IMG/VR virus record: IMGVR_UViG_3300042301_001872
Coordinates: 1-30,441 of that record
Length of the DNA stretch: 30,441 nt
DNA from: a virus
Reading direction: 5' to 3' (one strand)
The notes beneath the pieces were generated by a model. The model had not been told where the DNA came from. It worked only from the letters and a program-made list of their open reading frames with translations, and did not search any database. Position numbers and translations under genes: made by a program. Shown here in pieces: positions 1 to 30,441 of this stretch; positions within the stretch are counted from its first letter, which is position 1, and the number at the start of each line of letters is the position of its first letter.

Positions 1-183
1 GGTCGTGGTCAGTGCTGCTCACACGAGATCGAGTACTTCGCGATGGCGTGCGCCGACAACACTCTCATGGAGCTTCTTGGCAAGCACTGGGTCGCGACCG
101 GCGAGAGCCTTTTGTCATCGCACAAGAAGCCTGTCGAAACTTTGATCGACGAAATCGAAGCAGCACTGGAGAAGCAACCATGA
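1..183 (+). CDS. 3' end of an unknown protein (start outside window)
   Basis: Frame 1 is open from the window edge to a TGA at 181-183, giving the last 60 residues of a protein. The visible part is mixed charged and hydrophobic and has two adjacent cysteines near its start (GQCCSH). I see no motif that I recognise. Its stop overlaps the start of the following 25-aa ORF in an ATGA arrangement, which supports this frame as coding and suggests translational coupling. An in-frame ATG exists at 43, but the frame continues upstream of it, so the true start is probably before the window. Confidence 0.55.
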   Translation, partial: GRGQCCSHEIEYFAMACADNTLMELLGKHWVATGESLLSSHKKPVETLIDEIEAALEKQP

Positions 184-257
184 CCCTGCGCCAATTCCTT
201 TTTGACAACTTCGGCTGGGATATTTACGACTGGGATCCAGACGACATTCGATTTTAA
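180..257 (+). CDS. 25-residue small protein, unknown
   Basis: An ATG at 180 overlaps the preceding TGA (ATGA) and has GGAG about 8 nt upstream. The 25-residue product is rich in Phe, Trp and Asp and ends in an acidic stretch (WDPDDIRF). The same frame has an ATG at 12, but a start there would overlap the upstream gene almost entirely, so I prefer the coupled start at 180. No function can be assigned. It could be a real small phage protein or a chance ORF; the stop/start overlap is the main support. Confidence 0.4.
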   Translation: MTLRQFLFDNFGWDIYDWDPDDIRF

Positions 258-548
258 GAACACCCCTCACTCGGCTCCTTTCGATCTCGACAACCACGGC
301 GGGATAGACGGCTAGGCAGCGGAAGTATCAAGCACCTCTGGGTGAAGGGGACCATATGGTACTAAGGTGTGAATGCCTAGCAACGTGGCAACCAGCGACG
401 ATTGATCGCAGCGGCGAACAGAAAAACAACAGCCGCATCTCTCTGAAAATACAGACCTATTTATTTCAACTCGCGTCTCTGCGTTAGTTGAAGCAACCAG
501 TCTTTGGCCGTAAAGCCGGAGGTCCACCCCCATGTAATGGAGCTTTGA
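258..548 (+). promoter_or_regulatory. structured 5' leader of nrdJ (candidate riboswitch-like element)
   Basis: No gene is seen in this 291-nt stretch, but the + strand can form several helices. An 8-bp stem pairs 311-318 (GCTAGGCA) with 374-381, and inside it 332-337 pairs with 365-370. Further stems are 411-415/432-436 (GCGGC/GCCGC) and 465-471/486-492 (TTCAACT/AGTTGAA), the latter with an inner CGC/GCG. Last, 512-516 (AAAGC) pairs with 542-546 and TCCA 523-526 with TGGA 538-541. This final hairpin hides the TGGAG ribosome-binding site (538-542) of the nrdJ ATG at 549. AAAG 512-515 can instead pair with CTTT 502-505, so two exclusive folds are possible. The gene downstream needs cobalamin, and AGCCGGAG (514-521) resembles part of a B12 box. 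However, the conserved GGGAA and GCCACTG blocks of the classical cobalamin riboswitch are not present. Confidence 0.5.
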
Positions 549-2489
549 ATGCAACTTCCTACTGACTACCAGTCCTACATCCACAAATCACGCTACGCCC
601 GATTCCTCGACAAAGAAGGTCGGCGTGAACACTGGGACGAAACCGTCTCTCGCTACTTCGACTTCTTCGAGGAAGAGCTGGAGACACACCACGGACACAA
701 GGTGTCTGCTGGCCTTCGCAGCGAGCTCGAGGATGCGGTCCTCAGTCTCGCCGTCATGCCTTCGATGCGTGCTCTCATGACTGCGGGTGAAGCCCTGCGT
801 CGCGAGAATGTCGCTGGCTACAACTGCAGCTACCTGCCCATCGACCGGCCCAAGGCGTTCGCCGAGGCGCTCTACGTCCTGATGTGTGGCACTGGCGTCG
901 GCTTCTCCGTCGAGCGACAGGAGATCAACAAGCTACCGACCGTACCAGAAAGCTTCGACCGCACCGCTTTCGACGTGATCGTCGGCGACAGCAAGCTTGG
1001 CTGGGCCGAGGCCTATCACACGCTTCTGACCTGCCTCTATGCAGGGACGATTCCGAACATCGACTACAGCCAGATTCGCGCAGCCGGTGAGCGCCTCAAG
1101 GTCTTCGGTGGCCGTGCATCTGGTCCTGAACCTTTGCGCGACCTGTTCGAATTCACGATCCGCACGATGCGCAATGCTGCCGGTCGCAAGCTGAACAGCC
1201 TCGAGGTTCACGAGATCGTCTGCAAGATCGGCGAGATCGTGGTGGTTGGCGGCGTGCGTCGATCCGCTGAGATCAGCCTGTCGAACCTGTCCGACCAGCG
1301 TATGCGCGATGCAAAGTCTGGTAACTGGTGGATGGACAAGCCCTACCTTGCGCTGGCCAACAACTCCGCTGCCTATACGGAGAAGCCCGAGGTCGGCCAG
1401 TTCATGGACGAATGGTCAGCACTGTATCGCTCACGCTCAGGCGAGCGCGGTATCTTCAACCGTGAAGGTGCGATCAACAAGATCCTCCGCCTTGGTCGCC
1501 GTGATCACCGTTATGACTTCGGCACCAACCCCTGCGGCGAGATCGTGCTGCGCCCTCGTGGCTTCTGCAACTTGACGGAAGCTGTGGTGCGGGAGCATGA
1601 CGGCCTCGGTGATCTCAAGGAGAAGGTGCGCCTCGCCTCGATCCTTGGCACTTGGCAGTCCACCCTCACCCGCTTTAATTTCATCGAGCCTGAGTGGCGT
1701 CGCAACGCCGACGAGGAGCGCCTTCTGGGCGTGTCTCTCACCGGCATCTACGACAACGCACTGATGCGCGGTGACAACGGCCTCGACAAGCTGGCATCGA
1801 CGCTCGAGAAGCTGAAGGCATCAGCCATCAAGGCAAACCGCCTCGAGGCTCACGACATCGGGATCAATCCTTCTGTCGCAGTAACGACGGTCAAGCCCTC
1901 TGGCACGGTGTCTCAGTTGGTGAACAGCCCGAGCGGTATCCATCAGGGCCATGCCCAGTACTACATCCGGCGCGTGACTGGGGACAACAAGGATCCCATC
2001 ACCACCTTCATGTCGGATGCTGGCATTCCCAACGAGCCGCACGCAGCGAAGCCTCAGCAGATGACGGTCTTCTCCTTCCCTGTGAAGCTGGGAGACGGCA
2101 CCGTCACACGCGATGAGGTGACTGCCCTGCAGCATCTCGAGCTGGTCCGCACCTACAACACGAACTGGTCAGAGCACGCTGTGTCCTGCACCATCAGTGT
2201 GAAGGAAAACGAATGGCCCAGCGTTGGTGGTTGGGTGTTCGATCACTTCGACGACATCTGTGGCCTGTCGTTCCTGCCGCACTTCGAAGGCGATAGCTCG
2301 TACACGCAGATGCCGTACGAAACCATCGGCGCGAAGGACTATGCAGCAATGCTGGCCCGTATGCCTGAGCACATCGACTGGTCGGACCTCGCCTTCTACG
2401 AGAAGGGTATCGACACAGTCACCGGCACCCGCGAGTTTGCCTGCGTTGGCAACACCTGCGAGATCGTCGAGTCCACTGAATCGCTTTAA
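549..2489 (+). CDS. nrdJ: class II (adenosylcobalamin-dependent) ribonucleotide reductase, monomeric type
   Basis: This 646-residue enzyme should reduce ribonucleoside triphosphates to deoxynucleotides for phage DNA synthesis, using adenosylcobalamin as radical source. The residues expected from the Lactobacillus leichmannii enzyme family are visible. C93 (YNCSY) and C340 (GFCNL) would form the active-site disulfide pair. C329, within NPCGE at 327-331, would be the thiyl radical cysteine, with N327 and E331 beside it. GVGFS (116-120), FGGRASGP (186-193), GGVRRSAEISL (234-244), VKPSGTV (448-454) and AVSCTI (544-549) are typical family blocks. A C-terminal C-x4-C pair (C632, C637) is the expected re-reducing dithiol. 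The ATG at 549 follows TGGAG (538-542), which lies inside a hairpin. Length and motifs indicate an intact enzyme. It is followed by a GC-rich hairpin and a DnaA-like gene on the same strand. Confidence 0.95.
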   Translation: MQLPTDYQSYIHKSRYARFLDKEGRREHWDETVSRYFDFFEEELETHHGHKVSAGLRSELEDAVLSLAVMPSMRALMTAGEALRRENVAGYNCSYLPIDRPKAFAEALYVLMCGTGVGFSVERQEINKLPTVPESFDRTAFDVIVGDSKLGWAEAYHTLLTCLYAGTIPNIDYSQIRAAGERLKVFGGRASGPEPLRDLFEFTIRTMRNAAGRKLNSLEVHEIVCKIGEIVVVGGVRRSAEISLSNLSDQRMRDAKSGNWWMDKPYLALANNSAAYTEKPEVGQFMDEWSALYRSRSGERGIFNREGAINKILRLGRRDHRYDFGTNPCGEIVLRPRGFCNLTEAVVREHDGLGDLKEKVRLASILGTWQSTLTRFNFIEPEWRRNADEERLLGVSLTGIYDNALMRGDNGLDKLASTLEKLKASAIKANRLEAHDIGINPSVAVTTVKPSGTVSQLVNSPSGIHQGHAQYYIRRVTGDNKDPITTFMSDAGIPNEPHAAKPQQMTVFSFPVKLGDGTVTRDEVTALQHLELVRTYNTNWSEHAVSCTISVKENEWPSVGGWVFDHFDDICGLSFLPHFEGDSSYTQMPYETIGAKDYAAMLARMPEHIDWSDLAFYEKGIDTVTGTREFACVGNTCEIVESTESL

Positions 2490-2493
2490 CCGT

Positions 2494-2513
2494 GAGGGGG
2501 CTTCGGCCCCCTC
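2494..2513 (+). terminator. GC-rich TTCG-loop hairpin between nrdJ and the DnaA-like gene
   Basis: GAGGGGGC (2494-2501) and GCCCCCTC (2506-2513) form a perfect 8-bp stem closed by a UUCG tetraloop, 5 nt after the nrdJ stop. No T-run follows, so it may be an mRNA-stabilising or attenuating hairpin rather than a full intrinsic terminator. Confidence 0.45.
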
Positions 2514-2530
2514 CCAACAGGGAAGTTGGT

Positions 2531-2821
2531 ATGTTCGTATCTGATTTAATTAAAGAGACATGCGAAGTCTTTGACGTCTCACGGCGCGACCTCATGGGTC
2601 AGTATAGGTTCCCCTTCATAGTTCGCGCACGCTTCGCCCTGTACAAGGCTCTGCGCATGAGGGGTATGTCACTGCCCAAGATTGCTGGGGCCACTGGCCG
2701 TCACCACACAACAGTGATGAACGGCCTCGAGAAGGCTGACCTTATGATGAAGAACTGTCCTGACTACAGACAGAAGGTGGAGCGCATCGCTTCACTTTCG
2801 CGCCAGAATTTTGAATTCTGA
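2531..2821 (+). CDS. stand-alone DnaA domain IV-like DNA-binding protein
   Basis: The 96-residue product resembles the C-terminal DNA-binding domain of the replication initiator DnaA and lacks the AAA+ ATPase part. It starts with a helix and VSRRDLMG, then has a long helix with arginines (IVRARFALYKAL) and MSLPKIAGATG. The DnaA-type signature appears as RHHTTV, where host DnaA usually has DHTTV. It may bind DnaA boxes and so affect host or phage replication or transcription; this role is inferred. I chose ATG 2531 over the in-frame 2492 start because AGGGAAG (2519-2525) sits 5 nt upstream and 2492 lies in the preceding hairpin. Its 3' end overlaps the convergent nuclease gene by 30 nt. Confidence 0.75.
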   Translation: MFVSDLIKETCEVFDVSRRDLMGQYRFPFIVRARFALYKALRMRGMSLPKIAGATGRHHTTVMNGLEKADLMMKNCPDYRQKVERIASLSRQNFEF

Positions 2822-3208
2822 GATCGGGATCTCAACCATAGGCTCTTGATCCTCCCAATCCCCACGCTTTGTTGTTCCACCGAACACGATGTCTATGGGG
2901 GTTGGGATGTTCACGTATCCCACGCAGTCCTGCCACTCCACGATCAGCAGTGAGATGATCGACGTGTCCCGACACAGGGCAGCGAGGTTCAAGTACTTGT
3001 GCAGGGACACTTGGTAGGTGGGGTAGGTGTGGATCGGGTTGCCCCGCGACTTGAGCTCAGCCCATGCCATGACCTTCTTGTCACGCAGCAGGGCGAAGTC
3101 CACAGAGTAGCGACGCGGTAGCTTCACCACGCCGACACCCCACTTCTCTGCCAGCGCAGAGATTACAACACGCTCATTGGCTAGTGTGTGTTCGTTCTCA
3201 TAGATCAA
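2792..3208 (-). CDS. PD-(D/E)XK nuclease-like phage protein
   Basis: I read this as a 138-residue protein starting at a TTG (3208) that overlaps the upstream TGA as TTGA. A longer reading from ATG 3286 (164 aa) would overlap the upstream gene by 82 nt, unlike any other junction in this operon, so I place the start at 3208; this remains uncertain. The central part has the spacing of a PD-(D/E)XK nuclease core: an aspartate in YSVDFAL, then a strand with the E-x-K pair in AWAELKSRGN. A predicted active-site glutamate earlier in the chain (ENEHTLANERVV) would fit motif I. It is the last gene of the long - strand replication operon and ends inside the convergent DnaA-like gene. A DNA-cutting role is inferred from the motif only. 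Confidence 0.65.
   Translation of the reverse strand: MIYENEHTLANERVVISALAEKWGVGVVKLPRRYSVDFALLRDKKVMAWAELKSRGNPIHTYPTYQVSLHKYLNLAALCRDTSIISLLIVEWQDCVGYVNIPTPIDIVFGGTTKRGDWEDQEPMVEIPISEFKILARK
2804..2834. repeat. two short hairpins at a convergent gene junction
   Basis: CAGAATT (2804-2810) pairs with AATTCTG (2814-2820), and TGAGATC (2819-2825) is followed by its complement GATCTCA (2828-2834) across a two-base gap. They sit where the + and - strand operons meet and overlap. They could slow transcription from either side, but no T-tract supports a true terminator. Confidence 0.3.
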
Positions 3209-3513
3209 CGGACCATCTTTCTCTGTTCCTTCCACATCGACAGCACGTAGCACTCGACTAGCGACCGAGCCCAAGGCGGATCGCAATCGAGCGGAATGTC
3301 GTCGATAGCTGCCCTGCGAATCTCTTTAGTAGGTAGGTGGTATATGCGCTGCGCAAGGTAAGCCACCATGTGATCTCGGACCAGAGCGCGGAAGTTTTCC
3401 GGCACGTTCCTTTCGATCCACTGCATTCTTTCGTCATGCGTTTCACCCTTCGATGCTTGCTCGGCCCAGACTAGAGATTGCGGTCGTGTTAGTTTTTTTC
3501 CCGCCGCCTTCAC
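3205..3513 (-). CDS. small phage protein of unknown function
   Basis: This 102-residue, Arg/Lys-rich, mostly helical protein contains two candidate helical segments (IERNVPENFRALVRDH and LPTKEIRRAAIDDIP). I recognise no catalytic motif. It lies between two putative PD-(D/E)XK nucleases, its start overlaps the previous gene by 4 nt (3510-3513), and its stop overlaps the probable TTG start of the next. The context suggests a DNA-metabolism accessory protein, but nothing in the sequence proves that. Confidence 0.65.
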   Translation of the reverse strand: MKAAGKKLTRPQSLVWAEQASKGETHDERMQWIERNVPENFRALVRDHMVAYLAQRIYHLPTKEIRRAAIDDIPLDCDPPWARSLVECYVLSMWKEQRKMVR

Positions 3514-3815
3514 TGCATCAACTCGAGCAAGGTCTTCAGCGGGATCACCGCCACAGACTCATGTCGATCTGCACGCAGGATCAGACCTGCATTGTCGCCC
3601 AGTGCCTCGAGCATCCACGCTGGGAGCTCCTTCCTGCGCTTGGCTTCAAACACCCAAGGCTTGTCAGAGAATGTCGGCGTGATCTCGACATCCCCCTTCG
3701 CGTAGCTGGTTGCGCCAGACAGAGGCACGCGCTGGGCCACGAGGCCATACTCCTTGGCAAGGTTCACGAGCTCGCGTTCGAACACAGCGCCTTTCGTTCT
3801 CGACATCTTTCCCAT
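3510..3815 (-). CDS. Holliday-junction-resolvase-like PD-(D/E)XK endonuclease
   Basis: The 101-residue protein has the compact layout of phage and archaeal Hjc-type resolvases. An N-terminal basic helix carries the first acidic residue (E13 or E15 in VFERELVNLA). A loop leads to the metal-binding aspartate D42 (AKGDVEI), followed by the strand with E57-x-K59 (VFEAKRR). Length and order fit the family. It probably binds branched DNA and cuts it during recombination or packaging; substrate specificity cannot be read from the sequence. M1 and M4 are both possible starts. It lies 2 nt after the small membrane-protein gene (3818-4063) and overlaps the next ORF by 4 nt, so it is cotranscribed with the replication operon. 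Confidence 0.75.
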   Translation of the reverse strand: MGKMSRTKGAVFERELVNLAKEYGLVAQRVPLSGATSYAKGDVEITPTFSDKPWVFEAKRRKELPAWMLEALGDNAGLILRADRHESVAVIPLKTLLELMQ

Positions 3816-3817
3816 AG

Positions 3818-4063
3818 TCAGCCCTTTGCAAATACGAGTTTCAGTTCCTGCCAGATCGTTCGACCGTCGAAGATCCTGCGCAGGATGTAGCCCCTAGCTA
3901 CAGAGACCACCGTAAAGATGCCGGTGATGATCAGGTTCTGGGACCAAGTGACGGGGATGTTCATCGCTGCAGCCACGAAGTACCAAGTGATCAGCGAGAT
4001 CACGAACCCGACAGAGGTGTTGGTGACAGCCTCCATGAAGCTGTCCATCTTGTGCTGCTTCAC
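3818..4063 (-). CDS. small membrane protein with two transmembrane segments
   Basis: This 81-residue protein has two hydrophobic segments, roughly residues 17-35 (SVGFVISLITWYFVAAAM) and 42-56 (NLIITGIFTVVSVAR), followed by a basic tail (GYILRRIFDG). The pattern of an EAVTN-type N-terminus, two membrane spans and a YILRR motif is common in short phage proteins of unknown function (I believe the DUF7220 group). It should sit in the host inner membrane. It overlaps the upstream gene by 4 nt (ATGA type). A holin role cannot be excluded, but its place in the early replication operon makes that unlikely. Confidence 0.7.
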   Translation of the reverse strand: MKQHKMDSFMEAVTNTSVGFVISLITWYFVAAAMNIPVTWSQNLIITGIFTVVSVARGYILRRIFDGRTIWQELKLVFAKG

Positions 4064-4434
4064 GACACTGGATCCAGACAGTCACACACTGCGAACAGTG
4101 CATCCCTATAGCGATACCTCAAGTCATCAGGCCGCGACCACTCATCACCAGCTTCGTCTTCTTCTACGATTTGTTTGGTTATATGGCGAAGAACCTTTGG
4201 TGTGATGTCTTCCGGAATCCACTGTCTCTCTAAGCCAGCGCAGGAGCAGTGACTGCCCTCAACCAGCCACAACGTGTTGTCACGTTTGAACAGAACCATA
4301 GCGTCTCCGCTGTAGTTTTCGTATTCATAAGCAGCGAACAGAACCTCTGGCTCTGGCTCCTTCATATCGAACGCACGCTGGACATCTTCCCAGCTTTCGA
4401 AGAGGTCGTAATAAACATCCATCTCAAATCTCAT
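4060..4434 (-). CDS. phage protein of unknown function, acidic
   Basis: The 124-residue protein is rich in acidic residues and tryptophan. The middle part (VLFKRDNTLWLVEGSHCSCAGLERQW) looks like a beta hairpin with a Cys-x-Cys pair. I recognise no family with a known function; similar short proteins with a GSHCSC-like motif do occur in phages. It overlaps its neighbours by 4 nt downstream and 11 nt upstream, so it is part of the operon. Confidence 0.65.
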   Translation of the reverse strand: MRFEMDVYYDLFESWEDVQRAFDMKEPEPEVLFAAYEYENYSGDAMVLFKRDNTLWLVEGSHCSCAGLERQWIPEDITPKVLRHITKQIVEEDEAGDEWSRPDDLRYRYRDALFAVCDCLDPVS

Positions 4435-5149
4435 CCTTGATCGTGTAGTGGTGCGGGTGGATGTTGCCGTACCGCTCGAGCAGCTTCTCCGCCTTCTCGT
4501 TCAACTCCTTGTAGAAGTTGGGCGACACTGGCGGACGGTCGTCCTCGCACTTGTTCTGGATCATCGCGTCGCGCAGCACCATAAGGCTGGCGATTGCCTT
4601 GGTGATATGGCTCAGGCCGCTGTCAGGATCGACGTCCTCGCCTTCCCAGTAGCTGAACAGGTGACGGATCGTTGCGTCGTAATAGACAGACGCCCTCACA
4701 CCCACGCCACGGAAGTTGTGACGCCCGTACTTGAGAGCGCCTTCCATCATCGCGACACCGACCTCTGCCATGACTGGCGCAGACACGGTGGAGAAGGGAG
4801 CCTTCTTGATGCCGACTGTGTCCTTGGGGTTCGTTGGTTTTTCGACTGTGCTATCAATGGCGTATGACGAAGAGCTCGTGATGAAGAAGCTCTTCGGATC
4901 CGACAGGCGTGCCGCGCTCGATCCGATGGTCGATATGGCAGGCCTCCACTTAACGATGTCGCCGCCACGGCCAATGTGTTTCCAGTGCAGCTTGTCGGCG
5001 CTTTGACAGGTTATTTCCGTGCCACCGCGCAGGACAACGTCGACCATGCCAGACGGGCGAGCGTCGTATTTCTTTGCGCCGCTCCAAGGAAGCCAGTTGT
5101 CCAGATATATGCGCTCGTTTTCCGCGAGCACTTGGTTGTATTCATCCAT
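4424..5149 (-). CDS. dATP/dGTP diphosphohydrolase-like protein
   Basis: The 241-residue protein has two parts. Residues 15-70 form a small domain with WLPWSGAKK, a VDVVLRGG strand and an HWKH...GGDIVKWR segment, as in the N-terminal region of several phage nucleotide hydrolases. Residues 105-200 match the all-alpha dATP/dGTP diphosphohydrolase fold: NPKD (107-110), a helix with E136, YGRHNFRGV (141-149), a helix with H163, and SGLSHITKA (177-185). Family members hydrolyse purine dNTPs to monophosphates plus pyrophosphate. In a phage this would alter the dNTP pool next to NrdJ and the MazG-like enzyme. It overlaps both neighbours (8 and 11 nt). Related enzymes occur in phages with diaminopurine DNA, but no purZ or datZ homologue is seen in this window. 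Confidence 0.8.
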   Translation of the reverse strand: MDEYNQVLAENERIYLDNWLPWSGAKKYDARPSGMVDVVLRGGTEITCQSADKLHWKHIGRGGDIVKWRPAISTIGSSAARLSDPKSFFITSSSSYAIDSTVEKPTNPKDTVGIKKAPFSTVSAPVMAEVGVAMMEGALKYGRHNFRGVGVRASVYYDATIRHLFSYWEGEDVDPDSGLSHITKAIASLMVLRDAMIQNKCEDDRPPVSPNFYKELNEKAEKLLERYGNIHPHHYTIKDEI

Positions 5150-5453
5150 TACTCATCTCCTCAACAAGGCGCTGGCACTGCGCCAGCAATTCCTCTTGTG
5201 TTCCAAATCGCTCTTCGAACCGCCGCTTCCAAGGGTGGACAGATACGAACGGTCCATGAGCATCGCCGCCTTGGTGGTGCGGATAGCAGAGGGGGATTGT
5301 CTTGAAGTGCGCGCCTTCTTTGGTGCGCCCGTCGATGTGGTGGAGCGAGATCTCTGGCGTGTAGACACCCATCCCTTTGCACGCGATGCAGCCGATCTGG
5401 GCCGCTGCGTCCATCCACCTCCGCTCCTCTGCTGTCGGCGTCCTACCCTTCAC
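5142..5453 (-). CDS. Ref-family HNH-like nuclease (recombination enhancement function)
   Basis: The 103-residue protein matches the core of phage P1 Ref, a RecA-dependent nuclease. C22-x2-C25 (GCIACK) is followed by the His pair H38-H39 (LHHIDG), H49 (GAHF), C56-x2-H59-H60 (LCYPHH) and H66/H73. These would hold a structural zinc and the catalytic histidine and metal. Established Ref proteins cut DNA within RecA-made displacement loops. Here it would act in recombination or repair together with the Sak and YqaJ proteins encoded on the other strand. It overlaps the upstream gene by 11 nt and the downstream gene by 8 nt. Confidence 0.8.
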   Translation of the reverse strand: MKGRTPTAEERRWMDAAAQIGCIACKGMGVYTPEISLHHIDGRTKEGAHFKTIPLCYPHHQGGDAHGPFVSVHPWKRRFEERFGTQEELLAQCQRLVEEMSNG

Positions 5454-6045
5454 GCATAGACCTTTCGATCTGCGTGAACATCTCGTCGATCAGCTCCTTG
5501 GTCAGGGGCTCGCTCGAGTAGCTGTCGCGAAGGGGGTACTTGTACCAATCCAGCGTGAAGCCGGTCGGCTTGAACAGGAAGTTTGGCTGCACCAGAGCGC
5601 AGCTCTCAGCGTGTCCGTTCTCTGCAGCGAACGCCTGCCATTCGTCTCGGTACGCGCATGTGCAGTGGACGCCTGAGCCATGCGGATAGGGGAGCTCGTG
5701 CTCCACGCACAGCGCCTCGATCAGTACGTCAGCCTCGGCATTGTAATACCCGTGCGCGTCGCGGATCTTGCGGTACTCGGTCTGGTAGCAAGCCTCTCTG
5801 TGGCTGTGCTCCTCCAACCACTGATACTCCTTCAAGTCATACTCACAGTCGCAGTCGCCCCAGTAATAGGGCTGGATATTGAACACGTCGTTCCCGAACC
5901 CCCACGTCCACTCTGTGCCGTCATCGAAGTTACCGTAGCTATCGAAGCCAAGCTTCAGCATCCAGTCGGAGAACTGGTCCTGCAGACTGCGGTCTACTGG
6001 GTGTGTGCCTCGGCTGTTGCCGAAGATGAGATTGCCGAATTCCAT
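5443..6045 (-). CDS. phage protein of unknown function with a Cys/His-rich middle
   Basis: The 200-residue protein begins MEFGNLIFGNSRGTHPV, a start I associate with a conserved phage protein of unknown function. The middle has YYWGDCDCEYD (around residues 60-70) with several His and Cys residues following (EEHSHREACY, GVHCTCAY, NGHAESC). These paired Cys and His residues suggest metal binding, perhaps zinc, although no known zinc-finger spacing is clear. The protein is strongly acidic and aromatic. It overlaps the Ref-like gene by 11 nt and follows the MazG-like gene by 10 nt. Confidence 0.7.
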   Translation of the reverse strand: MEFGNLIFGNSRGTHPVDRSLQDQFSDWMLKLGFDSYGNFDDGTEWTWGFGNDVFNIQPYYWGDCDCEYDLKEYQWLEEHSHREACYQTEYRKIRDAHGYYNAEADVLIEALCVEHELPYPHGSGVHCTCAYRDEWQAFAAENGHAESCALVQPNFLFKPTGFTLDWYKYPLRDSYSSEPLTKELIDEMFTQIERSMREG

Positions 6046-6055
6046 ATGCGCCTCC

Positions 6056-6475
6056 TCAGTATTTTTTTCCGCCGTCCTTCGTGCGGTTCTCGATCTTGTG
6101 ATCCTCGCGGGTCATGTTGTAGAGCAGCTTCTCGATGATGGCCGCGCCAATATCCAACTTCTTTGCGCCGCACAGATCGAAGATCCGGATGACAGCGTCG
6201 GCCAACTCGACCTCGAGGCCTGAGCGATGCGGGAGCTTGTCGTCCTTCAGATCCTTGCGGTGCGCCTCCATTGCCTCCGACACTTCGCTGACGATCAGCA
6301 TCAAGACCTCGCCGACGTTGCGCGTCTCGCGAATTGACTGACCAGTCTTGAGATCCGACCACCATCCAGCAGCGCTGTTGATGTCAAAGATCGTCCGCGA
6401 CAGGGCGGTGACCACCGCAGCAGAGATGTATAGATTCCGCTGGGCTTCAGCGGTTTTGATGTCGTCCACATTCAT
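6056..6475 (-). CDS. MazG-like nucleoside triphosphate pyrophosphohydrolase
   Basis: The 139-residue protein has the MazG-type four-helix core. The metal-binding helices carry E64-x2-E67 (IVSEVSEAMEAHRKD) and E90-x2-D93 (EVELADAVIRIFD), and a W-rich segment precedes them (GWWSDLKTGQ). Enzymes of this fold hydrolyse NTPs or dNTPs to monophosphates and pyrophosphate, and phage versions have been linked to nucleotide-pool or (p)ppGpp control. Substrate cannot be fixed here. The gene overlaps the upstream ORF by 4 nt. With nrdJ and the dATP/dGTP hydrolase-like gene it makes a third nucleotide-pool function in the window. Confidence 0.85.
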   Translation of the reverse strand: MNVDDIKTAEAQRNLYISAAVVTALSRTIFDINSAAGWWSDLKTGQSIRETRNVGEVLMLIVSEVSEAMEAHRKDLKDDKLPHRSGLEVELADAVIRIFDLCGAKKLDIGAAIIEKLLYNMTREDHKIENRTKDGGKKY

Positions 6476-6810
6476 GTGTTGTATGCCTTCCGTTCCATTC
6501 GCAGCGTCGCTGCCTTTGTTCTCCAGTGTTCGAAGGCGATCTCTCTCGCCTTCAGCTCTGCCTTTGCGAAGGCCAGCTCACCCCTTGCCACGCCATGCTC
6601 GAGCCGCGCATTGAAAACGACGTCGCTTTCGTCCGCGTATCTCGACTGAGCGACTGCGCTCTTGTGGCCATTCATTTCGCCTTCAACCATCGCCTTGGCT
6701 ACGACGCGCTTCACGTCCGCCTCAGTCCTTGCGACGCGATACTCCGCGTCACGCAGCATGACGGCGACCTCGCGAATTGCCTGCGCGAAATTCTCCTCAG
6801 TCATAGTCAC
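6472..6810 (-). CDS. helical phage protein of unknown function
   Basis: The 112-residue protein is almost entirely charged helix, with alternating Ala, Glu and Arg segments (REVAVMLRDAEYRVARTEAD; GELAFAKAELKAREIAFEHW). It probably forms a coiled coil. No catalytic motif is visible. It overlaps the previous gene by 14 nt and the MazG-like gene by 4 nt, so it belongs to the replication operon. A DNA-repair or replication accessory role would be a guess. Confidence 0.65.
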   Translation of the reverse strand: MTMTEENFAQAIREVAVMLRDAEYRVARTEADVKRVVAKAMVEGEMNGHKSAVAQSRYADESDVVFNARLEHGVARGELAFAKAELKAREIAFEHWRTKAATLRMERKAYNT

Positions 6811-7048
6811 CCACCATCATGCGCAGGTACTCCTGCTTCACGATCTCCAACAGGGCGAGGTTGTCTGGCACGTAACCGTCCGTCGATCCGATGAACAAGC
6901 CACCATCCTTCTTCCAGCCGAGCAGCATCACGCTTTCGAAAGTCTCTGCATCCTCGAGCGCCGCACTCAGCACCCGCTCTGGCGGGATTGTTCCGTAGGT
7001 GATGTCGGGATCCGCATTCGGGAAACGGATTACATTGTCTTCGCTCAT
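6797..7048 (-). CDS. small phage protein of unknown function
   Basis: The 83-residue protein starts MSEDNVIRFPN and contains IPPERVLSAALEDAETFESV, followed by a beta-rich segment (VMLLGWKKDGGLFIGSTDG) and a C-terminal helix. This layout recurs in short phage proteins of unknown function. Its start overlaps the primase-helicase stop by 4 nt (7045-7048, ATGA), which suggests coupled translation with the primase-helicase. Confidence 0.7.
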   Translation of the reverse strand: MSEDNVIRFPNADPDITYGTIPPERVLSAALEDAETFESVMLLGWKKDGGLFIGSTDGYVPDNLALLEIVKQEYLRMMVGDYD

Positions 7049-8874
7049 ATAAAGTCCTCTTCCTGCTCATAAACATCGACCGGCTTGGAGAAGTTCACAT
7101 ACTTTCGTGGCTGATCTCCGCGCTTGCCGATGAACTGCATTGCCATGCCGCCCCAGTAGGTGCCGACAAATCCTTCCCACTCACCATTGCGCTGCTTGCT
7201 GCATGTGAGGCGCGAGTCGGGCGTGCCGAGAAGCTCATCCGGAACGTCGTCATACTCGTTCAGCTCCGCTATCTGGCGTTCCTTTTTCTTGTTGCGCCAG
7301 ATCGTGAGGACGCTGTCCGCCAAGTCGGTAATAGAGCCAGAGCCCTTCACATCCATCTTGCCGGTGGGCATCTCCTCGCTCTCGCCCTTGCGCGAGTGCG
7401 TGACCAAGAAGACTGTGGTTCCAGTCGTGTTCTTGAAGTCGCATAGTTCCTCCATGAAGCGCTTCTGGGCGCTGTAGTCATCGTCGTCGATACCACATTT
7501 GGACATGTTGTCGATGAAGAAAACATCGATACCGTATTTTTTACGTGCATAGCTGAACACGTCGAGCATCCGCGTTGTCTTCGCTGTGCCGACAAGATCA
7601 AACAGCCAAAGCTTCTGCGCATACCAGTCGATGCAGGCGTTGGCATATGCCTGCGTCGGATCCCCAGTCGCTATGCCTGCGGTCTGTCGCGTCAGCCTCG
7701 TGAGCAGTCGGCGTGCTGGCATCTCCATCGATGCGATGCACACGCGCTTGCCCTGCAGCATCGCGTCAAGTGCGAACTGTCCTGCAAGCTGTGACTTGCC
7801 GTGGCCGTTGATCCCGTTGAGGATCACGAGCTCTGCGTCGCGGAACCGGAGCTTGCCCTCGAGGCCGACGATCAGTGGCTCGAAGCCGCGCTGATCCTTC
7901 TCATCGCTGAACAGTTCGCGGAGGATGTCCTCGCGATACTCAGTGGCACAGCGTAGTTCCTGCGGGTCGTACCCCGCCGCCATCGTCCGAATGCTGGTGA
8001 TGTCGACACCGGCAAGCAGGCACTCGTTCAGATCCTTGTGTGGCAGCGGAGCTCGGAGGCAGCGGTGTATGCCCAGCCGCTCTGCAATCTCTCGTGCAGC
8101 GAGCTCGCCCTCTTCGTCCATGTCGAGCGCAAGGATGATCGTGTCGAACCGCTCGAGGTTGTCGAACTCGTTCTCGATCCACTGTTGCTTCGCACCCTTG
8201 CCGCCACCGAAGGGAACCGACAGCGCCGACACACCCATCTGGTATGCCGCCATCGCGTCGAACTCACCCTCGGTGATCCATATCTCTCGAGCGTTGTGAT
8301 CGACCGCCTGCCAGCCGAAGAGACATGGCATCTGCCCAGCCGACGTCGGCCCCTGCTTCTTCTTGTCCTTGGTGTCGCGGAACTTGATCATCCGCGCTTC
8401 ACCGTTGGGATCGATGAACGGGAACAGGATGCGGGATCCTTCCGCCGCAATGCGGAACGCCAACATCGTCTCTTCGTTCAAGCCGCGAGACGTCAAATAG
8501 TCTTTGACGCTTGTCCCCTCGACCTTGCGCGCACCCTCTGGCTTGACTGGTGGCTGGTATTCCTTCTTCGTCGTGACGAATGCAGGCCTCTCGACACCAA
8601 GCCACGAACGAATGTCGTCCATCGCCTCGATCAAGCTGCTGCGTTTCACAGCGCGCCACAGATCGACAAGGTCGCCGCCACTGTCACCAGTTGAGAAGTC
8701 GCTCCACACGCCAGCCTTCGGGCCGCTCATGTGAATGCGCAGGGACTGACCCTTCTCGCCGTCAAGTCCGCCGACGCAATACTCAGCGCCGTTGACCACA
8801 CCCGCTGGTAGCAGGTGGCGCAGGGTCGGGAGCATGTTGCTGTTCAGCCTCTCCGATAGCTCACGTAAATCCAT
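7045..8874 (-). CDS. bifunctional primase-helicase (T7 gp4/Twinkle-like)
   Basis: The 609-residue protein combines primer synthesis and fork unwinding. Residues 30-75 resemble the fold of the CHC2 zinc-binding module (LRIHMS, GVWSDFSTGDSGGDLVDLW), but the expected zinc-binding cysteines are missing. The TOPRIM domain has E202 and E204 (WITEGEFDA) and the DxD motif D251/D253 (ALDMDEEGE). A RecA/DnaB-type helicase domain follows: Walker A GINGHGKS (354-361), a Walker B ending in D455 (VFFIDN), H493 (VTHSRKGE) and GSGSITDLAD (511-520), a block typical of hexameric helicases. Its ATG at 8874 directly follows the stop of the initiator gene, so the two are cotranslated. Whether it still makes primers without the zinc site is open. 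Confidence 0.92.
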   Translation of the reverse strand: MDLRELSERLNSNMLPTLRHLLPAGVVNGAEYCVGGLDGEKGQSLRIHMSGPKAGVWSDFSTGDSGGDLVDLWRAVKRSSLIEAMDDIRSWLGVERPAFVTTKKEYQPPVKPEGARKVEGTSVKDYLTSRGLNEETMLAFRIAAEGSRILFPFIDPNGEARMIKFRDTKDKKKQGPTSAGQMPCLFGWQAVDHNAREIWITEGEFDAMAAYQMGVSALSVPFGGGKGAKQQWIENEFDNLERFDTIILALDMDEEGELAAREIAERLGIHRCLRAPLPHKDLNECLLAGVDITSIRTMAAGYDPQELRCATEYREDILRELFSDEKDQRGFEPLIVGLEGKLRFRDAELVILNGINGHGKSQLAGQFALDAMLQGKRVCIASMEMPARRLLTRLTRQTAGIATGDPTQAYANACIDWYAQKLWLFDLVGTAKTTRMLDVFSYARKKYGIDVFFIDNMSKCGIDDDDYSAQKRFMEELCDFKNTTGTTVFLVTHSRKGESEEMPTGKMDVKGSGSITDLADSVLTIWRNKKKERQIAELNEYDDVPDELLGTPDSRLTCSKQRNGEWEGFVGTYWGGMAMQFIGKRGDQPRKYVNFSKPVDVYEQEEDFI

Positions 8875-9750
8875 TTAGTGCCTCCATTCACTCTTGCCGT
8901 TGAGGGCTTCGTTCAGCGCCTCCACCTGCAGCTTCAACGCCTTGAACTTTTCGTACTTCTCTTGGTTCGACTTGTCCTGCAGCCAGCGGTCGTGTGCCAT
9001 GTCCTTGTCGTAGGTCAGGTCAACAAGCTTTGCTCGCGCCTGCTGGAAGGACAGGCCAGCCATCGGGTTCGATGCTGCGTTGGCCTTGCCCTTGGGTATG
9101 AACATTCCTTGCCAGCCGCCGTTGATGTTGTGATCGATGATCTGTCGAACGGTCCAGCCAGCATCAACGCCTTCACGCAGAACCTTGATCGCCAGCTTCC
9201 GCGACTGATCCGTCAGCGGCTTCTTGATCTGTCTGCGCTGTTCCTCCCAATCGGACCACGCATCTGCATCAATCCAATCAGGGAGGATGAAGGCGTCAGC
9301 CTTCTTACTCTTCCCTTTATTCTCTTCTTTCTCTTCATTCCCTTTATTGTTCTGTGTCGCGGTGGTGTCGCGGTCCTGTCGCGCTGCTGTCGCGGTCCTG
9401 TCGCTCTGCCCTTTAGGATCGAGCTGGAAGGCGTTGTAATTGTTGATGGAAATGATGGTCACGCCTGTCGCGCTATCTATGCGGATCATGTCGCGGTCAA
9501 CGAGGCGCGTGAGAAAGCGATTGGCCCAGTCTTTACTGCGTTCCAGATGCGTTGCCATGTCCCGCACTGACATCGCGAGTTGTCCTCGCTGCAGTTTTAT
9601 AGAGCGCTCTTTGTAGCGCACATCGACCTCTCTCCAAGAGGCACGCAGCACCATCCACGCAAACGCCATTGCCTCTGCATCAGTGCGAAAGACAGAGTGA
9701 TCCAACATGCGACGGTAAATTAGGACGTACCCGCCCAACTCATTCGACAT
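8875..9750 (-). CDS. phage replication initiator / replisome organiser (lambda O-like layout)
   Basis: From ATG 9750 the protein is 291 residues; GGAGG lies 6 nt upstream, so I prefer it to the longer start at 9852, which would run into the control region. Residues 1-110 form a winged-helix DNA-binding domain (YRRMLDHSVF, LQRGQLAMSVRDMATHL, WANRFLTRLVDR). A low-complexity linker follows (about 115-155: Asp/Arg/Thr/Ala, then Glu/Lys/Asn). The C-terminal part (160-291) has WSDWEEQRRQIKKPLT and GGWQGMFIP, as in phage proteins that recruit a helicase. It would bind the origin and load the primase-helicase encoded next. The linker is written in five 11-bp DNA repeats (9355-9409) plus a purine-rich coding strand, suggesting the origin lies in the gene, as in lambda O. 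Confidence 0.8.
   Translation of the reverse strand: MSNELGGYVLIYRRMLDHSVFRTDAEAMAFAWMVLRASWREVDVRYKERSIKLQRGQLAMSVRDMATHLERSKDWANRFLTRLVDRDMIRIDSATGVTIISINNYNAFQLDPKGQSDRTATAARQDRDTTATQNNKGNEEKEENKGKSKKADAFILPDWIDADAWSDWEEQRRQIKKPLTDQSRKLAIKVLREGVDAGWTVRQIIDHNINGGWQGMFIPKGKANAASNPMAGLSFQQARAKLVDLTYDKDMAHDRWLQDKSNQEKYEKFKALKLQVEALNEALNGKSEWRH
9301..9409 (-). other. candidate replication origin inside the initiator gene
   Basis: The five 11-bp repeats (9355-9409) lie beside a tract of about 50 bp (9302-9352) that is almost all pyrimidine on the + strand and A-rich purine on the coding strand. The lambda origin has the same plan: iterons in the middle of gene O followed by an A/T-rich, strand-asymmetric unwinding region. 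The gene also encodes an initiator-like protein and is followed by the helicase gene. Origin function is an inference from this layout. Confidence 0.65.
9355..9409 (-). repeat. five tandem 11-bp iteron-like repeats
   Basis: Five consecutive 11-bp units start at 9355, 9366, 9377, 9388 and 9399. On the + strand each begins TGTCGC and the second and fourth are identical (TGTCGCGGTCC). On the coding strand the shared core is GCGACA at the end of each unit. Eleven is not a multiple of three, so the repeat is conserved as DNA and not as a protein repeat. The spacing puts each core about one helical turn from the next, as expected for a row of protein-binding sites. Confidence 0.85.
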
Positions 9751-9787
9751 TTCAACCTCCAATTTCTGCGGCCCTTCACCGCGCTTT

Positions 9788-9886
9788 TGTTCGCTTAAAA
9801 AATGTGACGGCAGGGCCAATGCGAAATTTGGAGGTTTCGCACAAGCGAACATTGGCCGGTTCCCGTCGCGATACGGTAGCCGTCAC
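9788..9886. repeat. cluster of nested inverted repeats
   Basis: Perfect inverted pairs in 99 bp: GTTCGCTT 9788-9795 with AAGCGAAC 9842-9849; TGTGACGGC 9802-9810 with GCCGTCACA 9878-9886; GGCCAATG 9813-9820 with CATTGGCC 9849-9856; TGCGAAA 9819-9825 with TTTCGCA 9834-9840; TTCGC 9835-9839 with GCGAA 9844-9848. Several share bases, so alternative cruciforms or RNA folds are possible. They may be operators or part of the leader of the leftward operon. Confidence 0.7.
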
Positions 9887-10020
9887 ACACTGCACATATT
9901 TCGCTCGAGCAACTCGTGCAAGAGGAAATGTGATGGCGTTCTACCTCCGCCCGTTCGATTTTTTCTACTCGGCTTTTTATGTGTGATGCAGAGATGTCAC
10001 AGCTCGATTCTTTTTCCACA

Positions 10021-10032
10021 TGTTTCGAAACA
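10021..10032. promoter_or_regulatory. perfect palindrome, candidate operator
   Basis: TGTTTCGAAACA is a perfect 12-bp palindrome that ends 6 bp before the -35 element of the candidate Sak-operon promoter. Its position fits a repressor or activator site. No regulator of this class is identified in the window apart from the ribbon-helix-helix protein. Confidence 0.4.
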
Positions 10033-10038
10033 CAGGAA

Positions 10039-10066
10039 TTGACGTGCCAGATCTAGGCTCTATGTT
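10039..10066 (+). promoter_or_regulatory. candidate sigma-70-type promoter for the recombination operon
   Basis: TTGACG (10039-10044) and TATGTT (10061-10066) are separated by 16 bp and lie 36 bp upstream of the Sak start codon at 10103. The match to the -35 consensus is good and to the -10 moderate. Confidence 0.45.
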
Positions 10067-10102
10067 GTGCGTCGACACGATGACTCGTGATCGGAGAAAG
10101 GA

Positions 10103-10792
10103 ATGGAAATGGAAACGCACATCGCTGGCATCCCGCTCAGCAAGTTGGTCGACGAAGCAGCCAAGCCTCGCGCAAGTGAAATCTGGAACAACCTGTCGTT
10201 TGTCAACGTCAACGACGACCTCGACAAAAAGAACGGGTACTCGTACCTGAGCTGGTCGCCTGCATGGGCGACGTTGATGGAGCACTACCCGACCTCGAAC
10301 TTCTATTTCGAGAATCAGCGTGGTGAGAACGGCGAGATCAACAACGAAGGTCTGATCCGCTTTCCTGATGGCACCGCCGAAGTTCGCTGCGTCCTGACCG
10401 TCGACGGCGTGACGCGCACGATGTGGTTGCCGGTGATGGATCACAGGAACAACGCCATCAAGAACCCGAATGCTCGCGACATCAACGACGCGAAGATGCG
10501 CTGCCTCGTGAAGGCAATGTCGCTGTTTGGTCTGGGCCTTTACATCTACGCTGGCGAAGATCTGCCAGACGCTGCCAAGGCAAAGCCTACGCCGAAGACT
10601 GCCGCGCCTACCGATACCGCAGAGAAGGATGCGCTGATCGCCACCATCAATGCTGCGACGAACGTCGACGAGCTGAAGGCTGCATTCAGCAAGGCCAGCA
10701 AGTACGCACGCAACCGGAACGACGAGGCACTTCTCAAGGAAGTGACGGAGCTCAAGGACAAGCGCAAAGACGTGCTGATCAACAACTATTAA
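10103..10792 (+). CDS. Sak-type single-strand annealing protein
   Basis: The 229-residue protein matches the Sak (DUF1071) family of phage single-strand annealing proteins, which anneal complementary strands in recombination. The conserved core covers about residues 28-155: FVNVNDDLDKKNGYSYLSWS, an HYP...FYFENQR strand pair, TMWLPVMDHRNNAI, DINDAKMRCLVKAMSLFGLG and LYIYAGEDLP. An Ala/Pro/Thr linker and a helical tail follow (about 160-229). GGAG sits 6 nt before the ATG at 10103; a second in-frame ATG at 10109 is possible. It is the first gene of the rightward operon and is followed after 10 nt by a YqaJ exonuclease, the usual partner that makes the single strands it anneals. Confidence 0.88.
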   Translation: MEMETHIAGIPLSKLVDEAAKPRASEIWNNLSFVNVNDDLDKKNGYSYLSWSPAWATLMEHYPTSNFYFENQRGENGEINNEGLIRFPDGTAEVRCVLTVDGVTRTMWLPVMDHRNNAIKNPNARDINDAKMRCLVKAMSLFGLGLYIYAGEDLPDAAKAKPTPKTAAPTDTAEKDALIATINAATNVDELKAAFSKASKYARNRNDEALLKEVTELKDKRKDVLINNY

Positions 10793-10802
10793 GGATCAGA
10801 GC

Positions 10803-11705
10803 ATGGAACAGAAATCAGAAGAGTGGTTCAAGGCTCGGGTCGGCGTCGTAACCGGAAGCCGTGTCGGCGCAATCCTCGGGTGCAATCCCTACCAGAAGGA
10901 AGAGGATGTAATGCGTGACATGGTCCGCGAATATTTCGGCGCGGACAGAGAGTTCACTGGCAACGTCGCCACCAACCACGGTGAGCGGATGGAGCCTGTG
11001 GCTCTGGAGTTCTACGAGTACAAGACTGGGGTGTCAGTCGCTCCGACCGGCTTCGTCAAGCACGACGACCACGACTGGATCGGCGCTTCACCGGATGGAC
11101 TGATTGGTCTTGATGGTGGCCTTGAAATCAAGTGTCCGTACTGGGCCAAGGCTCCCTACTCGGTGCTCGAGAAGCCGAGCTATTACGCCCAGTGCCAGCT
11201 CGTGATGGAGGTGTGCGACCTGCAGTGGATGGACTTCCTCTGCTACATCGACGAGGACAACTACCTGCTCGAGCGGGTCGACAGGGACGAGATCTGGTTC
11301 GACCGGCACTTCGCAAAACTTGAAGAGTTTCACAAAAAATACATCGAGGTGATCTCGTGTGAAACCAAAGCCAAGCCTTACTTGGAATCGGGCTTCGCTG
11401 TCATCTCTGATGAACGGGCGGAGCGGATGTCTGATCTGTTCCTGCAGATCCGTGAGGCGGAGGCGGAGATAGCTCCGCTGAAGGACGAGTTCGACGCCCT
11501 GAAAAAAGAACTTGGTGCCGAGTTTGGGTCATTCCAAACCGAGCGCATCAAAGTCACAAAGGCCGAGAAGAAAGGGGCGGTGGACCACACCGCTATTTAT
11601 AAAACCGTAGACGTCGACGGCCTGCTTGCCTCGAAGGGCAAGAGTATGGAGGACTTCCGAAAAGAAGCCGTCATCAGCTACACAGTAAAGAGTATTGAGA
11701 ACTGA
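10803..11705 (+). CDS. YqaJ-family (lambda exonuclease-like) recombination exonuclease
   Basis: The 300-residue protein has the YqaJ/lambda-exonuclease core in residues 1-190: SEEWFKARVGVVTGSRVGAI (5-24), HGERMEPVALEFYE (59-72), the metal-binding D98 (GASPDGLIG), E108-x-K110 (GLEIKCP) and YYAQCQLVMEV (127-137). It should degrade one strand of a DNA duplex from the end so that the Sak protein can anneal it. The C-terminal 100 residues are a charged coiled coil with a basic end (about 205-300), longer than the minimal family and possibly a protein-binding arm. AAGGA lies 8 nt before the ATG. Confidence 0.9.
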   Translation: MEQKSEEWFKARVGVVTGSRVGAILGCNPYQKEEDVMRDMVREYFGADREFTGNVATNHGERMEPVALEFYEYKTGVSVAPTGFVKHDDHDWIGASPDGLIGLDGGLEIKCPYWAKAPYSVLEKPSYYAQCQLVMEVCDLQWMDFLCYIDEDNYLLERVDRDEIWFDRHFAKLEEFHKKYIEVISCETKAKPYLESGFAVISDERAERMSDLFLQIREAEAEIAPLKDEFDALKKELGAEFGSFQTERIKVTKAEKKGAVDHTAIYKTVDVDGLLASKGKSMEDFRKEAVISYTVKSIEN

Positions 11706-11706
11706 C

Positions 11707-11889
11707 ATGGGACGACCCAGAAAAGACAGCCAGAACCGACTGGTTCAAACGACCATCGACGACCCGACCTACCGCGCACTGTGCGAGATGTCGATCAAGG
11801 AAGACCGGCCTATCGCAAGCGTCGTGCGGCAGGCAATCAATCTCTACATTGCGCATCTCGAGCGGATCCGCAAAGTCGAACTTATCTAG
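11707..11889 (+). CDS. ribbon-helix-helix (Arc/MetJ-type) DNA-binding protein
   Basis: The 60-residue protein has a basic arm (MGRPRKDSQNRL), a short beta strand (VQTTID), and two helices separated by a turn (PTYRALCEMSIKEDRPIASV; VRQAINLYIAHL), the ribbon-helix-helix layout of Arc-type regulators. Such proteins bind DNA as dimers or tetramers on short palindromes and usually repress. I start it at ATG 11707 instead of the in-frame TTG at 11695, which lies inside the exonuclease gene. It may regulate its own operon or the divergent region, for example the palindrome at 10021-10032; that is inference. Confidence 0.8.
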   Translation: MGRPRKDSQNRLVQTTIDDPTYRALCEMSIKEDRPIASVVRQAINLYIAHLERIRKVELI

Positions 11890-11901
11890 AAAGGCACAAG
11901 G

Positions 11902-12213
11902 ATGGCTTACGAACAAAAACCAAATACCTTCTCACTCTTCCGCGACACCGAGGACCGGATCGCAGAGCGCAAGAAGTTCTACGCCGACAAGGGCTGGGAT
12001 ACAGATGGCGTTCCGATCTACAGCGGGAAAATGACGCTCGAGGGCGGCGAAGAGCTGAACATCGAAGCACGCATCATCGAAGGCCAGAAGGGCAAGTTCT
12101 TTGCTGGTCGCGTGTGGAAGAAGAAGCTGGTGACTGAACCCCAGTCAAACGGCTACTCGCGTCCGGCAGCAGCTCCTGTTGCTGACGATCTCGACGACGA
12201 CGTGCCGTTCTGA
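11902..12213 (+). CDS. SSB-like protein with the acidic C-terminal tip
   Basis: The 103-residue protein ends in DLDDDVPF, the acidic tip typical of bacterial single-stranded DNA-binding proteins, which docks partner proteins. The body (about residues 8-75) is charged, with strands such as VPIYSGKMTLEGGEELNIEARI and KGKFFAGRVWKKK that could form a small beta barrel. A flexible Ser/Ala/Pro linker leads to the tip, as in SSB. Sequence likeness to the OB-fold of cellular SSB is not evident to me. Its place directly after Sak, exonuclease and a regulator supports a ssDNA-binding role in the recombination set. Confidence 0.7.
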   Translation: MAYEQKPNTFSLFRDTEDRIAERKKFYADKGWDTDGVPIYSGKMTLEGGEELNIEARIIEGQKGKFFAGRVWKKKLVTEPQSNGYSRPAAAPVADDLDDDVPF

Positions 12214-12223
12214 GGCTGAACGG

Positions 12224-12243
12224 GGGGTGGCTGCGGTCACCCC
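12224..12243 (+). terminator. GC-rich hairpin after the SSB-like gene
   Basis: GGGGTG (12224-12229) and CACCCC (12238-12243) form a 6-bp stem with an 8-nt loop, 11 nt after the SSB-like stop. No T-run follows, so it may only attenuate transcription into the small genes and integrase downstream. Confidence 0.35.
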
Positions 12244-12264
12244 TCAATCACATGGACGAATCGA

Positions 12265-12402
12265 ATGACGCTCTTAATTGCTTGCCTGTTGATCTACGTC
12301 GGCGACCTGCACTACGGATGGTACGTGTTGGCAGCGTGGCTTTGGCTCGCCAAGAACTTCGTTAAATTCTGGGGTGCTTTTACAGATGTTGGTGATAGTT
12401 AG
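12265..12402 (+). CDS. 45-residue small membrane protein
   Basis: An ATG at 12265 opens a 45-codon frame ending in TAG at 12400-12402. The product is strongly hydrophobic and aromatic: MTLLIACLLIYVGDLHYG, then WYVLAAWLWLAKNFVKFW, with a short polar tail. One or two membrane spans are likely. Its 3' end overlaps the start of the next ORF by 17 nt, which suits a compact phage operon. The ribosome-binding site is weak (GGA about 8 nt upstream). Function unknown. Confidence 0.5.
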   Translation: MTLLIACLLIYVGDLHYGWYVLAAWLWLAKNFVKFWGAFTDVGDS

Positions 12403-12739
12403 AAACGAAGGATCGGTTGTCTATGGAGGCAGGAACCTGACCGCAGACTTCGAGCAGACCTTCGACCATGCACTGCGTGTGGACAGGATTGTCGAGACCG
12501 TTGGCGAGGAGTTTGTCGAGATCTCGATCAAGCATCGTGACGGGTATCTCGAGACTGTTCAGTTGGATCTCGAGTTCTCAGAGCATGAGATCGACGACGT
12601 GCTGACGGTGGCTCTGGTGGGCTTCGTGCGTTGGAAAGAAGGTGACCGTGGACGGCGCAAGCCAACGGTCAGGCTGGGGTTTGATGCCCCGCGTAGCTAC
12701 AAGCTGGTGCGGGATAACGCCATCAAGCGAACCGAATAA
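12386..12739 (+). CDS. phage protein of unknown function
   Basis: From ATG 12386 the product is 117 residues; a GTG at 12374 in the same frame would add four residues. It is acidic and beta-rich with a repeated alternating pattern (FVEISIKHRDGYLETVQLDLEF) and a basic C-terminus. I recognise no family. It overlaps the small membrane protein by 17 nt and ends 77 nt before the integrase start. Confidence 0.6.
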   Translation: MLVIVRNEGSVVYGGRNLTADFEQTFDHALRVDRIVETVGEEFVEISIKHRDGYLETVQLDLEFSEHEIDDVLTVALVGFVRWKEGDRGRRKPTVRLGFDAPRSYKLVRDNAIKRTE

Positions 12740-12784
12740 GTTAAATCATCTAGGTTGTGATCGGAATGGATTGTATGATGACGA

Positions 12785-12812
12785 CAGTGGGTGCCTCCGA
12801 CCATAAGGAGGC
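12785..12812 (+). promoter_or_regulatory. integrase leader: SD-masking hairpin within a sequence shared with attP
   Basis: GCCTCC (12793-12798) and GGAGGC (12807-12812) form a perfect 6-bp stem whose 3' arm is the integrase ribosome-binding site (GGAGG 12807-12811, ATG at 12817). When folded, it should limit translation. The 18 bp at 12785-12802 also occur in reverse orientation at 13769-13786 beside the attP core with a single mismatch. The site could let integrase, or an accessory protein that binds attP, regulate int expression; that link is inference. Confidence 0.6.
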
Positions 12813-12816
12813 TTGT

Positions 12817-13641
12817 ATGGAAAAGACTTGGAATGACGCCGCTGGGCGTTGGCTGAATGGACGGACTACCAAGTGGATCAAGCAAGAGACGCATTACGTC
12901 GAAGTGCTGACCGGCTACTTGGCTACCCTACCCCTCAGCCGAATCACGAAGGGGGTGGTGGCTGATCTTCGGGACGACATGCTCAAGACCCGAAGCGTTG
13001 CAACCGTCAACCGTTACCTGACCGTACTGCGGTCGATCCTGAACATGGCGCGGGACGAGTGGGAGTGGATCGATACCGCTCCCAAGATCAAGAGGATGGA
13101 GGAGCCCTCGAGGGTTCGGTTCATCGAAAAGGACGAAGCTCGCCGCCTGCTCAGGGAATTGCCGTCACATCTGAAGGACAAGGTTGTCTTCGCACTGTCG
13201 ACTGGGCTTCGGGACGCCAACGTCCGCGAGCTGCGATGGGACGAGGTCGACCTCCAGAACAAGATGGTGACGATCAGCGGGGGAAAGATGAAGAACGGGA
13301 AGCCGCTCTCTATTCCGCTGAACGAGACCGCTTACGAGGTGCTGGCCAAACGCTGCAGGGACAAGAAGAAGGATCCGGAGTGGGTGTTTGCGTACGCGGG
13401 TAAGCCCGTCCACCGCAGCAACACAAAGGCCTTCAGGAAGGCTCTGAGGCGCGCTGGCATCGAGAACTTCAGATGGCATGACCTCCGCCATACGTGGGCG
13501 TCGTGGCACATCCAGAAGGGTACTCACACTGCGGCAGTGCGGGAGATGGGAGGCTGGTCCGACGACCGAATGGTCCAACGCTACGCGCATCTGTCGACGA
13601 AGCACCTGCGCAAAGTGGCGGACAACATCGGATCGCTGTAA
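12817..13641 (+). CDS. int: tyrosine recombinase, phage integrase
   Basis: The 274-residue protein (ATG 12817 after GGAGG) has an N-terminal core-binding helical domain (about 1-90, with VATVNRYLTVLRSILNMA) and a catalytic domain with the expected residues. These are R132 (STGLRDANVRELRW), a lysine near K159 (GGKMKNGKPLSIPL), H221 and R224 (RWHDLRHTWASWH), W247 (GGWSD) in the usual second-histidine position, and the nucleophile Y256 (MVQRYAHLS). It should recombine attP, 80 bp downstream, with attB in a host tRNA-Gly gene. An in-frame start at 12757 would add 20 residues but lacks a good ribosome-binding site. No excisionase is obvious; the small ribbon-helix-helix protein is an unproven candidate. 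Confidence 0.93.
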   Translation: MEKTWNDAAGRWLNGRTTKWIKQETHYVEVLTGYLATLPLSRITKGVVADLRDDMLKTRSVATVNRYLTVLRSILNMARDEWEWIDTAPKIKRMEEPSRVRFIEKDEARRLLRELPSHLKDKVVFALSTGLRDANVRELRWDEVDLQNKMVTISGGKMKNGKPLSIPLNETAYEVLAKRCRDKKKDPEWVFAYAGKPVHRSNTKAFRKALRRAGIENFRWHDLRHTWASWHIQKGTHTAAVREMGGWSDDRMVQRYAHLSTKHLRKVADNIGSL

Positions 13642-13648
13642 GGAAATG

Positions 13649-13685
13649 AGGGGTGATTATCTTGTGGATAAACTACCCCTTTATT
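13649..13685 (+). terminator. probable integrase terminator
   Basis: AGGGGT (13649-13654) pairs with ACCCCT (13675-13680), and inside it TTATC (13656-13660) pairs with GATAA (13667-13671). The stem is followed by TTTATT. The hairpin starts 8 nt after the integrase stop. Confidence 0.55.
13663..13671 (-). promoter_or_regulatory. perfect DnaA box
   Basis: TGTGGATAA on the + strand reads TTATCCACA on the - strand, the strong consensus DnaA box. It lies in the loop of the integrase terminator, about 50 bp from the attP core. A one-mismatch copy (TTTTCCACA) is at 10012-10020 in the divergent control region. A single 9-mer can occur by chance, but this phage also encodes a DnaA domain IV-like protein. 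Confidence 0.45.
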
Positions 13686-13687
13686 CC

Positions 13688-13719
13688 ATAACTTCCGTGA
13701 AGAAAACCACGTAAGTTAT
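13688..13719. repeat. inverted repeat beside attP (candidate arm-type sites)
   Basis: ATAACTT (13688-13694) and AAGTTAT (13713-13719), with inner CGTG (13696-13699) and CACG (13708-13711), form a near-perfect 11-bp stem. Its half-site AACTT-C-CGTG recurs as AACTTACG at 13811-13818 on the other side of the att core. Integrase arm-type or excisionase sites often look like this. Confidence 0.5.
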
Positions 13720-13723
13720 TGAT

Positions 13724-13771
13724 TGGAGCGGGTAACGAGGCTCGAACTCGTGACCTCGACCTTGGCAAGGT
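13724..13771 (-). other. attP: attP core: 3' half of tRNA-Gly(GCC)
   Basis: Read on the - strand, this segment is the 3' part of a tRNA-Gly. It has an anticodon loop TTGCCAA with anticodon GCC (13762-13768), the 3' anticodon strand, a short variable loop, the T arm ACGAG-TTCGAGC-CTCGT (13735-13751), acceptor strand TACCCGC, a discriminator T and an encoded CCA (13724-13726). The 5' acceptor and D arm are absent, and the pairing of the anticodon stem breaks at its outer positions. It therefore is not a working tRNA gene. Phages that integrate into tRNA genes carry such a 3' fragment so that the host gene is restored. The integrase gene lies next to it. Exact core limits need the host sequence. 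Confidence 0.82.
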
Positions 13772-13786
13772 TGGAGGCACCCACTG
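13769..13786 (-). repeat. attP-flank copy of the 18-bp integrase-leader sequence
   Basis: On the - strand this reads CAGTGGGTGCCTCCAACC. The + strand at 12785-12802 has CAGTGGGTGCCTCCGACC, so 17 of 18 positions agree. The likeness stops sharply on both sides. The copy touches the anticodon-loop end of the attP core, where an arm-type integrase site could sit. Confidence 0.75.
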
Positions 13787-13834
13787 CGGGAAAACTCCTT
13801 GCCGCTCCAGAACTTACGCGATAAACCTACGGAC

Positions 13835-13869
13835 GCTGTGATGCACTTCGGAAGTCAGTGTATCACAGC
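13835..13869. repeat. 8-bp inverted repeat with TGTGATGCA, operator-like
   Basis: GCTGTGAT (13835-13842) and ATCACAGC (13862-13869) are perfect inverted arms. The inner part includes ACTTC-CG-GAAGT symmetry near 13846-13854. The left arm reads TGTGATGCA (13837-13845), the same 9-mer as 9982-9990 in the divergent control region, where an inverted TCACA also follows. Confidence 0.5.
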
Positions 13870-13893
13870 AGCTTTCCCCAAATAAAAACCCTG

Positions 13894-13923
13894 CCCCGAC
13901 CCTAGTACGGTCGGGGTTTTTTT
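13894..13923. terminator. bidirectional intrinsic terminator
   Basis: CCCCGACC (13894-13901) and GGTCGGGG (13909-13916) form an 8-bp stem with a 7-nt loop. On the + strand a run of seven T (13917-13923) follows. On the - strand, after CAGGG, a run TTTTTATTT follows. It would end the - strand late operon just after the giant gene and block + strand read-through from int. Confidence 0.85.
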
Positions 13924-16900
13924 ATTCTTCGGATTCCTCTTCCTCTGTGTAATAGGTGGGAGCCGCCTTAAATCCCTTGGCGTACATGTACCCCTGCTTT
14001 GCCAGCTTCTTGCGTTCAGCGTCCAGCGTCTTGAGCTTCAGCTTCTTCTGAGAAGGGGTCATTTTGGGATCGGTGAGTATCGCGTCCCTCTGCTTGTTGA
14101 TCTCGCTGATCTGTCGGCCAATCTTGCCAAGCTGCTTACGGGCAGACATGGGAGCCTTCATCTCCTCGAGATATTCAGCCGCCTCTTCTTCCCGCTGCTC
14201 GGCGAGCAGCTTCTTGTAGGCGCGATTGGTCTGGTCGGCCTCACGCTTGACCTCATAGAACTCGCCAACAAAGCGGCTGGGTGCGGAGTCGGCATCCTTA
14301 AAGAACCTCTCGACCCCACTCGCTGAAGCAAGCAGATCGCCGATGTGGTAGGGGTCGCCGAATAGGCCGTCAGCCTCTTTGGGTATAGCCCCCATTCCGG
14401 CCAGAACCGTATCGATCCCAGCCAGCATACCGGCACCCATGCTGCCAAGGTGGCCGCGAACCAGATGGTCCACGTTCTTTGGGGAAACGCCCAAGGCACC
14501 GCCAACAGCCTTTGCCGTTTCCGTCGTGCGCTCGTCATACCGCATGGCTGCGGGGAGGTTCATGTCCCCCATGTCATTGATCGGCATTCCCCTGAACGTG
14601 TCGTAGTTGAACGCTACCTCAGTCGTAGGCTTGACTGCCTGCGGTATGGGGTTGAGGGCGAACGTATTGAGGAAGGCGAACTGCACTTTCTTGGAAAGCT
14701 GAGCCCCGTCTCTATCCTTGATGTAGTCATACATCGCAACTGGGAACGATCCAAAGATGGTGCCAACTTCAAACGGCCTCGGGAGCACAACGCGAACATC
14801 TCCAATGTAGAGGATGTCGTTGAGCATCTTGTTTTCCGGCGTCTCGTTCTCCCACCGCTCGTCGTCTTGGAACAGCGCATACACTGCAGTAGCAAAGGCA
14901 GAGTACAGAAGGCCTCTGAAGACAACCTTTTTGCGAAGACCCATGATGGTGGCTTCGTTTGTTTGGTTTTCAGCAATCCTATAAAGGCCTTGGATACGTG
15001 CATTGAGGAACGGGATGATCGGCACAAGGCTCCTTACCGCCTCACCAATGTATCCCTGACCTGCGCCTTTGCGCCCAAAGTTTGTCAGGTTCATGGCCTC
15101 ATAGGCTGCGGTCTTTTCGCTGCCAGTCTTTTCGAGGACGCTGTTGTACAGAACTACGCGCTCTGCAAACTCGCTGGCCTCGCCAAGGCGCTCCATCATC
15201 ACGTAAGCGCCCTTGAACCGATCCAGAATATCCCGCGTTATACCGTGACCGCCTTCGCCTCGACGATAGCGACGACGGATCTCGTCAGCATAATTCTTGT
15301 CGCCCATACCATAGTCATAGCCACCCATGCCGGTGTTGACCTTGATCATGCGCGTTGCTTCATCGCCTCTAAGCGCGTCACGCATTCCCTTAAACGTGGC
15401 TATAGGTCCGCTGAGCTTTGTGTCTGTGGTAACAAACGTGCTGATCTTGCCGCGATACATGTTGGCGAGAATGAAGCTGGTCGTCATTGTTATGCCAGCC
15501 CTGAAGACCCCCGCTATGGAAGACATCGCTTTCATCCACACGCCCATCTGCTGCGGACCGAGGGCGGCGATAGCAACCCACACAGCAGGATCTTCGATCT
15601 TGTAGTAGACAGGCTTGCCTTCCACGCGAAGGCGCATAATGCCCTTTCCTTCGGGGGTCGGAACCCTCTTGCCGACGTCGTCGATGCCGAGCTCGTTCAA
15701 GGCATCGACAACATCAGCCGCCTCTTGCAGGGCAAGGTTCTTTCGTGACGCCACCAAGATAGACTGTAGGTTCTTGACGACGTTTTCATAGAGGTTGCCT
15801 ATGTTGTTGTCGCTGCCCTTCAGCTTCAGGTCGAGGCCTGACTTGGGGTTATTTATCGCAGCCTGAACCTTGGGACCAAGCACCTCCAAGTCACCATCGT
15901 CTTGTTCGAAGGCGCGGTAGTACGGGATGTAGTCCATAGACTTCAGCTTTTCACCAAAGTCTGAGGTCATGAGTCCGGTGTCCACCGCATAGTCGAGGAT
16001 GGCGCGGTTGAACTCTTGGTACTCGTCAAAGACTTGTCCGAATACCGCGTCAGCATTCCGCAGTGTCTCAGCGATCTCTGCATCCGTCAGCTCTGGGAAG
16101 CCTACACGCCCCTCCCTTCGTAGCTGCGACTCACGCCGAGATACTGCGTAGGTCTGGAACGCTTCCGAGTTGGCTTCCCCAATAGGCTCGAAGATCTCGA
16201 TCAGGCCCTTGATGTTCTCGTTAATAGTCGTGAGCTCGCCGTCGTAAACGGGAGGGCCGTACTCGAGCGCAGCCTGAATGACGCCGCTGGACTGCGACAC
16301 CATTTCCATCATCCGGCCAACGCTTGAGCCGTCTGTGGGAACTCTGCCGTCTGCAGGGTCAACGCCACGAAGGGCTGCATCCAAGAACTTGTCGAGGATG
16401 AGGGTTCCGTCTTTGTCGTTTACTACGTTGCGTACGAGGGCGCGACGGCGTGACTCATTACCCTGCCTGCCAACTAGGTTGTCGAGAAAAGTCGAGAAGA
16501 ATGACTTCTTGTTCGACCGAGCAACGACCTTGTCCAACATGCTTTCTGAAACGCCGCCAGTGTTCCGCGCACGACGGCCAGAGAAGCGCACGCCTTCGCC
16601 GTCCATCATCTCGCGGATGCGGTCGGCATTCTCGTTGCTGATCGGCACAGCTTCGTCGATGACCGTCTCGGTGTCGCCGTTGCTGAAGGGATCGCTACGG
16701 CCAGCACGCTGCGGAGCGAGTTGAACGCCAGTGAGATCCTCGATCTGAGCCGCCCCGTTCTGGCGGATAAGAATGACGGGGATCTGGTCGATGCCAGCCG
16801 CCTTAAATGCAGTCATGCGGTGACGGCCTTCATGGCCCATTACGCGGCGAGGCTGTTCCTTGCCGGATGCCATGTAAGGATCCGCTATCTCGAGGAACAG

Positions 16901-19900
16901 CGGCTGGCTCACCTGACGCAGCTCGTCGACGTTGAGCTCGCGAGCGCGGGTCTTCGTGGGATCCATCGTGGCCAGACGATCACGACCATCCTTCGACAGA
17001 GTCAGGCCGAGGAACTGGTCGGGCGACATGAACGTCATCCAGCCCTTGGACTTCTTGTCGTCGAATGGGTAGGTGTAGTCTTTCAGGATCTGTTCGGTGC
17101 GCTCTGGGGTGTAAACGGCCCTGCTTGAGGGTGTCTGCTCCCCATCTACAACTCGCTCGGTCCATGTCCACTCAGGCATCAACCCAATTTTTTGGGGCGC
17201 AAATACAGTTTCGAACAAGCCTGCTGTGCGGTTAGCCTCGCCGTATGGGCCAAAGTTAAGCCAACTGTTTTGGCCGCGAGTTTCGCTAGTAAGTGCTGCT
17301 AGGGCGGGACCGGTGAACAGGCGAGCGTGCGCCTGCCACGCATTCTCCTCACCACGCGAACGGAACCCAGCGCCCTCCAGACCGTGACCAAAGGCGTCGT
17401 GGACTGCGCGGAACAGGTCGTTTGCCAGAACGGGCCGCATGACACCGCTCTGGTCGCGCCACTTGAGTCCGGTGTCAGCGAGCAGTGGATTGGTGGAGGC
17501 GCGGAGGGCGGAGCCATCACTGCCGTACCCTTCCACGGTCGAGTACACAGCCATGCGCTTATTGTTGCGCAAGTCTCGCATAGCCTCCCACGGGTTGGTG
17601 CCGTAGGGGTCGAAGTCGTTGCCGAAGAAAGTGAACTCGTACCCAGCCTCGACTAGGGCATCGTACTGCTTGCGCGTTTGGCGGATGAGGTCTTCATACG
17701 CCTCGATCACAGCGGGGTCGTTAGGGGCGTCTTCCATCTCCTCGTAGGCTTGAGCCACCCTGCGAGAGAACGCCTCGTCGATTGCTACATACTCGGACTG
17801 CCGAGTAAGCGGTATACCGTTTTCTAGGGCGTAGTCTTCCGCGACCTTGACGAGGTCGGCGTTTGGACCTCCGCCGCGAACCTTTGGCGCACCCTCAAGC
17901 GGCGCAATTTCTCCGCCTCGATTGCCTGCTCCTCCGTCTCGTCGTCCGGTTCGACCGGAGTAACGGGTGCCGCGCTCGATGAGGCGGTTTCTGACGTCGG
18001 CTGGAAGGGTTCGGCGAACTTGATCCCCTTCTTCTTCAACTGCTCCCGCAGCCAAAGCTTGGTCTCCGGCGACAGCGGCTTGTCCGGCACCGCGCCCACC
18101 ATCTCCCTGTCGTGGAGCGCCGTCGCTTCTTCTGTTTCCTGCATCGGTGTTGGCTGACGTGGCATTGGTATTCCTTACTGCTGCTAGTTCGGCGAAGGCA
18201 GTGTCATAGGACACATTGAGGTTGGCCTCAAGCTTTCCTTCTTTGAACAGGTTTACTAGATCTTTCTCTGGATACCAGACAAGCGCCTGCAAATCGGCGG
18301 GGGTGACATTATACCCCTTTTGCGCAAGCATTTTAACTGAGCCTGCGACAACGTCCCTGATCCACTTTCTCTGAGCGCCGTTGGTGGGTGCGTCGTTCGG
18401 CTTGAGTTGGCCTGCAAGCGCAACCGCCTTGAAGGCCCAATCAGGCTTGAGACCTTTTTCCGTAATCTCGTCAGAGCTCATGCCCTGCTTTTGCAGTGCC
18501 TTATACTGGCGTTCCCATTCTGCCGCCAACTGGATACCAAGCCCAACAACCTCTGCGTCGGTAGCTTCGTTGAAGCGCTCAGCGTACCCGTCTGGAACCT
18601 TTGTTGACGGATGGGCGTCTGCCTCGACTGCCTCACGCAGGCTTGTAATCTGCTTGTCAATTGCAGTGTCATTGCCAACAAGGGTGCCGGTCAGGCGACC
18701 CCATAGGCGCATGAACCACAGGTCAATAGTGACCGGCGAGAAGTTGCGGTTTAGGTTCTGATAGAAACCATTGCCGATCTTGGGTCCAAAGATAGCGGAG
18801 CCGTAGACCATCTCGCTTGCGAGCTCGCCACTAATTTTGAATGGCGGCTTATCAAGGCCGTCCTTAGCCTGCACCTTGCGACCAAGTGCATTGAGCTCAG
18901 CTACAGTAAACTCAGTGTTGAGGAACTGACCAAGCTCTCCGACCTTGCCATCAAAAACCTTCTCAAGCATGTAGTTTGCAAGAGCAAGGTTGTTTGTGAT
19001 TGACGGGGCTTTGGTGCCGTACTTCTTTGACGGATCGAACCTGCCGGTCTCAATGAAGGTGTCGAACTGCTCTGTCGTTGCCCTAGCGTTGTCGCGAACC
19101 TTCATGTTTTGCGAGGTGATGGAAAGCGCCAGAGTGAACATCACTCGAGCATCTTCCTTGCTATTGATACCGCGACTGTTGCTTAGGCGCTTCGCAATAT
19201 CATCGTCCCGAAGCATCGGGTAAATTCTAGACGCTTCCTTGATCGCGTCTTCAATAGCCTTGGTGTACCAGTCCAACGCAGAGCGTTTGCCGGTAGCCAT
19301 CTCTTTCAAGATCGCTGCCTCAGCCTCTGCAGCAATTGAGTCCTTCAGATACTTGTCGGTCTTTGGGCTTGGACCAGTGATTCGATCAACGCCAAAGCGA
19401 TTCATAAGCGCTTTTCGCGTCCGGTTCTGAATGAACTGAACGGTGTCCTTAAGCCCCATCCTTTCGTCTGGAACCTGCAGAGCCTTCGTGTTTCCGTTGT
19501 CATACAGAAACGGAATGGTTGACGTCGCATCAATCGGCGGATTGATCTTTTGTTTGCCGATTGATGGGTGCTCATACGTAGGCTTCTGACGGCCAGAGTA
19601 TCTTTCGAAACCCTCTGCGCCGACAAGTGCCTTTGCGAGCTTGGTGGGTGCGGTGACATCATTCAGATACTCTTGCGTTTCCCCGCTACGGTAGCCTTCA
19701 AAGTAGTCCGCCAATGACATTACGTTATCGTTGCGGAGAAGGTTTCCAAACTCGCGACGGAAGCGCTCGATCATGTCGACAATGCGAGCAATGGTAGCCT
19801 TCAGACCGCGCATCGGAGAGCCGGTCTCCTTGGCGTTGACCAAAGCACCAAACGCAACGGCCTGTGCTTCATAGAAAGCAAGTGGCTTATCGCCGAAGTT

Positions 19901-22900
19901 TGCAACTAGGTCATCATAAAAGCTGACGCCATTGCCCATGTCTGTCGCCTTCAACACGCGCAAGATGCTTGCGTCGAATTGGTCGACGGTCATCCCATCT
20001 TCGAACACGTTATTGAGCATATCGAATGCTTGCGGGTCGTAGACCTCTAGCATGTCTTGGATAACGTGGAACGCCTCATGTGCAGCGCTTTCGCGAGTGT
20101 AAGCTCCCAGATCCTCGCTTAGCGACAGCGTGATAAGGCCACTCATTCCGTTCTGGCTTACATCGTAGATCTCATAGCTGCCTGTATTCTCAGCGCCAAG
20201 TTCAATACCGCTTGCAGCCGCAGCCTTGGCATTCGTAGCTTTGAGTGATGGGACAAAAAGAATATCGACGCTGGCATTCTTCGGCAGCACACGCGACATG
20301 ACATCGCCTGCAGCGAAAGCGTAGTAAAACTGCTTTGGGGTGTAGCCGCCCTGCTTCATAATTGAGCGCAGGCGATTGGCAATAATCCGACCCTGACGCC
20401 CACGAGAAGCGATCTTGTTCAGTCGGTCTTCAATGACCGCTTCGTGATCAATCTTCTTCTCCTTACCCTTAGCCGCTTGGTCCTTACGCGGAGTTGGGTT
20501 GCGCGCTACGATGTCGCTGGCCTTGGTTACCCCGCGACCAACATCGTCAATGTTATTGTTTGTGTTTTCAGGACGAATGGGCCGCTCTTCAGCGGTCGGC
20601 TCAGCCTGCGTTTCAGCTTGTGGCTCAGCTTTGGTGTCGACCTGTTCTGTGGTTGCAGACGCGCCAGTAGCGTATGTGCGCTTCTTACGCTTGGATGTTC
20701 GTCCAGAGTAGCGGGTATTGTCGCCGTCAATCTCACTGTAAATTTCTGACTCTAGATCAGCGGCTGCGTTGTCACGCTGTGACTCGATGGCATCCTCAAT
20801 AGCCGCCATCGCGGTGTCGTGTTTGAAGTCACGGTCGGTCTCGTCCTTGATGGCCTCGTCGATGTCGACGTAAGCGTCTTCATCAATCACGCCTTCTTTG
20901 ATCAGCGTCTTGGCAAGCTTGCGTGCTTCACGAGTATTCTCTGTTTCCTGCACGCGCTCAAGGGCAGCATCAAACCGCTCGTTAAGCTCGATCATGCGCG
21001 GATCGTTGTCGATGTCGACTTCTTCCTCAGCGTCCTGCTGCTGGGCCTCTTCGACCTTCGGCGGTGTGCGCCGTATGGGCGCAGGAAGCTGGCGCTGCGC
21101 GGGAGGTGCGGTGACTTCGGGTGTGCTTGCAGCCTCAACAGGCTCCGGTGCTGGCAAGGCTTCTGCTTGACGGAGCGGTGCCTGCTGTTCTGGAGGAGCT
21201 GGGGCGTCTTCTTGAAACGGAACGACGGAGCGTGACTGGGTACGGTCGACAGACCGGCGCGGGTTCATGCTCGTTCCGACGCCAGCCTTTGGCTTGCGCA
21301 GATCACCAGCCAGATCCTGTGACAGACGAGGCGTTTCTCTTACGAGGCGAGCAAACAAGGTAGACGGATCTACTTGCTCAGATACAGTTTGAACGGATCC
21401 ATCTTGAGCCTGCTGCTCGTACTGAATACTAACTTTGCCGCCTTCAGCGCCGACAATGGTTGCAGCAATTCCGCCAAGATCTTCGCCGTAGTATTCAGGG
21501 TTAAGAAAGAACTGGGGGGTCGGATCAGGAGCGCCTGCGCGAAGATCTTCACGCTGGGTTCCTGCGCCAGTGGCAGTGTCAAACCGCGTTTGACGCACGT
21601 CTGCCATACGGAAAGACTGATCAGTCTCTCGGAGCCTCTGAGCTTCATCTGAGGCTTGGCTCGGATTCATGATAACGCTGCCGTCAGCCACGACCTCACG
21701 ATTGCCGTCTGCCGTTTCTTGCGTCTTCATGTACGGGCGTGCAAAGAAGGTCTCGCCCTGCTGAGCAGGCGGCGTGTAGTTGCTGACGATGTTGCGCAGG
21801 CCGTTGACGAACTGCTTGCCCGTACCGCCCGTCTCCACCGCTTTTGCAATTGAAGAAAGCGCTGGGCTCTCAGCCACAATGGCCGGATCAATCTTGCTCA
21901 GCTCTTCGGTGATCATCTGCCGCGAACGACTGACCGGCGTGTTGCCGCCAATCATTCCGGAGATCCGGCGCACAGCCTCGGGCTCAACGCGAGCAGCTTC
22001 CTCTTGGTTGAGGATACGTGCGACCTGCTGAACTTTCGTCGCGTCGCTTACCGGCTGCGACATGATGTCGGCAATGCGCGGATTGCTCTGGTTGTTGGTG
22101 GCAAACTCGAGGATCTGCGTCGGGGTGTAACTCATCCCGCCAGCGGAAATATTATCCATGCCGCTCAGATCAGGCGCGCTCGGCCCTTCAAGGCGAAGAG
22201 TAGTCTGACCGGCTGTTTGATCTCGCGCCGTAAGGGCGTCAAGGAGCTCGTTGTCCTCTGTACCGCGCTGGGAAGGATCTATTTCACTGTTGGGGTCTTC
22301 CTTGATGAAGCGCCTAGCAACTTCAGTACCGCCACGAAGCACACCGCCAGCAAATCCGCCAAGAGCAAAGTCCTGCAGTGCTGACTGGCCAACCTCTACG
22401 TTCGGGTTGTATACGCCAAGCTCAATGAGGTCTTGAGCAACACCCGCCGCAGCCTCCTGAACGCCTTCTTCAATTGCGCTACCAGCAATTTTGCCAACAG
22501 CACGCTTGCCGCCCTGAGCCATTGCCCTACCAACTGCTGTGGTGGCAAATCGCTGACCAACCATCTCGACAACTTTTTGACCGTAGCCATTTGGAACTCG
22601 AGAAAGCAGACCCTTGACTGGAAGAAGTTCGGAAAGACCGACAGCGCCGCCGAATGTTTCGGCAAGTATTTCCTGACCCGAGGAAACCGTAAGTCCTTGT
22701 TCACGCGCCTGCTTGACGCGCTCGTCTTGCTGATCAACGCCACCACCAAAAGACATAGCGCCGACAGCAGCGCGTACAGGAACAGATGCTATGCCGCCTG
22801 CAAGATAAGGAACTGTTGAACCAAGTGCTTCACCGCCCATTCCGCCATAGCGCAGCATCGCGTTTTGTGTGGCCGCTTCTGGAGCGGCGTACTTTTTATT

Positions 22901-23350
22901 AAAGTCGTCGCGATATTCGCGCACCGATTCGGCAGAGTCATCAAAGCCAAGATAGTCAGCAACACCAGCGACACCGCCCAGCACAGTGCTTACCGCCCCC
23001 CGAGTGGGAGCGTTAACGATTTCGCGGCCAACGTCACCAGCGGTCGTCTTTATCTCCCGCCCTGAGTTGATCTTCGCAAGGATGTCCTCGCGCCTCATCT
23101 CCATAAATTTCAGCGCTTCTGCAGCGGCATTCGCCCCACGACCAGTGAACTCGCCAGCGCGCAGCCGCTTCGAGAGAGCCTGTATCTCAGCTTCGCTCTT
23201 CCTTAGCTCCGCCTGCCACTGCGGGTTGCTCGTCCTTTGTGACCTGTTTTGCTGAGAGGCTGAAGCTGTTCCCGCTTGAGACGAGGACGACGTACCCAAG
23301 TCTTCCCAGCGAGTGGGCGCAAACCGCAGTCTATTATTATTTTCAGACAT
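13922..23350 (-). CDS. giant polyvalent (ejected virion) protein, 3142 residues
   Basis: The order of parts resembles large phage polyvalent proteins that are packaged and delivered with the DNA. A Ser/Gln-rich start is followed by a Gly/Ala-rich hydrophobic region (about 100-340). A zinc-metallopeptidase-like site H1091-E-A-F-H1095 has a possible third ligand in FYEAQAVAFG. An uncharacterised domain contains H1984-D-A-F-G-H1989. A ParB/sulfiredoxin-like segment has GHEGRHR (2172-2178). A C-terminal part resembles large polyvalent protein-associated domain 38 (about 2600-2880, ASEFAERVVLYNSVLEKTG and NLTNFGRKG). Acidic and Pro-rich linkers lie between. R-[YF]-S-G-R motifs occur at 880, 1250, 1796 and 2255. 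The ATG follows AGAAGG by 6 nt. It ends at the terminator. Likely roles are genome ejection or early host takeover; each activity is inferred from motifs. Confidence 0.85.
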   Translation of the reverse strand: MSENNNRLRFAPTRWEDLGTSSSSQAGTASASQQNRSQRTSNPQWQAELRKSEAEIQALSKRLRAGEFTGRGANAAAEALKFMEMRREDILAKINSGREIKTTAGDVGREIVNAPTRGAVSTVLGGVAGVADYLGFDDSAESVREYRDDFNKKYAAPEAATQNAMLRYGGMGGEALGSTVPYLAGGIASVPVRAAVGAMSFGGGVDQQDERVKQAREQGLTVSSGQEILAETFGGAVGLSELLPVKGLLSRVPNGYGQKVVEMVGQRFATTAVGRAMAQGGKRAVGKIAGSAIEEGVQEAAAGVAQDLIELGVYNPNVEVGQSALQDFALGGFAGGVLRGGTEVARRFIKEDPNSEIDPSQRGTEDNELLDALTARDQTAGQTTLRLEGPSAPDLSGMDNISAGGMSYTPTQILEFATNNQSNPRIADIMSQPVSDATKVQQVARILNQEEAARVEPEAVRRISGMIGGNTPVSRSRQMITEELSKIDPAIVAESPALSSIAKAVETGGTGKQFVNGLRNIVSNYTPPAQQGETFFARPYMKTQETADGNREVVADGSVIMNPSQASDEAQRLRETDQSFRMADVRQTRFDTATGAGTQREDLRAGAPDPTPQFFLNPEYYGEDLGGIAATIVGAEGGKVSIQYEQQAQDGSVQTVSEQVDPSTLFARLVRETPRLSQDLAGDLRKPKAGVGTSMNPRRSVDRTQSRSVVPFQEDAPAPPEQQAPLRQAEALPAPEPVEAASTPEVTAPPAQRQLPAPIRRTPPKVEEAQQQDAEEEVDIDNDPRMIELNERFDAALERVQETENTREARKLAKTLIKEGVIDEDAYVDIDEAIKDETDRDFKHDTAMAAIEDAIESQRDNAAADLESEIYSEIDGDNTRYSGRTSKRKKRTYATGASATTEQVDTKAEPQAETQAEPTAEERPIRPENTNNNIDDVGRGVTKASDIVARNPTPRKDQAAKGKEKKIDHEAVIEDRLNKIASRGRQGRIIANRLRSIMKQGGYTPKQFYYAFAAGDVMSRVLPKNASVDILFVPSLKATNAKAAAASGIELGAENTGSYEIYDVSQNGMSGLITLSLSEDLGAYTRESAAHEAFHVIQDMLEVYDPQAFDMLNNVFEDGMTVDQFDASILRVLKATDMGNGVSFYDDLVANFGDKPLAFYEAQAVAFGALVNAKETGSPMRGLKATIARIVDMIERFRREFGNLLRNDNVMSLADYFEGYRSGETQEYLNDVTAPTKLAKALVGAEGFERYSGRQKPTYEHPSIGKQKINPPIDATSTIPFLYDNGNTKALQVPDERMGLKDTVQFIQNRTRKALMNRFGVDRITGPSPKTDKYLKDSIAAEAEAAILKEMATGKRSALDWYTKAIEDAIKEASRIYPMLRDDDIAKRLSNSRGINSKEDARVMFTLALSITSQNMKVRDNARATTEQFDTFIETGRFDPSKKYGTKAPSITNNLALANYMLEKVFDGKVGELGQFLNTEFTVAELNALGRKVQAKDGLDKPPFKISGELASEMVYGSAIFGPKIGNGFYQNLNRNFSPVTIDLWFMRLWGRLTGTLVGNDTAIDKQITSLREAVEADAHPSTKVPDGYAERFNEATDAEVVGLGIQLAAEWERQYKALQKQGMSSDEITEKGLKPDWAFKAVALAGQLKPNDAPTNGAQRKWIRDVVAGSVKMLAQKGYNVTPADLQALVWYPEKDLVNLFKEGKLEANLNVSYDTAFAELAAVRNTNATSANTDAGNRRSDGAPRQGDGGRGAGQAAVAGDQALAAGAVEEEGDQVRRTLPADVRNRLIERGTRYSGRTGRRDGGAGNRGGEIAPLEGAPKVRGGGPNADLVKVAEDYALENGIPLTRQSEYVAIDEAFSRRVAQAYEEMEDAPNDPAVIEAYEDLIRQTRKQYDALVEAGYEFTFFGNDFDPYGTNPWEAMRDLRNNKRMAVYSTVEGYGSDGSALRASTNPLLADTGLKWRDQSGVMRPVLANDLFRAVHDAFGHGLEGAGFRSRGEENAWQAHARLFTGPALAALTSETRGQNSWLNFGPYGEANRTAGLFETVFAPQKIGLMPEWTWTERVVDGEQTPSSRAVYTPERTEQILKDYTYPFDDKKSKGWMTFMSPDQFLGLTLSKDGRDRLATMDPTKTRARELNVDELRQVSQPLFLEIADPYMASGKEQPRRVMGHEGRHRMTAFKAAGIDQIPVILIRQNGAAQIEDLTGVQLAPQRAGRSDPFSNGDTETVIDEAVPISNENADRIREMMDGEGVRFSGRRARNTGGVSESMLDKVVARSNKKSFFSTFLDNLVGRQGNESRRRALVRNVVNDKDGTLILDKFLDAALRGVDPADGRVPTDGSSVGRMMEMVSQSSGVIQAALEYGPPVYDGELTTINENIKGLIEIFEPIGEANSEAFQTYAVSRRESQLRREGRVGFPELTDAEIAETLRNADAVFGQVFDEYQEFNRAILDYAVDTGLMTSDFGEKLKSMDYIPYYRAFEQDDGDLEVLGPKVQAAINNPKSGLDLKLKGSDNNIGNLYENVVKNLQSILVASRKNLALQEAADVVDALNELGIDDVGKRVPTPEGKGIMRLRVEGKPVYYKIEDPAVWVAIAALGPQQMGVWMKAMSSIAGVFRAGITMTTSFILANMYRGKISTFVTTDTKLSGPIATFKGMRDALRGDEATRMIKVNTGMGGYDYGMGDKNYADEIRRRYRRGEGGHGITRDILDRFKGAYVMMERLGEASEFAERVVLYNSVLEKTGSEKTAAYEAMNLTNFGRKGAGQGYIGEAVRSLVPIIPFLNARIQGLYRIAENQTNEATIMGLRKKVVFRGLLYSAFATAVYALFQDDERWENETPENKMLNDILYIGDVRVVLPRPFEVGTIFGSFPVAMYDYIKDRDGAQLSKKVQFAFLNTFALNPIPQAVKPTTEVAFNYDTFRGMPINDMGDMNLPAAMRYDERTTETAKAVGGALGVSPKNVDHLVRGHLGSMGAGMLAGIDTVLAGMGAIPKEADGLFGDPYHIGDLLASASGVERFFKDADSAPSRFVGEFYEVKREADQTNRAYKKLLAEQREEEAAEYLEEMKAPMSARKQLGKIGRQISEINKQRDAILTDPKMTPSQKKLKLKTLDAERKKLAKQGYMYAKGFKAAPTYYTEEEESEE
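17824..18165 (-). CDS. possible nested gene in an alternative frame of the giant gene
   Basis: An ATG at 18165 opens a 113-codon frame inside the giant gene, shifted by one base. AAGGA lies 6 nt upstream of this ATG, preceded by a TAA in the same frame, so it has a normal translation start. Codons in this frame (AAG, GAG, CTG, CCG, ATC, TTC) look like those of the clear genes here, while the giant frame in the same stretch uses many GGA, CAA, GAT and GCT codons and encodes a Gly/Arg/Ala-rich linker. The product is soluble and helical (LSPETKLWLREQLKKKGIKF), with an acidic Pro/Thr middle and a basic end. It has no family I recognise. The giant frame must also be translated, as its RYSGR motif at 1796 lies here. 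Confidence 0.4.
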   Translation of the reverse strand: MPRQPTPMQETEEATALHDREMVGAVPDKPLSPETKLWLREQLKKKGIKFAEPFQPTSETASSSAAPVTPVEPDDETEEQAIEAEKLRRLRVRQRFAAEVQTPTSSRSRKTTP

Positions 23351-23380
23351 CTTTAGCCTTCTGCCGCAAAGGAAATTTGT

Positions 23381-24577
23381 TTATGAGCCCATCCGCCCCA
23401 TAAAGCGGAAAACAAGATCCGTCGTTATGTTTGGATCACCGTCTTCTAGCTTAGCCAAGCGAACGGCCAATGCTTTTTGATAGGCGTCCTCGGGTATTTT
23501 CCCCGACAGCACATCTCTGTTAGTCGGATTTTTCATCTCTTTCTCAATTCGAGAGGCTTCATAATTCAGGATGTCGTAATACTCTTTTTCATGAGTGTTT
23601 TGAAACATCTGGACCATTCGTCCCTTTAGGACAATGTCGTTGTTAATTCCTTTGAACACATTAGCCGCCACAGCGCCAGTCTCAAAGAGAGTTTCTGGTC
23701 TGACGACGCCGGTAAAGGTTTTGATTTTTCCAGTCCTCGCGTCCGGTCCACGCAAAGTCAGTTCAACCATCTGCATCGGGCGTCCGTTCGCATCCTTTTG
23801 CGTGGTCCCGCGAATATTCGCAACCCTTGTTTGCGCGGGGTTAAACCCTTGCGCCTTGGTTGTTGCGTTAACAACCTCTGTGTCTCTCGCAAATCTCAAC
23901 GCAACGCCGAGTTTCTTGCCGTTGTTAATCCAATTCCCAAAGGGATTCTGCATAATCTCTTCAAGCACTGGTGCGTCGTACGCTTTAGCTGCGAGTTTAA
24001 TTAGAGCTGATCCGGCAATTTTGTCCCCAACAAGGCGACGCATGTTTTCTGGAGTTGGATTTTTAGCAGCAAGGCCTATGGCTTGCCATCCAGCTCGAAG
24101 TTGTTGTGATGCTATTCTGTCTGCTCGCTCGTCATTGTACATCCGCGTTCGCAGGCCGAGCTCACCCCTGCTCGTATTGGAGTTTATTCGGCTTGTTTGA
24201 GCGTTGAATTGGTCAACGGACAATCTCCCACGATCCATCTTTTGGTCGTGATCAATCATTGATTGACGGTTCGTCGCCAAAATCCCCGCATCCTTTGCTT
24301 CTGCTGTAGCCTTATCAGCCAGACCTTTAGCGGATTGCGTTCTAAAGCCACGCATTTCGTCACTGTTTTCAAAGTCGTAAGTGCTCTGCTCGCGTCTGTC
24401 GGCATTGACCAAAAGCTCGAGCTGCTTTTGCGCCTGACGCCGAGCATCTAGTTTCATTGCTTTTTCAAACGCACGATCCTCATCCTGACGCGCCTCATCG
24501 CGATAGGACTTGAAGACGCCAAGCCCTTGATTGAGAGCATTCGAGAAGGACTCTGCGGGATCGATAAACGCTGCCAT
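23381..24577 (-). CDS. putative internal virion / ejection protein
   Basis: The 398-residue protein starts MAAFIDPAESFSNALNQGLG and is mostly charged helix with long Gln/Arg/Ala runs in residues 20-170 (coiled-coil-like), then a mixed alpha/beta C-terminal part (about 220-398). This size and layout, just upstream of a giant ejected protein and after small Ala/Gly-rich virion proteins, fits the internal core proteins of podoviruses. No enzymatic motif is visible. It lies 11 nt after the previous gene and 30 nt before the giant gene. Codon use seems A/T-richer than in the replication genes, which suggests a different origin for this block. Confidence 0.6.
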   Translation of the reverse strand: MAAFIDPAESFSNALNQGLGVFKSYRDEARQDEDRAFEKAMKLDARRQAQKQLELLVNADRREQSTYDFENSDEMRGFRTQSAKGLADKATAEAKDAGILATNRQSMIDHDQKMDRGRLSVDQFNAQTSRINSNTSRGELGLRTRMYNDERADRIASQQLRAGWQAIGLAAKNPTPENMRRLVGDKIAGSALIKLAAKAYDAPVLEEIMQNPFGNWINNGKKLGVALRFARDTEVVNATTKAQGFNPAQTRVANIRGTTQKDANGRPMQMVELTLRGPDARTGKIKTFTGVVRPETLFETGAVAANVFKGINNDIVLKGRMVQMFQNTHEKEYYDILNYEASRIEKEMKNPTNRDVLSGKIPEDAYQKALAVRLAKLEDGDPNITTDLVFRFMGRMGS

Positions 24578-24588
24578 GACCTAAAACC

Positions 24589-25161
24589 TTAAAAAATGTC
24601 AAAGAGAGAGTCGAGCAGAAGTGCGGCTCCTGCGCCAATTAGTAGCGGGGTTGCCACGGTTCCTACTGCGCCAAGAACGCCGGTCGCGCCGCTTGAACCG
24701 GCGGCTGCTGTTACGCCTTCAGTTGCGGCAGTTGCGATTTCAGGAACTAGTGCGCCAGCAGTCTCTCCAGCCACCGCCAGTGTTTCTGCTGCAGCAGGAA
24801 GAGCAGACACCGTTCCGGTTTGTCCAAGCGATGTCATTGCACCCGCTTCGATTGTGCCGAGTGCGCTGGGGCCGCTAATCGGAACGGCAAGCGTTTCGGC
24901 AACAGGGATAGCAGTCGCGACGGGGGCTGCAGCAGGAGCTGCTGCTTTCGCACCAATGCCGCCTGCCGCTGCCAACTTGTTTGCACCAACTGACGCGCCA
25001 AGGCCTGCGCCAGTGGAAACCATGCTGGAGCGCTGTGCAGCACGAGCTGCTGCCAGTTGGTCTGCCATCGCCATGCGGCTCGACTCGAGACCAGCAGTCT
25101 GCTGGAAACCGACCGAAGCCTGACCGAGCGTGTTACGACCTACACCAATAAGACCCGCCAT
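24589..25161 (-). CDS. Ala/Gly-rich putative internal virion protein
   Basis: The 190-residue protein starts with a polar helical segment (MAGLIGVGRNTLGQ, then MADQLAAARAAQR), continues as a low-complexity Ala/Gly/Val/Pro stretch (about 50-160), and ends in a hydrophobic, membrane-like segment (VATPLLIGAGAALLLDSLF). Small ejection proteins of podoviruses are often like this and may insert in the host membrane during DNA entry. Its ATG overlaps the upstream stop (TAATG). Confidence 0.6.
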   Translation of the reverse strand: MAGLIGVGRNTLGQASVGFQQTAGLESSRMAMADQLAAARAAQRSSMVSTGAGLGASVGANKLAAAGGIGAKAAAPAAAPVATAIPVAETLAVPISGPSALGTIEAGAMTSLGQTGTVSALPAAAETLAVAGETAGALVPEIATAATEGVTAAAGSSGATGVLGAVGTVATPLLIGAGAALLLDSLFDIF

Positions 25162-25892
25162 TACTGACCTCCTGCGGTACGGCCAGATCCAGACACGAGC
25201 GACAGTGCGCGCTCCTCGTCTGCCATCCGAGCCTGATTCATTGCGGCCACACGACCGCCAGTGATCTCATTCGAGTCCGCCATCGAGGGGCCGCGATACT
25301 GAAGGCCGAAGCGTCCCATCGCACGCTCCTGCTGGCCCTGCATGTTTGCGCCTGCACTCATGACCGACTGGTTTGCTCGAGCAAGATCGAAGCCAAGATC
25401 CTTGGTGTTCCGGCCATTGACCTGCCCAACGAGATAGTTCTCGACCGGCGCGAACCGATTGAGATAGTCCTGATACTGGGCGCGCTGTACGGCGGCGCTC
25501 AGGTTTGAGGCACCCCTGCGCTTGTCACCGATATACATGGACGGATCAATCGATCCGTATGCGCTGGCGCTCGGGTTATAGGTAATGTTGCCGTCTTGCC
25601 CAGCGGTGATCGTGTTGGCATTCGCGTCAGTAAAGCCAGCCGTCACCGGCCCAGCTATTCCCTGAAGAGCCCTGCCAAAGATCCCACCCACCGCTGGCGG
25701 CGGTGGTGGCGGGAGGTTCGGGAAGCCCTGTCCAGACGTGACCGGCTGAACGCTTTGCATACTCGAGCGAGCTTCCGTCAACATGGATGGAGAGGCGCTG
25801 AAGGTGTTGTAATCAGAAAATTGCTGGCGGAAATCGGCGGGGATCTGGTCATCACCACCCATCACAAAAGCAAGGTTTTCGAAGAAGCTCAT
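25161..25892 (-). CDS. putative virion protein with a poly-proline segment
   Basis: The 243-residue protein has a short helical start (MSFFENLAFVMGG), a run of seven prolines near residue 65 (NLPPPPPPPAVGG, approximate), Asn/Gly/Ser-rich stretches and a C-terminal helix region with Gln/Arg/Ala (QQERAMGRFGLQYRG; RVAAMNQARMADEERAL). It lies 3 nt after its upstream neighbour and overlaps the next gene by 1 nt. By position it is probably a structural or internal virion protein. No motif gives a specific role. Confidence 0.6.
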   Translation of the reverse strand: MSFFENLAFVMGGDDQIPADFRQQFSDYNTFSASPSMLTEARSSMQSVQPVTSGQGFPNLPPPPPPAVGGIFGRALQGIAGPVTAGFTDANANTITAGQDGNITYNPSASAYGSIDPSMYIGDKRRGASNLSAAVQRAQYQDYLNRFAPVENYLVGQVNGRNTKDLGFDLARANQSVMSAGANMQGQQERAMGRFGLQYRGPSMADSNEITGGRVAAMNQARMADEERALSLVSGSGRTAGGQ

Positions 25893-25895
25893 CTA

Positions 25896-26525
25896 TCAGC
25901 CTCCCATTGGATTGTTGTTGTTCGTGGTCGTACCACTGAATGTCGGCGATGGAGCCTTGGGCTTGTTCAGCTTGTTGTCTACGAAGGGCGACGCCATGTA
26001 GCCAAGGCCAGCCGCCACGCCTGAGCGAATAGCACTGCTCCTCGAGAAGGCCGACTCCGCTGCTGCGTTGGCGCGCTCCTGTGACTGGCGAGCAATACCG
26101 CCAAGGCCGTCGATTGCATCCGCCGCCTGTCCCTGACCAATCGCCATCACGCCCTGCAGGCCTTTGTAAAAGCGGTCGGTGTTGGCCACCTTTGCGCCAG
26201 ACACGCCCAAGCCCTGACCAACGGCCTGAGCTCGACGCAGTGCAGCGCTGTTTTCTTGGAATGCGCCCGACGAAGGATCGACGCCCTGCTGGAACATCTC
26301 GTTGGCAAGGTTCTCCTGCCCACTCTGGAACCCTTTCTGGAATTCAGCAGCAGCAAGACCGCCAGCGGTTTCATAGTTCGGCTGATCCCGCACGTCAAAG
26401 ACCTGCTGGATGTACTGATCCTCAAGGGGAGCGAAGACTTCCTTATAGCGATTGAAACGCTGAGCCGCGATCTCGGCCAGCGCACGCTGCTCTTCAGTCT
26501 CTTTCGGCTTACTACCTTTACCCAT
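25896..26525 (-). CDS. putative internal virion protein
   Basis: From ATG 26525, which overlaps the upstream TGA (TGATG) and has GGAAG 9 nt before it, the product is 209 residues. A longer in-frame start at 26552 lies inside the upstream gene. Residues 1-70 are charged helix (KETEEQRALAEIAAQRFNRY), followed by Gln/Gly/Ala-rich segments (FQKGFQSGQENLANEMFQQG; GVMAIGQGQAADAIDG) and an Asn-rich tail. It resembles internal proteins encoded between tail genes and giant ejection proteins in podoviruses. The exact function is unknown. Confidence 0.65.
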   Translation of the reverse strand: MGKGSKPKETEEQRALAEIAAQRFNRYKEVFAPLEDQYIQQVFDVRDQPNYETAGGLAAAEFQKGFQSGQENLANEMFQQGVDPSSGAFQENSAALRRAQAVGQGLGVSGAKVANTDRFYKGLQGVMAIGQGQAADAIDGLGGIARQSQERANAAAESAFSRSSAIRSGVAAGLGYMASPFVDNKLNKPKAPSPTFSGTTTNNNNPMGG

Positions 26526-26923
26526 CAGAGTTTCTTCCTGTACGTCGTGCAAACAGTTTCATAGCCATGAGTTGCGGCTACTCTCTTGAATCCCGAGCGC
26601 GGGGAAGAGAATTCGAGATAGCTTGATTCCGCCGCTTTTGCCAGCTTTTCTAGCTGCGGCTGGTACTTGGCTATCGCATCACCAGTCTTGTTGTAAGCCG
26701 CCTCACAGACGAGGACAGACTCCTTCAAGTACGGGTGCTTATATTGGCTCAATACAACAAAACTGCCGCTATCGGAAGGATCCATAAACAAGAACAGTTT
26801 TTCCTGCTGCAGAGCCTCGAGAATGTCCTGTGCCGACCACTCAGCGCCGGTCTTTTCCGCCACCTCGTTCAAGCCCTCGATCAGCCAAGGGCCGCAGTCG
26901 AGCGCTTCAATCGATACGAGCAT
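26525..26923 (-). CDS. GNAT-like virion-region protein
   Basis: From ATG 26923 the product is 132 residues; an earlier in-frame ATG at 27001 would lie fully inside the 55-aa gene in another frame. The pattern is that of a small GNAT (acetyltransferase) fold: an N-terminal helix pair (WLIEGLNEVAEKTG; SAQDILEALQQEK), a strand pair (LFLFMDPSDSGSFVVLSQY), a helix (AIAKYQPQLEKLAKAAE) and the closing segment FSSPRSGFKRVAATHGYETV, which resembles the end of GNAT domains. Phages often carry such a gene near the tail and internal virion genes. The acetyl-CoA loop is not clearly conserved, so activity is uncertain. Confidence 0.6.
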   Translation of the reverse strand: MLVSIEALDCGPWLIEGLNEVAEKTGAEWSAQDILEALQQEKLFLFMDPSDSGSFVVLSQYKHPYLKESVLVCEAAYNKTGDAIAKYQPQLEKLAKAAESSYLEFSSPRSGFKRVAATHGYETVCTTYRKKL

Positions 26924-27074
26924 TCTTCGGATACCTTTCCTTGACCGCCTGCACGCGCTGGCGCATTTCCTCGAGCGCCTCACCGCCCTTCCACAAAGCA
27001 TCGAGCTGCTCTGCGATTGGCGGATATTCGCGCACGCGCAGTTCGCGGTAGTCGGGTTTAAGTTGTAGCTTCAC
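26907..27074 (-). CDS. 55-residue phage protein (XkdW-like), GTG start
   Basis: A GTG at 27074 with GGAGG 6 nt upstream opens a 55-codon frame ending in TGA at 26907. The product reads KPDYRELRVREYPPIADQLD followed by ALWKGGEALEEM, a pattern I recognise from short phage proteins (YPPI-DQLDALWK) encoded near tail genes. The gene overlaps its upstream neighbour by 17 nt and contains the start of the next gene. The family match and strong ribosome-binding site make it a good call in spite of the GTG start. Confidence 0.8.
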   Translation of the reverse strand: MKLQLKPDYRELRVREYPPIAEQLDALWKGGEALEEMRQRVQAVKERYPKNARID

Positions 27075-27426
27075 AGAGCACCTCCACTCGCTTCATGTAG
27101 TGGCGCGGATGGCTGAGTATCACCGTCACACTATGCGTGACACTTGTTTCCAGTTCGATGGATCCATCGTCAACGACAGTTTCAATTCCGCCAACCTCAA
27201 CGGTTGTACCTGCTGGCAGGTTGCCGATCCCATTCGGTATCAAGACTTCCTCAAACTCTGTGCGGTGCGACATCCGATTATTGTCGAAGTCATACCAGAC
27301 GTCGTTCGCGTTGAATTCATCCTCCAGATGCAGCACTTTACCAGCGTCCGGATAGGCTTCCGGCGTGACCTGATAGCTGATCGAATAGAGGCAGCGGCCC
27401 TCTTTGTCGAAGACGAGTGTGTTCAT
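27058..27426 (-). CDS. tail-region protein of unknown function
   Basis: The 122-residue protein is beta-rich and acidic (LVFDKEGRCLYSISYQVTPE; VEVGGIETVVDDGSIELETS; HSVTVILSHPRHYMKRVEV). It lies directly after the tail protein with a 4-nt ATGA overlap and has AGGAG 7 nt before its ATG, so it is translated with the tail gene. Similar short beta-rich proteins occur behind tail fibre genes, but I cannot name a function. Confidence 0.65.
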   Translation of the reverse strand: MNTLVFDKEGRCLYSISYQVTPEAYPDAGKVLHLEDEFNANDVWYDFDNNRMSHRTEFEEVLIPNGIGNLPAGTTVEVGGIETVVDDGSIELETSVTHSVTVILSHPRHYMKRVEVLCEATT

Positions 27427-30400
27427 CGTTTGGCTCCTAGCACGGACAATGTCGCATCGCGCATAAAGGAAGAGTTATTTGTTGTTGCACTAGAAATAAT
27501 TGATTTACCAGTCATAATTTTCAGGCGCACGCTCTGCACAGCACTGATCGATGTGGCGATGGCAATGGGCAGAGATGCAAAAGTGTTACCGTTGCTGGTC
27601 GTTGCGCCGACCTTGGTCGACCGCAGCACTTGGTATCCGCTGCCGGTGTCCATCAACAGCACGACAAGCTGGCCAGCGTCCTTCAGAGCTGTTGCGTCCA
27701 TCGTCGCGTAGAACACCGCAATTAGACCGCCGTTCGCGCTGGCATCGCCGACAGTGATGAAGGGGGTCTCGAGCACAGTGTGACCACCAGTGACGCCGCC
27801 GCCGCTTGTGCAGACGTACTCATAGTCACCGTTGCCTGCGCCGACAAACACGAAGTTACCGCCAAATTCGCCATCGTAGAAATAGCTGCCGTTCGGGAAG
27901 TCAACGAACTGGTAGTCGCAGCTCGCGCCACTGCTGACACTGATGGTGTTGGTGACGTTGAAACTGGCGGCGGTATAAACGAGGGGCAGCGTTACCGCAT
28001 TGCCAGCGATCTTCAGGGTGTTGACCGCAGCGTCCCCGATCTTCGCGCTGACGATTGCCGCATCAAGGATGTTGGCGCTACCGACTGCAGCAAAAGCAAT
28101 CTTGGCGTTAGTGATTGCTGCATCCGCGATCTTGGCGCTGCTGATTGCGGCATCACCGATCTTCGCGTTTACGATTGCGCCATTCGCGATCTTCGCTTCG
28201 TCCACCGCCAAGTTGCCGATCTTGGCATTGACGATGGATGCGTCCTTGATCGTGGCGTTGTCGATGTAGACGCCAGCCGGAATGGTGACGCCGTTCTCAA
28301 CGGTCGGTGTCGTGACCACAATGAACGGGGTTCGCGGGGTGACGTTCGGACCAGACGGGCTCGAGATCGCAAACCGATCCGCCCGTACGATGAACGTGGA
28401 AACCGGCGTCCCGTTGATAGGCGTCGATGCTAGGCCAAAGCCAGTCACATAGCCGTTGTTGTCGATCTTGACGGTGTACTGGCCAGACAGGCCGTTGACC
28501 GTACTGGCCGTTGCGGTGGCGTTCTGCTCCACCGACACACCGCCACCATTGAAGTTGTTCAGGCGTGCGTTGATGACGGAGTAGTCTTGAGCTGACGCAG
28601 CAGCGTATCCGGCAGCGTCGGTGACCGACTGGGCTGCTTGGTTCCTCGACGTCAACGCGCTAGATGCGCTGGTCGATGCGCTGTTCGCTGAGCCGCTGGC
28701 CGCAGAAGCGGACTGGGATGCATTGCTGGCACTGGTCGACGCGCTGGATGCGGAGATTGAGGCCGCATTCGCCGCAGTCTGTGCGGTGCTTGCAGAGCCA
28801 CTTGCATTCGATGCTGCAGTCTGGGCATCATTCTTGGCCGATGTGGCGGTGACCGATGCGCTTATCGATGCCGATGCGCTGTCGCCTGCGTCGTCCGCGT
28901 ATGAGGCCGCTTGAGATGCAGAGGTGGCTGCAGCACTGGCTGAGGTATTGGCTGCGTCTCTGGCACTTTCCGCCGACACACGAGATGTATTGGCCGACGA
29001 TGCTGAGTTACTGGCTTCAGTGGCCTTTGTCGTGGCTAGAGTCGCGGATCCCGCCGCTGCGTTAGCAAAGTCTGACGCAGACGTCGCGCTGGTCGTGGCC
29101 GTATTTGCGGATGTAACAGCCGTTGCACTTGCGGACTCTGCAGTGTTCTTCGCTGACACAGCAGCCGTGCTTGCCACTTCTGCGCTGTTCTTGGCAGTGA
29201 CCGCAGCGTCCTTGGCGACAACAGCCGCATCCTTGGCGGTGTTCGCTGTGACAGCCGCTGACTCCGCCGAGAGCTTTGACGTATTGGCTGCAGACGCCGA
29301 GTTGCTTGCTTCGGTCGCCGCAGCAGTGGCCGAAGAAGAGTTTGTCGCCGCAGCAACTGCAGACGCAGCGGCATTGTCTTCAGCCAGCTCCGCAGCATTC
29401 TTTGATGCTACGGCTGTGATCGATGCACTGGTGGCTACGGTAGCAGCCGCCTCTGCGTCGTCGGCATACCCCTGAGCTGCAGTCGAGCTGATGGCCGCTG
29501 CGCTTGCTGCAGTCTGAGCTGTGCCATTCGCTGCTTGGGCTGCGAGTTTCGCGGTGTCCGCTGCTGAAGCCGCGCTCGATGCGTTGCTTGCCGCAGTGCT
29601 TGCTGTGCTTGCGCTGCTAGACGCTGCGGTGGCTGAAGTCTGAGCAGCCTCTTTCGCGCTTTCTGCTGCCACTTTTGACGTATTCGAGGCTGTTGCTGCA
29701 GTCTGTGCGTCGGTGGCAAATGTCGAAGCATTTGATGCAGAAGTCGCCGCTGCGCTCGAAGCAATCTGCGCTGCGCTATTGGCGCTTTCTGCTGCCGTTC
29801 TTGCTGTGTTGGCTGCAGATGCTGACGTTGCTGCGTTCGATGCGCTGGTCGCCGCCTGCGACGCCGAGGTGGTGGACGTGGTTGCGGCACTGCTCGCCGT
29901 TTCCGCCGACGTCGATGCGTTGGTGGCTGCAGTCTGGGCCGTGTTTCTCGCGACAATGGCGTCATCTTTGGCCGCAATGGAGTCGACCTTGGCTTGGACG
30001 GCAATGTCCTTTGCGCCAATCGCCTCTACCTTCGCCGCGATAGAATCCGCTGCCGCAGCCTGCGCTGCCGCCAAGTTGTCGGCGGAAGACTGGGAGTTAC
30101 CGAATGTGGTCTCGAGGGTGTCGATCTGGTTCTGCAGATTGGTCTGCGAACTCTCAATCGTGTTGATGCGCGTACCCAACTGTGTGTTGAGTTGGGAGTT
30201 TCCGATGGCCGACGTCAGCGCCGTAAGCAGGTACTGCGTGTTTGGGAGGGTGGAACCGGCCACGCCAGAGGCCTGACTCGTAGCCGACTCGATCCCGTTG
30301 ATGTTTACGTTCGATACCCAGTAATAGTAGGTGAGGTTCGAGCCGACCAAGTCAGCATAGGTGCGGCTATTGACGTTGGCCAGCACCTCAGCATTGGCAA

Positions 30401-30441
30401 AGACATTCGTGGTCGAACGATAAATGCGGGTGTTGCTGTGG
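27423..30441 (-). CDS. J-like tail / receptor-binding protein, 5' end outside the window
   Basis: The frame is open through the window edge, so the first codons are missing; a GTG at 30386 is internal. Over 1000 residues are visible. The N-terminal part resembles a fibronectin-III-like segment (TYADLVGSNLTYYYWVSNVN), followed by a predicted coiled coil. Next comes about 500 residues of Ala/Ser/Thr-rich repeats (28600-30080). A domain like the central part of lambda tail tip protein J follows (YTVKIDNNGYVTGFGLAS, STFIVRADRFAIS). Then there are about ten short repeats of the form AKIGDAAI (28000-28270), and a C-terminal beta-rich domain of about 190 residues. It should form the tail tip or fibre that recognises the host. 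Confidence 0.8.
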   Translation of the reverse strand, partial: HSNTRIYRSTTNVFANAEVLANVNSRTYADLVGSNLTYYYWVSNVNINGIESATSQASGVAGSTLPNTQYLLTALTSAIGNSQLNTQLGTRINTIESSQTNLQNQIDTLETTFGNSQSSADNLAAAQAAAADSIAAKVEAIGAKDIAVQAKVDSIAAKDDAIVARNTAQTAATNASTSAETASSAATTSTTSASQAATSASNAATSASAANTARTAAESANSAAQIASSAAATSASNASTFATDAQTAATASNTSKVAAESAKEAAQTSATAASSSASTASTAASNASSAASAADTAKLAAQAANGTAQTAASAAAISSTAAQGYADDAEAAATVATSASITAVASKNAAELAEDNAAASAVAAATNSSSATAAATEASNSASAANTSKLSAESAAVTANTAKDAAVVAKDAAVTAKNSAEVASTAAVSAKNTAESASATAVTSANTATTSATSASDFANAAAGSATLATTKATEASNSASSANTSRVSAESARDAANTSASAAATSASQAASYADDAGDSASASISASVTATSAKNDAQTAASNASGSASTAQTAANAASISASSASTSASNASQSASAASGSANSASTSASSALTSRNQAAQSVTDAAGYAAASAQDYSVINARLNNFNGGGVSVEQNATATASTVNGLSGQYTVKIDNNGYVTGFGLASTPINGTPVSTFIVRADRFAISSPSGPNVTPRTPFIVVTTPTVENGVTIPAGVYIDNATIKDASIVNAKIGNLAVDEAKIANGAIVNAKIGDAAISSAKIADAAITNAKIAFAAVGSANILDAAIVSAKIGDAAVNTLKIAGNAVTLPLVYTAASFNVTNTISVSSGASCDYQFVDFPNGSYFYDGEFGGNFVFVGAGNGDYEYVCTSGGGVTGGHTVLETPFITVGDASANGGLIAVFYATMDATALKDAGQLVVLLMDTGSGYQVLRSTKVGATTSNGNTFASLPIAIATSISAVQSVRLKIMTGKSIISSATTNNSSFMRDATLSVLGAKR
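28000..28270 (-). repeat. short AKIGDAAI-type repeats in the tail protein
   Basis: About ten tandem units of 8-9 residues, such as NAKIGNLAV, EAKIANGAI, NAKIGDAAI, SAKIADAAI and NAKIAFAAV, are encoded here. The DNA repeats an ATCTTxGCG-like block on the + strand. They would form a regular beta or coiled segment joining the J-like domain to the C-terminal tip. Confidence 0.75.
28600..30080 (-). repeat. Ala/Ser/Thr-rich repeat tract in the tail protein
   Basis: Within the tail gene the protein has a long low-complexity region with an approximate 40-45-residue unit. Unit starts look like ANTARTAAESANSAAQ, NTSKVAAESAKEAAQ, DTAKLAAQAANGTAQ, NTSKLSAESA and NTSRVSAESARDAANTSA. A YADDA segment followed by a SASI/SASV-T-A-x-SAKN stretch occurs twice. 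Such tracts form long trimeric shafts in phage tail fibres. Confidence 0.65.

Follow-up and report, generated by a model that had tools for sequence, protein, structure and literature searches.

Tag spelling at the module joints of giant phage proteins tracks the type of the built-in metallopeptidase and suggests self-cutting

Introduction

How the giant proteins injected by phages are deployed, and what role their built-in metallopeptidases have, has been a question since these proteins were described. The virus record analysed here over its full 30,441 bases (the window) encodes a ribonucleotide reductase, a toprim/DnaB-type primase-helicase and tail genes, and is probably from an uncultured podovirus-like phage. 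A single ORF that adjoins tail/virion genes encodes a protein of 3142 aa. The length of this protein and the LPD38 domain in its C-terminal part make it a very long multidomain protein of the phage polyvalent type, and it is predicted to be virion-borne and injected. Its modules occur in other phages in other orders: the HDAFGH module was found at 459 viral places, and the ParB-like and 545-aa modules in other architectures. The question raised by this locus is what the four copies of a short tag between its modules are for.

Results

Four tags in the giant protein

The motif R[YF]SGR occurs in the giant protein exactly four times (Table 1), where 0.005 copies are expected from composition. 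A sequence-only reading of the window had listed RYSGR at residues 880, 1250 and 1796 and RFSGR at residue 2255, and our count agrees; it had also correctly placed the tags relative to the metallopeptidase (HEAFH at residue 1091), the HDAFGH module and the ParB-like part, and the basic or polar stretch that it described after each tag is present at all four. All [RK][YF]S triplets of the giant protein lie within these four motifs, and the motif is absent from every other gene frame of the window. The joint between the HDAFGH and ParB-like modules (about residues 2067-2085) is without a tag in the window protein; several relatives are tagged there.

Table 1. Positions in the window of the giant protein, its modules and its tags.
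Feature	Residues	Window position	Strand	Remarks
Giant polyvalent protein P0001	3142 aa, single ORF	13922..23350	minus	LPD38 match, E 4e-32
N-terminal unit	1-879	20714..23350	minus	common to relatives (71% to L011, 64% to L013)
Tag 1, RYSGR	880-884	20699..20713	minus	precedes metallopeptidase; predicted disordered
Zincin-like metallopeptidase core	966-1190	19781..20455	minus	confident AlphaFold2 model
HEAFH active-site motif	1091-1095	20066..20080	minus	H, E, F, H invariant in 27 relatives
Tag 2, RYSGR	1250-1254	19589..19603	minus	follows metallopeptidase; forms a short strand (pLDDT block about 65) with a disordered linker on either side
545-aa module	between tags 2 and 3	17966..19588	minus	weak DUF7178 match (E 0.03)
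Tag 3, RYSGR	1796-1800	17951..17965	minus	precedes HDAFGH module; predicted disordered
HDAFGH module	1825-2036	17243..17878	minus	phrog_3170
ParB-like module	2075-2254	16589..17128	minus	ParB/sulfiredoxin-like fold, best Z about 4
Tag 4, RFSGR	2255-2259	16574..16588	minus	C-terminal edge of ParB-like domain; precedes LPD38 unit
C-terminal unit	2260-3142	13925..16573	minus	kept across podovirus-like phages; includes LPD38 (14387-14863)

The codons of tags 1 to 4 are CGC TAC TCT GGA CGA, AGA TAC TCT GGC CGT, CGT TAC TCC GGT CGA and CGC TTC TCT GGC CGT. Because they are unlike at all four tags, the motif is a feature of the protein and not a DNA repeat, and an origin of the tags as a DNA repeat or recombination site is ruled out.

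We modelled residues 866-1290 (peptidase region) and 1780-2300 (HDAFGH/ParB-like region) with AlphaFold2. In the first model the zincin-like core is confident and the linkers on both sides of tag 2 are disordered; the short strand formed by tag 2 itself may reflect a position of the tag on the peptidase. In the second, disorder is predicted for tag 3, and tag 4 starts as the last strand of the ParB-like domain. Two tags therefore lie in predicted disorder and the other two right at a domain's edge, rather than inside folded domains. The HEAFH motif is within a helix (214-239 of the model), and the corresponding alignment positions H226, E227, F229 and H230 are invariant in 27 relatives. Fold comparison returned mostly zincins (PPEP-1, lethal factor), and these matches are weak, with Z at most 7.4, below the level at which they would stand alone. 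Pfam gave only sub-threshold matches to the DUF5700 zinc peptidase, in 5 of the 27 relatives, and a search of the peptidase profile against PDB sequences gave no match. The window metallopeptidase is predicted to be catalytically active.

Relatives exchange modules at the tags

Three blocks of the window protein recur in the first homologue, L001 (3489 aa), where they are interspersed with unrelated modules: the peptidase (964-1230), the HDAFGH module (1825-2036) and a C-terminal block (2346-3118). L001 has ten [YF]S.[RK] sites, compared with 2.0 expected, and YSAR, YSSR and FSQR are among those that flank the shared blocks. A scan with the peptidase identified 46 loci. Close relatives (L011-L028), with peptidases 55-93% identical, have 3-6 [RQ][YF]S[GA]R tags apiece. 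Among culturable relatives, Synechococcus phage MinM2 and Planktothrix Pag-Yong1 have a peptidase of the window type, and ESAR is present four times in MinM2. Taken together, the 46 relatives and the window protein (47 proteins) have 146 [YF]S.[RK] sites, where 58 are expected and the reversed pattern occurs 49 times. Right after the peptidase, most of the alignment has a tag in the form RYSGR, RYSAR, QYSGR, EFSSR, EFSAR, LSAR, ASAR, FSAR or FSQR. YSGR is also the 4-mer that recurs within the largest number of non-redundant giant proteins (9 of 86). Enrichment of three-class patterns was uninformative, as secondary-structure periodicity and conserved domains dominate it.

R, S and G are abundant in the giant protein, as an origin of the tags by chance or compositional bias would require, but the expected number of copies, the excess of [YF]S.[RK] sites over both expectation and reversed pattern, and the conservation of the tags in relatives speak against it. 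Conservation in these sequences already refutes chance, to which we give next to no credence.

Module breakpoints in 13 relatives (n = 398) cluster at the tags: 25% are within 20 aa of one, where 2000 shifts gave a null mean of 5.4% and at most 15.6%; for a distance of 50 aa the share is 49%, compared with 13% under the null. The block homologous to the 545-aa module is likewise bounded by tags in L017, L019 and L022. As judged from these alignments, the relatives swap modules at the tags.

Other giant phage proteins have private tag dialects

At the equivalent joints of other giant polyvalent proteins we identified private tags, including YSLR, YSAR, RYSPxR, RKSxDR and EASAR. Giant proteins that carry relatives of the HDAFGH module have RYSPxR (L061, L063, L124), [RK][YF]SLR (L070), [KR]LSVR (L091), RSTAR (L112) or EEFSRA (L041) as recurring tags at their joints. 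One homologous module bears differing tags depending on its host protein. The sequence-only reading had interpreted the motifs as boundary tags, which is strongly supported by the homologue breakpoints at tags and by the presence of the same modules with different tags elsewhere.

The ADP-ribosyltransferase (ART) module PF18760 has a recognisable end (GTFDP.NPDI) with the tag immediately after it, which allows tags to be read without picking by eye. Among 65 non-redundant ART-module proteins the post-ART tag was found again in another part of the same protein 56 times, whereas swapping tags between the proteins gives 13.2 expected recurrences and a maximum of 35 in 5000 permutations. In one pair, L036 has QASAR at four joints, and L038 has EFSAR and QLSAR at the two recognisably homologous joints (NVQASAR/NVEFSAR and KLRALQASAR/KLRIPQLSAR); on this comparison, the tags have undergone concerted change. 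Dialects also extend beyond single ORFs: at four loci (L066, L128, L174, L186) neighbouring giant ORFs without HExxH are tagged in the dialect of the ORF that has the peptidase, a sign that the peptidase may act in trans.

These data also bear on the possibility that the tags have no enzymatic role and are only flexible joints or recombination scars, a common linker being spread by module exchange. Their position at exchange breakpoints, and the predicted disorder of two of the four, would fit such a linker. It would not explain why the codons differ at every site, or why homologous modules have different tags while the joints of one protein have a single dialect; nor would passive linkers track the peptidase clade, as described below. 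We consider this explanation very unlikely.

Tag spelling follows the metallopeptidase clade

An HExxH zincin motif is present in most of the tagged proteins, and dialect goes with the type of zincin. In a partial Mantel test on 52 dereplicated proteins, the correlation of tag with peptidase, given the ART module and the rest of the protein, was r = 0.222; none of 5000 permutations was as high (none above 0.110), although Mantel permutation leaves some shared ancestry in. The corresponding terms were lower, 0.139 for the ART module (p 0.066) and 0.072 for the rest of the protein (p 0.08), so that these account for less of the tag similarity. The ParB-like GHEGRHR had been taken off the HExxH list before this final test.

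A natural swap is provided by L138 and L139, which have different peptidases but a common 690-aa block (51% identity) that includes a closely similar ART module. L138, with a SPLAVFFHELTH peptidase, has ITASRQR on both sides of the ART module; in L139, with a NPIRTLRHESIHALKEL peptidase, the module is flanked by FSLR and YSLR.

We then scanned for peptidase clades with the peptidase alone, dropping the discovery proteins from the three new clades and counting repeated flanks once. The scan of the window clade gave 35 YS[GA]R, compared with 3.1 expected (11x), which is not an independent prediction because this dialect was already known. For two clades the dialect had been predicted beforehand and was recovered: [YF]S[LVI][RK] in the LRHE..HALK clade (62 compared with 10.5 expected, 5.9x) and [RK]S.[DER]R in the VFGHE clade (21 compared with 4.2, 5.0x). 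Non-matching dialects in the window, LRHE and VFGHE clades were at 0.3-1.7x expectation. In the fourth, the STF.HE[ST]GHFF clade, the predicted L[FYMN]Q was weak (1.1x after dereplication), and a tighter pattern at 3.8x was picked afterwards. L[FYMN]Q also matches a conserved LFxRF stretch inside the peptidase domain of the STF.HE[ST]GHFF type, including that of BPP-1.

The main rival is a reader other than the zincin but co-inherited with it: a host protease, the phage prohead protease, or a chaperone or ejection-machine docking partner inherited with the peptidase clade. The peptidase may mark the phage lineage, and lineage or host could be what the dialect marks; the tags resemble docking motifs, both being short linear motifs; and prohead proteases commonly process virion proteins. 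Yet, in the protein-level comparison, the tag follows the peptidase after control for the rest of the protein, and the tags of L138 and L139 differ with the peptidase despite their long shared module block. We regard such a reader as unlikely, and the covariation and the predictions in separate scans support the built-in metallopeptidase, which the sequence-only reading had proposed as candidate protease, as the reader of the tags. That reading is supported in part, for the boundary tags and for their reader; cleavage, with release after ejection, is its further prediction. Across hundreds of related phage proteins, tag spelling tracks the type of built-in metalloprotease, which suggests self-cutting at the tags.

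Proteins without tags

Several proteins count against self-processing through such tags. P1 DdrB has HExxH and is reported to be processed, but we found no repeated tag in it. Tags are likewise absent from phages F116, 45A6 and DC33, and no clear tag was found in the HExxH-bearing relatives L047, L051 and L052. Phage N4 vRNAP is packaged uncut despite such a peptidase, according to Iyer et al. (2017; PMC5512222). Given that P1 DdrB and several cultured phages are without clear tags, the tag rule is not universal. No clear tags were found in P1 DdrB, DarA and DarB or in the Pseudomonas aeruginosa phages F116, USP_18 and USP_25, and for this reason the tags could not be linked to published processing. 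In the giant LPD38 proteins of Vibrio D274, Aeromonas phiARM81mr, PTXU04, JC1 and Pony, [YF]S.[RK] is not enriched, indicating that LPD38 alone does not predict the tag.

Discussion

A self-processing polyprotein

A self-processing polyprotein is expected to have a repeated, protease-matched site at its module joints, and the proteins described here have one. Such a polyprotein is the most economical account of our results, and we think it probable that the built-in zincin recognises and cleaves the R[YF]SGR tags, and that these link modules of one polyprotein that act separately. The zincin-like metallopeptidase between tags 1 and 2 would recognise the tags in cis, and probably in trans. It would free itself and then cut the giant protein into about five parts: the N-terminal unit (1-880), the peptidase (885-1250), the 545-aa module (1255-1795), the HDAFGH and ParB-like modules together (1800-2255) and, last, the LPD38 unit (2260-3142). 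The ejected polyprotein would thus be split into effector modules. Cleavage at the tag, with its scissile bond, is inferred, and cutting may take place ahead of packaging, within the virion or once the protein has been ejected. Since cleavage would require sites that suit the peptidase, all tags of a protein would follow the specificity of its peptidase clade, and a module arriving in a protein with another peptidase would acquire the local spelling.

The wider proposal is an open modular polyprotein code in tailed phages, in which many zincin clades have their own short sites, injected effector cassettes are swappable and their spelling is converted after transfer, and neighbouring giants are processed in trans. 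We hold the case for and against this generalisation to be evenly balanced.

If the tags are cleavage sites, mature effectors could be predicted from sequence, protease specificity could be predicted from tag spelling across many clades, and the question of deployment would become testable residue by residue. It would also follow that tailed phages gave rise to polyproteins that have co-evolving sites and freely exchanged modules, and orthogonal site-specific proteases would become available as tools. Should the wider code hold, many orthogonal protease-site pairs would be ready for use, and a sequence rule would parse unknown giant phage proteins into mature units.

Comparison with known systems

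Processing of polyvalent proteins by such zincin-like MPTase domains was predicted previously, with P1 DdrB cited as processed (Iyer et al., 2017; PMC5512222). Like the window protein, the polyvalent proteins described there are giant and multidomain, and combine LPD38 with an HExxH peptidase and with effector modules; unlike our findings, the relevant passages of that paper give no cleavage site, joint motif or protease-matched dialects. The portions of later polyvalent-protein literature returned by a term search add none of these. The only cut site given in the P1 virion paper is that of the capsid protein. Literature on YSLR/FSLR, polyvalent zincin or autoproteolytic proteins, self-cleaving phage effectors and LPD38 gave no account of the tags, and in the literature searched, where coverage of subscription journals is thin, we found no description of joint tags or dialects. 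Peptidase processing was already predicted, and the sites and dialects are apparently new.

The best structural matches of the peptidase model are zincins of the PPEP-1 and lethal-factor type (M34-like), at Z 6-7, where Z below 8 is weak. They differ in being secreted and in having other substrates, and the window peptidase has no sequence match in the PDB.

Prohead proteases (T4 gp21, phiKZ-type) are serine-type enzymes encoded by a separate gene, and cut virion-packaged proteins at repeated short sites. The proposed likeness is in the repeated short sites; unlike them, the candidate here is a zincin inside its own substrate.

In the polyproteins of eukaryotic RNA viruses, an internal protease cuts at repeated short sites between mature units, and these sites co-evolve with the protease. 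The system proposed here would work alike, with an internal protease and repeated short sites, and is unrelated by descent. It differs in that the protein is that of a tailed phage, the enzyme is a metallopeptidase, and the modules are freely exchanged with the site respelled.

A possible further tag dialect and the HDAFGH module

The motif [RY]FMPA is repeated within the giant proteins of two loci (L105 and L095) and is possibly one more dialect, that is, a tag spelling private to one giant protein or its HExxH peptidase clade, in this case serine-free. In four genomes (L174, L186, L066 and L128), several adjoining giant ORFs have a single tag dialect in common, and the HExxH motif occurs in only one of them.

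The joint between the HDAFGH and ParB-like modules of the window protein (window 17096-17152, residues about 2067-2085) is without a tag; in several relatives (L011, L013, L016, L018 and L024) a tag precedes the ParB-like module. The HDAFGH module was found at 459 or more viral places, with identities of 63-82% among the best 80 of these at least 459 matches. This conservation is unusual, given how variable the carrier proteins are.

Features within the giant gene
Feature	Window position	Strand	Remark
HDAFGH module	17243-17878		phrog_3170
Open frame, 432 aa	14450-15748	+	antisense within giant gene; probably spurious

Giant proteins of named and cultured phages

The record of Limnohabitans phage DC33 (L407) is classified as Inoviridae; its 39-kb genome encodes a giant polyvalent protein, as in tailed phages, and the label looks wrong. 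The giant protein of Synechococcus phage MinM2 (L005:7485-15896), whose peptidase is distantly of the window type, contains ESAR four times. Bbp10 of Bordetella phage BPP-1 (L404:6682-12840) has a zincin of the STF.HE[ST]GHFF clade, and the tag predicted for that clade, L[FYMN]Q, occurs at seven sites versus 1.3 expected, one of the seven lying within the peptidase domain. Bbp10 provides a test case that can be cultured.

Follow-up and report, generated by a model that had tools for sequence, protein, structure and literature searches.

Among the closest described systems are the embedded two-component spanins, in which Rz1 lies within Rz, as in phage lambda (PMC6139136). The nested reading frame examined here, which we call N, resembles that arrangement: like Rz1, it is a small same-strand gene in the +1 frame of a larger phage gene, with its own start, and is of a kind often missed by gene callers. 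N differs from Rz1 in lying outside any lysis gene pair, and it does not meet the requirement of an o-spanin for a lipobox cysteine; its sequence contains no cysteine at all, and thus no lipobox. Nor is its host an i-spanin, but a 9.4-kb gene for a polyvalent protein of 3142 aa. Spanin genes also occur separated, for which the family phrog_2423 provides a parallel here, and unlike the spanins, several unrelated nested families occupy different linkers of giant genes in the present case.

The host gene belongs with the large polyvalent proteins of phages (Iyer et al. 2017, PMC5512222), which it resembles in being a multi-domain giant with an LPD38 domain and shuffled domains. By a term search, neither overlapping genes nor frameshifts are mentioned in that paper, whereas the linkers studied here also encode small genes. 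Long same-strand phase-1 overlaps in bacteria are biased towards +1, which has been explained by a neutral, compositional model (Sabath et al. 2008, PMC2542354). Our overlaps share the +1 bias but depart from the model, since purifying selection acts strongly on the nested frames, which are also tied to the borders of domains. In the open-access literature, to which our search was limited, we found no report of small genes nested in the linkers of polyvalent proteins.

The window, an IMG/VR phage contig of 30,441 nucleotides (IMGVR_UViG_3300042301_001872), contains the following features:

13922..23350, minus strand: host gene, encoding the giant polyvalent protein of 3142 aa, with an LPD38 domain near the C-terminus
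18167..19003, minus strand: region A of the giant protein, residues 1450-1728, upstream neighbour of N
18172..18176, minus strand: Shine-Dalgarno AAGGA of N, with a 6-nt spacer to the ATG and equivalents in relatives
17824..18165, minus strand: nested gene N, an ORF of 113 aa, stop included, resting on the ORF itself, synonymous suppression and relatives
17998..18165, minus strand: module 1 of N, residues 1-56, M.RQPTPMQETE..KLWLREQLKKKGIKF.EP, with a predicted helix at 33-46
17951..17965, minus strand: linker motif RYSGR of the giant frame, residues 1796-1800, which separates modules 1 and 2 of N and shows giant-type substitutions
17881..17940, minus strand: conserved core of module 2 of N, residues 76-95, ETEEQAIEAEKLRRLRVRQR, with a predicted helix at 78-99
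17156..17914, minus strand: domain B of the giant protein, residues 1813-2065, which follows the N core directly

We interpret N as a genuine protein-coding gene in the +1 frame, fully embedded in an inter-domain linker, with a separate product made from its own start. We assign this reading a probability of roughly 0.88; the anatomy, selection, starts and recurrence are observed, and translation and the separate product are inferred. Ribosomes would begin at N's own ATG and Shine-Dalgarno on the giant mRNA and yield a separate 113-aa protein, predicted to consist of two short helices, one in module 1 and one in the ETEE...LRRLRVRQ core, linked by disordered stretches. The AlphaFold2 model of N placed helices at residues 33-46 and 78-99 and left the remaining chain at low confidence (pLDDT 67.6). 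The same DNA would also be translated in the giant frame, as a Gly/Arg/Ala linker with RYSGR. Such double use would divide the constraint, nested-type on the two modules and giant-type on RYSGR and from domain B onward. The product may be a small accessory protein made alongside the giant protein, a role that is inferred, its activity being unknown. Scaffold, antitoxin and chaperone roles were also considered, without direct evidence for any of them.

The original prediction, made from the window alone, had placed a 113-codon frame, shifted by one base, 6 nt past an AAGGA, and we located it exactly there, with its ATG at 18165 and spanning giant codons 1729-1842. N thus has a complete ORF in another frame with its own start and ribosome-binding site, as expected of an embedded gene. 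Its codons had been described as closer to the usual coding pattern than those of the giant frame, which agrees with codon scores of +0.130 for the nested and +0.015 for the giant frame over this stretch. Elsewhere in sampled windows of the giant gene, its own frame scored 0.300 +/- 0.087 and the +1 frame -0.275 +/- 0.123, with a maximum of 0.034; the giant frame is therefore atypically poor across N. The giant peptide is Gly/Arg/Ala-rich here and carries RYSGR at residue 1796, as had also been noted.

Comparative evidence comes from relatives of the giant region, of which we fetched 79 loci, the closest being L002/L081 (loci are cited throughout by L number). Synonymous suppression had been proposed as a check, and it proved positive: relative to L002, only 5 of 69 four-fold giant-frame sites changed inside N, against 176 of 280 in the flanks (Fisher p = 4e-18). 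Similarly, third positions of giant codons differed from the closest relative at 7 of 113 codons inside N, 239 of 465 upstream and 120 of 222 downstream. Giant codons 1724-1783 and 1814-1828 showed no four-fold change relative to this relative, whereas 4 of 8 such sites had changed in codons 1784-1798, a stretch whose end falls within the RYSGR segment. Differences inside N fell 2, 7 and 13 times on its first, second and third codon positions (N1, N2 and N3), the signature of a coding frame. Over the same DNA, the nested protein retained more identity than the giant frame, both to L002 (93% against 88%) and to L004 (79% against 57%). Purifying selection on the second frame goes beyond what the first accounts for, as also expected of an embedded gene. 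A scan across many genomes put synonymous change at codons 1764-1788 at 0.15 of expectation, and among 5495 pairs of giants, the well-covered minimum of synonymous change fell at the place of N in most giants. Overall, substitutions were nested-type across the two helical modules and giant-type across the RYSGR segment and past codon ~1843, which bears out the earlier inference that the giant frame is also in use. Comparison therefore strongly supports a real overlapping gene under selection at 17824-18165, in the absence of expression data.

N recurs widely. The module 2 core, with the family consensus ETEEDGIRAEALRRLKVRR, was found in ~90 phage contigs, in +1 and just ahead of the same giant domain, with the codon periodicity of the nested frame. 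Distant relatives carry the +1 core DPNRPETEEDGIRAEALRRLKVRR immediately upstream of domain B, the first codons of that domain (LAPLEGAP) overlapping the core's end (LRRLRVRQ). An independent scan with the core alone recovered 55 loci, and each was spanned by a long ORF in an unchanged relative frame. Starts were enriched: an ATG with a Shine-Dalgarno of at least 5 nt preceded 31 of 52 unique cases, against 3.4% of +1 controls of similar open length, although some members start without a detectable Shine-Dalgarno. The start and ribosome-binding site, whose absence from relatives would have counted against the original prediction, are retained in those that share the N-terminal module (equivalents lie ahead of the N start in L081, L094, L004 and GenBank MW202722). 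Stops in the nested frame, which would likewise have told against it, do interrupt N in a few lineages (L012, L018, L063-L066), but from the tree of domain B we read these as losses and not as a refutation. N is present in 86 of the 96 rows of this tree, for which bootstrap is not settled; it is missing at several separate places, read as losses, and in the long-branched actinophage rows.

Searches against Pfam, PHROGs and NCBIfam assigned N to no family, and no profile match made it a member of phrog_2423 or DUF6496. No stand-alone N was found in the phages or genomes searched, apart from two contigs of Alphaproteobacteria MAGs whose context was not inspected. Possible distant versions in the same place and frame are seen in L083 (MW202675, 5900-6040, MDKMILKHEPKRENFQTQEEYEEALAFFKHRVKHL, with AAGGAGG) and L085 (5651-5839, MPPAEWRRLPEGG...ATPEDHAEASAAFRSRVNRM). 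An N-like ORF of cyanophage MinM2 had no detectable relatives and was left unproven. The cyanophage records OQ594354, OL906435 and PP438419 name Synechococcus, Planktothrix and Planktothricoides as hosts; each is 65014 bp long with identical match scores, and they are possibly one phage.

Gene callers tend to drop same-strand nested ORFs. As a consequence, annotation largely misses a class of small, conserved phage proteins, as illustrated by MW202722, in which N lies unannotated at 16597-16782 on the complement, with AAGGAGG.

The two modules of N also occur apart. In L003/L004/L019, as in L094, module 1 alone makes up the nested ORF, of 61 aa, so that the ORF of the window is module 1 joined to the core. 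Region A is common to the window and these relatives, which lack B there; in L003/L004/L019 a different giant domain follows, which, judged from its appearance alone, may be an ADP-ribosyltransferase. Presumably, recombination in the linker brought the modules together and kept both frames in register.

N is one of several small genes hidden in +1 in the linkers between giant-protein domains. A scan for ORFs more similar in the nested than in the giant frame yielded 1126 pair hits for +1 against 39 for +2, and this type of scan recovered further nested families in other giant linkers. We make no claim for several small +2 components, which seem to be a side effect of DNA conservation. Across 98 giants, 106 ORFs of at least 40 codons with ATG and Shine-Dalgarno were observed in +1, against 51 expected.

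One nested ORF, MPLKQGYSQK..., belongs by profile to phrog_2423 (E = 2.4e-21), a family weakly similar to Pfam DUF6496 that elsewhere is a free-standing gene of ~50-60 aa. Nested members occur in L039-L042, L155-L157, L159 and L164; MW202867 carries a free-standing one beside a P22-type coat gene. Of 80 viral loci, 75 carry the gene on its own and 5 have it inside a long ORF, in +1, which makes the giant frame the newcomer there. We dropped the idea that free-standing phrog_2423 genes are already open in the giant's frame, as only 8% are open and 92% contain stops. At least one other small gene housed in a giant was thus plainly captured from a free-standing gene. In Acinetobacter phage Brutus, a phrog_2423 match coincides with the beginning of an annotated prohead protease gene.

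We lean, with some reserve, towards a broader view in which the giant genes of polyvalent proteins serve generally to house small genes. Their linkers would consist partly of captured small genes read out of frame, which remain functional in +1, and recombination would shuffle linker and nested gene together as cassettes that code twice, without loss of register in either frame. This suggests a source for part of the linker sequence in giant multi-domain proteins. With many related double-coding linkers at hand, and with nested genes that in some cases have free-standing relatives, the direction of overprinting becomes testable.

For N itself, capture is only inferred, since phrog_2423 shows merely that capture occurs, and the choice posed originally, between an overprinted newcomer and an older gene overlaid by the giant frame, is unresolved. 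N may be real but younger, having arisen de novo inside an old giant linker by classical overprinting. We consider this possible though rather unlikely. No stand-alone N was found, and the actinophage relatives of domain B that are free-standing lack it, both as such an origin would have it. Yet in the core it is N that is better conserved and codon-typical and the giant frame that is atypical, module 1 is kept in the absence of B, and the sister gene phrog_2423 was captured.

A programmed frameshift, producing a giant-N fusion or, through a -1 slip from N into domain B, an N-B fusion, appears improbable. Constraint does pass from N to the giant frame within a few codons, as a -1 shift requires. 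However, N has its own Shine-Dalgarno and ATG, and an in-frame stop immediately precedes the ATG in L008, L011 and L067 and lies one codon earlier in L030 and L035, so that N is not an extension of an upstream ORF. N also ends 17 codons beyond the core in many loci, dual coding (R-L / P-L) accounts for the fully conserved CCGCTT run, and no slippery heptamer was seen by eye, without a program scan.

A nucleotide-level element, such as an RNA structure or a packaging or regulatory site, would likewise suppress synonymous change in the giant frame while conserving DNA rather than protein. Although RNA folding was not computed, we regard this as very improbable given the pattern of variation. N1 and N2 hardly varied across 52 unique cores, whereas N3 was free, and the periodicity of the giant frame took over after codon 18. 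These cores were collected by a pattern that fixes a few columns, but N periodicity was also visible in the remaining ones. Their N-frame similarity was 43.3, against 1.8 +/- 0.97 when the giant peptide was fixed and its codons resampled. Moreover, the nested frame remains stop-free, and its start and Shine-Dalgarno are kept despite differing upstream sequence.

An untranslated chance opening of the +1 frame in the G+C-rich linker is scarcely credible, even though an ATG ORF of at least 113 codons arises somewhere in +1 or +2 in 68% of codon-resampled giants (P = 0.68), since synonymous suppression falls exactly over N, with N-type periodicity, Shine-Dalgarno enrichment and conservation in ~90 contigs. 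We accordingly dropped ORF length as support for N as a gene; its length is unremarkable, and the evidence beyond chance is conservation.

The host is a single multi-domain protein that has the domain make-up of a large polyvalent protein, with an LPD-type domain (LPD38, E = 4e-32) and many domains per chain, as seen from phrog_18222/9854/3170 and from a model of domain B. Gene order alone suggests that it is packaged and delivered with the virion. Domain B had no match in the PDB; against viral structure models it matched only phage relatives, several of them polyvalent. R[YF]SGR occurs at four giant positions (residues 880, 1250, 1796 and 2255), apparently in linkers, and the looser motif [RK][YF]S[GRS] occurs 41 times in giants against 21.6 in shuffled ones; R[YF]SGR is possibly a processing or linker motif. 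In L038 (L111), a single giant carries two tandem copies of domain B, and ahead of each lies a separate nested N core.

Further nested families were seen in other linkers. The second, MPFKSK (MPFKSKQQVKYLYSQEP...EKWRKENPKQDLKKLPKKV), was nested in the +1 frame of a giant ORF at every one of the 80 best viral loci (members in L018, L029, L031-L034, L045 and L237-L316). Because these loci are the nearest matches of queries that were themselves nested, more distant free-standing forms may have escaped detection. Over 52 of its loci, amino-acid entropy was 0.68 in the nested and 1.38 in the giant frame. Its starts mostly lack a Shine-Dalgarno and have A-rich sequence upstream. In L030, two nested ORFs follow one another, and the end of the first (AAGGAGG) doubles as the Shine-Dalgarno of the second. 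Smaller sets of +1 nested ORFs share the motifs NPLLDLMKAEQIPLTRQNYLEIAY (L017:5834-6046, L067, L113, L136), LTPEEAERLWGIPRSGELVITP (L025, L038, L054, L111), GRKVSAEEVKEMDAILSG (L010, L031, L045), MPSQ.ELL...LE.K.G.DNPFV.GL (L060, L100, L115) and MPTNSTPSDLMSDLLQATLVKQPELAQKQLRLL (L030, L068), the last four in other linkers.
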